Source of the DNA: Brachybacterium vulturis
Lineage (GTDB): Bacteria > Actinomycetota > Actinomycetes > Actinomycetales > Dermabacteraceae
Direction of reading: 5' to 3'
Length of the DNA: 64,000 bases
Assembly: GCF_002407185.1 (NCBI RefSeq)
Contig: NZ_CP023563.1
Location: forward strand, 1,984,001-2,048,000
Shown here in pieces: positions 1 to 64,000 of this stretch. How positions within the stretch are numbered: position 1 is the stretch's first letter; every line of letters starts with the position of its first letter. The position numbers and the translations under genes are program-made. A model generated the notes under the pieces. It did not search any database and was not told the DNA's origin. It saw only the letters and a list, made by a program, of their open reading frames with translations.

Positions 1-272
1 ATCGCCATGGGCCCCAGATCCTTGTCGATGTGCCGGGCGATCGCTTCGCGGAGCGACTCGTGGATCAGCACCCGCCCGGAGACGATCGCGCGCACGATCC
101 GTCCCGCACCGGAGGCGCGCAGCAGCAGCCCGATCTCCTCCACGGAGCCGTCCACGTCCGTGCGCACCGGGACGATGTCCAGATAGGGGATCGGCAGGCG
201 GCGACGCAGCTCTGTCACCTGCTCGGGCTCGAACCACGAGCCCTCGGAATCCACGGCGGTGCGGCTGTTCAT
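1..272 (-). CDS. NUDIX-hydrolase-family protein (DUF4916-like), 3' end outside window
   Basis: Reading the minus strand from an ATG at 272 gives an uninterrupted frame that runs off the window edge, about 90 residues (N-terminus MNSRTAVDSEGSWFEPEQV). The sequence resembles actinobacterial proteins of about 180 aa annotated as NUDIX hydrolase family/DUF4916; the NUDIX box itself would lie beyond the edge, so the enzymatic assignment is by recall of the family only. The start codon overlaps the stop of the upstream histidine phosphatase (ATGA at 269-272), so the two genes are translationally coupled and cotranscribed. Substrate unknown. Confidence 0.6.
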   Translation of the reverse strand, partial: MNSRTAVDSEGSWFEPEQVTELRRRLPIPYLDIVPVRTDVDGSVEEIGLLLRASGAGRIVRAIVSGRVLIHESLREAIARHIDKDLGPMA

Positions 273-952
273 CGAGCGCCCTCCTCGGCGTCGGCAGATA
301 TGGTCCTCGGCGCGCTGCGCCGATCCAGCGGTGTCAGCTCCCCCTTCGTCACGAAGAAGCGGGGGTTCTGCGCACGGGAGTCCATCGTGACCTGATTCTC
401 CACCCTCTGCCCGGCGATCATCGAGACGGACCAGGTGGTCCCCTCGAGCTCGATCAGCGACAGGGTCGCGTTCGGGATCGACGGCAGCGGCTGCTCCATG
501 ATCCCGGACAGCAGGAAGCGGATCAGTGTGCCGTGCCCGACCACCAGGACCTTCTGGCCCCGGTACTTCTCCTCGAGCGCCTCGAGCCCGTCGAATCCGC
601 GGTCGGCGGCCTGCTGGGTGTCCTCGACGCCGGGGAAGTCGCGCTGCGGGTACTGCCTCTCCATCTCGGCGGCGGGTCGCCCCTCCGCCGCGCCCCAGTC
701 GATCTCCCGCAGCCGGTCCTCGGTGCCGCCGAAGGGGATGTCGTGGTCCTCGCCGATGATCCGTGCGGTCTGCTCCGCCCGCTGCAGCGGCGAGGAGACC
801 ACCACATCCCAGTCCACGGCCGGCAGGCCGTCGAAGGCGGCATGCGCCTGGGCGATGCCGGTCTCGTTCAAGGGGATGTCCGAGGAGCCCTGGAAGAGGT
901 CCCGCAGATTGAAGTCCGTCTGTCCGTGGCGGACCAGTCCGAACAAGGTCAT
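269..952 (-). CDS. Histidine phosphatase family protein (phosphoglycerate-mutase-like)
   Basis: A 227-aa protein of the histidine phosphatase superfamily. The catalytic RHG motif sits at the N-terminus (LVRHGQTDFN, residues 5-14), and the second catalytic His is in VVGHGTLIRF near residue 150; the acid pair region SPLQRAEQTA is also present. The start at 952 puts RHG at residue 8, as is normal for the family; the frame stays open further upstream but that extension has no family character. Likely a cytoplasmic phosphatase on a small phosphorylated metabolite rather than a glycolytic mutase, because the protein is short. Stop codon overlaps the start of the next gene (ATGA). Confidence 0.85.
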   Translation of the reverse strand: MTLFGLVRHGQTDFNLRDLFQGSSDIPLNETGIAQAHAAFDGLPAVDWDVVVSSPLQRAEQTARIIGEDHDIPFGGTEDRLREIDWGAAEGRPAAEMERQYPQRDFPGVEDTQQAADRGFDGLEALEEKYRGQKVLVVGHGTLIRFLLSGIMEQPLPSIPNATLSLIELEGTTWSVSMIAGQRVENQVTMDSRAQNPRFFVTKGELTPLDRRSAPRTISADAEEGAR

Positions 953-1175
953 GGAGTGTCTCCTGGTCGCAGGGATGAGGCGTGCCCCCGGGGGAGAGGA
1001 CTGGATCCTCGTGCGCCGCCGTGCGAGCGATGATCTCTGGGCGGCCCGCTCCCGGTGGGGACCCGGAAGTTCCCAGTGTATCGGTGCCTCGATCCGTTCC
1101 TCTCGACCCGCGCGCGATGCTGGGTGGTGAGAAAGGCCCCCGGGCCTCGGGCACCGGTCCGGTGATCTCACCGGT

Positions 1176-1775
1176 TCAGCGACGCTGCAGCAGGTAGAGG
1201 TACCCGCCGCCCACCGGGTTCTCCCAGACCATCGTGTCGGCCTCCCACGCCAGCACGGTATAGCCGTAGTCTCCGGCGCCCCACTCGATCCTGGTGCCGT
1301 TCAGCACCACATCCGTGGCATTCTCCTGGTGCTCCGTGGCGCCGGGAACATGCTGGCAGTAGAGCATGCGATCCGGCGCGGGGAAGACGAACCGGTGATC
1401 GTTGGTCACTTCGTCGAAACCCGACCCCTCATCGGTATGGGTGTGCGGCCACGCTCCGATCACGACCTCTGCGAGCTCACCATCCTGTGCATCCGTCGCG
1501 TCAGCGGCGCCGGTGATCCTCGGTGAATCCCACTCACAGGCTTCTTCCTGGGAGGGCTTCTCGCCCGCTTCCGCGGGTGGTTCCTCGTCTGGGGTCGAGT
1601 CCGTCTCCTGCGCAGAGCTGGGTTCCTGCGCAGCGCTGGGTGGTGTGGGGGTTCCTCCGTCGATCTGCGGCGTGCTCTCCGACGCGCAGCTCGCCAGCAC
1701 ACATGCGGCAGCGGCAGCCAGGGCGAACGCTGCGACGTGCCGCCTGTTTCCCCGTGATTTCGCTGTGCGACCCAT
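1176..1775 (-). CDS. Putative secreted lipoprotein, function unknown
   Basis: A 199-aa protein with a basic N-terminus (KSRGNRR), an alanine-rich hydrophobic stretch and a lipobox LASC near residues 27-30, so the mature protein is predicted to start at the lipid-modified Cys on the outer face of the membrane. A low-complexity Pro/Ser/Glu/Thr linker (about residues 33-80) precedes a C-terminal domain of about 115 aa containing two further cysteines (EEACEW and LYCQHV) that could form a disulfide. I do not recognise the C-terminal domain. It is monocistronic, with 223 nt to the next gene downstream. Confidence 0.7.
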   Translation of the reverse strand: MGRTAKSRGNRRHVAAFALAAAAACVLASCASESTPQIDGGTPTPPSAAQEPSSAQETDSTPDEEPPAEAGEKPSQEEACEWDSPRITGAADATDAQDGELAEVVIGAWPHTHTDEGSGFDEVTNDHRFVFPAPDRMLYCQHVPGATEHQENATDVVLNGTRIEWGAGDYGYTVLAWEADTMVWENPVGGGYLYLLQRR

Positions 1776-2256
1776 TGTGAACCCCTAGCTTCGCCGGACC
1801 GACGTGATTCTCGTTCGATCATACGCACTGCTTTTCTGGGGTGTACCGGAATTCTCGGAAGGTGCTGCAGGGAAGGGGCTGAGGGCAGAACAGGTCCACC
1901 AGGCGCTCGGTCAGCGGATGGTGCACGGCCGCAGTGGTCCGGCCGGTCGTCCAGCCCGATCGGGGTGTCGTCGGCGCCCTGGCGAGGGGCTGCCGCCCTG
2001 ATCGCGTCGCACCTCAGGCTGTTCTCCATCGCGACCGGTCGAGCTCGTCCACTGCGCGCACGAGGAACTCGGAAGATGCAGTACCGAGAAAGGAGCCGTG
2101 ACGCCGAGCGGGTGTTCCGGAGCGTGCGGGGCGGTCGGGAAAAGCTTGTTCTCGTCATCGATGAGCGCAATATATCGCTATTCCATAGTCCTCGGTCGCG
2201 CACGGACCGGTTTTTGCGGTGGCTCATCGCATCGCGATGTCCCACCGCCGCGAAGA
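1776..2256. other. Intergenic stretch without a recognisable gene
   Basis: About 480 bases between the lipoprotein start and the hairpin near tRNA-Leu. Frames on both strands are open in places but look like high-GC noise: no family motif, no ribosome binding site. An AT-richer patch at 2140-2215 stands out from its surroundings. The part next to 1776 should hold the lipoprotein promoter, though I see no convincing -35/-10 pair. Confidence 0.4.
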
Positions 2257-2307
2257 GCGATGTCGTCACCTGCGATCCGTAGCTGCGGATCAGGGTGACG
2301 ACATCGC
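2257..2307 (-). terminator. Strong hairpin downstream of tRNA-Leu, probable terminator
   Basis: Perfect 14-bp outer arms (GCGATGTCGTCACC at 2257-2270 and its complement at 2294-2307) enclose a second stem (GATCCG/CGGATC). It lies 8 nt beyond the tRNA 3' end on the minus strand. There is no T-run, which is common for actinobacterial terminators. It could also be a processing structure. Confidence 0.55.
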
Positions 2308-2315
2308 TCAGGCCG

Positions 2316-2397
<82 letters not shown>

Positions 2398-2478
2398 GCC
2401 CCACCAGGGTAATGGCCCGGGAGGCGGGCTCCGGTAGGCTCGGAGAGTCTTCCGGACCTCGACCCATCAGGAGTACCC

Positions 2479-3234
2479 ATGAGCGCCCTCGCAGGCAAGA
2501 CCGCTGTCGTCACCGGTTCGTCCCGGGGAGTCGGTGCCGCCACCGCGAAGCTGCTCGCCGCCGAGGGGGCGAACGTCGTGATCAACTACCGCCAGAAGGC
2601 ACCGCGGGCGAACAAGGTGGTCGCGGAGATCGAGGCCGCCGGCGGCAGGGCCGTCGCCGTCGGTGCGGACCTCACCAGCGCGGAGGATGTGAACACCCTC
2701 ATGCAGACCGCGGTCGACAGCTTCGGTTCGCTGGACCTGCTGGTCCTGAACGCCTCAGGCGGCATGGAGGCCGATCTGGGCGAGGACTACGCGATGCGCC
2801 TGAATCGCGATGCGCAGAACGACGCACTCACCGCCGGGCTCGCACGCCTCTCCGAGGGGGGCCGGGTGGTCTTCGTGACCAGCCACCAGGCGCACTTCAT
2901 CGACGAGGTCGAGACCATGCCCGAGTACGAGCTGGTCGCGAGGTCGAAGCGGGCCGGTGAGACCGCGCTGACGCAGCGCCTCGCGGAGATGTCCGGGAAG
3001 GGGGTCTCCTTCGTGGTCGTCTCCGGCGACATGATCGAGGGGACCGTCACCGCGACCCTGCTGAACCGGGCGCGCCCGGGCGCTCTCGAGGCTCGCCGCG
3101 AAGCCGCCGGGAAGCTCTATTCCGTCGAGGAGTTCGCGGCGGAGGTCGCCGCGATGGCGATGGCCGACGTCGAGACCGGCCACGTCGAGCTGGTCGGCGG
3201 CGCCGAGGACTTCCGCGCCCGCACCGCGAACTGA
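2479..3234 (+). CDS. SDR-fold protein lacking the catalytic Tyr
   Basis: A 251-aa short-chain dehydrogenase/reductase fold: nucleotide-binding TGSSRGVG at residues 13-20, an NNAG-equivalent LNASGG near residue 93, and SH in VFVTSHQAH at the usual Ser position. The active-site YxxxK is read here as VARSK, so the catalytic Tyr is replaced by Val while the Lys is kept. The neighbouring Tyr (PEYEL) is out of register. Similar sequences in other actinobacteria keep the same change as far as I recall, so this is probably a subfamily trait rather than decay. It likely binds NAD(P) but may not be a standard oxidoreductase. Preceded by CATCAGGAG, a good ribosome binding site. Confidence 0.8.
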   Translation: MSALAGKTAVVTGSSRGVGAATAKLLAAEGANVVINYRQKAPRANKVVAEIEAAGGRAVAVGADLTSAEDVNTLMQTAVDSFGSLDLLVLNASGGMEADLGEDYAMRLNRDAQNDALTAGLARLSEGGRVVFVTSHQAHFIDEVETMPEYELVARSKRAGETALTQRLAEMSGKGVSFVVVSGDMIEGTVTATLLNRARPGALEARREAAGKLYSVEEFAAEVAAMAMADVETGHVELVGGAEDFRARTAN

Positions 3235-3320
3235 ACCTCACCCGGCGCAGCGTGGCCTCGCACCGCGCTGACCGCGATACGATCTGCAACAGCAAGCCCT
3301 GACGACCCCCGGAGGCAGTG

Positions 3321-3713
3321 GTGGCCATAAAGAAGAGCCTGGACGACATGCGCAGCGAGGCTTATCGCCGACAGGACAACCTCGCATCGGACATCGATGA
3401 GCTGATCGATCGCGTCCATCCCGTGAACGCGGCGATGCGCTGGAAGAACGAGCTCGTCGGAGCGGTGAAGGGTTTTTCCGCAGCCGGTGACGAGAAGACC
3501 CCTGCGTCGCTTCCGGTGGCGATCGCAGGCGGCGTCGTCGGCGTGGTCCTGATCGGTGCGGGCATCGCTGCGGCGCTCGCCCTGTCCGGTGGGGACGAGA
3601 AGCCCGCGAAGAACGCGAAGAAGTCGGTGAAGGACGCGAAGCAGGCCGCGGCCGAGAAGGCCGAGGCGGCACGGCACAGGGCGAAGGAGAAGGCCCGCGC
3701 CGCGAAGGACTGA
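3321..3713 (+). CDS. DUF3618-type single-pass membrane protein
   Basis: A 130-aa protein. The N-terminal part is a polar helical region of the kind seen in DUF3618 proteins. A glycine/alanine-rich transmembrane helix lies at about residues 57-79 (AGGVVGVVLIGAGIAAALAL), followed by a strongly charged Lys/Ala/Glu-rich tail predicted to be helical and cytoplasmic. Two GTG codons are adjacent; the second (3321) is chosen because it lies 5 nt after GGAGG, whereas the first is only 2 nt away. Function unknown; such proteins often occur near cell-envelope genes in actinobacteria. Confidence 0.7.
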   Translation: MAIKKSLDDMRSEAYRRQDNLASDIDELIDRVHPVNAAMRWKNELVGAVKGFSAAGDEKTPASLPVAIAGGVVGVVLIGAGIAAALALSGGDEKPAKNAKKSVKDAKQAAAEKAEAARHRAKEKARAAKD

Positions 3714-3831
3714 TCCTCCGTGGGCGCTCCGCCCCTGTCGCGCTCCTCGGCGCCGGTCACGCAGGTGACCGGCGCCGAGTGCTGTGCGGGCCGTCGCGGG
3801 GCCGACGGCTCCGTACGGGCGCTGAGCCGGC

Positions 3832-4248
3832 TCAGGCGTCGCCGTCGACGTAGAACCAGCTGCCGTCCACCCGGACGAAGCGCGAGAGCTCGTGCTGCTG
3901 CTGGCGGCCGCGCGGACCTTTCGAGACTGCCGTGAACTCGACCGTGCCGGCCTCGTCGAAGGGCCCGCCCGCGCTCGTGGCGAGCACGTCCAGCCGCAGC
4001 CAGCGCACCTCTGCCGCCGGCGAGGCGGTGAGCTCAGCGCGCTCGGGACGGGTGCGGCGATGCCAGCTGCGCAGCAGATGGTCGACATCGCCCACCGTGA
4101 AGGCGGTGTACCGCGAGCGCATCAGCGCGACCGCGGTGGCGGCGCGCCGCTCCTGGCGCAGCACGGGGCCGCAGCAGGCACCGTAGGTGTCACCGCTCCC
4201 GCACGGGCAGCGGGAGGCGTCGGGCAGGGAAGCAGCGGAGGAGCTCAC
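3832..4248 (-). CDS. YchJ/UPF0225 family protein with SEC-C-like zinc motif
   Basis: A 138-aa protein beginning from GTG at 4248. The N-terminus carries the SEC-C-like metal-binding motif CPCGSG...ACCGP (Cys14, Cys16, Cys25, Cys26), followed by the YchJ signature RSRYTAF (about residues 44-50) and an NTF2-like body with LSRFVRVDGSWFYVDG at the end. Length matches the family. Role is not established; SEC-C motifs bind zinc in SecA and related proteins. No operon partner: the next gene upstream on the same strand is 103 nt away. Confidence 0.85.
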   Translation of the reverse strand: MSSSAASLPDASRCPCGSGDTYGACCGPVLRQERRAATAVALMRSRYTAFTVGDVDHLLRSWHRRTRPERAELTASPAAEVRWLRLDVLATSAGGPFDEAGTVEFTAVSKGPRGRQQQHELSRFVRVDGSWFYVDGDA

Positions 4249-4351
4249 CCCTGCAGTATCCCGCCCCCGCGACGCGAGCGGGGACGCGCTCTCCCAGGGG
4301 GACGTCGACGCGGGGCGCGGCCCACAAGCGCTCCGCCGCGGAGAACGCCTC

Positions 4352-5248
4352 TCAGCGTCGCGACCAGCCCGGCGTGGAGGGGCCCACCGTCGGTCGCCAT
4401 CCGGTCTCGGACATGAACCGCAGCGAGGAGACCCGCAGCGAGCGCCGCTGCACGTCCAGTCGCGTGCCGACGATCGCCTGGGTGATCTCCGGGTAGAACT
4501 TCGCGGGCTGCGCGGCGCCCGCCTCTGTGGCGAGGTCCTTCGCCCAGCGCTTCTTGAGGATCGGCTCGCCGCCGACGTTGTAGAACCCGCTGCTGGCCCG
4601 CAGCGCCGCCACGAACGCGCGGCCCGCATCGGAATGGTGCAGCAGGGTGACGTAGGAGTCCGGCTTCCCCAGCAGGATCGGATCACCGCTGCGGGTGGCC
4701 TTGAGCGCATGGGTGGTGTGCTGGTCGCGGCCGAAGAGCTGACCCAGCCGCAGGATCACGGTGCTGCGGCCCGAGGTCGCGAAGTCGACCGCGGCCCGCA
4801 TCTCCTTCACTCGTGGCCGGAAGGCCTGATTGTGCACGCTCAGGGGGAGGTCCTCGCTGATCCACTCGGTGCCGTTGTCCGGGTAGAGGAAGATCGTGGA
4901 CTCCTGGATCAGCCGCCGCACGCCCGCCTCCGCCGCGGCTCTCGCGATCGCCACGGAGGCCTCGAGATGGAGCCGGTCGTCCTCGCGCCAGGCCAGCGGC
5001 CGCAGACCCGACATCCCGACCGGGACATGGGCGAGCGCGTTGATCACGACCTCATGGCCACGGAACGCCCGAGCGAGATCGTGCGGGTCGAACACGTCGG
5101 CGACGATCGCGCTGCCGCCGCGCCCTTCGACGATCGGCACGCCGGAGTCACGGCGGGTGATGCCGGTGACCTCGTGCCCGGCGGCGACCAGCGCCTCGAC
5201 GGCTTCCTGTCCGAGCACGCCTGTGGCACCGGTGACAGCGATCCTCAC
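4352..5248 (-). CDS. NAD(P)-dependent epimerase/dehydratase family protein
   Basis: A 298-aa extended-SDR/NmrA-like protein. The Rossmann motif TGATGVLG lies at residues 6-13, and NALAHVPVG follows about residue 72. It lacks a clean YxxxK, so it may act as a binding or atypical reductase rather than a classical sugar epimerase. Start GTG at 5248 is chosen because GGAGGAGG precedes it at the right distance; an in-frame ATG 42 nt upstream has no ribosome binding site. This is the last ordinary gene before the mobile island that begins near 5400. Confidence 0.75.
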   Translation of the reverse strand: MRIAVTGATGVLGQEAVEALVAAGHEVTGITRRDSGVPIVEGRGGSAIVADVFDPHDLARAFRGHEVVINALAHVPVGMSGLRPLAWREDDRLHLEASVAIARAAAEAGVRRLIQESTIFLYPDNGTEWISEDLPLSVHNQAFRPRVKEMRAAVDFATSGRSTVILRLGQLFGRDQHTTHALKATRSGDPILLGKPDSYVTLLHHSDAGRAFVAALRASSGFYNVGGEPILKKRWAKDLATEAGAAQPAKFYPEITQAIVGTRLDVQRRSLRVSSLRFMSETGWRPTVGPSTPGWSRR

Positions 5249-5400
5249 TCCGACCTCCTCCGGCGAGGTATCCGAGCGGACCCTCGCCAACAGACGTTCC
5301 TGGGAGGGTCGAGTCTAGAGGATCGCAGCAGGTCCGCGTGCCCGCGAACGTCCTGCGGAATGACGGAGCGCGACCGGGTCACCGGTGGGGCTTCTGCAGG

Positions 5401-5439
5401 TGGTGCGGCATCAGGGATTCGAACCCCGGACCCGCTGAT
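5401..5439 (-). pseudogene. 3' fragment of a tRNA gene (Lys-like), possible attachment-site scar
   Basis: On the minus strand this encodes tRNA positions about 38-76: the 3' anticodon stem, variable loop, T-arm (TTCGAAT) and acceptor ending in an encoded CCA. The 5' half is missing: sequence beyond 5439 does not fold as a tRNA. It differs from tRNA-Lys at 17133-17209 at about 4 of 39 positions, and similarity continues into the downstream terminator-like sequence (CCGGTGGGGCTTC). A tRNA 3' half left at one end of an IS-rich segment is what an old site-specific integration leaves behind. Confidence 0.65.
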
Positions 5440-5529
5440 GTAGCGTCTCGAGGCACGGCACGATCGCCGGGTTCTTTGATCGAGGTCGGCTTCGGTGTTC
5501 CTCGCAACAAGCCCGGAGCTTCGGGCACC

Positions 5530-5843
5530 GTGACGACCATGGACGCCATCGCGCAACGGGACTGCCGCGCCGACCTGATCGTCGTCGACGACATCGGCAT
5601 GCTGCCGGCCGGGCAAGCCGCCGCCGAAGCGTTCTACCGCCTCGTCGACGCTACCTATGAACGGCGGAGCCTGGCCGTGAACAGCAACCTCCACCCCGCC
5701 GGGTTCGACACCTTCATGCCCAAGACCCTCGCCACCGCGATCGTCGACCGGCTCCTCCACCACGCCCACGTCATCACCACGAAGGGACCTTGATGCGGCG
5801 GGCCGAGGCCACCGCCGGACGCGGCGTCGTCCCCCTGACCTAA
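5530..5843 (+). pseudogene. istB': IS21-type IstB helper ATPase, C-terminal fragment with frameshift
   Basis: The frame encodes the second half of an IstB ATPase: Walker B LIVVDDIGMLP, then a characteristic C-terminal block (SNLHPAGF, DRLLHHAHV). The N-terminal half with Walker A is absent. The frame hits TGA at 5791; moving one frame continues as RRAEATAGRGVVPLT to a TAA at 5841-5843, the usual ending of this subgroup, so there is a frameshift near 5788. Non-functional remnant. The IS end repeats follow immediately. Confidence 0.75.
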
Positions 5844-5847
5844 CCCC

Positions 5848-5904
5848 ACAGGGAGATCAACTGACCGCCGACAGGGAGATCAAATGTCCGCCCACAGGGA
5901 GATC
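5848..5904 (+). repeat. Three 23-bp-spaced terminal repeats of the IS21 element
   Basis: ACAGGGAGATC occurs at 5848, 5871 and 5894, with exactly 23 bp between starts. Multiple direct repeats inside the end are typical of IS21-family transposase binding sites. They mark the right end of the degraded istB fragment. Confidence 0.7.
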
Positions 5905-5970
5905 CCGAAGACCCTTGACGGCGCACCAGTCCCGTCTGTCTCGGCACACTCCATGAAATGTAGGCTCCGC

Positions 5971-5983
5971 TTAACCGAATTAC
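5971..5983 (+). promoter_or_regulatory. Putative operator upstream of GH20, shared with GH85
   Basis: TTAACCGAATTAC lies 24 nt before the GH20 leader ATG at 6007. The same motif with one change (TTAACCGATTTAC) precedes the GH85 gene at 14719-14731. A partial dyad around a central CG is reminiscent of LacI-family operators; no LacI gene is in the window. Confidence 0.4.
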
Positions 5984-6006
5984 CTCGACACATCGGGAGA
6001 CAGACA

Positions 6007-6198
6007 ATGAAACCTTTTGGTACTAGCCGCCGCGGCTTTCTGGCCGCGAGCATGTCCGTACCAGTCATCGCCGGCTGGGCCGGGCCCGCCGCTGCGGACG
6101 CGCCCAGACATGATCCGGCAGCCCCTGCCACGAGTCGTCCGGTGAGACCCTTCCCGCAATCCAACTCTTCGAGGACGGCGCCCGTGGCAAGCCATTGA
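6007..6198 (+). pseudogene. Detached Tat signal peptide of the GH20 gene (frameshifted leader)
   Basis: ATG at 6007 opens a frame coding a twin-arginine signal: SRRGFLAAS (residues 7-15), hydrophobic core and AxA cleavage region (PAAADAP). The frame ends at 6198 in a sequence that makes no sense as a hexosaminidase. The frame that leads into the GH20 body can be read back (for example AIQLFEDGARGKPL) to a TGA at about 6111, so a frameshift lies between about 6111 and 6180. Either the gene is broken or the assembly has an indel here. A GGGAGACAGACA ribosome binding region precedes the ATG. Confidence 0.65.
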
Positions 6199-7640
6199 CG
6201 CCAGCGACCCGGATCGTCCTGACCGAGTCCGCGAGGGACTTGGAGGATGTCGCTGACCTCCTTGCCGAGGAGCTGGTGAGCGAAGGGCATCTGGTCGACC
6301 ACCCCGCGATCGTCTTCGGCGGGCGCATCAGGCCACTCGACATCGTCCTGGAGCGCGGTCCGGTCGCCGACACGAACAGCCGCGAGGCTTACTCGATCAC
6401 CACCGACCACCGGTACGGACTCACCCTCAGGGCCCCCACGAACGACGGCATGTTCTGGGCAACACGCACGCTCCTCCAGGTGCTGCGTCGAGGCCGGCCC
6501 ACTGGCCGGATCGTCGATTGGCCCGAGCTGGAGGAGCGGACACTCATGCTCGATATCGGCCGCAAGTACTTCTCACCGGAGTGGATCAAGACTCTGATCC
6601 GCGAGATGTCATATCTGAAGATGAACACCCTCCAGTTACACATCTCCGAAGGTCTCGGATTCCGGGTGGAGTGCGAGAGCCATCCCGAGATCGTTTCCGA
6701 GGAGCACCTGACCAAGGACCAGGTGCGCGACATTCTCGACGTCGCGCGGACGTATCACGTGCGGGTCAACGCGGACGTGGACACCCCGGGTCACCTGGAT
6801 CACATCCTGTCCTTCCACCCGGAGCTGCAACTGGTACTGGCAAACGGAACACGGCATGCTGGCCACTTGGACTTCAGCAAGCCCGAGGCCCGGCAGCTGG
6901 TGCACGAGATCGTGGCCGAGATGTGCGATCTTTTCGACGGTCCGGTCTTCCACCTCGGTGGCGATGAATACTTCCCCGCCCCATGGCAGGGCACCGGTCC
7001 GGACGTCGTCTCCGACGAGAGCGCGCCGCAGCTTGTGGAGTACGCCCGAGCCGTCACCGGGCAGACGAACGCCACGGCACACGACGGCTACGAGCACTAC
7101 CTGAACGAGCTCGCCGCATTGGTGCGCTCGACCGGAAAGACCGCGCGAGTCTTCAACGATGACGTCTACCCGGGCGAAGGCGTCGGACGACTCGACGCCC
7201 GCACCGAAGTCGACGTCTGGATCCGCTGGAACGCCAGCAAGCCGGACGCCGGAGACTTCGTCGACGCCGGCCATTCGGTCATCAACGCCAACGGCGACTA
7301 CCTGTACTTCATCCTGACCTCCGAGGGACTCGGACAAGGACCGTACAAAAACCCGAAAGGTATCTACGAGCGTTGGACGCCACGTACGTTCATGGGTCTC
7401 GCCGGTAGTCAGGGCGACTACATCCTGCCTCCGGAGAAGCCGATGCTCGGCTCCCACCTCTCAGTCTGGTGCGACTCGCCGCACGCCCTGACACAGACCG
7501 AGGTGGCCACCCTTCTGCAGGAGTGGCTCCAGGTGTTCGCCCAGCAGACGTGGGGCTCGGACAAACTCGTCCCCACGCTCGAGGATCTGCGCGCGGCCGT
7601 CCTGCCGCAGGTCGGCACGGCTCCCGCCGCGATCGACTGA
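6195..7640 (+). CDS. Glycoside hydrolase family 20 beta-N-acetylhexosaminidase (body, out of frame with its leader)
   Basis: The frame encodes an N-terminal GH20b-type domain followed by the GH20 TIM barrel. The catalytic Asp-Glu pair is in HLGGDEYF (residues 253-260 counted from TTG 6195), and the substrate-site region DVDTPGHLDHI is present. The enzyme would remove terminal beta-linked GlcNAc or GalNAc. It should be exported by Tat, but the signal peptide at 6007-6198 is in another frame; TTG 6195 is only a nominal start. Protein lengths (about 545 aa if joined) fit secreted actinobacterial hexosaminidases. With the GH85 gene at 12572-14677 it suggests use of N-glycans from host or food glycoproteins. 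Confidence 0.75.
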   Translation: MTPATRIVLTESARDLEDVADLLAEELVSEGHLVDHPAIVFGGRIRPLDIVLERGPVADTNSREAYSITTDHRYGLTLRAPTNDGMFWATRTLLQVLRRGRPTGRIVDWPELEERTLMLDIGRKYFSPEWIKTLIREMSYLKMNTLQLHISEGLGFRVECESHPEIVSEEHLTKDQVRDILDVARTYHVRVNADVDTPGHLDHILSFHPELQLVLANGTRHAGHLDFSKPEARQLVHEIVAEMCDLFDGPVFHLGGDEYFPAPWQGTGPDVVSDESAPQLVEYARAVTGQTNATAHDGYEHYLNELAALVRSTGKTARVFNDDVYPGEGVGRLDARTEVDVWIRWNASKPDAGDFVDAGHSVINANGDYLYFILTSEGLGQGPYKNPKGIYERWTPRTFMGLAGSQGDYILPPEKPMLGSHLSVWCDSPHALTQTEVATLLQEWLQVFAQQTWGSDKLVPTLEDLRAAVLPQVGTAPAAID

Positions 7641-7717
7641 CCGGTGCACCGGTCGGCGTGCCCGCCGGACTGCCCCTGGCTTGGAACCCCGAACGTCGTG
7701 GTTGAGGAGCCCGCCAC

Positions 7718-7822
7718 GATCTTTTTCAGCATCGTGCGCATCAGATCCGGGGAGGTTTCGGTCAGGGCTTCGCTGAGCAGGCCGTGAGGGTCGACAACAT
7801 GGGGAGCGGTCGTTGTGATGAC
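7718..7822 (-). pseudogene. IS256-family transposase, N-terminal fragment
   Basis: On the minus strand, about 35 residues (HVVDPHGLLSEALTETSPDL and following RTMLKK) match the N-terminus of mutator/IS256 transposases, then homology stops. It is not a copy of the intact IS256 at 8112-9513, which has a different N-terminus and opposite orientation, so it is a second element. Its upstream side runs into the IS481 insertion at 7911; sequence resuming at 11012 may be the leader end of the same element. Confidence 0.55.
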
Positions 7823-8010
7823 TCCGTTCGAGAGCGCTGTGAGAGGTTCACTCGAAGGATCACACGGTGACCGCGTCCTCGTCTGGGACGACCACGGGAC
7901 CACCGCACTATGTGAAGTCTCAGGACTTCGTGGACGGTTCTGTCTCGGGACATCGTGCACAGTCGGTCTCATGACATCGTGGACAGTCCGGCATCGGGTT
8001 GGCTCGTCGC

Positions 8011-8111
8011 ATGGACTCAAACACGGTGCCCGCCGACGTGCGCTGGGCGATAGCGAACTGGCCGGAGAACGCTGAGCGGGGCGAGGTGACCCGCTTCTGC
8101 CAGCGGCAGGG
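8011..8111 (+). pseudogene. IS481-type transposase, N-terminal part before the IS256 insertion
   Basis: ATG at 8011 opens MDSNTVPADVRWAI... and reads a helix-turn-helix start to FCQRQG at the insertion point. The frame continues exactly at 9522 after removal of the IS256 and one copy of the 8-bp duplication (CAG GG|C ATC, giving QGISRSVFYK). So the gene was intact until the IS256 arrived. This is exon-like part 1 of the broken transposase. Confidence 0.75.
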
Positions 8112-9513
8112 GAGGGTGTTTCATTGACTGTGTAAGGGTCCGGTCTCTAATCGAGGTGTGACCTGCGGGCTCGCCTCTGAATAGGACCGATGACATGACC
8201 GATACCACTGATGCCCAGAACCCTCTTGCCGGGGTGCTGAGCGCCGACCAGGTCGACGCCCTCGTCAACGCTGCCGAGGACCTCGGAGAGGGCCGCCACG
8301 GGGTCGAGGAGCTGCTGTCCCGGATGACTCAGGCCGTGCTGGAGCGGGCTCTGGAGACCGAGATGAGCGACCACCTGGGCTACGAGGCCGGCGACCCCGC
8401 CGGTGCCGGCACGGGCAACTCCCGTAACGGCAAGACCACCAAGTCCGTCCATACCCTCCAGGGGCCGGTGGAGCTCACCGTCCCGCGGGACCGCAACGGC
8501 TCGTTCGAGCCGGTGATCGTGCCGAAGAGGACCCGCCGGTTGGGCAGGGTCGAGGACATGATCCTGTCGCTGTATGCCCGCGGGATGACCACCCGCGACA
8601 TCGGCTCCCACCTCGAGGAGATCTACGGCTCGAAGGTCTCCGCCGCGACGATCTCCAGAGTCACCGACGTGGTCGCTGACGAGGTGGCTCAGTGGCAGTC
8701 CCGCCCTTTGGAGACGGTGTATCCGATCGTCTATATCGACGCGATCTGGCTCAAGATCCGTGACGGCGGAGTCGTGACCAACAAGGCCTGCCACGTCGCG
8801 GTAGGCGTGGATCTGGAGGGTCGCAAGCAGGTCCTGGGCCTCTGGCTGGGGGTCACCGAGGGCGCGAAGTTCTGGGCCAACGTCCTGACCGAGATCCGGA
8901 ACCGGGGCACCAAGGACATTCTGATCCTGTGCTGTGACGGACTGACCGGGCTGCCGGCCGCGGTGAACAGCATCTACCCCGAGACCGTGGTCCAGACCTG
9001 CGTGGTTCACCTGCTGCGCTCGGCGATGAAGTACGCCTCCTACTCCGACCGCAAGACCATGGCCAAGGACATGAAGCCGATTTACACCGCGGCTACCGTG
9101 GCGGCCGCTGAGTTGGCGCTGGAGGCCTTCGCCGAGGGCTGGGGCAGCAAGGCGCCGGGGGCGGTGCTGGCGTGGCGGAACGCGTGGGAAGACTTCATCC
9201 CGTTCCTGGCGTTCACCCCCGAGATCCGGAAGGTCATCTACACGACGAACCAGATCGAGTCGATCAACTACCAGCTCCGGAAGATCACCAAGACGAGGGG
9301 CTCATTCCCCTCGGACGAGGCGGCGATCAAGCTGGTCTATCTGGGTATCCGGAACATCGAGACCCACCGTGGTGGAAAGCTCGGAACCGGCACCCAGGGA
9401 TGGCACCAAGCCCTCAACGCCTTCGCCGTCCAGTTCCCCAACCGACTTCCGCTCTGACCACCCGGCAGAGAGGCTGATCGACCGGCCCCTTACACAGAAG
9501 ATTTGACACCTCC
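8112..9513 (+). mobile_element. IS256-family insertion sequence, complete
   Basis: Left end GAGGGTGTTTCATTGACTGT and right end (read inward) GGAGGTGTCAAATCTTCTGT are imperfect inverted repeats that continue as GTAAGGGnCCGGTC. A perfect 8-bp target duplication CGGCAGGG lies at 8104-8111 and 9514-9521, the size expected of IS256. Length 1402 bp with one transposase gene. The intact duplication and gene indicate a recent insertion. Confidence 0.92.
8195..9457 (+). CDS. IS256-family (mutator type) transposase
   Basis: A 420-aa DDE transposase of the mutator family. The first catalytic Asp is in VYIDAIWLKIR, the second in LCCDGLTGLP, and the Glu in TTNQIESINYQLRK followed by TKTRGSFP, the canonical IS256 order. 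Full length with no disruption. It starts at ATG 8195, 83 nt inside the left end of the element; GAATAGGACC upstream is only a weak ribosome binding site. It cuts and pastes the element at its inverted repeats; probably still active. Confidence 0.93.
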   Translation: MTDTTDAQNPLAGVLSADQVDALVNAAEDLGEGRHGVEELLSRMTQAVLERALETEMSDHLGYEAGDPAGAGTGNSRNGKTTKSVHTLQGPVELTVPRDRNGSFEPVIVPKRTRRLGRVEDMILSLYARGMTTRDIGSHLEEIYGSKVSAATISRVTDVVADEVAQWQSRPLETVYPIVYIDAIWLKIRDGGVVTNKACHVAVGVDLEGRKQVLGLWLGVTEGAKFWANVLTEIRNRGTKDILILCCDGLTGLPAAVNSIYPETVVQTCVVHLLRSAMKYASYSDRKTMAKDMKPIYTAATVAAAELALEAFAEGWGSKAPGAVLAWRNAWEDFIPFLAFTPEIRKVIYTTNQIESINYQLRKITKTRGSFPSDEAAIKLVYLGIRNIETHRGGKLGTGTQGWHQALNAFAVQFPNRLPL

Positions 9514-9521
9514 CGGCAGGG

Positions 9522-10950
9522 CATCAGCCGCTCTGTGTTCTACAAGATCCGCCGCCTGGCGCTCGAGCACGGCCCGGTGGGCGCGACGGAACCTGGCTCT
9601 CGACGACCCCACGGCAGCCCAGGCCGCACCGATCCACGCAGGATCGAGCATGCGCTGGCAGTCCGGGAATGGCTCGTCGAGCAAGGGTGGGACGCCGGAC
9701 CCTTGTCTGTGATCGCGAGGATGCGGCGCCAGAGCCTGAACCCGCCTTCTCGTGCCACTCTCGCAAGAGCCTTCGCCGCGGCGGGAGTGTCCGCCCCGGA
9801 ACCTCGTAAGCGACCTCGCGCAGCCAACCGGCGGTTTGTCTACCCCGCCCCGAACTGTTGCTGGCAGATCGATGCGTTTGCCTGGTCGCTCGCGGACGGG
9901 TCCCCGGTCGTGATCCACCAGGTCATCGATGACAACACGCGGATGGCTCTGGCGACCCTGGCGGCCCTGGGGGAAACCGCGAAGGCCGCGATCCGGGTCG
10001 TCTCGGTCGCGATCCGACGATGGGGCGTCCCGCAGCGGCTGCTGTCGGACAACGGAGTGGCGTTCAACCCCACTCGTCGAGGATTCTCCGGCAAGCTCGT
10101 CGACTACCTGATCGATCTGGGAGTCAAGCCCATCACCGGGAAGCCCGAGCGCCCCTCCACACAGGGCAAGAACGAGCGGTTCCATCAGACCCTGCAGAAG
10201 TGGCTGAACGCGCGCCCGCCCGCCTCGACCCTCGCTGAGCTGCAGGACCTGGTCGACGAGTTCGACGTCTACTACAACCACGAACGTGAACATCAAGCCC
10301 TGGACGGCCAGACCCCGGCCGAAGCGTGGGAGAGCACCACCCCGGCCCCTCCGCCGATACCGGAGCCGCGTTTGCCACAAGTTCCACCCTCGGCACGGCT
10401 GGCGGCGAACAGTCCCGAAGGCGTGCCGCTACCCGCGAGCAGGACCCCTCTCGCGCTCCACACCAGCGAGGGCGAAGCCGACCTGACGGTGAAAAAGAAC
10501 GGGCAGATCAAAGCCCTCAGCTGCATGTTCTACATCGCCACGCCCCGGGCAGGACAGGCCGTCCACGTCCTGTGGAACGAGACCACCGTCGAGATCTTCG
10601 ATCTCGAGGGCGAGTACATCGTCAGCTATCCCCGTCCGGCAACCACGGGAATGTACTACGGGCCCCGCACCCCCGGCGGCACGCGCATGAAGACAGCCGG
10701 GAACAATCCTTCGGCCGGCATCACCGGGACCGCAGTACGCCGTGTCTCCAAGGGCGGTTACGTCGGCGTCCTGGCGAGCAAGTTCTACGCCGGCTACAAG
10801 CGCAAAGGCGAGCAGATCACCGTCACCTGGGACGCCGAGACCGTGACCCTCACCGACGCGAACGAGACCGCCATCGCCCAGTACCCAAAACCCGAGCATC
10901 GCCATGGCTGGCACGGCCCCCACCAGGCAGCTCCGTCCACGAAGTCCTGA
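9522..10950 (+). pseudogene. IS481-type transposase, catalytic part after the IS256 insertion
   Basis: Continuation of the frame begun at 8011. The rve/DDE core is complete: WQIDAFAW (Asp), LLSDNGVAF (Asp) and QGKNERFHQTLQKWL (Glu), then YYNHEREHQALDG, typical of IS481. A C-terminal extension of about 200 residues (from about 10330) carries two beta-rich repeats (VEIFDLEGEYIVSYPRP and VTLTDANETAIAQYPKP). A GTG at 9535 could start a shortened product that lacks the N-terminal DNA-binding helices, so it is unlikely to work alone. Confidence 0.8.
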
Positions 10951-11047
10951 GACACCGAACAGTCCACGATGTCCTGAGACATAACTGTCCACGATCTCCC
11001 GAGACATCACAGGGACCACCGCACTACACCACTGTGCGGGACTCAAC

Positions 11048-11415
11048 TTAAATCCGCACGCTACGCCCGCCCCGGGACGTCACGATCAGCATCGCCCGGT
11101 CCACCGCGCCGCGGGAGGGGCCGGCCAAGCCTTCCTGGCGGCGGAGTGGGGCAACCGGCTTCCGTCGCCCGTACAGGCCCTCTGGCGTCATCTGGACCGC
11201 TCCGGTGACCTGGTTGACGGTCCAGGCGAGGTAGCGGATCTTGTCCTCGACCAGGGCGTCTGTGACGGTACGCTCAGCGATGCGTGCTGGTCTCTTCCAG
11301 GCTCGGGAGGCTAGTGCAGCGATCTCGAGGCCCTGCTGGCGCAGGACGCGGAGGATCGGCTCGACTGCAAAACCCTCGATGCGCATCTCGTCGATGAACG
11401 CGAGGATCAGCGGTT
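11048..11415 (-). pseudogene. IS3-family orfB, 5' part only
   Basis: The frame reads QPLILAFIDEMRIEGFAVEP and continues to GAVDRAM, the N-terminal third of an IS3 OrfB, then diverges into unrelated residues and a stop at 11048. The rve catalytic domain is missing. It overlaps the end of orfA in the -1 frame, as expected for programmed frameshifting in IS3 elements. Truncated at about 11085 by the sequence that also received the IS481 insertion. Confidence 0.7.
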
Positions 11416-11718
11416 GCGGGGGTCGAGGTCCCCCGCGAAGAAGATTGAGGCCCGACGGAGGATCTCGTTGTCCACCCGTAGCCGTTTGACCTCGCTCTTG
11501 AGTCGCTTGACCTCGGCAGACTCTTCACTGCTGACGCCGGGGCGGGATCCTTCGACGACCTCGGCTTGCGCCAGCCAACTCCGCACGGACTCGCGCGAGA
11601 CGCCCTCTTGACGGGCGACCGTGGCCGTTGCCGCGGTCACGGTGGGGTACTCCTGCTGGTGTTCGCGCACGAGCCGCACGCACCTCGCGCGCAGCTGGGG
11701 ATCGATCTTCTTCGACAT
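11407..11718 (-). CDS. IS3-family transposase OrfA
   Basis: A 103-aa protein with an N-terminal HTH_Tnp_1-like domain (RARCVRLVREHQ, QEGVSRESVRSW) and a C-terminal leucine-zipper-like coiled coil (AEVKRLKSEVKRLRVDNEIL), ending FAGDLDPRNR. This is the full length of IS3 OrfA. The start MSKKIDPQ at 11718 follows GAGAGG. The partner orfB is truncated, so the element cannot move by itself. Confidence 0.85.
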   Translation of the reverse strand: MSKKIDPQLRARCVRLVREHQQEYPTVTAATATVARQEGVSRESVRSWLAQAEVVEGSRPGVSSEESAEVKRLKSEVKRLRVDNEILRRASIFFAGDLDPRNR

Positions 11719-11758
11719 GCTGTCCATCCTCTCGGACTTAGACAGAAGCGGCATCAAA

Positions 11759-11827
11759 CCCGGGATGCTTCAGATCGACCTGGCCGCCTATGAGCAGGCC
11801 GCGAAGAACAGGAACGCCCTGACATGA
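11759..11827 (+). pseudogene. istA': IS21 IstA, last ~20 residues
   Basis: The frame ends MLQIDLAAYEQAAKNRNALT, resembling the end of IstA transposases, and its TGA overlaps the ATG of the istB remnant (ATGA at 11824-11827), the usual istA-istB arrangement. Everything upstream has been replaced by the IS3 element. Confidence 0.5.
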
Positions 11828-12290
11828 CCGCCACCTCACCCGCCCCGAATCCTCCACCAGGCTCAGGACGAGGGTTGGACCCTCACCCACGCCCTGGAGC
11901 AGCTGATGGCGATCGAGGTGAGCGCCGCCGAGGAGCGTCGCCTCGGGGCCGGTTCCGGTTTGCGAGCCCGCCCACCGGTGCCTCGCTGGAGAACTTCGAC
12001 CACGACGCCGCCTCCGGCCTCGACCCCAACCTCCTCGCCGAGCTCGGGGCCTGCCGGTTCCTGGAGAACACGACGAACGTGCTGCTCATCGGCCCGCCCG
12101 GAGTAGGCAGGACCCATATCGCCACCGGCCTCGGCCACGCCGCCGTGAATGTTGGCTACCGGGTTTACTTCACCTTCGCGGCTGACCTCGCCGCGATCGA
12201 GGGAAAGTGGTCTGCGAAGATGCGGTTCTTCGCCGGCCCGACCCCGCTGATCATCGACGAGCTCGGCTACCTCCTGGGGAAGTTCACCGA
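11824..12290 (+). pseudogene. istB': IS21-type IstB helper ATPase, frameshifted, internally deleted and truncated
   Basis: The N-terminal IstB residues (LTHALEQLMAIEVSAAEERR) are in a different frame from the body (SLENFDHDAASGLDP), so there is a frameshift near 11945. Walker A reads GPPGVGRTH and Walker B LIIDELGYL. A few residues are missing before EGKWSAKMRFF compared with usual IstB, and homology stops after the Walker B region near 12280. It belongs to a different IS21 subgroup from the fragment at 5530. Confidence 0.75.
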
Positions 12291-12365
12291 GCAACACTGG
12301 GGAAAAACAGTCGCGTCAGGGGAATCGCCGACGAAACTCCGCACCTTCCCGTCGATCGGGGCACT

Positions 12366-12560
12366 GTGAACCAGGCGCGCGCCCGCATCATCGATGCGAG
12401 GCAGCGGCAGGCGGAGGATGACCTGGCCCGGATGCTCGAGCACGAGTCTGAGGGGTGGCTGCGTGAAGACGAGCACGAATCGGACGACGTCCACGCCTCC
12501 ACCCGCAACGCGCGCGACCCCGACCGCAACCGTGGTCGCCGCCGGAGCCGCGCACCATGA
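12366..12560 (+). CDS. Short hypothetical ORF, possibly a fragment
   Basis: GTG at 12366 would give 64 residues, a charged helical sequence (ARQRQAEDDLARMLEHESEG) ending in an Arg-rich tail. I do not recognise it. No clear ribosome binding site, and it follows directly on IS21 debris, so it may be the tail of a destroyed gene rather than a real one. It ends 11 nt before the convergent GH85 stop. Confidence 0.25.
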   Translation: MNQARARIIDARQRQAEDDLARMLEHESEGWLREDEHESDDVHASTRNARDPDRNRGRRRSRAP

Positions 12561-12571
12561 GCCGCGGCCCC

Positions 12572-14677
12572 TCAGGCGGCGGTCGAGGCGGCCTCGGAAC
12601 GGCTGCCGTCGGCGGAGGTCGCCATGAGCTGGATGCTCCCGCCGGCCGGTACCGCGTGCACGTACAGCCGGTCGCGCCGGGTGCGTCCGAGCCAGGTCCG
12701 CTGCTCGCCATCGACGTGGATGAGGTCCCAGAACTCTGCGGCGTCTTGCTGCTCCCAGCCGAACTGCACGGCCCGGGTGTCGCCGTCCGAGGATGCCACC
12801 TCACCGCTGAATCCGGTCGGTGCCGCCGGCACGGTGATCTCGGAATTCTTGACCAGCAGGGCCTCGCCGAGGTTCAGCGACAACGCCGCCTCGGAGGAGA
12901 GCTTCAGACTCACGCGCGTGACCGTGCGCCGAGTCGCTCGGGGCAGGATCGGTCCTCGGTGCAGCACCCAGCCGCCTTCATCAGGTGCGCCGGGGTGCAG
13001 GGCGACCTGCGAGCGGGAGCCGTCGTCGTGGGTGAGCACTACGGCAGCCTTCACAGCCCCTGGCGAGCGGATCCTGGCGGAGGCGAAGGAGCCCGGCCGC
13101 AGCGACAGCGCTGTCTTGAACAGATGCAGCTCGACCTCGGTCGCGTCCGAGTCGATGCCCAGCGAGGTGGCGTCCTCCCAGGCAATCGTCTCGTCGAGGA
13201 ACACCTCGCCCACGGGCAGCTCCGGCTCGGTCCAGTACTGCCAGGTCGGGTTCACCTGGCCGATGCCCGCGTTGTTCCACGGCCGGGTCGAGACCACGCG
13301 GCCGTCGAGGCGGAAGTGGCTGCCAACGCCGATGCCGAAGGTTGTGCGGATCGGCAGCGCATCCAGCGTGGATTTCTCGATGATCATGTGGGCGACGCCG
13401 TCGTAGCGCTCGGGGTTGAGCACATCGGTACGGCCGTCGGGCGTCGGGTCGATGACCCGGCCGCTGGTGGCCGGGCTGCCCGAGGGGCCGGAGAAGAACT
13501 GCTGCTCGAGAGTGCGGAATCTCCGCCGGCCCTCGACGGTGAGCGTGTCCTCCCCCGCCCGGGACCAGTAGGACTGCGAGACGAAATTTGCCATGCTCAG
13601 CGGGGGCTCGGCGCCGGGATGGGCGAGGTCGCCGAACACCTCGCGGGGATCGAAGCCGCCCTTCTGGTGCTCGACCCCGGCGAAGCCCACCTGCAGCGGG
13701 TCGAACCCGGCCGCGCGCACGGCCTCCGCACTGCCGGACAGGCCCGGGTCGGCCTTCGGCCAGTCGTAATTGATGAAGATCGAATCGGCCAGGCGATCCT
13801 TCGGGGTGCCCAGCCATGGCAGGTTCTTCTCGTTGAGGCAGTTCTGGTAGTCCAGCTCGCCGTCGGGCAGCACCGCGTCGTAATAGCACAGGTAGTGGTC
13901 GGGATCCTCGGCGCGCAGGTAGCGGAACATCTCGGCGAGCTGTTCGGCGTCTTGGGCGGTGATGGCCGCCTCCTGGTTGATGAAGAAGCCGTCGAAGCCG
14001 AAGTAGCGGCGCATCGCGATCATCGCGTCGGCCACCGGGAACGAGCCGTCCTCCCGCTGCTGGACGTAGGCGCCGAACTCGCCCTCGCGCGGCCAGAACC
14101 AGCCCCCGATCGCTCTTGCGCCATGCAGGTGCGCCATCTCCACGAACCCAGGGTTGGGCAGGTCGATCAGACCGTAGGGGCCGTCCTCGTAGGTGCTGTC
14201 TTCGACCATCTGGCCGTGCCAGCTGCCCCACACGTCGTAGTACGGCCAGAACCGCTGCGTCCACGCGTAGCCCTCAGCACCGTCGATCTGCGCGCGTGGC
14301 TGGTAGGAGGAGCCCTCGTAGTCGATCTCGAGCGCCATGTACTGCGTACCCGCGCTGAGGTCAGGGTGGGCCTGGGTGTCCGGATCGTGGGGGATGCGCT
14401 CGCGCAGCGGCACGGCGCTGCGGAAGTTCTGGGCGTACTGGATGGTCTCGGGGGTCCAGTCGGCGAGGTCGTCGATCAAGAAGCCGCGGCTGAGCGGGCC
14501 CGCGGGAAACCCGGGCTCCGCCTGCGTCATCGCGGGGGCGACGAAGGGCTCGGTGGTGCCGAGAACCGAGCCGGTCTCGGCGCGGGCGGGGGAGGAGGAG
14601 CTGTGGGCACCGAGGGCGGCGGCGCCGGCTCCGACGGCACCGACGCGGAGCAGGGTGCGGCGGGATAGAGACGTCAT
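12572..14677 (-). CDS. Glycoside hydrolase family 85 endo-beta-N-acetylglucosaminidase, Tat-exported
   Basis: A 701-aa secreted enzyme. A Tat signal is present (SRRTLLRVG, then an Ala-rich core and ARA cleavage region at about residues 30-35). The GH85 barrel includes ARAIGGWFWPREGEF and the catalytic block FDGFFINQE with Asn234 and Glu236, the Asn-x-Glu pair used for substrate-assisted cleavage between the two core GlcNAc residues of N-glycans. C-terminal beta-sandwich domains (about 480-700) probably bind carbohydrate. Start 14677 is chosen because AAGAGGA sits 5 nt upstream; an ATG 15 nt earlier lacks a site. The paired GH20 gene and shared promoter motif support a role in trimming glycoprotein glycans. 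Confidence 0.88.
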   Translation of the reverse strand: MTSLSRRTLLRVGAVGAGAAALGAHSSSSPARAETGSVLGTTEPFVAPAMTQAEPGFPAGPLSRGFLIDDLADWTPETIQYAQNFRSAVPLRERIPHDPDTQAHPDLSAGTQYMALEIDYEGSSYQPRAQIDGAEGYAWTQRFWPYYDVWGSWHGQMVEDSTYEDGPYGLIDLPNPGFVEMAHLHGARAIGGWFWPREGEFGAYVQQREDGSFPVADAMIAMRRYFGFDGFFINQEAAITAQDAEQLAEMFRYLRAEDPDHYLCYYDAVLPDGELDYQNCLNEKNLPWLGTPKDRLADSIFINYDWPKADPGLSGSAEAVRAAGFDPLQVGFAGVEHQKGGFDPREVFGDLAHPGAEPPLSMANFVSQSYWSRAGEDTLTVEGRRRFRTLEQQFFSGPSGSPATSGRVIDPTPDGRTDVLNPERYDGVAHMIIEKSTLDALPIRTTFGIGVGSHFRLDGRVVSTRPWNNAGIGQVNPTWQYWTEPELPVGEVFLDETIAWEDATSLGIDSDATEVELHLFKTALSLRPGSFASARIRSPGAVKAAVVLTHDDGSRSQVALHPGAPDEGGWVLHRGPILPRATRRTVTRVSLKLSSEAALSLNLGEALLVKNSEITVPAAPTGFSGEVASSDGDTRAVQFGWEQQDAAEFWDLIHVDGEQRTWLGRTRRDRLYVHAVPAGGSIQLMATSADGSRSEAASTAA

Positions 14678-14707
14678 GGTGATCCTCTTCATCGAGCGGT
14701 CAGCGTC

Positions 14708-14731
14708 AACCGATTTACTTAACCGATTTAC
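14708..14731 (-). promoter_or_regulatory. Two direct operator-like repeats upstream of GH85
   Basis: AACCGATTTAC occurs at 14708-14718 and 14721-14731 (13-bp period), 30-55 nt upstream of the GH85 start. The second copy extends to TTAACCGATTTAC, matching the motif before GH20 except for one base. Likely a LacI-type regulator binding region or overlapping promoter. Confidence 0.45.
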
Positions 14732-14923
14732 CCACCGTAATTGTCCGATGCCGGTCTGGCAAGACGAGATGCTCCGTCAGTGGGGACCGGTCCTACCGAG
14801 GTGGTCGCGACATCGGCGAAGCGTTCGGGTCGGCCCGCCGACGGCGAGGCCCAGAGCCGTGGAGCGACACGCGCCCGGCGGTCGGACGCCCGGGCGCCCC
14901 GGCGCGGGGCGCGCAGGAGGAGA

Positions 14924-15019
14924 TCAGCTGGCGTACGGTTCGTCGCGGTACTGAATCTGGAGACGGAACAACTCGGCCTCGAGCTGGGCCCGGATCGCCG
15001 CATGCTCGGGCGAGCGTCC
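14924..15019 (-). pseudogene. Possible sulfatase C-terminal tail
   Basis: The minus-strand frame from about 15019 to the TGA at 14924-14926 reads SPEHAAIRAQLEAELFRLQI, then QYRDEPYAS. This Leu-rich helix plus short end resembles the last residues of actinobacterial arylsulfatases. Upstream it is closed by a stop, so nothing else of the gene remains. The match is short and from memory; it could be another family. A sulfatase would fit the glycan-degrading island. Confidence 0.35.
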
Positions 15020-15425
15020 TCAGCGGCGAGCAACCATTTCCTCATCATGTCGCCATTGATCGCGACCGCGCCCCAGTCTCCGCCGCGGGTCGTTCCGCGA
15101 GCTTGACCCAGCTCGGTGGCCGGACTGATATGTAGGTGTTTCTGTCAAGGGGGCGGAGTGAAGCGGGGGCATCCACTGGCCGGTGGGTGCCCCCGCTTCG
15201 GCGTTCGCGGGGTGCTTCTCGGGTGCCGCGTGTCTGGTCGACGCGTGGTCAGTCTGATATGCGCGGGTCGGGTGCCGCATGACGCTGTTTTCGGTGGGAG
15301 GGGCGGAGCTTGTCTGAGCTCGAGCGTGGCCCTGTTGCCGGGGCTGCTCACAGTCCAAGCGCTGGTCTCCTCCTCACGCTGCGTCCCGAGAGGCTCTGGA
15401 TCGCCCGTGAACGCGGTCTATAGGG
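15020..15425. other. Non-coding stretch between sulfatase-like remnant and IS110 transposase
   Basis: About 400 bases with no credible gene. It contains the hairpin described at 15160-15199 and presumably the downstream end of the IS110 element, whose exact border I cannot place. Confidence 0.4.
15160..15199. terminator. Perfect 12-bp-stem hairpin
   Basis: GAAGCGGGGGCA (15160-15171) pairs perfectly with TGCCCCCGCTTC (15188-15199), and the 16-nt interior contains a further CCAC/GTGG stem. No T-run. It could terminate transcription in either direction or be a structural element of the IS110 end. Confidence 0.45.
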
Positions 15426-16532
15426 TTATTCCTCCATGGTGGCCAGGGACCAGCACCAGCCGGCCAGTTCGCGGGCGATCGCGGTATTCGCGATGGCGTG
15501 GCGTTTGCGGCGCGCTTCCAGCACCATCCAGCGGTGATGGAGACGTCGGTTCCCGCGGTCGGCGCGTTCGGCGATCACGGCCGGGACCTTCGCCCAGTCC
15601 TGTCGCAGGGTCTTGCCGGGGTAGTAGCCGGGTTTGTGGTGCCAGGCCGACTCGATCAGGAACCGGCGGGCGTGGGAGTTGCCGGTCTTGGTGATCCCGC
15701 CCAGAGACCTCGTCTGTCCAGAGGAGTGCTCGGAGGGGACCAGTCCGAGGTAGGCCGCGATCGTCGAGCCGGTGAACCGGTCCCAGTCCCCGATCTCCAC
15801 CGCCAGACCGAACGCGGTCAGAGTGGAGATCCCTCGCAGGCAGGCCAGGCGGTGGGTGATCTCGGTGAATTCGCTGTCCTCGGCCAGGTTCAAGATCGTT
15901 ACATCAAGGCGATCGCGGCGGGCGAGAGTGTGGGTGACGGCGTCGTAGGCGTCATCGAACGCGGCCACGGTCCCGGAACCATATTCGGCCAAGTGGTCAC
16001 GGCGGATGGCCCGCAGCCAGGCGTCATGCTCCCGGCCCCAGGTCGTCTTGCCGGGGAAGACGTGACCGCGGCGCAGCACCAGCTTCCCGAGCCGGTGCCG
16101 GGCACTCATCAAGTCGCGGCGGGCATCGTCCCGGGAACGGACCAGATCTCGGGCGGACTCCTCCGCGAGCGTGGGGACCCGCACCGCGACGATGTCATCG
16201 TTGCGCGCCAGACGGGCCAGCAGCATCGCATCGCGCCGATCGGTCTTGACTCGCTCACCCGTTGGTCGCAACAGCTTCGACGGGGCCGCGACCTGGACGG
16301 AATGTCCAGCATCGAGCAGGAACCGGGCAAGCGTGAAGCCGGTGGGGCCGGCCTCGTAGGTGATCCGCAAGGGACCGTGGCCACGGGCGAGGTCCTCGAC
16401 GAACTCGCTGATAGCGACCAGATCATTCGGCAGGGACTTCTCGATCACCTCGCCGGTGGAGCAGTCGATCGCAGCGGCATTGACGCTACGGGCATGGACA
16501 TCCAATCCCAGGCTTGTAGTCTCGGTGAACAC
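15426..16532 (-). CDS. IS110-family (DEDD) transposase
   Basis: A 368-aa protein starting at GTG 16532. The N-terminal RuvC-like DEDD domain shows LGLDVHARS (Asp), TYEAGPTG (Glu) and KTDRRDAMLLARL (Asp pair). The C-terminal transposase_20 domain has LRGISTLTAFGLAVEIGD, followed by the nucleophile Ser region (SEHSSGQTRSLGGITKTGN). Full length and unbroken, so possibly active. IS110 elements have no long inverted repeats and choose targets with a bridge RNA encoded in the non-coding end; a conspicuous inverted repeat lies just upstream of the start. Confidence 0.9.
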   Translation of the reverse strand: MFTETTSLGLDVHARSVNAAAIDCSTGEVIEKSLPNDLVAISEFVEDLARGHGPLRITYEAGPTGFTLARFLLDAGHSVQVAAPSKLLRPTGERVKTDRRDAMLLARLARNDDIVAVRVPTLAEESARDLVRSRDDARRDLMSARHRLGKLVLRRGHVFPGKTTWGREHDAWLRAIRRDHLAEYGSGTVAAFDDAYDAVTHTLARRDRLDVTILNLAEDSEFTEITHRLACLRGISTLTAFGLAVEIGDWDRFTGSTIAAYLGLVPSEHSSGQTRSLGGITKTGNSHARRFLIESAWHHKPGYYPGKTLRQDWAKVPAVIAERADRGNRRLHHRWMVLEARRKRHAIANTAIARELAGWCWSLATMEE

Positions 16533-16533
16533 C

Positions 16534-16608
16534 AGGGCCTCCTATGAATGTGTGCACCCCGGCCGCCCATCGACCAGGGTGATCCACGAGTCTTCATAGC
16601 GAGGCCCT
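16534..16608 (-). repeat. Inverted repeat upstream of the IS110 transposase, candidate bridge-RNA element
   Basis: AGGGCCTCCTATGAA (16534-16548) and TTCATAGCGAGGCCCT (16593-16608) pair over 15 bp with one bulged base. The hairpin abuts the transposase GTG start. In IS110-group elements the bridge RNA comes from the non-coding region upstream of the gene, so this structure is a candidate part of it. Confidence 0.45.
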
Positions 16609-16833
16609 GGGCCACAAGACCCAGCCGGTAACCCCGCCACCCTCATAGCGTCTGAGCGGCGCTGCTCCATCGCCCACTCCCACAGCCTTCCGTGGTCGGA
16701 CTGACGGAGGAGAAGATCTGCGTACGGTGCCCGGCTTCTCATGAGAACTGACCTTAGTCGCGTCCTCGCGACTCGGCATCAGGTTTATACGTCATCTCTC
16801 GCCTAAAGCTCTCTTGGCGAGTAGGATTCCTGT

Positions 16834-17190
16834 ATGAGCACTATCAATGAACGACCCCAGGCAGGCGATACCGACGACGACTCGCGGATCTCCGCAGCAG
16901 TGCGGGCGTTGGCAGCCGGTACCGGCTTGAAGAACGCTGAGCTGGCGCCCGTGCTGGGCATCCATCGAGCCTCCGTTTTCGCGAAGCTCAAGGGGGAGAC
17001 GTTATGGAAGGCCAGCGAGGTTGCGACTCTGGCCCGGTACTTCGACGTGCCGGTGGGTGACCTCTTCGACGGCCTCGGTCTGTTCCGGGACACGAAGAAG
17101 CCCCACCGGGTGACCGGTGGGGCTTCAACTGCTGGTGCGCCATCAGGGACTCGAACCCCGGACCTACTGATTAAGAGTCAGCCGCTCTAA
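16834..17190 (+). CDS. XRE-like helix-turn-helix regulator whose frame runs into tRNA-Lys antisense
   Basis: A 118-aa frame. Residues 16-80 form a compact HTH domain (AAVRALAAGTGLKNAELAPV, ...HRASVFAKLKGE..., WKASEVATLARYFDVPVGDLF), a Cro/CI-type fold. From about residue 89 the frame reads through the tRNA-Lys terminator hairpin and the antisense of tRNA-Lys (ending SGTRTPDLLIKSQPL), so the C-terminus is not natural. Either the gene lost its end when the tRNA-adjacent junction formed, or the last functional codon lies elsewhere. Small regulators of this type commonly sit at the ends of integrative elements. Confidence 0.6.
   Translation: MSTINERPQAGDTDDDSRISAAVRALAAGTGLKNAELAPVLGIHRASVFAKLKGETLWKASEVATLARYFDVPVGDLFDGLGLFRDTKKPHRVTGGASTAGAPSGTRTPDLLIKSQPL
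17098..17125 (-). terminator. Intrinsic terminator of tRNA-Lys (bidirectional stem)
   Basis: AAGCCCCACCG (17098-17108) pairs perfectly with CGGTGGGGCTT (17115-17125) around a 6-nt loop. On the minus strand it lies 8 nt past the tRNA and is followed by CTTCTTCG. It overlaps the 3' end of the HTH frame. Confidence 0.8.
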
Positions 17191-17209
17191 CCAACTGAGC
17201 TAATGGCGC
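17133..17209 (-). tRNA. tRNA-Lys (anticodon CUU)
   Basis: Minus-strand cloverleaf: acceptor GCGCCAT/ATGGCGC, D-arm TAGCTCAGTTGG, anticodon loop CTCTTAA reading CUU, T-loop TTCGAGT, with CCA encoded (TGG at 17133-17135). It marks the right border of the IS-rich island. Confidence 0.95.
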
Positions 17210-17395
17210 CGAACAGAAAAGAACTTTACCCCCAAGTCCCCTCACGTCCAACTCGAGGAGCCACGCTGTGAGCGAGCGAACAGCGGGACGGTCCTGCGGG
17301 GAGCCCGAGCGCTTCCTCGGGTCGGACCTGGCCGTTCCTCGAGGATCCCGCCGATCCACCCTCGTGGGTCGTAATGGCCTGCCCAGCACCCTGTC

Positions 17396-18169
17396 TCAGC
17401 GGTAGTGGTGCACGGCCTCCGCGGCGTTCTCCGAGAGATCGCGGATCTCCTCGTGCTCGGTGTGCGAGAGGATCTCCTCGAGCGTCCCGCGGGCGAGGAT
17501 CCGCCCCTCGCCGAGGAACTGGATCTGCGGGCACAGCCGCTGCAGCAGCTCGATGTCATGGGAGGCGATGAGGGTGCCGATGCCCAGGTGTCGGATCGTT
17601 GCGGCGAGGGTGTCGCTGATCCGGCGTCGCGTGTTCGGGTCCACGGCGGTCATCGGCTCGTCGAGCACCAGGATCTCGGGCCGGGTGGCGAGCGCGGTCG
17701 CGAGCGCGACCCGCTGGGTCTCGCCGCCGGAGAGGGTGCGCATGGTGCGCGTCAGGTAGTGCTCCGCCAGCCCCACGGACCCGAGCATCTCCGCAGCGGA
17801 GACGGCGTGGGTGCGCCCGCCCTTGCGGGCCTCCTTCGCCGCCAGCTCGAGGCGTGAGCGGACGGTCTCTCGCGGATCCGAGATCGTCATGGCGTACTGC
17901 GAGACGAAGCGGACGGCCGCGCGGAACCGGCGCCGCTCCGTGCCGCGCAGCTTCACCACGTCACGACCCTCCCAGGTGACCCGGCCGGAGCTCGGCCGGT
18001 GCTCGCCGCTGAGCGTCGCCAGCAGAGTCGTCTTGCCCGCCCCGGAGGCGCCAAGCAGCCCCAGCGGCGGGTCACCGGCACGGACCGTGAGGTCGATCCC
18101 GCTGAGCACCTCCTCCCCGGGGTAGCCGGCATGCAGAGAGCTGGTGGTGAGGCTGGTGGGTGCAGGCAT
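17396..18169 (-). CDS. ABC transporter ATP-binding protein, orphan
   Basis: A 257-aa ATPase with Walker A GASGAGKTT (residues 40-48), signature LSGGETQR, Walker B ILVLDEPMTAVDP and the switch His in IASHDIELL. The overall form resembles oligopeptide/nickel (Dpp/Nik-type) or phosphonate importer ATPases. No permease or binding-protein gene is adjacent, so the substrate cannot be inferred. It lies 130 nt downstream of the STAS-TetR gene on the same strand and may share its transcript. Start 18169 has only a weak GAGAAAG site. Confidence 0.8.
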   Translation of the reverse strand: MPAPTSLTTSSLHAGYPGEEVLSGIDLTVRAGDPPLGLLGASGAGKTTLLATLSGEHRPSSGRVTWEGRDVVKLRGTERRRFRAAVRFVSQYAMTISDPRETVRSRLELAAKEARKGGRTHAVSAAEMLGSVGLAEHYLTRTMRTLSGGETQRVALATALATRPEILVLDEPMTAVDPNTRRRISDTLAATIRHLGIGTLIASHDIELLQRLCPQIQFLGEGRILARGTLEEILSHTEHEEIRDLSENAAEAVHHYR

Positions 18170-18299
18170 CGGGTGCTTTCTCGTGGCGGACGGTCCCGAC
18201 GCACTCTAGCCAGTCCGGCTGTGCCGCCACTGCGAGCAGCGGGAGGGGCTCGAGCCGGTGCGTTCTGCGTCTTTCGCCCTGCCCGCTGCGTCCGGGGTC

Positions 18300-19349
18300 T
18301 CAGCGCTCGCTGTCGGTCCTCAGGAACGCACGGGACAGGCGCGAGAGCTCCTCGATCGGGGCATCGTCGTAGCATCCGTTCTGCATGGTGCGCACGGTCC
18401 TCTCCCGCACCGCGAGGTTGAGCACGAGACCGAACAGGGCCCGGCTCGCGAAGGCGGGATCGAGGCCGCGTCGCAGCAGACCCTGCCGGGCGAACCCGGC
18501 GAAGCACTGTTCGAAGATGTGCTCGTGGACGCGGCGCAGCCGCGACATCCGGAACCGTCCGGGATGGTCGCCGCGAACGGCCTCCGCGCCGAGCGTGGTC
18601 AGCAGCTGGACGGGCAGCGCGCTGGGGTGCCAGTGCACAGGCAGTGCCCGCAGCATCACCTCCGGAGCCGTGCTCATCGCCTCCACCTGGTCCAGAGCAT
18701 TCTGGGCATGGGCCTCGAGCAGATCGACGACCGCCTCCAGCAGGGCGTCCTTCGAGGCGAAATGGTGCATCAGCCCGGGATGCGAGATGCCCACGTGTCG
18801 GCTGATGTCGCGCAGGCTCGCTCCGTAGTAGCCGTGCTCGGCGAACATCTGCGCGGAGCCCTCGAGGATCTCCTCCCGTCGGCTCCGCGTGCGGGGGCGG
18901 GATGACGGCGTCACCGGCGCAGGGGCCGGGGGAGCCTCGACGGCAGTGGTGCCCGCAGACTGCTGCTCGGCACCGCGGAGCAGCGCCAGCGGCGCGCCGC
19001 CGACAGCGCCCGGGGTCGGGGACGCCGCGCCGACCCAGTCCGTCGGCGCCGACGGCGTCCTGCGCGGGCAGATCGGCAGGGGATCGGGGATCCGGTAGGT
19101 CACCGGTGCGAACTCGCTGTCCGGCTCCAGATCGATCAGCTGCCGCAACGGCAGCAGACCGTCGAGATCTATGTGCTCGGTCCCCAGCAGGTCCACGGTG
19201 ATGCTCGGAGCAGGTTCGAGACCACGTGCCTTGGCGATGATCGACAGCAACGAGACGTGGGTCTCGGCGGTCAGGCAGCCGAAGACGGCGAGCGTGACCT
19301 CCCTGAGGTCGAGATCGACACGGACCGTGACAGAGAGGGTGTGCGGCAT
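18300..19349 (-). CDS. TetR-family regulator with N-terminal STAS-like domain
   Basis: A 349-aa protein. Residues about 5-75 look like a STAS/anti-anti-sigma fold (VTLAVFGCLTAETH, then SITVDLLGTEHIDLDGLLPL). A Pro/Ala linker (about 85-150) leads to a TetR HTH (EEILEGSAQMFAEHGYYGAS, LRDISRHVGISHPGLMHHF, residues about 155-200) and an all-helical ligand domain. The HTH and C-terminal half are clearly related to the TetR at 22688-23491, so the two are paralogues and only this one carries the STAS part. It follows the GAF-ANTAR gene by 85 nt on the same strand. Ligand and targets unknown. Confidence 0.75.
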   Translation of the reverse strand: MPHTLSVTVRVDLDLREVTLAVFGCLTAETHVSLLSIIAKARGLEPAPSITVDLLGTEHIDLDGLLPLRQLIDLEPDSEFAPVTYRIPDPLPICPRRTPSAPTDWVGAASPTPGAVGGAPLALLRGAEQQSAGTTAVEAPPAPAPVTPSSRPRTRSRREEILEGSAQMFAEHGYYGASLRDISRHVGISHPGLMHHFASKDALLEAVVDLLEAHAQNALDQVEAMSTAPEVMLRALPVHWHPSALPVQLLTTLGAEAVRGDHPGRFRMSRLRRVHEHIFEQCFAGFARQGLLRRGLDPAFASRALFGLVLNLAVRERTVRTMQNGCYDDAPIEELSRLSRAFLRTDSER

Positions 19350-19434
19350 GTGCGGAGGCCTTTTCGTGCGACGTGACGGGGAGGCCTCCTGCTAGACCTC
19401 GCTGGAGCTTATCCCGCTGTGGAGTCGGCCACAA

Positions 19435-20175
19435 TCAGCTCTCGAAAGCGGTCGTGGCCGGTGCGGAGCTGACGGAGGCCACCAGGTCGGAGGCGAGCTC
19501 CCGCAGCTTCATGTTCCGGTGGTTGGACGCGGTCTTCAGGAGCGCGACGGCCTCGTCCTGGCTGCACCTGTTCTGGGCCATGATGATCCCGACGGCGAGA
19601 TCGATCACCGTCCGGTGCTCCATCGCGGCGCGCAGGTCGCTGTGCGACTCGCGGTCGTGGGCCATCCGGATGGCGAGCCGCAGCGCATTCGAGGCCTGCT
19701 CGACCTCGAGCACGATCGAGGCGATCGTGTCGGAATCGAAATCGTGCGCGGTCGCGGAATACACGTTCAGCCCCGCCTGAGCGTCCTCGTCCAGGTCGAA
19801 GGGGATCCCGAGCACTGCCCGGACGCCCTGCTGCACCGCGGCGTCCTGATAGTCGGGCCAGCGTCCGTCCTGACGCAGATCCCCCGCCCGGATCACGGTG
19901 TTCCCCCGGATCGCGGTCATGCACGGACCGTCGCTGAACCTGTTCTGGAGCTCGTCGAGCGCCGCCGCCTCGGCGCTCGAGGACACCGCGGTGGCGGCCT
20001 TGCGGCCTCGCAGCAGCGTGACAGCGCACCACCGGTCCGGGCCGGTCAGGGAGAGCTGATCCGCCAGCAGGGCCGTGAAGTCGCGCAGGAAATCGGAGAT
20101 GTCCTCGCTCTCCAGAAGCAGGGTCTGCATGGTGCTCAGCTGATCGTCCCGGGTGTTGATCACGTCATCCGGCAT
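19435..20175 (-). CDS. GAF and ANTAR domain RNA-binding antiterminator
   Basis: A 246-aa protein. The GAF sensor domain spans about residues 30-160 (SDGPCMTAIRGNTV, RAVLGIPFDL). The ANTAR domain lies at about 180-235 (EHRTVIDLAVGIIMAQNRCS, then DEAVALLKTASNHRNMKLRELA), with the usual alanine, aromatic and Gly positions. ANTAR proteins bind paired hairpins in nascent mRNA and prevent termination. Start 20175 follows AGGAGG by 7 nt; a longer frame to 20199 has no such site. Its RNA targets are not evident in the window. Confidence 0.85.
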   Translation of the reverse strand: MPDDVINTRDDQLSTMQTLLLESEDISDFLRDFTALLADQLSLTGPDRWCAVTLLRGRKAATAVSSSAEAAALDELQNRFSDGPCMTAIRGNTVIRAGDLRQDGRWPDYQDAAVQQGVRAVLGIPFDLDEDAQAGLNVYSATAHDFDSDTIASIVLEVEQASNALRLAIRMAHDRESHSDLRAAMEHRTVIDLAVGIIMAQNRCSQDEAVALLKTASNHRNMKLRELASDLVASVSSAPATTAFES

Positions 20176-20440
20176 CGCAGGACCTCCTGTCAGGCGCATG
20201 AGGGCGCGCTACACGGCCGCAGGATGCGCGACCCTCCCATCACACTCCGGTTCCGGACCGCCGTCAACAACGCTCATCTCCCGGTGCGGGACCGGTGCAC
20301 CCGCTGTCGTGCGGGCGGGCTCGCGGCACGCCGACCGGATCCTCCTGGAGCGCAGACCTTTCGGTCGGCACCGACGACATCAGCGCAGCCCGACACTAGC
20401 GTGATCGGAGACGACCGGAACATCACCGGAAGGCAGGACC

Positions 20441-21643
20441 ATGAGAGCAGTGACCTGGCAGGGCCGCGAGCAGGTGAGCGTCGAGACCGTGCCCGACCCG
20501 ATCCTCGATCGCCCCACCGATGCGCTGATCCGCGTCACCTCCACGGCGATCTGCGGCTCGGATCTGCACCTGTACGAGGTGCTGGGCCCCTTCATGACCG
20601 CAGGGGACATCATCGGGCACGAACCGATGGGGATCGTCGAGGAGGTCGGATCCGAGGTCGATCACGTGCGCCCCGGCGACCGCGTCGTGGTCCCCTTCAC
20701 CATCTCCTGCGGGAGCTGCGCGATGTGCGGGCAGGGCCTGCCCTCCCAATGCGAGACCACCCAGGTCACCGAGCACGGCACCGGTGCCGCACTGCTGGGG
20801 TACTCGAAGCTCTACGGTCAGGTGCCCGGTGGTCAGGCCGAGTACCTGCGCGTCCCCCATGCCGACTACGGGCTGATGAAGGTCGGCACCGAGCTGCCGG
20901 ATGAGAACTACCTCTTCCTCAGCGACATCCTGCCCACCGCCTGGCAGGCCGTGCACTATGCCGGGGTGCCCGGCCACCGCACGCTCACGGTGATCGGCCT
21001 CGGTCCGGTCGGCCAGCTGTGCGCGCGGATCGGTCGGCACCTCGGCGCGAGGGTGTTCGGCATCGATCCCGTGCCGGAGCGCCGTGCGATGGCCGAGCGG
21101 CACGGGATCGAGGTGCTCGATCTCGGGGAGGACGGCGTGGGCGAGATCCGTGAACGCACCCAGGGCCGTGGCCCGGACGCCGTGATCGATGCCGTCGGGA
21201 TGGAGGCCAGGGGCAGCGTGATGGCGGGCGTCGCCCAGAGGATCGCGGGCACGCTGCCCGACGCGGTCGCCCGTCCGGTGATGGAGCGTGCCGGCGTGGA
21301 CCGGCTCGCCGCCCTGCACACCGCGATCGACCTCGTGCGACGCGGCGGCACGGTCTCCCTGTCGGGGGTCTACGGCGGCGCGGCCAGTCCGATGCCGCTG
21401 CTGAGGATGTTCGACAAGCAGCTCCAGCTGCGCATGGGCCAGTGCAATGTGCGCGCCTGGACGGACACCCTGCTGCCGCTGGTCGAGGATCCCGAGGATC
21501 CGCTCGGCGTCGCCGATCTCGTCACCCACCGTCTGCCGCTGGACGAGGCCGCCGTCGGATACGACCTCTTCCAGCGCAAGCACGACGGGTGCGTGAAGGT
21601 CGTCCTGGACCCCACCGCGCCGTCCGTGCCCGCCATGGCCTGA
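20441..21643 (+). CDS. Zinc-dependent alcohol dehydrogenase (formaldehyde-dehydrogenase-like MDR)
   Basis: A 400-aa medium-chain dehydrogenase. Catalytic zinc ligands are in ICGSDLH (Cys38, with Asp/His following) and GHEPMGIVEEVG (His59-Glu60). The structural-zinc lobe has CGSCAMC with a further Cys in SQC. The NAD site is VIGLGPVGQLC near residues 183-193. Size and inserts match glutathione-independent formaldehyde dehydrogenase-like enzymes, but the true substrate could be another alcohol or aldehyde. The SDR gene 59 nt downstream is co-directional and probably in the same operon. Confidence 0.85.
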   Translation: MRAVTWQGREQVSVETVPDPILDRPTDALIRVTSTAICGSDLHLYEVLGPFMTAGDIIGHEPMGIVEEVGSEVDHVRPGDRVVVPFTISCGSCAMCGQGLPSQCETTQVTEHGTGAALLGYSKLYGQVPGGQAEYLRVPHADYGLMKVGTELPDENYLFLSDILPTAWQAVHYAGVPGHRTLTVIGLGPVGQLCARIGRHLGARVFGIDPVPERRAMAERHGIEVLDLGEDGVGEIRERTQGRGPDAVIDAVGMEARGSVMAGVAQRIAGTLPDAVARPVMERAGVDRLAALHTAIDLVRRGGTVSLSGVYGGAASPMPLLRMFDKQLQLRMGQCNVRAWTDTLLPLVEDPEDPLGVADLVTHRLPLDEAAVGYDLFQRKHDGCVKVVLDPTAPSVPAMA

Positions 21644-21702
21644 GCGCCGCCGGCAACGCCTCGACCCTGTGAACCCGACCACCCGTTCTTGAGGAGGCCC
21701 CC

Positions 21703-22596
21703 ATGGCCGACCAGCTCACCTTCACCGATCCTGTCACCCGTTTCCCCGACATCACCCCGCCGAAGCAGCACCAGCCGGAGCCGGGGCTGGACGCCGAGCT
21801 GATCCCCGGCACCGATCGCGGGGAGGAGTCCTACCGCGGCACCGGGCGTCTGGAAGGGCGTCGAGCGCTCATCACCGGTGCCGACTCGGGCATCGGGGCG
21901 GCCGTCGCGATCGCTTTCGCCCGCGAGGGCGCCGACGTCGCGCTCAACCATCTGCCGGAGGAAGAGGAGGACGCCCGGCACATCGCCGAGGTGATCCGTG
22001 CGGAGGGGCGCACAGCGGTGCTGCTGCCCGGCGACCTCACCGATGCCGCCGTCTGCCGGCAGCTGGTCGAGGATGCGGTGGAGGGCCTCGGGGGACTCGA
22101 TGCTCTGGTGAACAACGCGGGACGCCAGATCGCCGTGGAATCGCTCGAGGAGATCGACGACCAGCAGTGGGAGGACACCTATGCGGTGAACATCCACGCG
22201 ATGTTCCGCCTCTGCCGGGCGGCGCTGACGCATCTGCCCGCCGGCTCCACGATCGTGAACACCACTTCGATCCAGGCGTATCAGCCCTCGCCCACGCTCG
22301 TGGACTACGCCTCGACCAAGGCAGCGATCAACAACTTCACCAAGGGCCTCGCCCAGCAGGTCGCCTCCCGCGGCATCCGCGTCAACGCCGTCGCCCCGGG
22401 GCCGATCTGGACCGCGCTGCAGGTCTCCGACGGCCAGCCGAAGGACGCCCTGCCCGAGTTCGGCAAGAGCACCCCGCTGGGTCGTGCGGGCCAGCCGACC
22501 GAGCTGGCCCCGGCGTACGTCTTCCTCAGCTCAGCCGAGTCGAGCTATGTGCTGGGGGAGACCCTGTCGGTCACGGGAGGGAGCCCGACCCCGTGA
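21703..22596 (+). CDS. SDR family oxidoreductase (YghA/YhdF-like)
   Basis: A 297-aa short-chain dehydrogenase with a long N-terminal extension (about 48 residues, including PKQHQPEPG and DRGEESYRGTGRLEG) typical of the YghA/general-stress subgroup. TGADSGIG binds the cofactor, NNAG is at about residue 130, Ser in TTSIQAYQ, and the catalytic pair is YASTK. C-terminal GETLSVTGGSPTP is typical. A GAGGAGG-like site precedes the ATG. Together with the upstream alcohol dehydrogenase it may form a stress or aldehyde-detoxification pair, which is inference from context. Confidence 0.87.
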   Translation: MADQLTFTDPVTRFPDITPPKQHQPEPGLDAELIPGTDRGEESYRGTGRLEGRRALITGADSGIGAAVAIAFAREGADVALNHLPEEEEDARHIAEVIRAEGRTAVLLPGDLTDAAVCRQLVEDAVEGLGGLDALVNNAGRQIAVESLEEIDDQQWEDTYAVNIHAMFRLCRAALTHLPAGSTIVNTTSIQAYQPSPTLVDYASTKAAINNFTKGLAQQVASRGIRVNAVAPGPIWTALQVSDGQPKDALPEFGKSTPLGRAGQPTELAPAYVFLSSAESSYVLGETLSVTGGSPTP

Positions 22597-22687
22597 ACGC
22601 CGAGCGGACAGCGTCGCTGCTGCGCCGATCCCGACCGAGCACAGCCGTCGGCGTCGCCCCCGGGACGACGAGGATCCTCGATGGCGA

Positions 22688-23491
22688 TCAGCGCCGCAGA
22701 TCTGTCCTGTGGCGTGCGGGTGGTTCTTCGATCAGGAAGGCGTCGACCTGCATGGCCAGATCGTTCAGCGGGTTGTCGTCGTCGGTGCGGTGCTGCAGCG
22801 GACGGACCGTCTTCTCGCGCACGGCGAGGTTCAGCACCACGGCCAGCAGTGCGCGTCCGGCGAAGGCGGGCTCCGTGTTCTCGCGCAGGAGCCCCTGGGC
22901 CGCGAAGCTGCTGAAGCAGCTCTCCAGGACGTGCTCGTGAACGCGCCGCAGCCGCGCCATCCGGTATCGGCCGTGGAGATCCTCGCTGACCGACTCCGCA
23001 TCCAGCGTGGCCATCAGTCGGATCGGAAGGGAGGCGGGGTGCCAGACTTCGGTCAGACCGCGGAGCAGTGAGCGCCGATCCGTGCTGAACTCGGGGACGC
23101 GGTCGAGGGCCGCCTGCGCGTGTTCCTCGAGCCGGTCGATCACCCCGTCGAGCAGCGCGTCCTTCGATTCGAAGTGGTGCAGCATGCCGGAGTGCGAGAG
23201 ACCGATGTGGCTGGAGATGTCACGCAGGCTCGAGCCGTGGTAGCCGTGCTCGGCGAACATCTCCGCGGCACCGTCGAGGATCTCCTCCCGGCGGTTGCGC
23301 GGCGCGCCGGTGTCGGGCGCCGACGAACCTGTGCTGGGAGGAGCGCCGGTGCGGACGTGCGGGGGGCCGGGGGATCTGGCGGGTCCCGATGCTGAGGGTG
23401 CGGCGGCAGGGGCGCCGGCGCTCGCGAGCACGCCCTCGGTCCTGGCCGGAGGCTGACCGGGATGGCTCTGCGGGACAGCTTCTGTCATCAT
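22688..23491 (-). CDS. TetR-family transcriptional regulator
   Basis: A 267-aa protein: an unstructured Pro/Ala/Ser-rich N-terminus (about 65 residues), then a TetR HTH (EEILDGAAEMFAEHGYHGSS, LRDISSHIGLSHSGMLHHF) and a helical C-terminal domain with EKTVRPLQHR near the end. It closely parallels the C-terminal half of the STAS-TetR protein at 18300-19349. The start at 23491 (first of two ATGs) is 5 nt after GAGGAG. It is convergent with the SDR gene at 21703-22596 and may control nearby dehydrogenases or the copper region, but nothing in the sequence shows this. Confidence 0.82.
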   Translation of the reverse strand: MMTEAVPQSHPGQPPARTEGVLASAGAPAAAPSASGPARSPGPPHVRTGAPPSTGSSAPDTGAPRNRREEILDGAAEMFAEHGYHGSSLRDISSHIGLSHSGMLHHFESKDALLDGVIDRLEEHAQAALDRVPEFSTDRRSLLRGLTEVWHPASLPIRLMATLDAESVSEDLHGRYRMARLRRVHEHVLESCFSSFAAQGLLRENTEPAFAGRALLAVVLNLAVREKTVRPLQHRTDDDNPLNDLAMQVDAFLIEEPPARHRTDLRR

Positions 23492-23649
23492 GCCACTCCT
23501 CATTCCGGGCGGTGTCCGGACCAGCGCCGCGGTAGCGGCTGGAAGCACCGGTGCGATCCTGCTCGATCTCCCACGTCCGACCTCCGTGAACAGTATCCCA
23601 CCGGTCACCGCGCTGTTCCGGCCGGTCCGCGTACCGGGACCGGAGGCTG

Positions 23650-24003
23650 TCAGGAGCGCACGAGTCGCGCGATCGCTGCGGAGGCCTCCTTGAGTTTCTC
23701 CTCCGCCTCGTCGCCGCCGGCGCGCGCGGCGTCGAGCACGCAGTGCTGGAGGTGATCGTCCAGCAGGCCCATCGCCACACCGTCCAGCGCTCTCTTCAGC
23801 GCGCTGACCTGGGTGAGGATGTCGATGCAGTACGTCTCCTCGTCGACCATGCGGTGCAGCCCGCGGGCCTGGCCCTCGATGCGCTTGAGCCGTGCGAGGT
23901 AGCGGGCCTTGTCGGAGATGTAGCCGTGGTGATGCTCCGCGGCCGCATCCGGGGAGGGCGTGGGGGCGGAACCTTCGGCGAGCGAGGGGTCGATGGGGGT
24001 CAT
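23650..24003 (-). CDS. csoR: CsoR-family copper-sensing repressor
   Basis: A 117-aa all-helical regulator. The Cu(I) ligand set Cys59, His84 and Cys88 (YCIDILTQ and HLQHC) is complete and the family signature [16 protein letters not shown] is intact. An N-terminal extension contains HHH (24-26). The start overlaps the stop of copA (ATGA at 24000-24003), so it is the last gene of the copper operon and autoregulated if the palindromes upstream of copZ are its operators. On binding Cu(I) it should release DNA and induce copper export. Confidence 0.92.
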
Positions 24004-26339
24004 GGGTTCCTCCGGGGAGCGGGGCGGTCGGACCGCCGGGACGGGGCGGGGTCGTTCGCCGCGGCGTGCGAGGGGTCGTGTGCACGGGAGCGGAAGGATC
24101 GCAGCCGCAGGCTGTTGCCCACCACGAACACGCTGGAGAAGGCCATGGCGGCACCCGCGAGCATCGGGTTCAGCAGGCCGAGCGCGGCGAGCGGGATGGC
24201 CGCGATGTTGTAGGCGAAGGCCCAGAACAGATTGCCCTTGATGATGGCCAGGGTACGACGGGACAGCCGGATCGCATCGGCCGCGCTGCGCAGGTCGCCG
24301 CGGACCAGGGTGATGTCCGAGGCCTCGATCGCGACGTCGGTGCCGGTGCCCATGGCGAGTCCGAGATCCGCCTGCGCGAGGGCCGCGGCGTCGTTGACGC
24401 CGTCACCGATCATCGCGACCACCTTGCCCTCGCCCTGCAGCCGCGTGACCACGTCGATCTTGTCCTGCGGGAGGACCTCGGCGATGACCTCCTCGATGCC
24501 GACCTCGCCGGCGATCTGCTCGGCGACGGCACGGTGGTCGCCGGTGAGCAGGATCGGGGTGAGCCCGAGGCCCTGCAGCTGAGAGATCGCCTCGGCGCTG
24601 GTGGGCTTGACGGTGTCGGCGACCACGAGCACGCCATGGGCGGCGCCGTCGCGGACTACCACGACGGCGGTCTCGCCGCGGGATTCCGCCTCCGCCTTCG
24701 GTGCGGCCAGCTCCTCGGGCAGCGCCCCGTCCTCGAGCAGGGCGGAACGGCCGATGAGCATCGAGCGGCCCTCGACCGTGCCGCGCACTCCCCGTCCCTC
24801 GAGGTTCTCGAACTCCTCGACGGCGGGCAGGGGGCCGGCCTCCGCGGCGGCGCCGCGGGCGATGGCCTGGGCGATGGGATGCTCGGAGGCGTCCTCGACC
24901 GCGCCCGCCGTGCGCAGCAGCTCGGTGCGGTCCACGCCCCGGGCCGGGATGACGTCGGTCAGGGTCATCCTCCCGGTGGTGACGGTGCCGGTCTTGTCCA
25001 GCACCACGGTGTCGACCTCACGGGTGGATTCCAGGACCTCGGGGCCCTTGAGCAGGATGCCGAGCTGGGCGCCGCGGCCCGTGCCCACCAGCAGTGCGGT
25101 GGGGGTCGCGAGGCCGAGGGCGCAGGGGCACGCGATGATCAGCACCGCGACAGCGGCCGTGAACGCGGCGTCGAGCGGGAAGCCGGCCCCGATCCAGGCA
25201 CCGAGCACGACCACGGCGATCGCGATGACGATCGGCACGAAGATGCCGGAGACCCGGTCGGCCAGGCGCTGGATCTCGGCCTTGCCCGATTGGGCGTCCT
25301 CGACCATCTTCGCCATCTGCGCCAGCTGGGTGTCGCCGCCCACCCGGGTCGCACGCACCAGCAGGCGACCTCCCGCATTCACGGTCGCGCCGGTGACGGC
25401 ATCGCCCTCGCCGACCTCGACCGGCACGGACTCTCCGGTGAGCATCGAGGCGTCGACCGCCGAGGTGCCGGAGACGATCACGCCGTCGGTCGCGATCTTC
25501 TCGCCCGGGCGGATCACGAACTCGTCGTCGACGACGAGGTCCCGGACGGGGACCCGCGTCTCGGCGCCGTCGCGGAGGACGGCCACGTCCTTCGCGCCCA
25601 TGTCCAGCAGGGCGCGCAGAGCGGCGCCGGCCTGTCGCTTGGAGCGCTTCTCGAAGTAACGACCCAGCAGGATGAACATGGTCACCCCGGCGGCGACCTC
25701 GAGATAGATGTTCGCCGCACCGTCGGACGGGCCGACGGCCAGGGTGAACTCGTGGGTCATGCCGGGCTGCCCCGCCGTGCCCAGGAACAGGGCGTACAGC
25801 GACCACAGGAACGCGGCGAGGGTGCCCACGGAGATCAGGGTGTCCATGGTCGCCGCGCCCTGGCGCAGGTTCAGCGCCGCCGCGCGGTGGAAGGGCCAGG
25901 CCGCCCAGATGATGACCGGTGCGGTCAGCGTGAGGGCCGCCCACTGCCAGTAGGTGAACTGCAGCACCGGGATCATCGAGAGCAGGATGACCGGCACCGA
26001 CAGCACGATGGCGCCGATCAGCCGCTGCCGCAGCGAGGTCAGCTCCGGATCTTCCGGCTCCTGCCCGCCCTCCGCGGCGGCGGGGTCCTCTCGGGACCCC
26101 GGCAGCGTGGCGCTGTAGCCGGTCTGCTCCACCACCGTGACCAGGTCATGCGGGTCGTAGCCGACGGGCACGGAGACCCGCGCCTTCTCGGTGGCGTAGT
26201 TCACCGCGGCGGTGATGCCGTCGAGCTTGTTCAGCTTGCGCTCGATCCGATTCGCGCATGAGGCGCAGGTCATCCCGTCGATCTCGAGCTCGATATCGAC
26301 GCCGGAGGGATGCTGCGGCGCGGTTGGGGGAGTGGTCAT
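24000..26339 (-). CDS. copA: Cu(I)-translocating P-type ATPase
   Basis: A 779-aa P1B-type ATPase. One N-terminal heavy-metal-associated domain (GMTCASC at residues 22-28), eight predicted membrane helices, the ion path CPC in [11 protein letters not shown] (about residue 404), phosphorylation motif DKTGTVT (about 448), and hinge GDGVND (about 643). The CPC motif together with CsoR and a CopZ-like chaperone points to Cu(I) export across the cytoplasmic membrane. It is in an operon with copZ and the 45-aa membrane protein upstream and csoR downstream. Confidence 0.93.
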
Positions 26340-26395
26340 CGTGCGGACTTCTCTCTCGTGGGCGGATGCTCACGGTGACGAGGTGAGGAGCGGGG

Positions 26396-26533
26396 TCAGT
26401 GGCCCGGTGAGGTGGCGCTGGACCAGCCCTCCACCCAGGAGGCGGGGATGAGCAGGTCGCCCAGCACGAGCGAGGCGGCGAACAGCGCCGCCAGCAGCAG
26501 CCCGTACAGAGCCACCCGGGAGGCGGCCCTCAT
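26396..26533 (-). CDS. 45-aa single-pass membrane protein in the copper operon
   Basis: ATG at 26531-26533 overlaps the copZ stop (ATGA), giving 45 residues: a basic start (MRAASR), one hydrophobic helix (VALYGLLLAALFAASLVLG) and a short acidic/aromatic end (WVEGWSSATSPGH). The overlap and its place between copZ and copA, 56 nt before copA, argue that it is translated. I recall similar N-terminal segments on larger actinobacterial proteins in copper operons, so it may be a shortened relative; no metal ligands apart from the C-terminal His are visible. It could anchor or regulate CopA. Confidence 0.6.
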   Translation of the reverse strand: MRAASRVALYGLLLAALFAASLVLGDLLIPASWVEGWSSATSPGH

Positions 26534-26748
26534 CAGGCCCGGACCGCCGAGTAGCCGGCCTCGGACACGGCGGCGAGCACCGCCGCCTCGTCGACTCCCT
26601 GCTCCGCGGAGACGCTGAGCAGACCGGTCTCATGGCTGACCTCGACACCCCGGACGCCGGAGACCTCGCTGACCTCCTCGCGCACGGACATCTCGCAGTG
26701 GCCGCAGGTCATGCCGGTCACCTGGAACTGGGTGGTGGTCGCGCTCAT
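26533..26748 (-). CDS. copZ: CopZ-like heavy-metal-associated domain protein
   Basis: A 71-aa single HMA domain with the Cu(I)-binding motif GMTCGHC (Cys15, Cys18) near the N-terminus and a ferredoxin-like fold length. Copper chaperone expected to deliver Cu(I) to CopA or CsoR. The start at 26748 is preceded by GGGAGGACCCCGAT, a good ribosome binding site; the frame is open further upstream, but that stretch covers the operators and is not coding. First gene of the operon. Confidence 0.9.
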   Translation of the reverse strand: MSATTTQFQVTGMTCGHCEMSVREEVSEVSGVRGVEVSHETGLLSVSAEQGVDEAAVLAAVSEAGYSAVRA

Positions 26749-26773
26749 ATCGGGGTCCTCCCTTGCTTGTCGT

Positions 26774-26822
26774 ATACCCGTCCAGGGTATCGGTACTGTC
26801 CCGTTATACCCCCTAGGGGTAC
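26774..26822 (-). promoter_or_regulatory. Two CsoR-type operator palindromes upstream of copZ
   Basis: ATACCC-GTCCA-GGGTAT at 26774-26790 and ATACCCCCTAGGGGTAC at 26806-26822. The second matches the known GC-rich CsoR box (TACCCC..GGGGTA). Both lie within 75 nt of the copZ start, so CsoR can block the promoter of the whole operon. Confidence 0.8.
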
Positions 26823-26891
26823 GGGCGTGCAAGGGGCGGGAGCATCCGGACCTCGGGTGTCGCCCGTCACAGGAACGTGCTTCCATGGGGT

Positions 26892-27731
26892 ATGGACATC
26901 GATGCGATCACCACCATTCGGCACGAGGCGGAGCGGCTGGCCACCGCACTGACACTCGTCGACCCCGACCAGCGGGTCCCCACCTGTCCGGAGTGGACCG
27001 CCGACGACCTGCTGTGGCACCTCACCGAGGTCCACGAGTTCTGGGCAGAGATCCTGGCCACCGGTGCCACCACCGAGGACGAGGTGAGGGCGATCGAGGC
27101 GGCGACGGCGGCGCGCCCCGGCGAGCGCGAGGCGCTGCTGGAGAGGCGGGCCGCCGCGACCGAGGCACTGCTCGCCCAGCTCGAGACCAGGGCCGATGAG
27201 GAGCCCGCCTGGTTCTGGTTCTCCGAGCAGCAGGGCGTCGGCATCACCCGACGCATGCAGACCCACGAGGCGACCATCCACCGGGTGGACGCCGAGCTGA
27301 CGGCGGGACACTCCGTCAGCGCGATCGACTCCCGCCTCGCCGCTGCCGGCCTCGACCATGTGCTGGAGGTGATGTGGCCGGCCGCCTTCGAATGGATCCC
27401 CGACTGGGCGGTCCTCACCCCGGTGGCCGCGGTCGAGGTCCGTCCCCAGGGCGGCTCGGCGCGGTGGCTCGGCATCAGCCGCTGGTCGGGCACGCGGCCC
27501 CGCGACGGGCAGGAGTTCGACGTCCCCGTCGGCCGACTGCTGGACGGCCCGCCCGCGGACGAGCTGCCCCGAGCCGGTGCCGGCGGATCCGCCCGCGCTC
27601 TGTGCCTGTGGGCATGGGGGCGGGAACAGGCCCTCGAGCACCTCGCCGACGGAGCGGAGTCGGTCCGCATCCAAGGGGACCCGGAAGCGATCACGGCGCT
27701 GGAGGCGCTGATCGCCGAAGGCCACGACTGA
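26892..27731 (+). CDS. Maleylpyruvate isomerase family mycothiol-dependent enzyme
   Basis: A 279-aa DinB/MDMPI-fold protein. The N-terminal metal-binding bundle has the family signature CPEWTADDLLWHL (His near residue 37) and later MQTHEATIHRVDAEL, providing the His-x3-Glu-x3-His pattern expected for the metal site. A C-terminal SCP2-like domain includes ALCLWAWGRE. Members use mycothiol or are of unknown function; the exact substrate is not predictable here. ATG 26892 is preferred over GTG 26877 because it begins right at the family N-terminus. Confidence 0.8.
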   Translation: MDIDAITTIRHEAERLATALTLVDPDQRVPTCPEWTADDLLWHLTEVHEFWAEILATGATTEDEVRAIEAATAARPGEREALLERRAAATEALLAQLETRADEEPAWFWFSEQQGVGITRRMQTHEATIHRVDAELTAGHSVSAIDSRLAAAGLDHVLEVMWPAAFEWIPDWAVLTPVAAVEVRPQGGSARWLGISRWSGTRPRDGQEFDVPVGRLLDGPPADELPRAGAGGSARALCLWAWGREQALEHLADGAESVRIQGDPEAITALEALIAEGHD

Positions 27732-27791
27732 GCGCACGGCCGGGGGCGAGCGCGGGGGCGCCCGGCGGGTCGTCGGCCGTGGTGGTGACCG

Positions 27792-28976
27792 TCACCGGCG
27801 CGGGACCAGCACCACCGGTGCATGCGCCCAGCCGCCCACCGGGGCGACCTCCCGCTCGCCGGCCGTCGGCGCCGGGTGCACCTCCGCCACTGCGAGCAGC
27901 TCCTGCATCGCGACCACCAGCTCCAGGGTCGCCAGAGGGCGTCCGGGGCACACGTGCGTGCCGATGCCGTAGACCAGGTTCTGCGCGGCATTGCCCGCGG
28001 GGTCGATCTCGTCGGGGTCGGGGACGACGCGCTCATCACGGTTGGCCGAGGTCCAATGGATCAGCACCCGTTCGCCCGCGCCGATCTCCTGCCCCGCGAG
28101 GGTCACCGGGCAGGTGGTCACCCGCCGGTTCGAGACGAAGGGGTCATCGATCCGCAGCAGCTCGTCGACGATCGCCGCGGCCTCGGCGAACGACCCCAGG
28201 CGCAGTCGCTCGGCGAGCTCGGGGGCACGGGCCACCGCCGTCAGCAGCACGCCGACGCACAGCGCGATGGATCCCAGGTCCCCACCGGTCCAGTTGCGAA
28301 GGATCGAGACGATCTCCTCGTCGCTCAGTGCGCGCTCCCGCGATCCGGGGACCTCGGGATCCGGCAGCGGCACCTGCACCTGCATCACCTCGGTGGTCAG
28401 ATCTGCGGGGGCGTCAGCGCCGAGCGCCCGGCGCGGTGCGACGACCGAACGGATGATCGCATCGAAGCGCTCGGCGACCTCCGCGGTCCGAGCGAGCTCC
28501 CCGGAGCGGGAGGCCTGATGGTTGTCGACCATCCACTGCAGCAGCTCCGGCTCGAGCCGCGCGGGCCAGCCGAGCCAGGCGGTCTGGGCGCGGACCGCGA
28601 ACACGGCGCCCAGCGCCGAGACGGCATCGATCTCCGTCCCCGCGGCGCCGACATCGGCGAGCAGCTCCGCGAGCAGCTTTGCGGCGATCGTCCGGACCGT
28701 CGGCTCGAGGGCCTGCATCCGCTCCGCGCTGAAGAAGGGGTCCGTCGCCGCACGGAACGCGGCATGCTCCTGGCCGTCCAGACCATTGGGGACCTGCAGG
28801 AACCTCGAGACGGAGGAGGAGAACCTCTCGTGGTCGGTCGCGACCGCCACCGCCTCCTCGTGCCCGAGCACCACCCAGGTCCCCTGCGGGGTCCTGGCCA
28901 GCGGCGCCTCGGCGCGCTGCTCGTCGGTCGCGGTGCGGGGCTCGAGGCCGGAGGGGTCGAAGATCGCAGTGCTCAT
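27792..28976 (-). CDS. Cytochrome P450
   Basis: A 394-aa soluble bacterial P450. The heme-binding loop is GIGTHVCPGRPL with ligand Cys343; the ExxR-type region and C-terminal beta sheet are present. The I-helix reads WTGGDLGSIAL, which lacks the common acid-Thr pair (A-G-x-D/E-T), so oxygen activation may differ or be substrate-assisted. No ferredoxin or reductase gene is nearby. The neighbours do not indicate the substrate. Start ATG 28976. Confidence 0.9.
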   Translation of the reverse strand: MSTAIFDPSGLEPRTATDEQRAEAPLARTPQGTWVVLGHEEAVAVATDHERFSSSVSRFLQVPNGLDGQEHAAFRAATDPFFSAERMQALEPTVRTIAAKLLAELLADVGAAGTEIDAVSALGAVFAVRAQTAWLGWPARLEPELLQWMVDNHQASRSGELARTAEVAERFDAIIRSVVAPRRALGADAPADLTTEVMQVQVPLPDPEVPGSRERALSDEEIVSILRNWTGGDLGSIALCVGVLLTAVARAPELAERLRLGSFAEAAAIVDELLRIDDPFVSNRRVTTCPVTLAGQEIGAGERVLIHWTSANRDERVVPDPDEIDPAGNAAQNLVYGIGTHVCPGRPLATLELVVAMQELLAVAEVHPAPTAGEREVAPVGGWAHAPVVLVPRR

Positions 28977-29099
28977 CCCCTCACCGTAGGACGGGCCGCG
29001 CCTCGAGGGCCGGGACCTCCCGCGACCGTCCCCGTCCCTCGAGCAGGTGCCCGGCGGCGGCGACCGCCCCGCGCAGGTCGTCCCACCGCGGCACCCCCC

Positions 29100-29891
29100 T
29101 CACGACCCGAGAGGCCAGGTGTCCCGCACGTCGGCGCCGCCCTCGACGACGTGCTCGGTGGCTCCGGGAAGACGGGTCCAGGAATCCTGCGGCCGGTAGC
29201 CCAGCTCGAGCTGGGTGTTGGTCATCGCCCAGCGACGGTTGGGGTTGTCGGAGATCGCGTAGTAACGCCCGAAGGTCACCTCGGCCTCGATCGCGGACCG
29301 CACCACCCGGGTGCAGTCGCCGGGGCTGAGCCACATGGCGCGCAGGATGTCCTCCTGCGCCGCGAGCGGATCATCGGTGAACCAGCCGATGCGCAGGTTG
29401 ATCACGTCCAGGCCGTGCTCGTCGTGGTAGAACTGCCCGAGCGCCTCCCCGAAGATCTTCGAGACGCCGTACAGGGAGTCCGCCCGCGGCAGCTGGTCGG
29501 GGTAGACCGGCCACTGCTCGTAGCGGTCGTACATGCCCATCGCGTGGTTGGAGGAGGCGAGCACCACGCGGCGCACCCCGGCATCCCGGGCGGCCTCCAG
29601 CACGTTGCGCACCCCGATGAGGTTCGCGTCGAGAACGGCGTCCCAGGGCGACTCCGGAGAGGCGGCGCCGGCCAGGTGGACGACGGTGTCGATGCCGTCC
29701 ATCAGGGCTCGCACCTCGTCGAACACACCGAGCTCGGCGGTCCTCAGCTCGACGCCCGGCGGGGCGAGGTCCTGGCTGCGGTCGTGGAGCACCAGGTCAT
29801 AGTGGCCGGCCAGGGTCTCGGCGAGGTGGGAGCCGACGCCTCCGGCGGCTCCGGTGATCAGTACGCGTCGTGTCGTGGTCGAATCCGTCAT
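29100..29891 (-). CDS. NAD-dependent epimerase/uronate-dehydrogenase-like SDR
   Basis: A 263-aa extended SDR. TGAAGGVGS at residues 14-22 binds NAD, VVHLAGAAS follows at about 70, Ser at LASSNHAMG (a uronate-dehydrogenase-like block) and the catalytic YGVSK at about residue 141. Size and motifs resemble uronate dehydrogenase, which oxidises hexuronates to aldarolactones; a general sugar-nucleotide role is also possible. No sugar operon surrounds it. Confidence 0.78.
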   Translation of the reverse strand: MTDSTTTRRVLITGAAGGVGSHLAETLAGHYDLVLHDRSQDLAPPGVELRTAELGVFDEVRALMDGIDTVVHLAGAASPESPWDAVLDANLIGVRNVLEAARDAGVRRVVLASSNHAMGMYDRYEQWPVYPDQLPRADSLYGVSKIFGEALGQFYHDEHGLDVINLRIGWFTDDPLAAQEDILRAMWLSPGDCTRVVRSAIEAEVTFGRYYAISDNPNRRWAMTNTQLELGYRPQDSWTRLPGATEHVVEGGADVRDTWPLGS

Positions 29892-29988
29892 GACTCCATT
29901 ATGTGCCCGCGGTCACGGCGTGTGGGGCGTGGGTGCGCTCCCGGGGGAGATCGAGTGCCGGGGCCGCGAGCGGGCCTCGGTGATGCCC

Positions 29989-30765
29989 TCAGGGGGCGGG
30001 ATCCTCGACCGTCGGGGAGCCCGGGGAGCGGGGCCGGATCTCATCACGCAGCCGCTCCATCCGCTGATCGAGCTCCGCGGCCACGCGCGCGGCATCGTCG
30101 AGCTCGCCGCGCAGCGGCGCCGGAAGGTTCTTGCGGTACTTGTAGGACAGCTTGTGCTCGGTGCTCGCCCAGAAGTCCATCGCGATCGTGCGCAGCTGCA
30201 GCTCCACGGGCACCAGTTCGGTGTGCGAGGAGAGGTAGACCGGCACCTGCACGATCACATGCAGCGAGCGGTACCCGTTGGGCTTCGGTGCGGCGATGTA
30301 GTCCTTGACCGTGAGCACCTCGAGGTCCCGCTGGCGGCTGAGCATGTCCGCTATCCAGTAGACGTCGGAGACGAAGCTGCAGGTGATCCGGATCCCGGCG
30401 ATGTCCATGACCCGCTCGCGGATGGCGGGGATGGTCATGTCGCCGCCGGTGCGCACCGCCTTCTCGATGAGGCTCTCGGTGGACTTCAGCCGGGTGCGGA
30501 CGTGCTCGATCGGGCTGTAGTCGTGGATCAGCTCGAACTCGCGACGCAGGATGTCGACCTTCGTGCGCACCTCGTCGATCCCGAACTGGTAGTGCATCAA
30601 AAGCGTGGTGAGCTCCTGATGGATCGTGCGCATCCGCGCGGTCAGCTCCTCCGGATCGACCTCGCGGCGGATGAGCTGCTCCTGCTGCGCGGTCACGAGC
30701 GCGGTGATCGCCTCTGCGGTGTCGGCGTCCGTCGGGGCGGGCTCATCCGATGCCGTGTCGTCCAT
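29989..30765 (-). CDS. Small alarmone synthetase (GTP pyrophosphokinase family)
   Basis: A 258-aa protein consisting of a RelA/SpoT synthetase domain without the HD hydrolase, TGS or ACT domains. Motifs: DIAGIRITCSF (about 121-131), KDYIAAPKPNGYRSLH (154-169) and VELQLRTIAMDFWASTEH (187-204). This is the RelQ/RelP type that makes (p)ppGpp from GTP/GDP and ATP. A disordered acidic N-terminus of about 20 residues precedes it. The start at 30765 has AAGGAA upstream. Probably stress- or envelope-induced, as in other actinobacteria, but no promoter is recognised. Confidence 0.88.
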   Translation of the reverse strand: MDDTASDEPAPTDADTAEAITALVTAQQEQLIRREVDPEELTARMRTIHQELTTLLMHYQFGIDEVRTKVDILRREFELIHDYSPIEHVRTRLKSTESLIEKAVRTGGDMTIPAIRERVMDIAGIRITCSFVSDVYWIADMLSRQRDLEVLTVKDYIAAPKPNGYRSLHVIVQVPVYLSSHTELVPVELQLRTIAMDFWASTEHKLSYKYRKNLPAPLRGELDDAARVAAELDQRMERLRDEIRPRSPGSPTVEDPAP

Positions 30766-30872
30766 ATCGCGGGGTTCCTTCCGGGGAGGGCAGGACCCCA
30801 CACGATGCCAGAGACGGCTGGGGAGACGGTGGGGCCGCGGTGGACGGGAGGCGAGGGTCGAGGACCAGCCGG

Positions 30873-31712
30873 TCAGAGTCCTGCGGCGCACTCGCGGGCC
30901 ACCCGCACTGCATTGAAGGTAAAGAGGTGGGGGCCGTGCAGCCCCAGCTCGGGCTGCGCGGCACGTGCCCTCTCCAGCTCCTCGAGCAGGGGGCCCGGTG
31001 ACCAGTGTCCCGGCCCGAGCAGACGCCGCACCCCGGCATCCTCGCCGCTGAGCATGCGCAGCGAGCGGCCCACCCCGATCCTGGTGCCGATCCGCAGCAG
31101 GCGGGCGGTGCCGGCGGGGACCGCGATCCCGGGACGCACCGGCAGCAAGAGGCCGCCCTCTCGCAGTCGGCGGACCCAGGCCAGCAGCGGGGCGGCCTCG
31201 AAGCACATCTGGGTGACCGCGTAGGAGGCGTGCTCCGCCTTCGCCCGCAGCAGCCGCATCGCCTCCGACTCGCTGACGAAGGGGTGCCCCTCGGGATGCA
31301 CGCCGACCCCCACCGTGATCCCGGATCCGCTCGCGCCGATGGCCTCGAGCAGCTCGAGGGCGCCCGGGAGATCACCGGCCGGGTGCGGGGCGTCGCCGGC
31401 GATGACGAACGCCTCCGTCACGCCCGTCTCGGTGAGGCGGGCCAGCACCTCCTCGACCTCACCCGCGCCATGGAGCATGCGGGCGGCCAGGTGCGGGATC
31501 GCAGGGAAGCCGCGCTGTGCCAACGCGCCGGCGAGCTCGAGCGTCGCCGGGAGCCCCAGGGCGGGGGAGGCGGTCACGGTCACCCTCGCCCCCGGGGGCA
31601 GGTGCGTGCTCACCTCGTCGAGGATGCCGCGCAGCGGGATCACCTCGAACTGCACCTCGCGGCCCTGCGCCGCGGCATGCGGCACAGGGCCGGGGAGCGG
31701 GGACTGCGTCAT
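30873..31712 (-). CDS. Methylenetetrahydrofolate reductase-like protein
   Basis: A 279-aa TIM-barrel protein of the MTHFR family. The start region FEVIPLRG corresponds to the catalytic-Glu block, HLAARML and FVIAGDAPHPAGDLPGALEL are typical, followed by GVGVHPEGHP and a Gln/Cys-containing AVTQMCFEA. It begins 1 nt after the stop of the GcvT-like methyltransferase gene (start 31712, stop 31714), so the two are one operon. In that setting it may oxidise 5-methyl-THF to methylene-THF during demethylation of a methyl donor, rather than serve methionine synthesis. The direction is inference. Confidence 0.82.
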   Translation of the reverse strand: MTQSPLPGPVPHAAAQGREVQFEVIPLRGILDEVSTHLPPGARVTVTASPALGLPATLELAGALAQRGFPAIPHLAARMLHGAGEVEEVLARLTETGVTEAFVIAGDAPHPAGDLPGALELLEAIGASGSGITVGVGVHPEGHPFVSESEAMRLLRAKAEHASYAVTQMCFEAAPLLAWVRRLREGGLLLPVRPGIAVPAGTARLLRIGTRIGVGRSLRMLSGEDAGVRRLLGPGHWSPGPLLEELERARAAQPELGLHGPHLFTFNAVRVARECAAGL

Positions 31713-31713
31713 C

Positions 31714-32967
31714 TCAGGACCCGGCACCGCCGCTCGCGACCGGAATGCCCGCTCCGAGGGCCGCGACATCTCCCTTGGGCTGCTCCTTGGTGGGGTCGAT
31801 GAACGGCTTGGGCACCACCACCGCGTCGACCGGCTCCGTGCCCGAGGGCAGCTGCGCCCCCAGGCGTTCGCCGACGTCGACCGTGAAGCGGGTCCCGATC
31901 TCCGAGAGCGCGGAGGGCACCAGGGCGAGGGCGATGTTCTTCTCCAGCCGGGGCGAGTAGCAGGCGGAGGTGACCGTGCCGACCACCTCGCCTCCATGGA
32001 GGACTGGGAAGGCATCGATCATCGAACCGTCGTTGTACGTGCCCAGGCGCTCCCCGCCGAGCTCGAGGCCCACGAGCCGGCGCGCGGGCCCCTCGGCCTT
32101 GATGCGGCGCAGGGCGTCCTTGCCGATGAAGTCCGCCTCCTGCTCGAGATCGACCATCCAGTCATAGCCCATGCCCACCTCGAAGGGGTTGGTCTCCACC
32201 GTGATGTCGGCGCCGTGGGCGAGCATGCCGCCCTCGATGCGACGGATGTGGCAGGGACCGATGACCCTCAGACCGTGGGGCTCCCCGGCCGCGAGCACGA
32301 GGTCCCACAGCCGCTCGGCATCGCGGGAGGCGTGATGGACGTAGATCTCGTAGCCGATCTCGCCGGTGTACCCGGTGCGGGAGACGGTCACCTCGATCCC
32401 GTCGATGGTGAAGTCGTGCAGATAGTAGTAGCGCAGGTCCGCCACCTCCTCACCCAGGAGATCGCGCATCACGGCGAAGGATCTCGGGCCCTGCACCTGC
32501 ACGGGGCCGACGTCGACCTCCTCGATCCGCACCTCCACCCCGGCGTTGATGGCGACTCCGCGGGCCCACAGCAGCACGTCGCTGTCCGCCAGCGAGAGCC
32601 AGAAGCGGTTCTCCTCCAGCCGCAGCAGGACCGGGTCGTTGATGATCCCGCCGTGCTGATCGGTGAGGAAGACGTATTTGCACTGCCCGACCGCGCACTT
32701 CGAGAGGTCACGGGTGATGAGCAGGTTGGTGAAGTCGAAGGCGTCGGGGCCGGAGATCTCGATCTGTCGTTCGACGCCGACGTCCCAGAGGGTGACGCCC
32801 TCCAGCAGCGCCCAGTACTCCGCGACCGGGTCGCCGTAGTGCCGGGGGTGGTAGGTGTGGTTGTAGACGCTGTACATCTGCACGCCGTGACGCCGCGAGG
32901 CGTAGAAGAACGGCGACTTGCGGATGCGGGGGTAGAGGAGAACGCGGGGTTCCTGGTGCACGGTCAT
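31714..32967 (-). CDS. GcvT-family tetrahydrofolate methyltransferase, DmdA-like
   Basis: A 417-aa protein of the aminomethyltransferase fold. The N-terminus (HGVQMYSVYNHTY, LWDVGVERQIEISGPDA, RDLSKCAVGQCKYVFL, NDPVLLRLEENRFWLSLAD) resembles DMSP demethylase DmdA more than glycine-cleavage GcvT. A C-terminal barrel follows (about 310-400). It likely moves a methyl group from a sulfonium or amine donor to THF. Tandem ATGs: the second (32967) is 6 nt from GGAGG and preferred. It overlaps nothing upstream and shares the intergenic region with the divergent IclR gene. With the MTHFR it could feed methyl groups into the C1 pool. Confidence 0.8.
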   Translation of the reverse strand: MTVHQEPRVLLYPRIRKSPFFYASRRHGVQMYSVYNHTYHPRHYGDPVAEYWALLEGVTLWDVGVERQIEISGPDAFDFTNLLITRDLSKCAVGQCKYVFLTDQHGGIINDPVLLRLEENRFWLSLADSDVLLWARGVAINAGVEVRIEEVDVGPVQVQGPRSFAVMRDLLGEEVADLRYYYLHDFTIDGIEVTVSRTGYTGEIGYEIYVHHASRDAERLWDLVLAAGEPHGLRVIGPCHIRRIEGGMLAHGADITVETNPFEVGMGYDWMVDLEQEADFIGKDALRRIKAEGPARRLVGLELGGERLGTYNDGSMIDAFPVLHGGEVVGTVTSACYSPRLEKNIALALVPSALSEIGTRFTVDVGERLGAQLPSGTEPVDAVVVPKPFIDPTKEQPKGDVAALGAGIPVASGGAGS

Positions 32968-33012
32968 CATTGGCCTCCCTGGGCGGGTCCGTACTCCACT
33001 CTCGCACCTCTG

Positions 33013-33044
33013 TGCGCTATACGCAATGGCCTGCGTATAGCGCA
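33013..33044. promoter_or_regulatory. Perfect 13-bp palindrome, probable IclR-family operator
   Basis: TGCGCTATACGCA (33013-33025) and TGCGTATAGCGCA (33032-33044) are perfect inverted repeats with 6 nt between, midway between the divergent methyltransferase and IclR genes. It could repress both promoters. Confidence 0.8.
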
Positions 33045-33074
33045 AACCTCCTGATGGTGTGGTTACTATGGGGG

Positions 33075-33848
33075 ATGGTCGAGAACGGGACGGTGCAGTC
33101 GGTCGAACGGGCCGCGCAGGTGATGGAGATCCTCGCGCGGGAGGGGACGGCGGGGGTCGGGGAGATCGCCCGGGAGCTGGGGGTGCACGGGTCCACCGCG
33201 TCCCGTCTGCTCACCGCACTGGAGGCGTACGACCTGGTGGAACGCGACGGGGACGGGGGCAGGTCACGTCTCGGGGTGGGGGTGCTGAGGCTCGCGGCGG
33301 CAGCCCGGAACGGGATGGATCTGACCGTCCAGGCGGGACCGGTGTGCGAGGCGCTCGCCGAGGAGCTCGGGGAGACGGTCAACGTCGCGGTGCTTCGGAA
33401 CGGCGCCGCCGTCAACGTCCACCAGGCGCAGGGCGGGAGAACCGTCGCCCTGCACAACTGGGTGGGGTACCGGACGGTTCTGCACGCCACCTCGAGCGGG
33501 AAGATGCTCATGGCGCACCTGCCGGCCGCGACTCTGGAGGCCGCGCTCGAGGCACCTCGGGAGTCCTTCACCGCAGCCACCATCACCTCCGCCGAGATCC
33601 TGCGACAGCAGTTCGCCGAGGCGCGCGAGCGGGGATGGGCCGAGGCGGTCGAGGAGTTCGAGGAAGGCCTGAACGCCGCAGCGGTCCCGATCCGCGGCCC
33701 GGAGGGGGAGGTCATCGCGGCCGTCTCCGTCGCGGGGCCCGCCTACCGGCTGGCGCCCGAGGACCTGCCGCGGGCGGCTGAGGTGCTGCTGCGCGGGGCG
33801 GCGCAGATCTCGCGCCGGCTCGGCCATCGCGCCGAGGCTGACGGGTGA
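33075..33848 (+). CDS. IclR-family transcriptional regulator
   Basis: A 257-aa protein with an N-terminal winged HTH (VQSVERAAQVMEILAREG; GEIARELGVHGSTASRLLTAL) and an IclR effector domain from about residue 80 (HATSSGKMLMAHLP; AVPIRGPEGEVIAAVSVAGP). It is divergent from the methyltransferase-MTHFR operon and adjacent to the large flavoprotein gene, so it probably controls methylated-substrate catabolism. ATG at 33075 is preceded by ATGGGGG; the frame stays open upstream across the operator but has no family sequence. Confidence 0.88.
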   Translation: MVENGTVQSVERAAQVMEILAREGTAGVGEIARELGVHGSTASRLLTALEAYDLVERDGDGGRSRLGVGVLRLAAAARNGMDLTVQAGPVCEALAEELGETVNVAVLRNGAAVNVHQAQGGRTVALHNWVGYRTVLHATSSGKMLMAHLPAATLEAALEAPRESFTAATITSAEILRQQFAEARERGWAEAVEEFEEGLNAAAVPIRGPEGEVIAAVSVAGPAYRLAPEDLPRAAEVLLRGAAQISRRLGHRAEADG

Positions 33849-33888
33849 CGTCTCCTGAGCCGTCCGCGGCCGAGGACGGCCCCGGTGC

Positions 33889-36408
33889 TCAGCCCTTCAT
33901 CCGCGCGTCCTGCGGGTCGAAGGCGGGTGTGCGGCCGGCCGTCAGCACCGTGACCGGATGGCGTCTGCCGAGGTACTCGACCTGGAGCGCGGTGCCCGGG
34001 ACGGCATGCTGCGGCGGCAGGTACGCCATCAGCAGGTAGCGGCCGAGCGATGGCCCGGGCCCGGCGGAGGTGACGGCGGAGTGTCGGCCCTTCGCATCCA
34101 CCAGCGGTGCGCCCTCCAGCGACAGGACCGGTTCGCCGCCGGTCATGCAGCGGGCGACCCCGCGCTCGGAGCCTGCATCGACCGCGAGCGTGCACAGCAG
34201 CGCCGCCGGCGCGTCCCGGCGGGCGGCGAGGTAGGCGTCCCGGCCGACGAAGTCATGGGTCTTGACCTTCGGCAGCGCGAGGTCCGCCTCCACGGGGTCG
34301 TACTCCCCGGTGAGCTCGGCGCCCATCAGGCGGTAGCCCTTCTCGAGGCGTCCGGTGGTGCCGTACACCCCGATCCCGGCGGCACACAGCCCGAGGTCCT
34401 GCCCCTGTCTCCAGAGCTCGTCCCATACCCGCAATCCGTGCTCGGTGGGCAGATGGATCTCCCAGCCGAGCTCGCCCACGTACGAGATCCGCAGCAGCGA
34501 GGCGGGCACGGAGCCGATCTGCACGTCCTGGGCGGTGCCGAAGCCGAACGCCGCATCCGAGAGGTCGTGGTCGGTCACCCGCGTGAGCAGGTCCCGCGCC
34601 CGAGGGCCCCACAGGCCCAGGCTGGCGACGGCGGAGGAGGCGTCCACCAGCTGGGCCGAGCCGTCGCCGGGCAGGTGGGCGCGCAGCCAGGCCAGGTCAC
34701 GGCCTCCCTCTGCGCCGCCGGTGATGACCCGGAACTCCTCCGGGCCGCGGCGCACGATCGTCAGGTCGGAGCGGAAGGTGCCCCGCGGGGTGAGCAGCGG
34801 GGTGTAGACCACGCGGCCCACGGGGACGTCGATCCGGGCCACGGCCAGCCGCTCGAGGAGATCCAGCGCCCCGGGGCCGCGGACGTCGAAGATCGCGAAG
34901 GCGCCCAGATCGATCAGTGCCACCCGCTCCCGCATCGCCAGGTGCTCGGCCTCGATGATCGGCGACCACCAGCGGCGGTCCCATTCGGCCTCGCGGGCGG
35001 GGATGCGCTCGCCGTGCTCCTCGAGCAGCCCGGCGTTGGACTCGTACCACTGCGGCCGCTCCCACCCGGCGGCTTCGAAGAACTGCGCTCCGAGAGCCTC
35101 GGTGCGGGGATGGAAGGGGCTGGTGCGCAGGGGCCGGTCGGAGAGCCACTGCTCCCGCGGGTGGGTGATCCCGTAGGTCTTCGGGAAGCCCTCGGTGGCG
35201 CGGGCCCGCACATGCTCGGCACTGCGCTGCGCCGGGGTGAAGCGGGCGATGTCCGAGCCGTGGTGGTCGATCTCGCTGGCACCGTCGGTGAGCAGCTCGG
35301 CGAGCATGCGACCCACCCCGGGGGCCTCCTTGATCCACACGGCCGCGGCGGACCACAGCCCGCCCACCTCGGGGGTCTCGCCCACCAGCGCCCCGCCGTC
35401 GGGGGTGAGGGCGAGCAGACCGTTGATCGCCGCGCGCCGAGGCGGCTCGGGGTCGGTGAGCAGCGCGGGGAACATCTGCTTCGCCTGCTCCCACTGCGGG
35501 GCGAAGTCCTCCTCGGTGAAGGGGAAGCTGGTGGGGGTGGCCTGCCCGGGGTGGTCGCCGACCGGCGGGATCTCCTCGGGCAGGTGCAGGAGCGGGCGGT
35601 GGGCGTAGGAGCCGATCTCCAGATCGGGCCCGCGCTGGCGCTCGTACATCAGGCAGTCCATGTCGCGCAGCAGCGGGAAGCTGATCCACTCCTCGGTCTG
35701 CGCGAGCTGGGGGATGGGGCCGACGTCGACCATCTGGTGCACCGCGGCGGCCAGCGGGATCCGCGCCCCGGCCAGGGCGGCGACGCGGGGACTCCATACC
35801 CCGCAGGCGATGACCACGCGCTCGGTCTCGATCTCGCCGCGGTCGGTGACCACCCCCCGGATGCGGCCCGCCTCGACGCGGAGATCGAGCACCTCGGTCC
35901 CGGGGAGCGTGGTCAGAGCTCCGAGCCGCTGGGCGTGCTCCCGCATCAGCTCCCCGGCACGCAGGGCATCGACGATCGCCCCGGTGGGGGTGTGGAAGCC
36001 GCCGCGCAGCAGCCTCGCGTCGCAGTACGGCACGAGCTGCTGGATCTCGGCGGGGGAGACCAGGTGCGCCTCCACGCCCCAGGCCCGCGCCGAGCTCATC
36101 CGCCGTGTCAGCTCCTGCATCCGCTCCTGGCTGCGTGCCACCTCGACGCCGCCGCAGACGGAGAGCACCCCGAGCTCCTCGTACTGCCGCAGCGAGTCCA
36201 CCGTGAGATCGGTGATCTCCTTGGAGTGGTCGACGGGGAACACGAAGTTCGAGGCGTGGCCGGTCGAGCCGCCGGGATCCGGCAGCGGTCCCTTGTCGAG
36301 CTGGACGATGTCGCGCCATCCCAGCTCGGCCAGGTGGTGGACGGCGGCGCTGCCGACCACCCCGGCTCCGATGACGACGATCTCTGCACGATCGGGCAAC
36401 TCTGCCAT
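33889..36408 (-). CDS. FAD-dependent dimethylglycine/sarcosine dehydrogenase-like protein with GcvT domain
   Basis: An 839-aa two-part enzyme. Residues 1-400 form a DAO-type FAD domain (VVIGAGVVGSAAVHHLAELG at about 10-29; the flavin-linkage region DPGGSTGHASNFVF). Residues about 440-830 are a GcvT-like folate domain (LIDLGAFAIFDVRGPGALDL; YVGELGWEIHLP; GYRLMGAELTGEYDP). This layout matches dimethylglycine and sarcosine dehydrogenases, which oxidise N-methyl groups and pass formaldehyde to THF. It faces away from the IclR gene, with 40 nt between stops. ATG 36408 follows GGGAGGA. Confidence 0.87.
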   Translation of the reverse strand: MAELPDRAEIVVIGAGVVGSAAVHHLAELGWRDIVQLDKGPLPDPGGSTGHASNFVFPVDHSKEITDLTVDSLRQYEELGVLSVCGGVEVARSQERMQELTRRMSSARAWGVEAHLVSPAEIQQLVPYCDARLLRGGFHTPTGAIVDALRAGELMREHAQRLGALTTLPGTEVLDLRVEAGRIRGVVTDRGEIETERVVIACGVWSPRVAALAGARIPLAAAVHQMVDVGPIPQLAQTEEWISFPLLRDMDCLMYERQRGPDLEIGSYAHRPLLHLPEEIPPVGDHPGQATPTSFPFTEEDFAPQWEQAKQMFPALLTDPEPPRRAAINGLLALTPDGGALVGETPEVGGLWSAAAVWIKEAPGVGRMLAELLTDGASEIDHHGSDIARFTPAQRSAEHVRARATEGFPKTYGITHPREQWLSDRPLRTSPFHPRTEALGAQFFEAAGWERPQWYESNAGLLEEHGERIPAREAEWDRRWWSPIIEAEHLAMRERVALIDLGAFAIFDVRGPGALDLLERLAVARIDVPVGRVVYTPLLTPRGTFRSDLTIVRRGPEEFRVITGGAEGGRDLAWLRAHLPGDGSAQLVDASSAVASLGLWGPRARDLLTRVTDHDLSDAAFGFGTAQDVQIGSVPASLLRISYVGELGWEIHLPTEHGLRVWDELWRQGQDLGLCAAGIGVYGTTGRLEKGYRLMGAELTGEYDPVEADLALPKVKTHDFVGRDAYLAARRDAPAALLCTLAVDAGSERGVARCMTGGEPVLSLEGAPLVDAKGRHSAVTSAGPGPSLGRYLLMAYLPPQHAVPGTALQVEYLGRRHPVTVLTAGRTPAFDPQDARMKG

Positions 36409-36648
36409 GGCGTCCTCCCGCTTCACCGTGGGCCGCTCACGCTAGACCTCGACGGCGCGTTTGACCAGGGGCGGAGCGTCAGAGCTTCCGCTGCTCGCTG
36501 GTTCCTGCGTGGGTCACCCACCGCGCCGGAAGGACCCGAATGATCGAGTTCTGGACCGTCTTCCGTGTCGGAGCTGGGTGGTGCCCGCTCTGCTAGCGTC
36601 CGAGGTGAAGAACGCAGCGGCGGAACACTCACCACGAGGGAGTTCACC

Positions 36649-38259
36649 ATGGCACATCAGCAGGTCGCCGTCGTCGGCGGCGGAATATCCGGTCTTGTCG
36701 CGGCATTCGAGCTGAGTGAGCACGATGGCGTCGACGTCACAGTGATCGAGGCCGCGCCGGAGTGCGGCGGCAAGATGCGCGGAGACTTCAACGCGGAGAC
36801 CGGGCGCTTCGAGGAGCATTCGATCCGGGCGCTCTCCTCGACGTACTGCTCGCTGTTCGACGTCTTCGCGCGCGCCGGCATCCTGGACCACCTGGACCCG
36901 GTCGCGGAGTACATCTTCTTCGAGCGTGCGAGCGGCAAGCGCGTCGCCGTCGATCGCACGGCTCCCCTCGACGCCGGGACCGTGCGCGAGCTGATCGAGA
37001 CGTTCGACCTCTCGATGCCCGACATGATCCACCTCGCCCAGAAGATCCTCCACCACGTCAATGCGTCCGAGGACGAACGCGAACGGATGGCACACCAGCA
37101 GGCCGGCGACGTGATCGGCGTCGATGACTTCGGACCGGCGACCCGGCAGTTCATCGTCAACTGGTTCGGGATCCTGACCGGCGCCCGCATGCACAGCAAG
37201 GCCGTGGACATCATGGACAGCTTCGTGCTGATGTTCATGCCGATGACCGAGTCGCCGAACCTCCCGCCGGGTGAGACCTCCACGTCCTACTGCTTCAACC
37301 GGCCGACGTCCCACGCGATAGCCGCCCTGGTCGAGATCCTCGCCTCGCGCGGGGTGCGGTTCGTCCAGGAGACCCGGATGACCAACCTGGTCCCCCGAGG
37401 AGACCGGTACGAGGTCCAGACCGATGTGGGTGCTGCGGACGATCAGCTCTTCGACGCCGTGGTGATGGCTGTCCCGCACGAGGTGATGTGGAGCGTCGGC
37501 CTCATCGACAGTGCACGTCCGTTCAGCGACGAGTGGTCCTTCGGATCGCAGTTCCCGCTGGCCGAGCTGCCCGATGTGCTGACCCCCTTCGCCGGACGCT
37601 CCTACAACCTGTGCTTCGACGCCCCGTGGAACATCGTCTTCCAGCTGCAGCACAACGGGAGCTTCTGGCGCGACATCCGCTTCCCCGACGGGGCCCCGTA
37701 CACCCTCTCGGCCACGTGCAGCTCACCGCACCACCAGGGGTCGCTTCACGGCAAGAGGTTCATGGACTGCACGCCGGAGGAGGCGCTGCACGAGATCCTC
37801 TTCCAGCTCGGGATGGACGACGAGGCTGCGCGGGCCGAGATCGTCCACGGAGCCGTATCGGACCCGATCTACCTCGAGTACACGAGCGACTGGGAGCCCT
37901 ACGCGCAGCTGGAGACCACCGAATTCGGACGCAAGCACGCCGACGGCACGCGGTGGGTGGACAAGGCCCAGATCTACGTGCGCTCCGCCGAGGACCCTCA
38001 GGTCGGGCCGGTCACGAGGATGCCCGGCGTGTTCCTGGCCGGAGAGGTGGTCACCGTCCCGGGCAGGTGGAAGATCCCCACGATGGAGCAGGCGGCGGTC
38101 TCGGGCCGGCAGGCGGCGGCCTGGACGCTCGACCATCTGGGCCTCGAGCACAGCATCGACATCGAGGTGGCGGAACTCGAGAAGACGACTCAGGCGCGGT
38201 GGGCCTCAGCCCTGCTGCGCGGCGTCACAGCGATCACGGACAGGCTGCCCGCTCGCTGA
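36649..38259 (+). CDS. FAD-dependent oxidoreductase (amine-oxidase/phytoene-desaturase-like)
   Basis: A 536-aa flavoprotein. The dinucleotide-binding motif VVGGGISGLVAAFEL occurs at residues 8-22, then EAAPECGGKMRGDF, and the C-terminal FAD motif PGVFLAGEVVTVPGRWKIPTM near residue 460. The overall arrangement resembles hydroxysqualene dehydroxylase and carotenoid desaturases. No isoprenoid or quinone genes flank it, so the substrate is unknown. Start ATG 36649 follows GAGGGAG. It is convergent with the SDR gene at 38323. Confidence 0.78.
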   Translation: MAHQQVAVVGGGISGLVAAFELSEHDGVDVTVIEAAPECGGKMRGDFNAETGRFEEHSIRALSSTYCSLFDVFARAGILDHLDPVAEYIFFERASGKRVAVDRTAPLDAGTVRELIETFDLSMPDMIHLAQKILHHVNASEDERERMAHQQAGDVIGVDDFGPATRQFIVNWFGILTGARMHSKAVDIMDSFVLMFMPMTESPNLPPGETSTSYCFNRPTSHAIAALVEILASRGVRFVQETRMTNLVPRGDRYEVQTDVGAADDQLFDAVVMAVPHEVMWSVGLIDSARPFSDEWSFGSQFPLAELPDVLTPFAGRSYNLCFDAPWNIVFQLQHNGSFWRDIRFPDGAPYTLSATCSSPHHQGSLHGKRFMDCTPEEALHEILFQLGMDDEAARAEIVHGAVSDPIYLEYTSDWEPYAQLETTEFGRKHADGTRWVDKAQIYVRSAEDPQVGPVTRMPGVFLAGEVVTVPGRWKIPTMEQAAVSGRQAAAWTLDHLGLEHSIDIEVAELEKTTQARWASALLRGVTAITDRLPAR

Positions 38260-38322
38260 CGGCCCGGCGGCCCGGGTCGCCTCCGGTCCCGACGGCACCG
38301 TCCGCAGGACGATCGGCCGTGA

Positions 38323-39066
38323 TCAGTACAGCTTGTGCGCGCCGCCGTCGGCCATCAGCGTCTGACCGGTCATGTATGCCGAGTCGTCCGAGAGCAGGAA
38401 CGCGACGATCGGTGCCACATCGGTCTCCGGGTCGCCGAACCGGCCCAGCGGCACGTTGGCGAGCGATCTCTGATAAAGCTCCGGAGCGGCCTCGCTCCAC
38501 GCCTCGACGCCGTCGGTCAGCGCCATCGGGCTCACGACGTTCACGCGGATCTCCTCTGTCGCCCACTCGTTCGCGACGACCCGGGAGAGTCCCCGGATCG
38601 CCTCCTTCGATGCGGCGTACGCAGCTTGGGTCGGCTGCCCGTCCAGTGCGGCCCCCGAGCCGAAGTTCACGATCGATCCGCCGGAGCGCGCCAGCTGAGG
38701 ATGGGCCGCGAGCATGAAGTTCCGCGTGGCGGTGAAACCGGTCGAGAAGGAGAGGTCCCACATGTCCTTCGTGAGGTCGAGGAACGGCGCCTGACGGGAG
38801 GCATGCGCGTTGTTGACCAGTCCTGTCAGTCCCCCGAACCGCTCGATGGCGGTGCTGACGGCGGACTGCGCGGTCTCCTCGCGGGAGACGTCGCCGTCGA
38901 GGAAGATCACCTGCTCGCCGAGCTCGGCCTCGAGCAGAGCACCCGCGTCGGCATTGATGTCGACCACGACGACCTTCGCGCCGCGACGGACGAGGACCCG
39001 AGAGATCGCTCCGCCGATGCCCGAGGCACCTCCGGTGACGATCACGATCTTGTTCTCCAGCTGCAT
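38323..39066 (-). CDS. SDR family oxidoreductase
   Basis: A 247-aa classical SDR: TGGASGIGG cofactor motif (residues 11-19), VNNAHAS at about 85, Ser in NFGSGAAL, catalytic YAASK, and C-terminal TGQTLMADGG. The start at 39066 has GGAGGACG 6 nt upstream. FabG-like, but not next to fatty-acid genes. Convergent with the flavoprotein gene at 36649-38259, 63 nt apart. Confidence 0.87.
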   Translation of the reverse strand: MQLENKIVIVTGGASGIGGAISRVLVRRGAKVVVVDINADAGALLEAELGEQVIFLDGDVSREETAQSAVSTAIERFGGLTGLVNNAHASRQAPFLDLTKDMWDLSFSTGFTATRNFMLAAHPQLARSGGSIVNFGSGAALDGQPTQAAYAASKEAIRGLSRVVANEWATEEIRVNVVSPMALTDGVEAWSEAAPELYQRSLANVPLGRFGDPETDVAPIVAFLLSDDSAYMTGQTLMADGGAHKLY

Positions 39067-39237
39067 GGCCACGTCCTCCTCCGTCTGGTGCGTTCGTCCG
39101 AGTATCCACGCTCCGCCTCGACGGGCGCTGGGTGCCGTGCTCGCGGCGCGGGGCGCCGCCACCTCGTGAGCGGACATCTGCTCGAACGCTGATGATGCGA
39201 ACCGGTGGTTGTGCAAGCAGGCACTGTTCACGGAGAT

Positions 39238-39450
39238 CTACGGTGGCGAGGACAACGACGTCCGCGCGGATCGCGGGACTCCGTTCGACGCGGCGGGTCC
39301 ACCGAGCCGGTCGACAAGATCAGCGAACCCCTCGGCAGTCTCGGCGTCGTCGAACGTCGTTGTCACGGGGGTGGGGATGCCGGGGTCGCGGTAGTGGACG
39401 CGTCAGGCGGTGGAATCGTTCTTGCGGGGGCGGCGGCTGAGGGATGCCAT
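39238..39450 (-). pseudogene. Tyrosine recombinase (phage integrase) N-terminal remnant
   Basis: AGGAG-N7-ATG at 39450 opens MASLSRRPRKNDSTA, then TGA, then RVHYRDPGIPTPVTTTFDDA in the same frame, followed by GFADLVDRLGG. This matches the N-terminal arm of actinophage integrases, where the in-frame stop replaces a Trp (TGG to TGA). After about 70 codons homology fades into a stop at 39238. It sits directly downstream of tRNA-His, a favoured integration site, so it is the scar of a lost element. Confidence 0.6.
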
Positions 39451-39506
39451 GCGTGTTCTCCTGTCGATGTAGTCCGGACCGTAGCCCGCAGCACTGACAG
39501 GAAACG

Positions 39507-39533
39507 AAAAAACGCCCTGTCACCAGGGCGTTT
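39507..39533 (-). terminator. Rho-independent terminator of tRNA-His
   Basis: On the minus strand AAACGCCCTG pairs with CAGGGCGTTT around GTGA and is followed by TTTCGTTT. It lies 6 nt beyond the tRNA. Confidence 0.88.
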
Positions 39534-39538
39534 CTTGG

Positions 39539-39612
39539 GGTGATCGACGGGATTTGAACCCGCGACCGCCTGGACCACAACCAGGAGCTCTACCAACTGA
39601 GCTACGACCACC
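39539..39612 (-). tRNA. tRNA-His (anticodon GUG)
   Basis: Minus-strand cloverleaf: acceptor GTGGTCG/CGATCAC, anticodon loop TTGTGGT reading GUG, T-loop TTCAAAT, and an extra 5' G (G-1) opposite discriminator C, as required for His tRNA. CCA not encoded. Confidence 0.95.
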
Positions 39613-39766
39613 ATGTGCGAGGCGAAGCCCGCAACGAGAGAACAATATACCGGTTCGCCAGGGCACATCCCAGTCCGAACCGGCTCCCGGAGGTGTGAGA
39701 CACGTTGCATCGAGCGCCGGGGCCGGGTCCCCGCGGGCCCTCAGCGGGCCCGCGGGGCGCGGTCGT

Positions 39767-40750
39767 TCACAGCAGCTCGGCGCGCAGCTGCTCGGGAGAC
39801 TTCGGGGACAGCAGGCCCGGAGCGACATCGAACGGCGTCCATGCGCCGTGCTGACCGGCAGCGGCCATCCGCGCAGCGGCGCGGGCGTAGGCGACCACCA
39901 CGCTAGCGGTGAACTCGGGATTGGAGTCCTCCTGCAGGTGGTACTCGATGGTCTGCGTGGTGCCGGGGGAGGACTCCGCGGAGCGGATCACGAAACCGCC
40001 GTGAGGCATGCTCTGGTGATCCTGCGCCAGCTCCTCGGCGCTGAGGAAGGTCACCGACGTCTCGAAGGGCTCGAAGTAGTGCGGCATCGTCACGATCGCC
40101 TGGCGCACGGCCTCGGCGTCGGCGCCGTCCTGGAGCACCACGAAGCATTCCCGCGTGTGCTTGTCCCGGTTGGTCAGCTCGGGCCGCTCACCGGCGCGCA
40201 CACGGTCGATCGCCTCCTGGGAGGGGATCGTGTACTGGACGGCGGCGGCGACCCCGTCGATCCGGCGCAGCGCATCGGAGTGGCCCTGGGACAGGCCGCG
40301 GCCCCAGAAGGTGTAGGTGGAGCCGGCAGGCAGGATCGACTCCCCGTAGACGCGGTTGATCGAGAACAGGCCCGGGTCCCACCCCGTGGAGATGATCGCC
40401 GTGGTGCCGGCCCCGCGGGCTACGGCGTCGACCTTCGCGAAGTGCTCGGGGATCCGGGCGTGGGTGTCGAAGCTGTCCACGACCGTGAAGCGCTCCGCGA
40501 GCACCGGAGTCTGCTCGGGCAGGTCGGTCTTGGACCCTCCGCACAGCACGAGCACGTCGAGCTCGCCCCGCATCGACTCGAGCGCATCCATCGGATGCAC
40601 GGGGGTCCGTTCGTGCACGGTGTCCACGGCGGCCGGGTCACGGCGCGTGAACACGCCCACCAGCTCCATGTCCTCCTGGAGGGAGACGGCGATCTCGACG
40701 CCGCGTCCCAGGTTCCCGTAGCCGACGATGCCGATCCGGATCGCAGTCAT
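39767..40750 (-). CDS. ddh: meso-Diaminopimelate dehydrogenase
   Basis: A 327-aa NADP-dependent enzyme. GIVGYGNLGRG at residues 6-16 binds the cofactor, FTRRD and LCGGSKTDLPEQ follow, and the substrate region includes STGWDPGLFSINRV and FWGRGLSQGHSDALRRIDGV, all characteristic of Ddh. It converts tetrahydrodipicolinate to meso-DAP in one step for lysine and peptidoglycan. Start 40750 is used; an ATG 9 nt upstream is possible. Single gene, 154 nt from tRNA-His. Confidence 0.93.
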   Translation of the reverse strand: MTAIRIGIVGYGNLGRGVEIAVSLQEDMELVGVFTRRDPAAVDTVHERTPVHPMDALESMRGELDVLVLCGGSKTDLPEQTPVLAERFTVVDSFDTHARIPEHFAKVDAVARGAGTTAIISTGWDPGLFSINRVYGESILPAGSTYTFWGRGLSQGHSDALRRIDGVAAAVQYTIPSQEAIDRVRAGERPELTNRDKHTRECFVVLQDGADAEAVRQAIVTMPHYFEPFETSVTFLSAEELAQDHQSMPHGGFVIRSAESSPGTTQTIEYHLQEDSNPEFTASVVVAYARAAARMAAAGQHGAWTPFDVAPGLLSPKSPEQLRAELL

Positions 40751-40931
40751 GGCCCTCATTCTGGTCGATGGTGACAGCGGCCCGAGTCCGGGCCGCCGGG
40801 GCCGATCCTACGGAAGATCCTCGCTGCGGGCCTGCGCCGGGGCCGGTGCCCTCCCTGCGGGTGCCGGGCCGCGCCATCGACCGCGCGCACGGCGCGTTGC
40901 GCCGTCGGTGGCTCCGGGGGAGACTGGCGGC

Positions 40932-41282
40932 ATGATCGTCGCCTTCTCCATCCAGCCCACCGGTGAGCCCTCGGATCCCGCCGTCGTACGGGACCTCGCG
41001 GAGGGCTCGGACGATGCGAGCGTGCACGACGCGGTCGCCGCCGCGGTGCGCATCGTGCGCGACTCCGGCCTGCCCACCCGCACCTCGGCGATGTTCACCG
41101 AGGTCGAGGGGGAGTGGGACGAGGTGATGGAGGTCGTCGGGCGCGCCACGGCCGAGGCCGGCCGCTACGGCTCGCGCGTCTCCCTCGTGCTGAAGGCCGA
41201 CATCCGGCCCGGGCGCACCGGCGAGCTCGACGGCAAGGTCGAGCGCATGGAATCCGCGGTCGACCGGCTGGAGGGCCGCTGA
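40932..41282 (+). CDS. MTH1187/YkoF-type thiamine-binding protein
   Basis: A 116-aa protein of the MTH1187 family (ferredoxin-like fold, tetramer). The typical features are MIVAFSIQPTGE at the start, TSAMFTEVEGEWDEVMEVVGRA in the middle and SRVSLVLKADIRPGRTGEL near the end. Family members bind thiamine or hydroxymethylpyrimidine. GGGGGAGACTGGCGGC precedes the ATG. No TPP riboswitch signature is seen upstream. Convergent with the Orn-AGE gene, 13 nt apart. Confidence 0.82.
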   Translation: MIVAFSIQPTGEPSDPAVVRDLAEGSDDASVHDAVAAAVRIVRDSGLPTRTSAMFTEVEGEWDEVMEVVGRATAEAGRYGSRVSLVLKADIRPGRTGELDGKVERMESAVDRLEGR

Positions 41283-41295
41283 GCCGACCGACCGC

Positions 41296-43194
41296 TCAGA
41301 GGTCCTGGTCCAGCATCCCGTCGCGCAGCGCGGCGGCGAGCGTCGGCGTCACCGGCAGGCGCGGGATGAGCGTGGCCTGCAGGGCGTGGTAGATGTCCGG
41401 CTTGCCCGGCCAGGTCACGCCCTGCGGCGCACCGGTGGCATCGAGCTCGTGGAACCAGGACCCGTCCTCGGCGTCGAGCAGGTCGGTGGCGATGTACTCC
41501 CACCACTGCTCATAGCGCTCGGCCCAGATCCGGTCCCCGGTCACCTGATGCATCACCGCGGCGGCGCCGACGGCCTCGGCGGCCACCCAGTGCATCCGCT
41601 CCGTGGAGACCGGGGTGCCGTCCCAGTCCACCGTGTACACCCAGCCCGGGTTGCCGTCGGCACCGAACGCCGCGGCGGACTTCTCCATCAGCGCGGTGGC
41701 CGCCTCCAGCATCCATTCGGGCGCCTCGCCGTCGGCCGCGAACAGCGCGGCCCGGGCATGCAGCACCAGGCGCGCCCACTCGATCCAGTGCCCGATCGTC
41801 GCCCCGTAGGGACGGAACGGGTGCGCGGGCTGGTCCCGGTTGTACCCCAGCAACGGGGACCATTCGGTGTCGAAGTGCTCCGGCAGCGCCCAGTCGTTGG
41901 CGCGGGCGAACTCGTCGATCCCGCGCGTCGCGATGCCGACGGCGCGGTCCAGCCAGCGGCGCTCGCCCGTGACATCGGCCGCCGCGAGCAGCGCCTCGAC
42001 GGTGTGCATGTTCGCGTTGATCCCGCGGTAGTCCTCGCAGGCGGAGAAGGTGCGGTCGAAGGTGTCCACGCTCATGCCCGCGGACTGCTCGAAGAACTTC
42101 TCATCGAGCACGGCGAGCGCCTCGTCCAGCAGCTCCTGGGCGCCGGGGCGGCCGGCGGCCAGGGCCGAGGAGGCCGCGAGCACCACGAAGGCGTGGGCGT
42201 AGGCCTGCTTGGAGTCGTCGACCGGGGCACCGCCGGCGACGGCGGAGAACCAGCCGCCGTGCTCGTCGTCGTGGAAGACGCCGCGCAGGGAGTCCACGCC
42301 GTGATCCACCAGGTGGCCGAGACCCGGGCGGCCCAGCAGGTGCCCGAGCGCGAAGCTGTGCGTCATCCGGCAGGTGATCCACAGCTCCGAGGGCCGGTCC
42401 AGGTCGGGCGCGCCCACCTCGTCCAGCCAGGCGAAGCCGCCGTCCTCACGGGCGGAGGCGGAGCCGAACTCGAGCAGCGCGTCGGACTCGCCCTCGAGCC
42501 AGGAGCGGTGGGAGGCGCGCTGCAGCCACGGCTGGTGCGGGCCCGGGGCCGGGGTCGGGACGGCGACCGGTTCATCGCGCAGCTCGAAGGTCCTCGAGGC
42601 GATCTGGGCCTGTGCGGTGGTGGGGCCGGGCTCGTCCACCAGCAGCACCTCGCGGTAGTACTTCAGCTCCTGGATCGACTCGCGGATGTCCGCGAGCGCC
42701 CGATGGCCGCCGTGCTTGGCGGGGATGTTGTAGTAGACGCGCGGGAACCAGCGCTTGGCGAGCTCCTTCAGGCTGGAGACGTCGATGGTGCGGTAGGAGA
42801 GCCAGGCGGCGAACTCGGGCACGTCGCGGTCCAGGAACACGCGGTCGGTGCCGACGCTGTTGCCCGCCAGCGGCGCCTTGCCGGGTTCGGGGCAGTGCCG
42901 GCGCACGTAGGCCAGGCACTGCGCCTGCGCCTCCTCGAGCGTCATCCCGCCGTCGAGCTCCTCGAGCAGGCCGGAGACGGTGTGCATGTTCACCACGAAG
43001 GGATCCATGCCCTGCAGCGAGTCCGCCGGCGGTCTGATGACGAGATCGACACCGTCCCCGAGGATGTTCAGATCGGCGTCGGTCACGAGCACCGCGATCT
43101 CGACGAGCGCATCGCGCTGCTTGTCGAGGCCGGTCATCTCGCAGTCGACCCAGATGATGCGGTCGTTGATGGCACGTGTGGAGCTGGAAGTCAC
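41296..43194 (-). CDS. orn: Oligoribonuclease fused to an N-acylglucosamine 2-epimerase (AGE) family domain
   Basis: A single 632-aa frame. Residues 1-190 are a complete oligoribonuclease: WVDCEMTGLD (Asp-Glu of the DEDD set), AGNSVGTDRVFLDRDVPE, and HGGHRALADIRESI. This enzyme degrades 2-5-nt RNA. After a Pro-rich linker (PVAVPTPAPGPHQPW, about 208-222) residues 235-632 form an alpha/alpha-toroid of the AGE/YihS sugar isomerase type (MTHSFALGHLLG; DDSKQAYAHAFVVLA; NANMHTVEALLAA; ATIGHWIEWARLVL; WVAAEAVGAAAV), with His residues in the expected places. No stop or ATG lies in the linker. A natural fusion of RNA turnover and sugar epimerase is unexpected. Confidence 0.9.
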   Translation of the reverse strand: MTSSSTRAINDRIIWVDCEMTGLDKQRDALVEIAVLVTDADLNILGDGVDLVIRPPADSLQGMDPFVVNMHTVSGLLEELDGGMTLEEAQAQCLAYVRRHCPEPGKAPLAGNSVGTDRVFLDRDVPEFAAWLSYRTIDVSSLKELAKRWFPRVYYNIPAKHGGHRALADIRESIQELKYYREVLLVDEPGPTTAQAQIASRTFELRDEPVAVPTPAPGPHQPWLQRASHRSWLEGESDALLEFGSASAREDGGFAWLDEVGAPDLDRPSELWITCRMTHSFALGHLLGRPGLGHLVDHGVDSLRGVFHDDEHGGWFSAVAGGAPVDDSKQAYAHAFVVLAASSALAAGRPGAQELLDEALAVLDEKFFEQSAGMSVDTFDRTFSACEDYRGINANMHTVEALLAAADVTGERRWLDRAVGIATRGIDEFARANDWALPEHFDTEWSPLLGYNRDQPAHPFRPYGATIGHWIEWARLVLHARAALFAADGEAPEWMLEAATALMEKSAAAFGADGNPGWVYTVDWDGTPVSTERMHWVAAEAVGAAAVMHQVTGDRIWAERYEQWWEYIATDLLDAEDGSWFHELDATGAPQGVTWPGKPDIYHALQATLIPRLPVTPTLAAALRDGMLDQDL

Positions 43195-43309
43195 CGGACA
43201 ACAGTAGCGCGGGGACGCACGCGGGGCCCGATCGAGGACCGCACCACCGGTTACCCTTCAGTTACCAGAGCTCATCGATGAGCCGACGCGAGCCCCGGAG
43301 GATCCTGCA

Positions 43310-43837
43310 GTGAATCTCTACTTCCGCCTGCTGCTGCTCATGGTCCGGGGGCGTTTCCGCGGCCGCCTCAGCATCTGGGACACCTCGCACGTGCGCTTCC
43401 GCGTCAGCCCCGGGGACCTCGACGTGCAGCGGCACATGAACAACGGCCGGTACCTGACGCTGATGGATCTGGGGCGTATGGACCTCATGGTCCGTTCGGG
43501 GTTCTGGCAGCGCATCACCGACCAGGGCTGGTACCCGGTGGTGGCGGGCCAGACCATCACCTACCGCAGGTCCCTCCAGCTGTGGGAGACCTTCGACCTC
43601 GCCTCGCGCGTGATCGGGCACGACGACCGCTGGATCTTCCTGGAGCAGGTCTTCCGCCGCGACGGGACGGTGGTGGCCGATGCGATCGTGCGCGCCCGCT
43701 TCCTGCGCCGGACCGGCGGTTCGGTGCCGATGGAGGACGTGCTGGAACTGGCGCGGCCGCTGCCGGATCATCTCGAGGTGCCCCGGTGGGTCACCGAGTG
43801 GAACGAGGGCTCCTCGCGCCACGGCCGCGAGCTCTGA
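43310..43837 (+). CDS. Acyl-CoA thioesterase-like hotdog-fold protein
   Basis: A 175-aa protein with a hydrophobic N-terminal segment (LYFRLLLLMVRGRFRG), then a 4HBT hotdog domain: FRVSPGDLDVQRHMNNGRYL, the Asp-containing helix and MDLGRMDLMVRSGF, and TITYRRSLQLWETFDLASRV. This resembles the THEM6-like thioesterase family. Start GTG 43310. Its 3' end overlaps the convergent small membrane gene by 47 nt. Natural substrate unknown. Confidence 0.8.
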   Translation: MNLYFRLLLLMVRGRFRGRLSIWDTSHVRFRVSPGDLDVQRHMNNGRYLTLMDLGRMDLMVRSGFWQRITDQGWYPVVAGQTITYRRSLQLWETFDLASRVIGHDDRWIFLEQVFRRDGTVVADAIVRARFLRRTGGSVPMEDVLELARPLPDHLEVPRWVTEWNEGSSRHGREL

Positions 43838-44060
43838 GCTCCTCGACCCCGCTGGCGATCAGCAGGATCGCCACCACCACGAGCAGGACCCACTGCTCGA
43901 ACACCACTGCGAGGACGCCGGCGAGCACCAGCGCGCTCAGGAAGACGATCCCGAGCACACGCTGCGGGACCCCGAGCAGGCGCGATCCGACCCGGGTGCG
44001 GGCCAGGCGCAGCAGGAGCAGCAGCGCGATCGCGCCGAACGTGAGGACCTTCAGGATCAA
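43791..44060 (-). CDS. Small two-to-three-helix membrane protein
   Basis: 89 residues with hydrophobic stretches at about 1-18 (MILKVLTFGAIALLLLLRLA), 37-53 and 58-70, and an Arg-rich C-terminus. I do not recognise a family. It overlaps the last 47 nt of the convergent thioesterase gene, which weakens the case, but the hydrophobic pattern and good position after tRNA-Arg favour a real gene. CAGGAGCCACCCTTG lies just upstream of the ATG and gives a ribosome binding site. Confidence 0.55.
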   Translation of the reverse strand: MILKVLTFGAIALLLLLRLARTRVGSRLLGVPQRVLGIVFLSALVLAGVLAVVFEQWVLLVVVAILLIASGVEELRARGRGARSPRSTR

Positions 44061-44091
44061 GGGTGGCTCCTGGTGAGACGGCGGTGGATGG

Positions 44092-44164
44092 CGCCCCCAG
44101 CAGGACTCGAACCTGCGACCGACGGTTTAGAAGACCGTTGCTCTATCCGCTGAGCTATGGAGGC
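44092..44164 (-). tRNA. tRNA-Arg (anticodon UCU)
   Basis: Minus-strand cloverleaf: acceptor GCCTCCA/TGGGGGC, D-arm TAGCTCAGCGG, anticodon loop CTTCTAA reading UCU, T-loop TTCGAGT. CCA not encoded. Confidence 0.94.
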
Positions 44165-44207
44165 ATGGGAGCTCACGCACCGGACGGCTGCGAGCACCCG
44201 GAGAAGT

Positions 44208-45131
44208 CTACCGATCCCGGCGACGGGCCCGCGCACCACCGTGCACCGGCTCACGGCCCGGCATGCCGGACCCGTCCTGGCAGCGGGGACAGAACCACAG
44301 CACGCGCGGCGCGGTGCCCTCGAGTCGGGGATCGCCGAGCTCCCCGCGCACGATCCGGGCGCGGCAGCGTCGGCACGGCCTCCCGCCGCGTCCGTAGACC
44401 CAGAGGTCGCCGTCCCGACCCATCATCCCGCCGGTGGTCACCCGCACCGCACGGTCGCTGTTGAGCCTCAGCAGCCGGTGCGCGAGGTCGACGATCCGGC
44501 CGAGATCGCCTGCGGCGCTGACGGGGACCGCCGGGTGGATGCGGGCCAGGAAGCACAGCTCGCTGCGGTAGATGTTGCCGATCCCGGCCAGGAGGCGCTG
44601 GTCCAGCAGCGCGAGGCCGATCGGGCGCTCCGGCTCCGCGCCGAGATTCCTCACCGCACGCTCGCGCAGGCCCGGATCCGCGTCCCAGTCGGGATCGAGC
44701 AGGTCCGGCCCCAGATGCCCCACCAGCGTGTGCTCGTCCGCGGTGGGCACCAGCCGGACCTGCTTCACGTCATAGGCGATCGCCCGGGTCTCATGACCGT
44801 CATGGTGGCGAGCGGTGAGGGCGACGCGGATGGTGTGGGCCGGGCGAGGCCCGGCGCTGGTGTCGCTGGAGCGCAGGGGCGTCCCGTCCACATGCCAGAT
44901 CCCGTCCATCATCAGGTGCGAGTGGAGCGTCAGCGGTCCCGGTCCGGGGGTGGGCGGGTCCAGCCGCATCAGCAGATGCTTCCCGCGCGGACGCACCTCG
45001 CGCACGGTCCAGCCGAGGAGGTCCGTGGTCGCGGCCCGCGGCACCCGCAGGTCGCAGGCGGTGAGCACGGCGCCGGCGAGGGCGTCGTGGAGGATCCGGC
45101 ACTGCCGGGCGACGGTGTCCCCTTCCGGCAT
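44208..45131 (-). CDS. nei: Fpg/Nei family DNA glycosylase (endonuclease VIII-like)
   Basis: A 307-aa base-excision repair enzyme. The mature N-terminus PEGDTV supplies the catalytic Pro2 and Glu3; Lys51 follows in RGKHLLMRL. The H2TH region is LGLALLDQRLLAGIGNIYRSELCF-like in two blocks (LLAGIGNIYRSE), and the C-terminal zinc finger has Cys253, Cys256, Cys281 and Cys284. PEGD rather than PELP marks the Nei type, which removes oxidised pyrimidines. The ATG overlaps the lhr stop (TGATG), so the two repair genes are coupled. Confidence 0.9.
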   Translation of the reverse strand: MPEGDTVARQCRILHDALAGAVLTACDLRVPRAATTDLLGWTVREVRPRGKHLLMRLDPPTPGPGPLTLHSHLMMDGIWHVDGTPLRSSDTSAGPRPAHTIRVALTARHHDGHETRAIAYDVKQVRLVPTADEHTLVGHLGPDLLDPDWDADPGLRERAVRNLGAEPERPIGLALLDQRLLAGIGNIYRSELCFLARIHPAVPVSAAGDLGRIVDLAHRLLRLNSDRAVRVTTGGMMGRDGDLWVYGRGGRPCRRCRARIVRGELGDPRLEGTAPRVLWFCPRCQDGSGMPGREPVHGGARARRRDR

Positions 45132-48100
45132 CAGCGATCTCCTGCGCGCAGCCGGATCGATCGCGGGGAGCGATAGCAGCCGGCCGCCACCAGCGCCTCC
45201 CCGACGGCGGCGACCGGGGCGCTGTCGATCGGGTGGCCGTTGATCCTCTCGATCCGCAGCTGGGGCAGGCGGGAGTCCTCGGCGATGGCCCGCACCAGCT
45301 GGGTGGCGAGGGCGGGCGTCGCCGTCTCCTCGGCCCACCACAGCAGCTGCTTCGCCCCCTTGTCCACGACCGCGCCGAGCTGCCCGCCCGTGAGCAGCGC
45401 GAGCGCACCGGCACGGCGCGCCGGCCGGACCGTGGCCCCCGCGGGAGGGGGGATCCTCAGCGGAGGCCAGGACAGCGCCGCACCGTAGGGGTTGGCGGGA
45501 TCGGTCGAGGCCAGCGCGATGGTCGCGGTGCCGGCTGACGAGCCGCTCGCAGCCTGCTCGGTGAGCTGTGCGGACGTCGCCTCCTGGTCCCGGTCCCGCA
45601 GCCGGTCCACCGCCTCGACCGGAGCGAACTGGGAGGCGCCCAGCCCGTCGACGAAGTAGCCGCGACGGCAGGCACCGTTCTCCTCGAGCGTCGCGAGCAC
45701 GCGGTAGACCGCGGCGAAGCCGCCGGGGATGTCCTCGACGTCCATCGCGCCGCGCGTGACCACCCCGTGCCGGTCCAGCAGCAGGGTCGCCAGTGCCGCT
45801 GCCCGCGCTGCCGGGTCGACGCCGTCCACCCGCACTGCGGACCAGCGTCCCGCGCCGACGGGGCCGGGCACGAGGTCGGAGACCGAGGCCGCTCCCTGGC
45901 GCATCATCGCCGCTGACAGTCGTGCCGCGCCCCGACGGGTCAGCGGACGGGAGCGGGCACCTGACCGTGACGTCCTGCTGGGAGCCGGACCGCGGCCATA
46001 GCTGCGCAGCGCCTCGAAGGAGTCGTTGGTGATCAGTGCGCGGAACGCGAGGTCCCACAGAGCCTCCTGCAGGGCGGCGGGCTCGACCGCATCGCCGTCG
46101 CTCGCGAGCGCAGTGAGGATCTCCCCGTGCCGCAGCGCACCGGGGGTGCCGCGCAGCAGCGTGAGGATGCGGGCGGCGGGGGTGCCCGCTGGCAGCTCGG
46201 CGGCGGCCTCCTCGAGCACCTCGGCGTCCAGCCCCAGCGGCAGGGCGTCGGCGAGATGGAGGCGGATCCAGCCGTCGTCACGGCCGAGCCGGCCGTGGCC
46301 GGTCCACACCAGCTCCCCGGCCGCGAAGGCCGCGTCCAGCAGTGCCGGGGTCATCTCCGGCAGCCGCGCGGGCAGCACCTGGGTCTCCCACGCCGACAGC
46401 GGCAGGGAGACGCCGGCGAGCTGGTCGACGACCGAGAGCAGCCCGTCGCCGCCCCGCCAGTGCGCGCTCTCCCGCCGGCCGTCCGGACGGCGGGGGACGA
46501 GGTGCTGCCACTGCCCGAGGAACTGGGCGTACACCGGGCCCGCCACCGGCGCGATCTCGCGCCGGGACGCGGCCAGGCTCGCTCGACGGATGCGCCGCAG
46601 CACCTCCGCATCCACCCACTCCTCGCCCTCGCGTCCCGGGGTGAACTCGCCCTGGGCCAGCACCCGCTCTGCGGTGAGCTGCTCGAGGGCGGTTCGCGCG
46701 ACCCCGGGGGCCAGCCCGAAGGCCTCCACCGGGGCAGCGGCCGGGAACGGTCCCCGGCCCCGCGCCCAGCGCGAGAGCAGCTGGGCCACCGCCCGCTGCA
46801 CGGGTGCCAGATGCGCCTGCGGGATGCCCGGCGGCAGGGCGGTACCGAGCGCATCGCGCAGCAGACCGGCGTCCTCGACCGCGGCGAGATGCTCCTGCCC
46901 GGCCAGGCGCACGGTGATGATCCGGCGCGACCGGCGCAGATCATCGAGCTCCGCCTCGAGGTCGAGATCCTCGGCGCTGCGCGCGGCGAGCTCGTCGCGG
47001 GTGAGCGGGCCGAGCCGGCGCAGCGCGTCGGCGATCTGCTCGGCACCGCGCAGCGACCGCTCCTCCGTGAGGCCCTGCAGCCGCTGCTCGACCTCGGTGA
47101 TGACGTCTGCGTCCAGCAGCTCCCGCAGGCTCACCGAGCCCAGCAGCTCGGCCAGCAGGGCCTGGTCCAGCGCGAGCGCGGCGGTGCGCCGTTCGGCCAG
47201 CGGTGCGTCGGCGTCGTAGATGAACTGGGCGAGATATCCGAACAGCAGCGAGCGCGCGAAGGGGGAGGGGGAGGGGGTCTCGACCTCCCGCACCTCGACG
47301 CGGCGACGCCCCACCTGCGACATCAGCTCGACCAGGGCGGGCAGGTCGTAGACGTCCTGGAGGCACTCGCGCGCCGCCTCGAGCATGATCGGGAAGTCGG
47401 GGTGGGGACGGGCCACCTCGAGGAGGTGTGCGGAGCGCTGGCGCTGCTGCCACAGCGGCGCGCGCTGGTTCGGATCGCGTCGCGGCAGCAGCAGGGCGCG
47501 GGCCGCGCACTCACGAAAACGTGCCGCGAACAGAGCCGAGGAGCCGACCAGGCGCCGCACCTCCTCCTCGATCTCCTCCGGGGTGAAGACGAACAGGTCC
47601 GCGCCGGGAGGCTCCTCGCCGTGGGGGATGCGCAGCACGATGCCGTCGTCGGCGGCCATCACCTGGCCGTCCAGGCCGTACCGCTCCTGGACCCGGGCAC
47701 CGACCGCGAGCGCCCAGGGTCCGGTGATCCGCTGTCCGTAGGCGCAGTGGAGCACCACCCGCCAGTCGCCGAGCTCGTCGAGGAACCGCTCGACCACCAG
47801 CTGCTGCGGACCGGGGACCGTGCCGGTGGCCGCCAGCTGCTCGGCCAGGTGGTCCAGCAGCACGGCGGATGCATTGTCGTCGAGCCCGAGGGCGGCCAGC
47901 TGCGCGATGGCCTCGGAGCGGTCGGCGGTGGCGAGCTCCGCCTGCGCGGTGGCGATCGCCCGGCCCAGGCTCGCCGGGCGCCCGTCCCCGTCCCCGTGCC
48001 AGAACGGGATCCGCCCGCTCATGCCGAAGGCGGGGGAGACGGTGACCCGGGAGGCGGTGATCTCCTCGATCCGCCAGCTGGTGGTGCCCAGCGTGATCAC

Positions 48101-49843
48101 ATCCCCGCGGCGGGACTCGTAGACCATCTCCTCGTCGAGCTCGCCCACCCGCCGCGGCTGGGAGTCGTCATCGCCCGCGACCAGATGCACCGGGTAGAGC
48201 CCGCGATCGGGGATGGTGCCGCCGCTGGTGACTGCGAGGCGCTGGGCACCCGGCCGGCCCGACAGCAGCCCGGTCCCGTGATCGTGCACCAGCCGCGGTC
48301 GCAGCTCGGAGAATGCGGTGGAGGGATACCTCCCGGCGAGCAGGTCGATGGTCTGGTCGAAGGCGGAGCGGGGCAGGGCTCGATAGGGATGCGCGGTGCG
48401 GACCAGCGCGAACCAGTCGTCGATCTGCAGGTCATCCATCGCCGCGGCCGAGACGGTGTGCTGGGCGAGCACGTCCAGGGCGTTGCGCGGCACCGAGAGC
48501 GGTTCGATCCGGCCGGCCATCGCTTCCTGCACCGCGACGGCGGAGCGCAGCACGTCCGCGGCATGCAGCGGGTGCAGCGAGCCGTGGGAGATCGCGCCGA
48601 CGTCGTGCCCGGCGCGGCCCACCCGCTGCAGCAGGCCCGAGACGGACATCGGCGCGGCGATCTGCAGCACGAGGTCCACGGCGCCCATGTCGATCCCCAG
48701 CTCGAGGGAGGAGGTCGCCACCACGCAGCGCAGGGTCCCGGACTTCAGCTGGTCCTCGATCCCGGCGCGCACCTCCTTGGACATCGAGCCGTGGTGGGCG
48801 CGGGCGATGTCCTCGAGCTCGGGATCCGCCGGCTCGGTGGCCGGGGGCACGGTGTCGGACGGCGCCTCGGCGGCGAGGCGCCGGGCATGGAGCCGGTTGA
48901 GCTTGCCGGTGAGACGCTCGGCCTGGCTGCGGGAATTGGTGAACACGATCGTCGAGCGGTGCGCGAGCACCCTGTCCAGCACGGCCCGCTCGACGTGCGG
49001 CCAGATCGTGCCGCTGACGTCCTCGTCGTCCACGGCGTCGGGGGGCGGCTCGATCGCCTGCAGATCTGCGACCGGCAGCGTCACCGTGAGATCCCAGCGC
49101 TTGGTCGATTCCGGTCTCACCACCGTCGCCTCGCGGGACCCGCCGGCGCCGGTGAGGAAGGCGGCGACCTCCTGGACCGGTTCGACGGTCGCCGAGAGCC
49201 CGATCCTCTGCGCGGGCACCGTCAGCAGCGCATCCAGACGGGCCAGCGACAGCGCCAGGTGCACGCCCCGCTTCGTGCCCGCCACCGCATGGACCTCGTC
49301 GAGGATGACGGTGTCCACGTCGCGGAGCGTCTCGCGCGCCTGGGAGGTGAGCATCAGGAACAGCGATTCGGGGGTCGTGATGAGGATGTCCGGCGGATGG
49401 GAGACCAGCCGCCTGCGCTCGGCGGCCGGGGTGTCGCCGGTGCGCACCCCCACGCTGAGCGGGGACGCCGGGATTCCCAGCCCCTGGGCAGTGCGTGCCG
49501 TCCCCACCAGGGGAGAGGTCAGATTCCGCTCCACGTCGACGCCGAGCGCCTTCAGCGGGGAGAGGTACAGGACGCGGGTGCCCGCCCGCCGAGCCTCCGG
49601 GGCGCGGACCGTCCGACCGGTCGGCCCGGCGGGGCGCGGCAGTGCCAGACGATCGATCGCGCTGAGGAACGCGGCGAGGGTCTTGCCCGATCCGGTCGGC
49701 GCGACCACCAGCGTGTCCTCGCCCCGCTCGATCGCCTCCCAGGCCGCGACCTGCGCCGAGGTGGGAGCGGCGAACGACTCCGCGAACCATGCCTGGGTGG
49801 CGGGGGAGAAGGACGACGGGAGCGACCGGCGGGACGGGTCCAT
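45131..49843 (-). CDS. lhr: Lhr-type ATP-dependent DNA helicase
   Basis: A 1570-aa helicase. Domain order: RecA1 with Q motif ([14 protein letters not shown]), Walker A APTGSGKT (about 48-55), DEVH box (about 180), RecA2 with [11 protein letters not shown], winged-helix and Lhr-core domain, then a long Lhr C-terminal extension (from about 870) with several winged helices. This length is that of full Lhr, a 3'-5' helicase induced by DNA damage in mycobacteria. The start at 49843 begins [12 protein letters not shown] and is chosen by family fit. It is followed directly by nei. Divergent from sodA. Confidence 0.92.
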
Positions 49844-50025
49844 CACCCCATTGTGGACCGCACCGCCGACATCCTTGTGTCGCCGCCACCGGCCGACGAG
49901 GAGGGACGACCTGCGCCAGCCGCCGCGGCCCCCTGCCACCACGCGCTCCCTCGTGGCAGGATGGATGGCACGGCAGGTCACGCATCGGCTGGGCCTGCGT
50001 CCACCACGACGAAGGGATGATCCAC

Positions 50026-50655
50026 ATGGCGGAGTACACGCTTCCCGATCTGGACTACGACTACGGGGCGCTGGCTCCTTCGATCTCCGGCAAGATCATG
50101 GAGCTGCACCACTCCAAGCACCACGCGACCTACGTCAAGGGTGCGAACACGGCGCTGGAGAAGCTGGCGGCGGCGCGGGAGGCGAACGACTTCTCGACGG
50201 TGAACCAGTTCTCGAAGGATCTGGCGTTCAACCTGGGCGGCCACACGAACCATTCGATCTTCTGGAAGAACCTCTCGCCCGAGGGTGGGGACAAGCCCAC
50301 CGGTGAGCTGGCGGCGGCGATCGATGAGTTCTTCGGCTCCTTCGACGGCTTCCGGGCGCACTTCACGGCGGCGGCGCTGGGCATCCAGGGCTCCGGCTGG
50401 GCGGTGCTGGCGTTCGAGCCGATCGGCGGGAACCTGGTGATCGAGCAGTTCTACGATCAGCAGAACGGGGTGCCGGTGGCGACGATCCCGCTGTTCCAGC
50501 TGGACATGTGGGAGCACGCGTTCTACCTGGATTACCAGAACGTGAAGGCGGACTACGTCAAGGCGATCTGGGACATCGTGAACTGGGCGGATGTCCAGGC
50601 GCGGTTCGCGGCGGCGCGCTCGAGCGCTTCCGGGCTGGTCGTCCCCACGGCCTGA
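50026..50655 (+). CDS. sodA: Superoxide dismutase (Mn/Fe type)
   Basis: A 209-aa enzyme. Metal ligands: His28 (MELHHSKHH), the second His in [10 protein letters not shown], and Asp/His in [21 protein letters not shown] and [12 protein letters not shown] are typical. No signal peptide, so cytosolic. It dismutates superoxide to H2O2 and O2. The codons are strongly biased to a few choices, as in highly expressed genes. GAAGGGATGATCCAC precedes the ATG. Metal preference (Mn or Fe) cannot be fixed by eye. Confidence 0.94.
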
Positions 50656-50722
50656 GCTCCGACTGCGGGCCCGACCTGCTGCCCGCGCCTCGCGCCGGGT
50701 GCGGACGGACCGCTGAGTGTCA

Positions 50723-50786
50723 CGGACGGGCCGATGGTGAGGAGAGCTGGCAATAGTGCCGGCTCGCCGCACCATCGGCCCGTCCG
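50723..50786. repeat. Long inverted repeat between sodA and ssb
   Basis: CGGACGGGCCGATGGTG (50723-50739) pairs perfectly with CACCATCGGCCCGTCCG (50770-50786), 17 bp. The 30-nt interior contains another stem (GAGCTGGCA/TGCCGGCTC, one wobble). No T-run. It may terminate sodA, or be a small mobile-like palindrome. Confidence 0.6.
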
Positions 50787-50945
50787 CTGCATCGTGGGTG
50801 ACTCGCGAGGGACGGTTCCTCCCCAGCGCCTCACCGTCCACATTCTCGGACCGGCACTGGAGCGAGCCGCGCACGCAGGGAACGCTGAGGCACATCGGCA
50901 CGGAGCCGACGCCGGGATCCCCGGCACCTCAGGAAGGACACCGCC

Positions 50946-51437
50946 ATGCGCGACATCCAGACCACACTCTTGGGCAACGCCACCGCTGACCCCATCGAGC
51001 GAAAGCAGGCCGACGGGAGCCCCTCCGCGAGCGTGCGGATCGCAGTCACCGGCAGCTACTTCAACTCCGCCACCGGAGACTTCGCCGACCGGAAGACGGA
51101 GTTCATCACGGTGTTCGCCCGGCGGAACCTGGCCCGGAACCTGCTGGCCTCGGTGCGCAGGGGGCAGCCGCTGGTGGTCAGCGGCCGGCTCAGCACCTCG
51201 GAGTGGACGGGAGAGGACGAGACGCTCCGGCACTCCCTGAACATCCAGGCCGAGGCGATCGGCCACGACCTCACCTACGGCACCGCCACGTTCTCGAAGC
51301 CGCTGCGGGACAAGGACACCCCGGACATCGACCCGCAGACCGCCACGGTCATCCCGAGGCGCCCGGCGGACGAGGACGAGGAGACGGACACGGCGGACGA
51401 GGAGGCCGGCGAGAGCTCGTACGCGCCGGCCTTCTGA
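50946..51437 (+). CDS. Single-stranded DNA-binding protein (second SSB type)
   Basis: A 163-aa OB-fold SSB: LLGNATADPIERKQADG, VRIAVTGSYFNSATGDFADR, FITVFARRNLARNLLASVRRGQPLVVSGRL. The C-terminus is acidic (DEDEETDTADEEAGE) but ends in SYAPAF rather than the canonical DDIPF tip, so partner recruitment may be weaker. It is not next to rpsF/rplI, so it is probably an accessory SSB (SsbB-like). ACCTCAGGAAGGACACCGCC precedes the ATG. Confidence 0.88.
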   Translation: MRDIQTTLLGNATADPIERKQADGSPSASVRIAVTGSYFNSATGDFADRKTEFITVFARRNLARNLLASVRRGQPLVVSGRLSTSEWTGEDETLRHSLNIQAEAIGHDLTYGTATFSKPLRDKDTPDIDPQTATVIPRRPADEDEETDTADEEAGESSYAPAF

Positions 51438-51476
51438 CCCCGCCCGCGCCCGGGTGACCCCGCCCGCGCACGGGCC

Positions 51477-52004
51477 TCAGTCGGAGGTCTGCAGGGTCTG
51501 GACCAGGGCTCGGGAGATCTCGGGGAGCAGTGCGGCACCGAGGACGTAGCCGTCCTCGCCCCCGTGGTGCACCGCCGACCAGGTGGTGCCGTCCTCCAGC
51601 GCGGCGACCACCACGCGCAGCGGCCGCTCGGCCGGCAGCTGGCGATCTCCCTGGTCATCACGGACGGTCCAGGCGGCGGGGGCGAGGTCGCAGGCGATCG
51701 CTCCGCCCGCGGCCAGATCCGGCCATCGCGCCGACTCGAGCACGGCCAGCGGGTCCGCAGCAGCCGCGGTGCCGTCCTCGAGATCGATCGGCGTGAGGTG
51801 GAGAGCGTCCTGGGCCTCGCCCCCGTCCGCTCCCAGCAGGGCGGCGAGCGAGGGTGAGGCCGCCATCAGTTCTGCGCTGCGGGCCAGCGCGAACAGGCGG
51901 GGAGCGGGCAGCGGGCCGTCCTCCACATGGCGGGCCACCTCGAGAACTGCCGCCGCCAGAGCGGCCGTCGGGGCATCCAGAGGGTCCGGAGAAGCAGTCG
52001 TCAT
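51477..52004 (-). CDS. PPA1309 family protein
   Basis: A 175-aa conserved actinobacterial protein of unknown function. It shows the family features: VLEVARHVEDGPLPAPRLFAL near the N-terminus, and WPDLAAGGAIACDLAP with DRQLPAERPLRVVVAALEDG. It is divergent from the UPF0182 gene, an arrangement seen widely in actinobacteria, and the 154-nt shared region probably carries both promoters. No catalytic residues are evident. Confidence 0.75.
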   Translation of the reverse strand: MTTASPDPLDAPTAALAAAVLEVARHVEDGPLPAPRLFALARSAELMAASPSLAALLGADGGEAQDALHLTPIDLEDGTAAAADPLAVLESARWPDLAAGGAIACDLAPAAWTVRDDQGDRQLPAERPLRVVVAALEDGTTWSAVHHGGEDGYVLGAALLPEISRALVQTLQTSD

Positions 52005-52158
52005 CGGATCGAGAGGTCCCTTACAGGTTTGCCTGACAGAATGGGGTGACCGGCGCGGTGACGCGGCGGGACCACACTGTACCCGGAGCTCTCGGACCAT
52101 TGCCTGCGCAGCGGCAGGCGGGACCGTCGGCTCCGACACCGAATCACCGAGGTTATCT

Positions 52159-55100
52159 GTGAGCTTCTCCGCCCCGTTCGGCGATATGCCCCGGCCGCGC
52201 CCCCGGCCGGCCCCTGACGCGAGTCCGCGCGGCCCCAGGCGGATCTCGCCGCTGGCGATCAGCGCCGGAGTCGTCGCCCTCCTGGTCATCTTGCTGGTCA
52301 TCGCCTCCGAGGTGTGGACCAAGTACCTGTGGACGGACCAGCTGGGGTACACGGACGTGCTGCTCACGCGCTGGGGCACCCAGGCCGGGCTGTTCTTCGG
52401 CGGTGCCGTGGTGTTCGCGGTGCCGCTGTTCATCAGCCTGCGGCTGGCATACATGAAGCGGCCCGTCTACCCGCCCGTGACCCGGGAGCAGGAGGCGCTC
52501 GAGCAGTTCCGCGCTGCCGTGGATCCGCTGCGGCGCGGCCTGACCTACGGTGCCCCGGTGGTGATCGGTGCCTTCGGCGGCCTGGCGCTCTCCCGCCGCT
52601 GGCAGGACGTGCAGCTCTTCCTCCACCCCCAGGACTTCGGGCAGACCGATTCGATCTTCGGCAACGACATCGGCTTCTACGTCTTCACACTGCCGCTGAT
52701 CGACATGGTCATCTCCTTCGGACAGTTCGTCCTGCTGGTCGCGATCGTGGGTGCGCTGATCGGCCACTTCGTCTACGGCGGGGTCAGCTGGGGCCAGGAG
52801 AGCGGTCTCGAGGTCACCCGCTCCGCGCGCCGCCACCTCGGCGTTCTCGCCACCGTCTACGTGCTGCTGCTCGGCGCCGGGCACTGGTTCCAGCGCTACG
52901 ACCTGCTCACCGCCTCGCACCCGCGGTTCGAGGGCGCGTCCTACGCCGACGTCAAGGCGATCCTCCCTGCGCAGACCATCCTCGCCATCGCCTCGATCGC
53001 GGTGGCGGCACTGTTCGTGGTGTGGGTCTTCCGCTCGGACTGGCGCATCCCCGCGATCGGCGCAGGCCTGATGATCCTGTCCACGCTGGTGGTGGGCAAC
53101 CTCTACCCCTGGGCGATCCAGCAGTTCCAGGTCCAGCCCAACGAGCGTGCGCTCGAGCAGCCGTACATCCAGAACAACATCGATGCGACCCGCGCCGCCT
53201 TCAACCTCGACGAGGTCAACGAGGTGCCCTACACGGCCAGCACCGATGCCGAGCCGGGAGCTCTGCGCGAGGACGCCTCGACCACCGCGCAGATCCGTCT
53301 GATGGATCCTCACATCATCTCGCCCACCTTCGAGCAGCGGGAGGCGAACCGCCGCTACTGGGGCTTCGACGACGTGCTCAGCGTGGACCGGTACGAGATC
53401 GACGGCCAGCTGCAGGACACCGTCATCGGCGTGCGCGAGCTGCGCCCGGACAAGTTCGGCCTGGCCGGGCGCTCCTGGGTCGATCAGCACATCATCTACA
53501 CCCACGGCTACGGCACCGCGGCCGCCTACGGCAACCGCCGCAACGCGGACGGCGAGCCCACCTTCCTGCAATCCGGCGTGCCCGGTGAGGGTGCGTTCGG
53601 CGAGTATCAGGAGCGGGTGTACTTCGGCCAGTACTCGCCCGACTACTCGATCGTGGGAGCCCCCGAGGGCAGCGAGCCCGAGGAGTTCGACTACCAGCGC
53701 GTCAGCACCGAGGACACGGAGGGCGGCGACCAGGTCTACAACACCTACCAGGGCGATGGCGGACCCTCCGTCGGCGGGTTCATGAATCAGCTGCTCTACG
53801 CGATCAAGTTCCGCGATCCGAACATCGTGATCTCTGACTACCTCAACGAGGAGTCGCAGATCCTCTACGACCGCGAACCGCAGCAGCGGGTCCGTGAGGT
53901 CGCGCCGTTCCTGTCGCTGGACTCCCAGATGTACCCGGCCGTGGTCGACGACAAGCTGGTGTGGGTGGTCGACGGCTACACCACCACGTCGGAGTACCCC
54001 TATGCGCAGTCGGTGAACCTCGACCAGACCGTCGATGATTCGCAGACCGATCCGGGCGCCACCGCGGACATCCGCGACCGCTCGGCGAACTACATGCGCA
54101 ACTCCGTCAAGGCGACCGTGAACGCCTTCGACGGCTCGGTCACCCTGTACTCCTGGGACACGGAGGACCCGATCCTCAAGTCCTGGGCAGAGGTGTTCCC
54201 GGAGGCGCTGAAGCCCGCCTCCGAGATCAGCGGTGAGCTGATGTCGCACCTGCGCTACCCGGCGGACCTCTTCAAGGCCCAGCGGCAGATCCTCTCCACC
54301 TATCACGTCACCGAGGCGGACGACTTCTTCACCCAGCAGGACTTCTGGGAGGTCCCGCCGGATCCGACAGTCCCGGCGCCGACGAACCCCGACGGCACCA
54401 CCGGTGAGCAGGCGCCGCAGCCGCCGATGTACCTCACGATGCAGATGCCCTCGGATGAGTCCCCTCGCTTCATGCTCTCCTCGAGCTTCATCCCCGCTGA
54501 GGGACAGAACGTGCTCACCGGCTACCTGGCGGTGGATTCGGAGACCGGAGACCAGGGTGGCAACCCCGCGGACTCCTTCGGGGACATGACCCTGCTGGTG
54601 CTGCCGGCCTCGAACCCGGTCAACGGCCCCGGCCAGGTGCAGGCGACCTTCAACGCGGAGCCGAACGTCTCCAAGGCGTTGAACCTGTTGAAGTCGGGCA
54701 ACTCCGAGGTGATCAACGGCAATCTGCTGACGCTCCCGGTCGGCGGCGGGCTGCTCTACGTCCAGCCCGTCTATCTGCAGTCCTCCGCGTCGGGCGGTGG
54801 CACCCAGTACCCGCTGCTGCAGCTGGTCCTGGTCTCCTTCGGCGAGAAGATCGGTTTCGCACCGACGCTCGATGAGGCACTGGACCTGGTCTTCGGCGGA
54901 GACTCCGGCGCGACGGCCGGTGACGCCGAGGTCTCCGACCCCGATGCCCCCTCCGGCACCGCTGATGCCGTCACCGATGAAGGCAGCGGCGAGGAGGCGG
55001 AGGATCCTGCAGCCGAGGGCGAGGAGCCCAGCTCGGCACCGCCCGCGGACGGCACGGCGCAGGAGCGCCTGGAGTCGGCGCTGACGGATATGGACGCCGC

Positions 55101-55260
55101 CGTCACCGATGCGGAAACCGCGATGGCCGACGGTGACTGGGCCGCCTACGGCGAGGCTCAGGAGCGACTCGCCGACGCCCTGAACCGGGCGATCGCAGCC
55201 AATGAGGAGCTCGGCGGGAGCGGTATGCCGGCCGAGCCCTCCGATGGCGGAGGCGGCTGA
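52159..55260 (+). CDS. UPF0182 family integral membrane protein
   Basis: A 1033-aa protein from GTG 52159 (GAGGT upstream). About seven transmembrane helices lie in the first 310 residues (for example AISAGVVALLVILLVIASEV and GTQAGLFFGGAVVFAV). A large extracytoplasmic region follows (about 320-900), with RWDP-free but typical blocks NNIDATRAAFNL, QHIIYTHGYGTAAAYG and YPADLFKAQR. The C-terminal 110 residues are an acidic Ala/Glu/Asp-rich tail predicted disordered. Function unknown; found across actinobacteria as a single large membrane protein. The length is in the family range. Confidence 0.9.
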   Translation: MSFSAPFGDMPRPRPRPAPDASPRGPRRISPLAISAGVVALLVILLVIASEVWTKYLWTDQLGYTDVLLTRWGTQAGLFFGGAVVFAVPLFISLRLAYMKRPVYPPVTREQEALEQFRAAVDPLRRGLTYGAPVVIGAFGGLALSRRWQDVQLFLHPQDFGQTDSIFGNDIGFYVFTLPLIDMVISFGQFVLLVAIVGALIGHFVYGGVSWGQESGLEVTRSARRHLGVLATVYVLLLGAGHWFQRYDLLTASHPRFEGASYADVKAILPAQTILAIASIAVAALFVVWVFRSDWRIPAIGAGLMILSTLVVGNLYPWAIQQFQVQPNERALEQPYIQNNIDATRAAFNLDEVNEVPYTASTDAEPGALREDASTTAQIRLMDPHIISPTFEQREANRRYWGFDDVLSVDRYEIDGQLQDTVIGVRELRPDKFGLAGRSWVDQHIIYTHGYGTAAAYGNRRNADGEPTFLQSGVPGEGAFGEYQERVYFGQYSPDYSIVGAPEGSEPEEFDYQRVSTEDTEGGDQVYNTYQGDGGPSVGGFMNQLLYAIKFRDPNIVISDYLNEESQILYDREPQQRVREVAPFLSLDSQMYPAVVDDKLVWVVDGYTTTSEYPYAQSVNLDQTVDDSQTDPGATADIRDRSANYMRNSVKATVNAFDGSVTLYSWDTEDPILKSWAEVFPEALKPASEISGELMSHLRYPADLFKAQRQILSTYHVTEADDFFTQQDFWEVPPDPTVPAPTNPDGTTGEQAPQPPMYLTMQMPSDESPRFMLSSSFIPAEGQNVLTGYLAVDSETGDQGGNPADSFGDMTLLVLPASNPVNGPGQVQATFNAEPNVSKALNLLKSGNSEVINGNLLTLPVGGGLLYVQPVYLQSSASGGGTQYPLLQLVLVSFGEKIGFAPTLDEALDLVFGGDSGATAGDAEVSDPDAPSGTADAVTDEGSGEEAEDPAAEGEEPSSAPPADGTAQERLESALTDMDAAVTDAETAMADGDWAAYGEAQERLADALNRAIAANEELGGSGMPAEPSDGGGG

Positions 55261-55433
55261 TCCTCAGCTGACCCCCACTCCGAGGACGCCCGACCGGCGC
55301 CGGCCCACCGCCGGCTCCGCTCGGGCGTTCCGGCGTTCAGGCAGGTGAACGGCCCATGAACGTGTCATGGCACACGTTGGGCCGCCCCTGAGTGGACGCG
55401 GGGGCGAGCGGGTCGTAAAGTTATCTATGTCGC

Positions 55434-55508
<75 letters not shown>

Positions 55509-55512
55509 GAAG

Positions 55513-55550
55513 AGAAGGCCCGGACAGTGGAAACACTGTCCGGGCCTTCT
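55513..55550 (+). terminator. Very strong terminator hairpin of tRNA-fMet
   Basis: AGAAGGCCCGGACAGTG pairs perfectly (17 bp) with its complement around a GAAA tetraloop, 6 nt after the tRNA, followed by GTCATGTCT. No long T-run. Confidence 0.88.
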
Positions 55551-55565
55551 GTCATGTCTGGGACG

Positions 55566-56204
55566 ATGACGTCCATGACCCCCACCGCATCCCCCGCCCC
55601 CCGCACGCTGCTGTTCATCGGCGACTCCATCACCGACTGCGGGCGGCGTGAGGATCCCGAGGGGCTCGGCCACGGCTACGTGCGCCTGCTGGCCGAGCAC
55701 TTCGCCGCTCATGAACCCACGGCCACGGTGATCAACCGCGGCATCAGTGGCGACAGGGTCGCGGATCTCGAGGCGCGCTTCGGCGCCGACTGTCTGGACC
55801 TGTCACCCGATGCGGTGACGATCTACGTGGGCGTGAACGATTCCTGGCACCGCTTCACCCGCGGTGAGCAGATCACCGAGGACTCCTTCGCGCAGGGATA
55901 CCGCCACCTGCTCGCGCAGCTCGCCGCCGCGCTGCCGGAGGCCCCGGTGGTGCTGATCATCCCCTTCGTCGCGGACATCGATGACCAGGTGGCACGGATC
56001 CACAGCGATCTCGACGGCAAGGTGGCGATCATCCGCTCGCTCGCCCAGGAGCACGGACACCGGACCGTGGATCTCGAGCAGGTGCTGGCCACGGCGCTCG
56101 CGGCCGGCCACGCCCCGCAGTCCATCGCGGAGGACGGAGTGCACCCCACCCCGGCCGGGCACCGCCTGATCGCCGATGCCTGGCTCGACGCCGTCGGCCG
56201 CTGA
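55566..56204 (+). CDS. SGNH/GDSL-family hydrolase
   Basis: A 212-aa esterase-fold protein. Block I GDSITDCG (Ser nucleophile, about residue 22), block II NRGISGDRV (Gly), block III GVNDSW (Asn) and block V DGVHPTPAGH (Asp-His) are all present. No signal peptide, so cytosolic, and the subgroup resembles rhamnogalacturonan-acetylesterase or lysophospholipase-like enzymes. Start is uncertain between ATG 55566 and ATG 55575; both lie just past the tRNA terminator. Substrate unknown. Confidence 0.83.
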   Translation: MTSMTPTASPAPRTLLFIGDSITDCGRREDPEGLGHGYVRLLAEHFAAHEPTATVINRGISGDRVADLEARFGADCLDLSPDAVTIYVGVNDSWHRFTRGEQITEDSFAQGYRHLLAQLAAALPEAPVVLIIPFVADIDDQVARIHSDLDGKVAIIRSLAQEHGHRTVDLEQVLATALAAGHAPQSIAEDGVHPTPAGHRLIADAWLDAVGR

Positions 56205-56238
56205 ACGAGGTGCGCGGCCCGTCGGGGAGGGCCGCGGA

Positions 56239-57123
56239 TCAGCCCAGCGGTGCGGTGACGTCCACCGAGAGGAACCCGCGGCGGAAGCGGCGGGCGTCGA
56301 GCACGAGCACGTCCGCAGGGCGCACCGGATCGCGCAGCTGGACGTGACCGGTGCGGGCGTCGGCGCCGACCACGGCGACGACGTGGCTGGGCGGCAGCGG
56401 TCCGGCGGAGGTGGGCACCAGCAGCGGACTCAGCGGATGGGTCGAGGCGCAGATCGCCCGGCCCTCGGCCCTCCAGGCGATGATCTGAGCGGCGCTCGGC
56501 ATGCGCAGGCTCGAGTGCACGCGCTCACCCAGCAGCAGCTCGAGGCCGAAGCGGGCGAAACCCCGCTGCAGGACGGCGTAGCCGCCGGCCACGTGGACGG
56601 CGATCGCCTTCTCGAGAACGCCCACCCAGCCGGGATTCGCACCGTCGCGGCGGCCGTACTGGAAGACGCCCCGGGCATCGACCGGAAGGTGGCGATCCAC
56701 CCGGACAGGGCTCGGCATCGCGGGCAGCTGCACGGCGACGATCCCGTCCGCCTCCTCGGTCAGCAGGGCGCGCAACCGCTCCGGAGCGGTCTCGTGGATC
56801 GCGAGCATCGGGGCCATCACCCAGCAGTCCCCGAGCCGGCCCTGCCGGGGCCGCAGCAGGCGTCGGGGCAGCAGCGGGCCGGTGTCCTCCCGCAGCGCGA
56901 CGGCGCGCGGACCGGGGCCGATGTGCAGCACCGGCCCGTCGCCCGCCGCATCCGCCGGTCCAGCACCCCACTGCGACCGACGGCACCTCATACGGCGCGG
57001 GAGTGGTGCCGTGGGCAGCTCTCGGTCACCGATGTCCCCGAGATGCGCATCGCGCGCCCGCCCGGTCAGGGCGAGCGCGCGAAGAGTGCGGCGCCAGGTG
57101 CGCACGCGGGGGCGGTGAGCACT
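56239..57123 (-). CDS. Calpain-like (peptidase C2) cysteine protease domain protein
   Basis: A 294-aa protein. The catalytic block QGRLGDCWVMAPMLAI (residues 94-109, Cys100) is the calpain QGxLGDCW motif. EKAIAVHVAGGYAVLQRG (171-188) matches the conserved calpain helix, and His247 is in PPSHVVAVVGAD. The expected Asn is Asp265 (QLRDPVRP). The first 90 residues are basic, without a signal peptide. ATG 57123 follows GGCGGAG. Calcium-binding regulatory domains of animal calpains are absent. It may be an active protease or a degenerate relative; target unknown. Confidence 0.75.
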   Translation of the reverse strand, partial: SAHRPRVRTWRRTLRALALTGRARDAHLGDIGDRELPTAPLPRRMRCRRSQWGAGPADAAGDGPVLHIGPGPRAVALREDTGPLLPRRLLRPRQGRLGDCWVMAPMLAIHETAPERLRALLTEEADGIVAVQLPAMPSPVRVDRHLPVDARGVFQYGRRDGANPGWVGVLEKAIAVHVAGGYAVLQRGFARFGLELLLGERVHSSLRMPSAAQIIAWRAEGRAICASTHPLSPLLVPTSAGPLPPSHVVAVVGADARTGHVQLRDPVRPADVLVLDARRFRRGFLSVDVTAPLG

Positions 57124-57158
57124 CATCAGCATCTCCGCCCGTCGGTGGCGACCGGCCG

Positions 57159-58379
57159 TCAGTGCTTCTCGGCCGGGACGATCTTCTGGCCGGTGCGCTC
57201 CATGACCTCATGGAACCAGGGCTGGGAGATGTCGAAGGCCTTGTGACCGGCGACCCGCTCGAACTCGACGGCGCGCAGCACGCCCCCGCGCTCCTCGTCG
57301 TGCCCGACCAGACCCGAGCCTCCCTCGAGGGCGACCTGCACCGCGTAGTCGGTCATCGACGTGATCAGGCGGAGGTCCTCGGCGTTCGCCTTCGCGGAAC
57401 GGGCGAAGTAGCCGGACTTCTGGACCATGACCTTCTCGGCGCCGAGCCTGGAGGCGAACTGCTTCGCGAACCACTGGCCGGGGTTGATGGTGTCGATCTT
57501 GACGTGCCCGAAGGGATCCTTCTCCGGCTCCTCGCCGCGGGCCTGCATCTCGGCGACGATCTCGGGGATGCCGGCGCCCTCGGAGAGGAAGATGTTCACG
57601 CAGCCGGCATCGTCCATGACGGCCTTGAGGCGCTCGGCCTCGGCGTCGATGTCGAGCTTGAGCTCGGGCAGGTACACGGCGTGGACGTCCCAGCGCTCGG
57701 CGCGGTGGCCGATCCCGGGCAGCCACTCCTGCTGGGAGTGCCAGGTCTGGTAGTACTCGGCGGCCTGCGCGGTGAGGTAGCCGCAGGCACGGCCCATGAT
57801 CTCGTGGACGATCAGCATCTTCGGGTTCGAGCCGTGCTCGGCGATGATGTTCTGTGCGAAGACGCTGGTCTGCTCCGCGGCGGACTTCGCGCCGAGGGAC
57901 TGACGGATCGGCACGATGTCGTTGTCGATCGTCTTGGGCAGGCCCACGACCTGCAGCTCGTGGCCGTTCTCGTGGAGGAACTCCGCCAGATCCGCGGCGG
58001 TGGTGTTGGTGTCGTCGCCGCCGATGGTGTGCAGCACGTCCACACCGTCGTCCTTGAGCTTGTTCGCGGCCACCTCCAGGGCGTTCTCGCCCTCGGCGAT
58101 CAGGCCGCGCTTGACGAGGTCCTCGGTGTTGGTGAGCTTGACACGGGAGTTGCCGATGGGGGAGCCGCCGTAGTTGTGCAGCAGGCCCGCCTTCGCGCGC
58201 ACCTCGTCGTCCACCACGAGCTTCTCACCGGAGAGCAGACCCCAGTAGCCGTGCTTGTAGGCGATGATCTCGACGTCCGGCACCAGTTCGGTGTACCGCT
58301 CGATGAGACCGCCGACGGCGGAGGACAGGCAGGGGGCATAGCCCCCGGCGGTCAGGAGGGCGACGCGCTTGACGGTCAT
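57159..58379 (-). CDS. pfp: Pyrophosphate-dependent 6-phosphofructokinase
   Basis: A 406-aa phosphofructokinase. LLTAGGYAPCLSSAVGG is the N-terminal phosphate-binding part, GGDDTNTTA (about 120-128) has the GGDD signature of PPi-dependent enzymes rather than GGDG of ATP enzymes, and PKTIDNDI (149-156) holds the catalytic Asp. MGRACGYL binds fructose 6-phosphate. It converts fructose 6-phosphate and PPi to fructose 1,6-bisphosphate reversibly. No sugar genes nearby. AAGGAACTCCCTCTCC precedes the start. Confidence 0.9.
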   Translation of the reverse strand: MTVKRVALLTAGGYAPCLSSAVGGLIERYTELVPDVEIIAYKHGYWGLLSGEKLVVDDEVRAKAGLLHNYGGSPIGNSRVKLTNTEDLVKRGLIAEGENALEVAANKLKDDGVDVLHTIGGDDTNTTAADLAEFLHENGHELQVVGLPKTIDNDIVPIRQSLGAKSAAEQTSVFAQNIIAEHGSNPKMLIVHEIMGRACGYLTAQAAEYYQTWHSQQEWLPGIGHRAERWDVHAVYLPELKLDIDAEAERLKAVMDDAGCVNIFLSEGAGIPEIVAEMQARGEEPEKDPFGHVKIDTINPGQWFAKQFASRLGAEKVMVQKSGYFARSAKANAEDLRLITSMTDYAVQVALEGGSGLVGHDEERGGVLRAVEFERVAGHKAFDISQPWFHEVMERTGQKIVPAEKH

Positions 58380-58496
58380 GGAGAGGGAGTTCCTTCACGG
58401 TTCGGGATCAACGATGTCCCGAGTCTACCGAGCAGACCTGGGCGGCTCCTGCCGCGCTCCAGGCGTGGACGCTCTGTCCAGGACATGGTCCCGGCC

Positions 58497-59291
58497 TCAG
58501 GACTCCCGGGCCGCGAGGGCCTCCAGGATCTCCTCGTGCAGGAGGCCGTTGGTGGCCACGGCGTTCCCGCCGAAGGGCCCGTCCTCCCCGTCCAGCGAGG
58601 TGAAGCGACCGCCGGCCTCGGTGACGATCGGGGCCAGCGCGACCATGTCGTGCAGTGCGAGCTCCGGTTCACAGGCCGCATCGACCGCCCCCTCGGCCAC
58701 CAGCATGTAGGACCAGAAGTCGCCGTAGGCGCGGGTGCGCCAGAAGCGCTGCATCAGGTTCAGCATCTGCGGCAGTCGATCCCGCTCCGCCCAGCCGTGC
58801 AACGAGGAGTAGGACAGCGAGGCCTCCGCGAGCGAGTCGACGGAGGAGACCTGGAGGCGGGAGGCGCTGTTGATCCGTGAACCGGTCCAGGCGCCCACGC
58901 CCTCGCCTCCCCACCAGCGTCGGCCCAGCGACGGCGCGGAGACCAGGCCCACCACGGGCCGGCCGTCCTCGATGAGCCCGATGAGGGTGCCCCACACGGG
59001 CACGCCGCGCACGAAATTGCTGGTGCCGTCGATGGGGTCGATCACCCACTGCCGCGGGGAGGCGCCCGTGCTGCCCAGCTCCTCCCCGATCACCTGATCG
59101 CGGGAGCGGACGCGGGAGAGCTGGGAGCGCACCAGCTGCTCGGCCGCACGATCGGCGTCGGTGACCTCGGTGAGGTCCGGCTTGGTGGAGACCTCGAGGT
59201 CCTGCGCCTTGAAGCGCGACATGGTCAGCTGGTCCACGGCATCGGCCAGCACATGGGCCAGGCGCAGGTCATCGGCGAATCGACTGGGCAT
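58497..59291 (-). CDS. hisN: Inositol-monophosphatase family histidinol-phosphatase
   Basis: A 264-aa enzyme with the IMPase metal sites GEELG (Glu70-Glu71 region), WVIDPIDGTSNF (Asp-Pro-Ile-Asp-Gly) and LALHDMVALAPIVTEAGG (the last Asp). The subtype with FVRGVPVWGTLI and ALHDMVAL matches actinobacterial HisN, which hydrolyses histidinol phosphate. It is downstream of aroA and rsgA on the same strand, 99 nt after rsgA, the common actinobacterial order. Start 59291, MPSRFADDLRLAH, by family fit. Confidence 0.87.
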   Translation of the reverse strand: MPSRFADDLRLAHVLADAVDQLTMSRFKAQDLEVSTKPDLTEVTDADRAAEQLVRSQLSRVRSRDQVIGEELGSTGASPRQWVIDPIDGTSNFVRGVPVWGTLIGLIEDGRPVVGLVSAPSLGRRWWGGEGVGAWTGSRINSASRLQVSSVDSLAEASLSYSSLHGWAERDRLPQMLNLMQRFWRTRAYGDFWSYMLVAEGAVDAACEPELALHDMVALAPIVTEAGGRFTSLDGEDGPFGGNAVATNGLLHEEILEALAARES

Positions 59292-59390
59292 GCGCCTACA
59301 GTACGGGCCCGAACCGTCGGCTCCGGGCAGCGACGCGGGACCGTCCCGGGCCATGGCCGCCGACGAGGTGCCTCACCGATCCGACGCGGT

Positions 59391-60458
59391 TCACATCTCC
59401 CAGGGGTCGTTCTTGCGCAGCGTGATGGCCAGTCGCCGGTAGGAGAGCAGCCGGGCCGGGCCGGCGCTGCCGGCATCGCCGGCGGCGACCTGCTCGTCCA
59501 GGGAGCAGTCCGGGGCGTCCTCGAGGTGGGTGCAGCCGCGGGGGCACTCCTCCGCCAGCTCGGCGAGGTCCGCGAAGGCGTCCAGCAGCTCCTCGGGATC
59601 CACATGTCCCAGCCCGAAGGAGCGCACCCCGGGAGTGTCGATCACCCAGCCGTCATCGTCGGGCAGCGGCATGGCCAGTGCCGAGGAGGAGGTGTGCCGG
59701 CCCCGCCCGGTGACGTCGTTGACCACGCCGATGGCGCGGTCCGTGCCGGGCACCAGAGCGTTCAGCAGCGTCGACTTCCCCACGCCCGAATGGCCGATGA
59801 GCACGCTGACACGGCCCGAGAGCCGTGCCCGCAGCTGCTCCAGTCCCACGATCGAGGGGTGTGAGGGATCCGCAGCCTGCTCCGGCGTCTCGCGGCGCGT
59901 GACCACGTGCTCGAGCCCCAGCGGTGCATAGGTGGTGAGGAACTGCTCGGGGGCGCGCAGATCGGATTTGGTGAGCACGAGCAGGGTGTCGATCCCGGCG
60001 ACGAAGGCGGCGACCAGGCACCGGTCGATCATCCCGCCGCGGGGCTCCGGCTCCGCGACGGCGGTGACCATCACCATCAGATCCACGTTCGCGACCAGGG
60101 GACGCTCCGTCGAGTCGTCGTCGTCCGCGCTGCGTCGCAGGAAGGAGCTGCGCTCCCGGATGCGCACGATCCGGGCGAGAGTGCCGTCCCGCCCCGAGGT
60201 GTCCCCGACCAGACCCACCAGGTCACCGGGGACGATGGGGGAGCGGCCCAGCTCGCGGGCGCGCATCGCGGTGACCGCCCGCTCCTGGTCCGTGCCCTCG
60301 GCGAGCAGGGTCCGCCACCGCCCGCGGTCCACGGAGACCACCCGGGCGGTGACGGCGTCCTCGTGCTTGGGCCGGTCCTTCGTGCGCGGTCGCGAGCCGC
60401 GCCGCTGCGGGCGGACCCGCACATCGCTCTCGTCGTACTCCCTCGCGGAGCGGCTCAC
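59391..60458 (-). CDS. rsgA: Ribosome small subunit-dependent GTPase A
   Basis: A 355-aa circularly permuted GTPase. An OB-fold N-terminal domain (residues about 35-115), then G4 TKSD (about 163-166), G1 GHSGVGKST (222-230), G3 DTPG (274-277), and a C-terminal zinc motif CPRGCTHLEDAPDC with Cys305, Cys309, His311 and Cys318. It releases from 30S subunits during maturation. GTG start at 60458 overlaps the aroA stop (GTGA), so the two are coupled. Residues 1-35 are basic and disordered, common in actinobacterial RsgA. Confidence 0.93.
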   Translation of the reverse strand: MSRSAREYDESDVRVRPQRRGSRPRTKDRPKHEDAVTARVVSVDRGRWRTLLAEGTDQERAVTAMRARELGRSPIVPGDLVGLVGDTSGRDGTLARIVRIRERSSFLRRSADDDDSTERPLVANVDLMVMVTAVAEPEPRGGMIDRCLVAAFVAGIDTLLVLTKSDLRAPEQFLTTYAPLGLEHVVTRRETPEQAADPSHPSIVGLEQLRARLSGRVSVLIGHSGVGKSTLLNALVPGTDRAIGVVNDVTGRGRHTSSSALAMPLPDDDGWVIDTPGVRSFGLGHVDPEELLDAFADLAELAEECPRGCTHLEDAPDCSLDEQVAAGDAGSAGPARLLSYRRLAITLRKNDPWEM

Positions 60459-61780
60459 GCGTCGTCCGCCGCCGGCTCCGGGTGCAGCATCGACAGCCAC
60501 ATCCCCACGAAATCCGGGAGCGTCTTCTGGGTGGTGCTGATGTCGACCACCCGCAGATCCGCGACCCGCAGGCCGATGATCGCGCCCGCGGTCGCCATCC
60601 GGTGGTCCTCGTAGCTCTCGAAGACCGCGCCGCGCAGCCGGCCGGGATGGATCTCCACCCCGTCCTCCAGCTCCTCGGTGCGGGCACCGACCTTGGTCAG
60701 CTCCGTGGCGAGCGCCTTCAGCCGATCGGTCTCGTGGCCGCGCAGGTGCGCGACGCCGGTGAGCCGGGACGGCGAGTCCGCCAGCGCGCACAGGGCGGAC
60801 ATCGTCGGCACCAGCTCACCCATCGCCGACATGTCCGCGTCGATCCCATGGATCTCCCCGCTGCCGCGCACACAGAGGGTGCGGCCCTCGCGCCAGACCG
60901 TGCCGCCCATCCGGGCCAGCAGGTCACGGTAGGCATCGCCGGGCTGGGTGGTCGTCTCGGGCCAGTCGTCCACGGCGATGGTGCCGCCGGTGGCCAGCGC
61001 CGCGGCCAGGAACGGCCCGGCGTTGGAGAGATCGGGCTCGATGGTGACCGCCACCGGCCGGATCTCGCCGCGGCGGACCCGCCAGCTCTGGCGGCCCTGC
61101 TCATCGATCCGGTGGGAGGCCTCGACCCCGGCCTGGCGCATCGTCTCCATGGTCATGTCGATGTGCGGCAGCGAGGGCAGCACCTCACCCACGTGCACCA
61201 GCTCGACATCCTCCTGAGCATGGGCCGCGACCAGCAGCATGTTGGAGATGAACTGGCTGGATGCGGAGGCATCGACCTCGAGGCGACCACCGCGGAGCCG
61301 CCCGGTGCCGTGCACGGTCAGCGGCAGCCGACCGGGCTCGCCGTGCTCGGTGACCTCCACCCCCTGCTGACGGAGCAGGTCGACGACCGGATCCATCGGC
61401 CGTTGCAGCGCCGGGGCATCACCGGTGAAGCGGACATCGCCGTGATGCAGCGCCGCGAGCAGCGGCACGAAGCGCATCACCGTGCCCGCGAGCCCGGTAT
61501 GGATCTCGATCGGCTCGGCAGGCTGGGCGGCGCGCGGCGGGAGCGGGGTGACGTGCAGGGCCCCGTCCCGCACCTCGAGCTCCGCGCCGAGGCGCTCGAG
61601 CGCATCACGCATCAGCCGCGTATCGCGGGAGACGAGTGCTCCCCGGAGCACCGAGGGCTCCGCGGCGGCGGCGGCCAGCAGCATCCATCGTGCGGTCAGG
61701 GACTTCGATCCCGGCACCCGCACCAGAGCGTCGACCGGCTGGTCGGCGACCGGCGCGGTCCACAGCACCTCAGAGGACAT
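60455..61780 (-). CDS. aroA: 3-phosphoshikimate 1-carboxyvinyltransferase (EPSP synthase)
   Basis: A 441-aa enzyme. Signatures: VPGSKSLTARWMLLAA (residues 23-38), the second LAGTVMRFVPLLAAL, SSQFISNMLLVAA, and RGHETDRLKALATEL. It transfers enolpyruvyl from PEP to shikimate 3-phosphate in aromatic amino acid synthesis. GTVMRF in place of GTAMR-type blocks is a common actinobacterial variant. Start 61780 is 4 nt after the DoxX-like stop; its stop overlaps rsgA. This makes a DoxX-aroA-rsgA(-hisN) transcription unit. Confidence 0.93.
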   Translation of the reverse strand: MSSEVLWTAPVADQPVDALVRVPGSKSLTARWMLLAAAAAEPSVLRGALVSRDTRLMRDALERLGAELEVRDGALHVTPLPPRAAQPAEPIEIHTGLAGTVMRFVPLLAALHHGDVRFTGDAPALQRPMDPVVDLLRQQGVEVTEHGEPGRLPLTVHGTGRLRGGRLEVDASASSQFISNMLLVAAHAQEDVELVHVGEVLPSLPHIDMTMETMRQAGVEASHRIDEQGRQSWRVRRGEIRPVAVTIEPDLSNAGPFLAAALATGGTIAVDDWPETTTQPGDAYRDLLARMGGTVWREGRTLCVRGSGEIHGIDADMSAMGELVPTMSALCALADSPSRLTGVAHLRGHETDRLKALATELTKVGARTEELEDGVEIHPGRLRGAVFESYEDHRMATAGAIIGLRVADLRVVDISTTQKTLPDFVGMWLSMLHPEPAADDA

Positions 61781-61784
61781 CTCG

Positions 61785-62351
61785 TCAGCCCCGCTGGTCG
61801 GCGAGCTGCTTCTGTGCGGTCGCGACCGCGCCCTTCGCCTTCTTCTCCAGCGTCCCCGCCCTCTTCTCGAGCTCCCGCTGCTTCGCGGCGGCCTTCTTCT
61901 GGCTGCGCTCGACGAACGTGGTCGCCCGGTAGCCGAGCGAGGGACGACCCTCGTGGTCCACCACGGCCAGCAGCACGCCGCCGAGCAGTCCGGCATCGGT
62001 GAGGATGGACCGGATCTCCTGGGTCAGCTCCTCGCCGCGCAGCTCCCAGACCTTCTTGCGACCGGCCCAGCCGACGGACGTGGTGGCCAGGAGCGTCACG
62101 GCGGCGGCGCGCGGGCAGCGGTTGGCGGCGTACAGGACACCGGCACCGGCGGCGACGGCGCCGCTGACGCGGATGACGGTCCGCACGTCCACGAACCCGG
62201 GGGCGGAGCTCTTGGCGATCGCGGAATCGGCCGCGTCGAACGCCTGCGGGTAGACATCGATCTCGCGCTCGGGGTGCAGAGCGGTGCGCACTCCCTCGAC
62301 GACGAAGGGTGCAGCGAGCAGCGGCCGGGCGATGCGACGGACCAGAGACAT
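61785..62351 (-). CDS. DoxX family membrane protein
   Basis: A 188-aa protein of the DoxX type: RRIARPLLAAPFVVEGVRTA at the start, then two to three hydrophobic segments (VIRVSGAVAAGAGVLYAANR; AAAVTLLATTSVGWA; LLGGVLLAVV). A basic Lys/Ala coiled tail (about 148-188) is on the cytoplasmic side. It is directly upstream of aroA. DoxX proteins are linked to quinone or oxidative stress functions in mycobacteria; the role here is unknown. Confidence 0.8.
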   Translation of the reverse strand: MSLVRRIARPLLAAPFVVEGVRTALHPEREIDVYPQAFDAADSAIAKSSAPGFVDVRTVIRVSGAVAAGAGVLYAANRCPRAAAVTLLATTSVGWAGRKKVWELRGEELTQEIRSILTDAGLLGGVLLAVVDHEGRPSLGYRATTFVERSQKKAAAKQRELEKRAGTLEKKAKGAVATAQKQLADQRG

Positions 62352-62436
62352 GGTGTCCTCACGTTCTCGACGGGGTCAGGAGGTCGGGCGATCCGGCCAT
62401 GTCGGCCAGGTCACCGGCGTCCAGACTACCGCCCGG

Positions 62437-62462
62437 GGAACATCTCCCGTGCCGTGCGCGTT
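62437..62462 (+). promoter_or_regulatory. SigR-type promoter (GGAAC-N18-GTT) upstream of sigR
   Basis: GGAAC at 62437-62441, exactly 18 nt, then GTT at 62460-62462. This matches the thiol-stress sigma consensus GGAAT-N18-GTT at the key positions. It lies about 167 nt upstream of the preferred sigR start, so sigR is probably autoregulated. Confidence 0.7.
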
Positions 62463-62628
62463 GTACTGGACGGCGCGGCACGGCGGTCGCGCCTCATGAC
62501 GACCGCGCGGCGGCCGCATGACCACCGCAGGACGAGACGCCCACAGGCGTCGGGGAGGCAGACGGCCCATGACGGCTTCGGCGCTCGTGGACGCTCCGGC
62601 CCGGCCCGGTGGCGTAGGTTTGAGGGTG

Positions 62629-63354
62629 ATGACCCGAACAGATCCCGCCCTGGGCCCCGATGCGGGCCTCCCGGACCCCGCCCCCGTCGGGGACGCGCCG
62701 GGGACCGCCGCTGCCCTGGACTTCGACTTCGAGGCCGAGGCGCTCTCGCACCTCGACTCCCTCTACGGCGGTGCGCTGCGGATGACCCGCAACCCGCACG
62801 ACGCCGAGGACCTGGTGCAGGACACCTTCGTCAAAGCGTTCCGCGCCCGTGACCGCTTCACCCCCGGCACCAACATGCGTGCCTGGCTGTACCGGATCAT
62901 GACCAACAGCTTCATCTCGATGTACCGGACCAAGCAGCGCCGCCCCAAGGAGGCCTGGACCGACACCGTCGAGGACTGGCAGCTGGCCGAGGTCGCCGGG
63001 CACACCAGCCGCGGACTGCGCTCCGCGGAGACCGAGGCGCTGGACCACCTGCCCGACTCCGCGGTCAAGGACGCCCTGGGCGAGCTGCGCGAGGACTACC
63101 GCATGGCGGTCTACCTCGCCGACGTCGAGGGCTTCGCCTACAAGGAGATCGCCGAGATCATGGACACCCCGATCGGGACCGTCATGTCCCGCCTGCATCG
63201 GGGGCGCCGCCAGCTGCGGGAGAAGCTCTCGGACTACGCCTACCGCAGCGGCTTCCTGCGCGGCGATCCGGCGAACGCCGCTGCACCACCCACCGGCGGC
63301 AGCACGACCGAGGGCACCACGAGCGGATCGACGGACCGGGAGGACGAACGATGA
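62629..63354 (+). CDS. sigR: RNA polymerase sigma factor, SigR/SigH (redox stress) type
   Basis: A 241-aa ECF sigma factor. Sigma-70 region 2 includes [20 protein letters not shown] and [20 protein letters not shown], and region 4 includes [21 protein letters not shown] and [16 protein letters not shown]. It overlaps rsrA (ATGA at 63351-63354). ATG 62629 is preceded by GAGGG; in-frame ATGs at 62569 and 62518 could give a longer SigR'-like form. It controls thioredoxin and mycothiol genes in relatives. The tail (about residues 210-241) is Thr/Gly-rich and not part of the core. Confidence 0.92.
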
Positions 63355-63695
63355 CTCAGGACGATCTGACCGGCCGCGGTGGCCCCGGGAAGCGGGAGCG
63401 GCGCGATCTGCGCTTCGGGCTGGAGGAGGCGCTCGACGGTGAGCTGCCCGAGGAGATGGTCCAGCGCATGCAGCGCCACACCGATGACTGCCCGGAGTGC
63501 GCCGAGGAGTGGGAGCAAGTGCGGCGGATGAAGGAGCTGGTGCGTCGCAGCTGCGCCGATCGTGCCCCGTCGGAGCTGCGCGAGCGCATCGCAGTGCAGT
63601 GCCGCACCGTCTCGGTGACCCGCACGGATGCCGACGGCACCACGGTGCGCCTCACCCGCACCGAGACCGTCCGCCGCGGGTTCCCGGCCCCCTGA
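63351..63695 (+). CDS. rsrA: Zinc-containing anti-sigma factor, RsrA family
   Basis: A 114-aa protein with the ZAS motif HTDDCPEC (His43, Cys47, Cys50). The stretch [21 protein letters not shown] (59-79) in two blocks aligns with the RsrA helix carrying Cys68. Most RsrA proteins have an additional Cys near residue 11 that forms the sensing disulfide; here the equivalent N-terminus ([16 protein letters not shown]) has none. Additional Cys84 is present. It should bind and inhibit the sigma factor encoded just upstream, with zinc release on oxidation. Confidence 0.85.
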
Positions 63696-63755
63696 CAGCC
63701 GACTGTCCCCGCCCGCGCGGAGCCGATCCAGGTGCCGGAGGACCGGTGCACGCAC

Positions 63756-63793
63756 GACGACGGGCCGCTCCCGAGAGGGAACGGCCCGTCGTC
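63756..63793. terminator. Bidirectional hairpin between rsrA and bL37
   Basis: GACGACGGGCCGCTCCC (63756-63772) and GGGAACGGCCCGTCGTC (63777-63793) pair over 17 bp with one mismatch around a GAGA loop. It separates the convergent genes. Confidence 0.8.
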
Positions 63794-63817
63794 ATGTCGC
63801 GCGCGGCGACGTCACGG

Positions 63818-63892
63818 TCAGCTGTTGGGGCGCTTGCCGTGATTCGCGCCGTTCTTGCGGCGAGCCTTGCGCTTGCGTCCTCGCTTGCTCAT
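63818..63892 (-). CDS. Ribosomal protein bL37 (24 aa)
   Basis: ATG at 63890-63892 gives MSKRGRKRKARRKNGANHGK followed by RPNS, 24 residues. The very basic start and the ANHGKRPN ending match the small actinobacterial 50S protein described as bL37 from mycobacterial ribosome structures. AAGGAGATCG is well placed upstream. It is too short for usual gene calling. It binds 23S rRNA. Confidence 0.85.
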   Translation of the reverse strand: MSKRGRKRKARRKNGANHGKRPNS

Positions 63893-64000
63893 CACGATCT
63901 CCTTCCTTCGCCCGGATGACCTGACGATTGTGCCACATCGCGCCGGGAGCGGCGGTGCCGGGAGCGGTGTCCCCCCGGCGCTGAGTCCGAGGTCACTCGG

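Follow-up and report, generated by a model that had tools for sequence, protein, structure and literature searches.

Organisation of the locus

The window analysed here, a stretch of 64,000 nucleotides from the Brachybacterium vulturis contig NZ_CP023563.1, carries on its reverse strand a single frame in which an oligoribonuclease (Orn) is followed, across a variable linker, by an isomerase of the AGE superfamily (Table 1). The uninterrupted 632-codon frame is present as the first-pass annotation had described it, and the protein that it would encode has a calculated mass of 69.4 kDa. The fused gene was the sole match in the B. vulturis genome at an E-value limit of 0.001, with no second Orn match there. 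An open frame alone is weak proof of fusion, because the opposite strand is equally open over 631 codons (41386-43281, forward strand), this antisense frame being most likely a side effect of GC-rich codon usage. Fusion is instead supported by the presence of homologues of both halves, by a linker that is open in all 37 matching genomes of the genus, and by linker lengths that are whole numbers of codons. An artefact of sequencing or assembly within the linker had next to no probability, and is ruled out by the recurrence of the same fusion in 37 genus genomes and in a second genus, g4. In the window, the fused gene is separated from tRNA-His by two further genes, one for diaminopimelate dehydrogenase (39767-40759, reverse strand) and one of thiamine-binding type (40923-41282, forward strand).

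Table 1. Features of the fused gene and its surroundings, with positions in the window.
Feature	Position	Strand	Basis and remarks
TANNNT -10 box (TACTGT)	43201..43206	-	Begins 12 nt before the GTG; predicted leaderless mRNA
Fused Orn-isomerase gene	41296..43194	-	ORF list; 632 aa, GTG start, stop at 41296-41298
Orn domain, residues 1-195	42610..43194	-	NF003765 and invariant residues
Orn C-terminal tail and variable Ala/Pro/Glu/Thr-rich linker, residues 196-221	42532..42609	-	Genus comparison
YihS/D-mannose-isomerase-type AGE domain, residues 222-632	41299..42531	-	PF07221, NF051846 (below cut-off), PDB matches
tRNA-His	39536..39611	-	ARAGORN; lies 1.7 kb away here, but usually next downstream of orn in outgroups

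Both halves retain their catalytic residues

The N-terminal half belongs to the curated NCBIfam family for Orn (NF003765; residues 10-193, 242 bits against a cut-off of 106) and matches Pfam RNase_T over residues 14-176. The DEDDh residues D17, E19, D117, H164 and D169 are invariant in all 42 aligned sequences of the bacterial family, as are L23, which we take to be the leucine wedge, and H71, S113, R135 and S140, presumably the phosphate cap; with a tyrosine included, all six positions of the wedge and cap set are invariant in the 42 sequences. The wedge and cap are described as restricting the substrate to dinucleotides (PMC8492067). The window protein shares with the known DEDDh diribonuclease Orn (PDB 9f7m, 7wik, 1yta and others) the whole domain, the DEDDh centre, the leucine wedge and the phosphate-cap residues. 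Known Orn, however, is a stand-alone protein of about 200 aa, whereas that of the window bears a 411-aa isomerase at its C-terminus. No DHH-family (NrnA-type) match was found in the nine family genomes searched, with the control matched in 13/14, and for this reason Orn is probably the main diribonuclease of the cell. One RNase D-like protein was found in each of seven genomes.

The C-terminal half covers the whole length of the Pfam GlcNAc_2-epim profile (PF07221; residues 252-607, 367.6 bits, profile positions 1-347 of 347). The best NCBIfam model was D-mannose isomerase NF051846 (residues 224-624, 475.9 bits), the score lying below its cut-off of 600, and the isomerase is therefore classed as YihS-type only. 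The best solved relatives are YihS proteins (PDB 2rgk, 2afa, 2zbl, 7ag4 and 5x32), aligned over residues 222-629 and named by their depositors as sugar isomerase yihS, sulfoquinovose isomerase, NAG isomerase or putative isomerase. Residues R276, H397, H469, E472 and H603 are invariant in all 49 aligned sequences and, in the structure-match alignment with numbers counted by hand, correspond to R55, H176, H248, E251 and H383 of YihS. The protein thus has the three-histidine active centre, keeping the catalytic histidines H176, H248 and H383 of the branch of the AGE superfamily that holds YihS, D-mannose isomerase and sulfoquinovose isomerase. Three histidines are given as the mark of YihS enzymes in part of PMC7762179, with mannose, fructose and glucose, and lyxose and xylulose, as substrates. 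According to part of PMC9594981, sulfoquinovose is also isomerised by YihS, and Arthrobacter and its actinobacterial relatives carry clusters of sulfoquinovose genes that include YihS orthologs; we therefore keep the class at YihS-type and assign no one substrate. No sulfoglycolysis gene was named among five neighbours scanned (36565-43837), one of which was taken from wrong coordinates (about 38324-39079) and had no family assigned. A second isomerase, 48% identical, is present in one genome of the genus (G016:C286:4017-5195).

These comparisons refine the first-pass annotation, which had seen a complete Orn and a complete AGE-family domain with neither half decaying. Both domains are indeed complete and intact, as judged by their invariant catalytic residues, and the family was rightly named. 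The isomerase begins nearer residue 222 than residue 235 as had been proposed, and it can be placed more precisely as of YihS/D-mannose isomerase type.

The fusion is a property of the genus

A match to the fused gene is present in 37 of the 38 Brachybacterium genomes, and in every one of them the linker is read through in a single open frame; the only genome without a match, G027, is an assembly 88% complete in 750 contigs. Contig edges past the linker end the fused frame in G016, G030 and G033, and G028 has a frameshift and a TGA within the isomerase. The first-pass annotation had offered a lineage-specific fusion as one reading, and had set beforehand a genus-wide pattern of two separate genes as grounds for rejecting it; the pattern that emerged is the opposite, with fusion throughout the matching genomes of the genus.

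The linker between the two domains is far from constant. The stretch corresponding to residues 196-221 ranges from 25 to 61 aa in 33 genus sequences and takes 12 lengths, always in whole codons, with a composition of 28% Ala, 13% Pro and 10% Glu and few conserved positions beyond the Orn tail. Within the genus its median dN/dS is 0.67, as against 0.21 for Orn and 0.24 for the isomerase, consistent with purifying selection on both domains. The GC content of the linker at the three codon positions (0.84, 0.72 and 0.89 in 35 loci) fits translated DNA.

In the family as a whole, of which 47 genomes were examined, Orn and isomerase are contiguous in all 46 genomes with a match, fused in 38 and separate in 8. 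Of the nine family genomes outside Brachybacterium, eight have two back-to-back genes and the ninth, G043 of genus g4, is fused with a linker of its own. The unfused genes are tightly spaced: stop and start overlap in G040 (genus g2; ATGA) and G044 (GTGA), the gap is 1 nt in G042 and 4 nt in G045 and G046, and it reaches 39 nt in G038 and G041 and 44 nt in G039. Relative frames of 0, 1 and 2 all occur among these pairs, in contrast to the whole-codon linkers of the fused genes. No plasmid record covered 80% of the fused query at E 1e-60, and one did so at a looser limit. A fusion of Orn with an isomerase was not found described in the papers that literature searches listed, as judged by titles and the openings of abstracts. 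On the genomic evidence, the fusion is real and conserved and joins two well-known enzymes in a domain combination that we did not find described.

A probable single insertion between orn and tRNA-His

In the genomes examined from outside the family, the two genes are unlinked. No Orn match lay in the flanks (up to 3 kb) of 51 isomerase loci fetched from other families. In a sample of 79 genomes drawn from across the order, 73 came from outside the family; of these, 41 had an isomerase match (E 1e-30), which never adjoined Orn. By our reading, the two were at least about 490 kb apart when on the same contig and otherwise lay on separate contigs. The isomerase half has among its closest relatives outside the family the stand-alone enzymes of Cellulomonas, with 59-62% identity in the 16 nearest loci of that genus; unlike the window gene, these have no orn in their flanking DNA (up to 3 kb). 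In a quick tree, the family isomerases, represented by 19 rows (10 from the genus and 9 from elsewhere in the family), group together to the exclusion of the 51 others (SH-aLRT 99).

The usual downstream neighbour of orn appears to be tRNA-His, which follows it in 15 of 16 hand-chosen outgroup loci (none was found in the exception, L185), in 13 on the same strand and 91-178 nt past the orn match and in two on the opposite strand. Within the family it is the isomerase that tRNA-His follows. It lies on the same strand 117-181 nt past the isomerase match in G042, G044, G045 and G046 (genera g3, g5 and g6), close behind the isomerase on the opposite strand in G043, and about 960 nt behind it on the opposite strand in G038, G039 and G041; no tRNA-His was found in the 6 kb examined of G040. 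Across 11 Brachybacterium loci the gap between isomerase and tRNA-His is about 0.5 to 2.3 kb. With the family isomerases monophyletic, the two genes unlinked outside the family and tRNA-His behind orn in outgroups, this neighbourhood is best explained by a single event that placed the isomerase between orn and tRNA-His.

Fusion probably occurred twice

A tree of RpoB and RpoC from 20 of the 21 genomes searched (G015 was omitted as incomplete) places the fused g4 as sister to the unfused g2 (100/100), and this pair as sister to Brachybacterium, the genus being on its own branch (85/91). A single clade of all eight fused rows is rejected by the RpoB and RpoC data with a p-AU of 2.9e-12, a value not to be taken at face value because the grouping by fusion was prompted by earlier gene trees. 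On this topology, two separate fusions need two changes, and so does the alternative of a single fusion ancestral to Brachybacterium, g4 and g2 with the genes split again in g2. Re-splitting would, however, have required a new stop, a new start and a new, strong Shine-Dalgarno site, and the junction in G040 (g2), with its overlapping ATGA, is like the tightly packed ones of g3, g5 and g6. In the isomerase tree, moreover, g4 and g2 stand apart from g1, g3 and g6, although the Orn tree by itself has poor resolution and puts g4 in a different position. We consider a single fusion with later re-splitting the less likely course, if a serious one; the frames were probably joined twice independently, in Brachybacterium and in g4, and it is the need for re-splitting to build a stop, start and ribosome site anew that favours this reading.

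Predicted translation from a leaderless message

A TANNNT motif about 12 bp before the start codon is a mark of leaderless genes, which are common in Actinobacteria according to the part of PMC3160421 that deals with them. Such a motif lies at -12 to -14 of the Orn start in 37 of 38 family loci, L115 being without it; this count covers 38 of the 44 family loci and takes the start codon nearest the expected place. It also precedes at least one candidate orn start in 15 of 16 outgroup loci, L186 being the exception, and as background only 7 of the 2491 GTG triplets in the window have one. From these family and outgroup counts, orn appears to be leaderless across much of the order. Orn clears dinucleotides, and dinucleotides can prime transcription. 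An orn promoter with the start codon as the first transcribed base could as such be self-regulating.

In the unfused genomes the isomerase has initiation signals of its own, with strong pairing between the sequence before its start and the anti-Shine-Dalgarno end of 16S rRNA in 8/8 (-6.9 to -10.8 kcal/mol). These signals are mostly gone from the 36 fused loci (35 from Brachybacterium and that of g4). There is no in-frame start codon from -45 to +12 around the junction in 13 of the 36, and none from -60 to +12 in the window gene and 10 other fused loci; in the other 23 of the 36 the median best pairing is -1.7. Weak pairing alone cannot rule out a start, because Orn starts at the same 44 loci, taken as a check on the measure, also pair weakly (median -2.3). 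Separate production of the isomerase from an internal leaderless promoter was rejected, because in none of the 36 fused loci does a TANNNT box precede an in-frame start near the junction by 9-16 nt.

Two proteins could still arise if the linker were proteolysed, or if ribosomes re-initiated within it, to give separate Orn and isomerase. A low-complexity and fast-evolving linker would suit such a scheme, as would the GTG at the position of the G044 start that is retained as an internal codon in 17 of 36 fused loci (the window gene is not among them) and the strong SD-like pairing at an in-frame GTG in two of the 36, L011 and L021. This is nevertheless improbable in view of the window gene and the 10 other loci that have no in-frame start, the weak pairing in most of the remaining fused loci, and the retention of the frame in 37/37 genomes, which re-initiation would not need. 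With its own initiation signals mostly gone and no internal leaderless box, the isomerase of the fused genes is most likely translated solely as the downstream part of the leaderless Orn message. This is in contrast to enzymes of the YihS branch, which are normally stand-alone.

A probable bifunctional protein from two coupled genes

We conclude that the gene probably encodes a true bifunctional protein, formed when two neighbouring and translationally coupled genes had their frames joined. Genome comparison supports a course in which the isomerase gene was inserted once, in the family ancestor, between orn and tRNA-His, and sat tight behind orn with a strong Shine-Dalgarno site until the frames were joined in Brachybacterium and one other genus, where its own initiation signals decayed. 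The predicted product is a single chain of about 69 kDa, its leaderless mRNA beginning with the GTG of Orn. Its N-terminal half would serve as the main diribonuclease of the cell, at the end of RNA decay, and its C-terminal half would interconvert free aldoses and ketoses, most likely D-mannose and D-fructose, through the same three-histidine mechanism as YihS. Being flexible, the linker may allow both halves to fold and oligomerise separately. If the fusion brings any advantage, the likeliest is that the isomerase is always expressed together with a housekeeping gene, rather than that the two activities are catalytically coupled.

The fusion is of wider interest in having living intermediates, from unlinked genes outside the family, through one insertion and tight pairs in four genera, to fused genes in two genera. 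If confirmed, it would show a large and unrelated enzyme being tolerated at the C-terminus of an important RNase, and it cautions against taking each fusion for a functional partnership.

Cyclic dinucleotides and possible coupling

The first-pass annotation had also raised the possibility that the pairing couples clearance of nanoRNA or of cyclic dinucleotides to sugar metabolism. The nanoRNA link is a hypothesis, and the cyclic-dinucleotide one was not supported. A GGDEF domain was found in none of the 38 genus genomes (control matched in 8/14) and a diadenylate-cyclase (DAC, DisA-type) domain in none of the 47 family genomes (control matched in 11/14). As such, neither of the two cyclase domains searched for as part of a cyclic-dinucleotide turnover system was detected, and clearance of cyclic-dinucleotide products is for this reason an unlikely motive for the fusion. 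The result would make these bacteria a simple setting, in which Orn would act mainly on dinucleotides from RNA decay. The family seems to lack both c-di-AMP synthesis (DAC 0/47) and NrnA-type enzymes (DHH 0/9).

A broader functional coupling, in which a sugar at the barrel modulates Orn or the reverse, so that carbon supply would act through the diribonucleotide pool on primed initiation, might be read from the contiguity of Orn and isomerase in 46/46 matching family genomes while the gap between isomerase and tRNA-His varies (11 genus loci), and from a fusion that probably arose twice. We regard it as decidedly unlikely, given that no GGDEF or DAC domain was found, that linkers of 25-61 aa are little conserved after the Orn tail, and that one insertion together with operon inertia explains the neighbourhood. 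More speculative still, and a long shot, is that the barrel serves as a sugar-sensing, oligomerising module of what is probably the only dedicated diribonuclease, a hexose altering Orn and the diribonucleotide pool setting the priming of promoters, the leaderless promoter of orn itself included. If true, a sugar-sensing Orn would be a direct link from carbon to transcription initiation with autoregulation.
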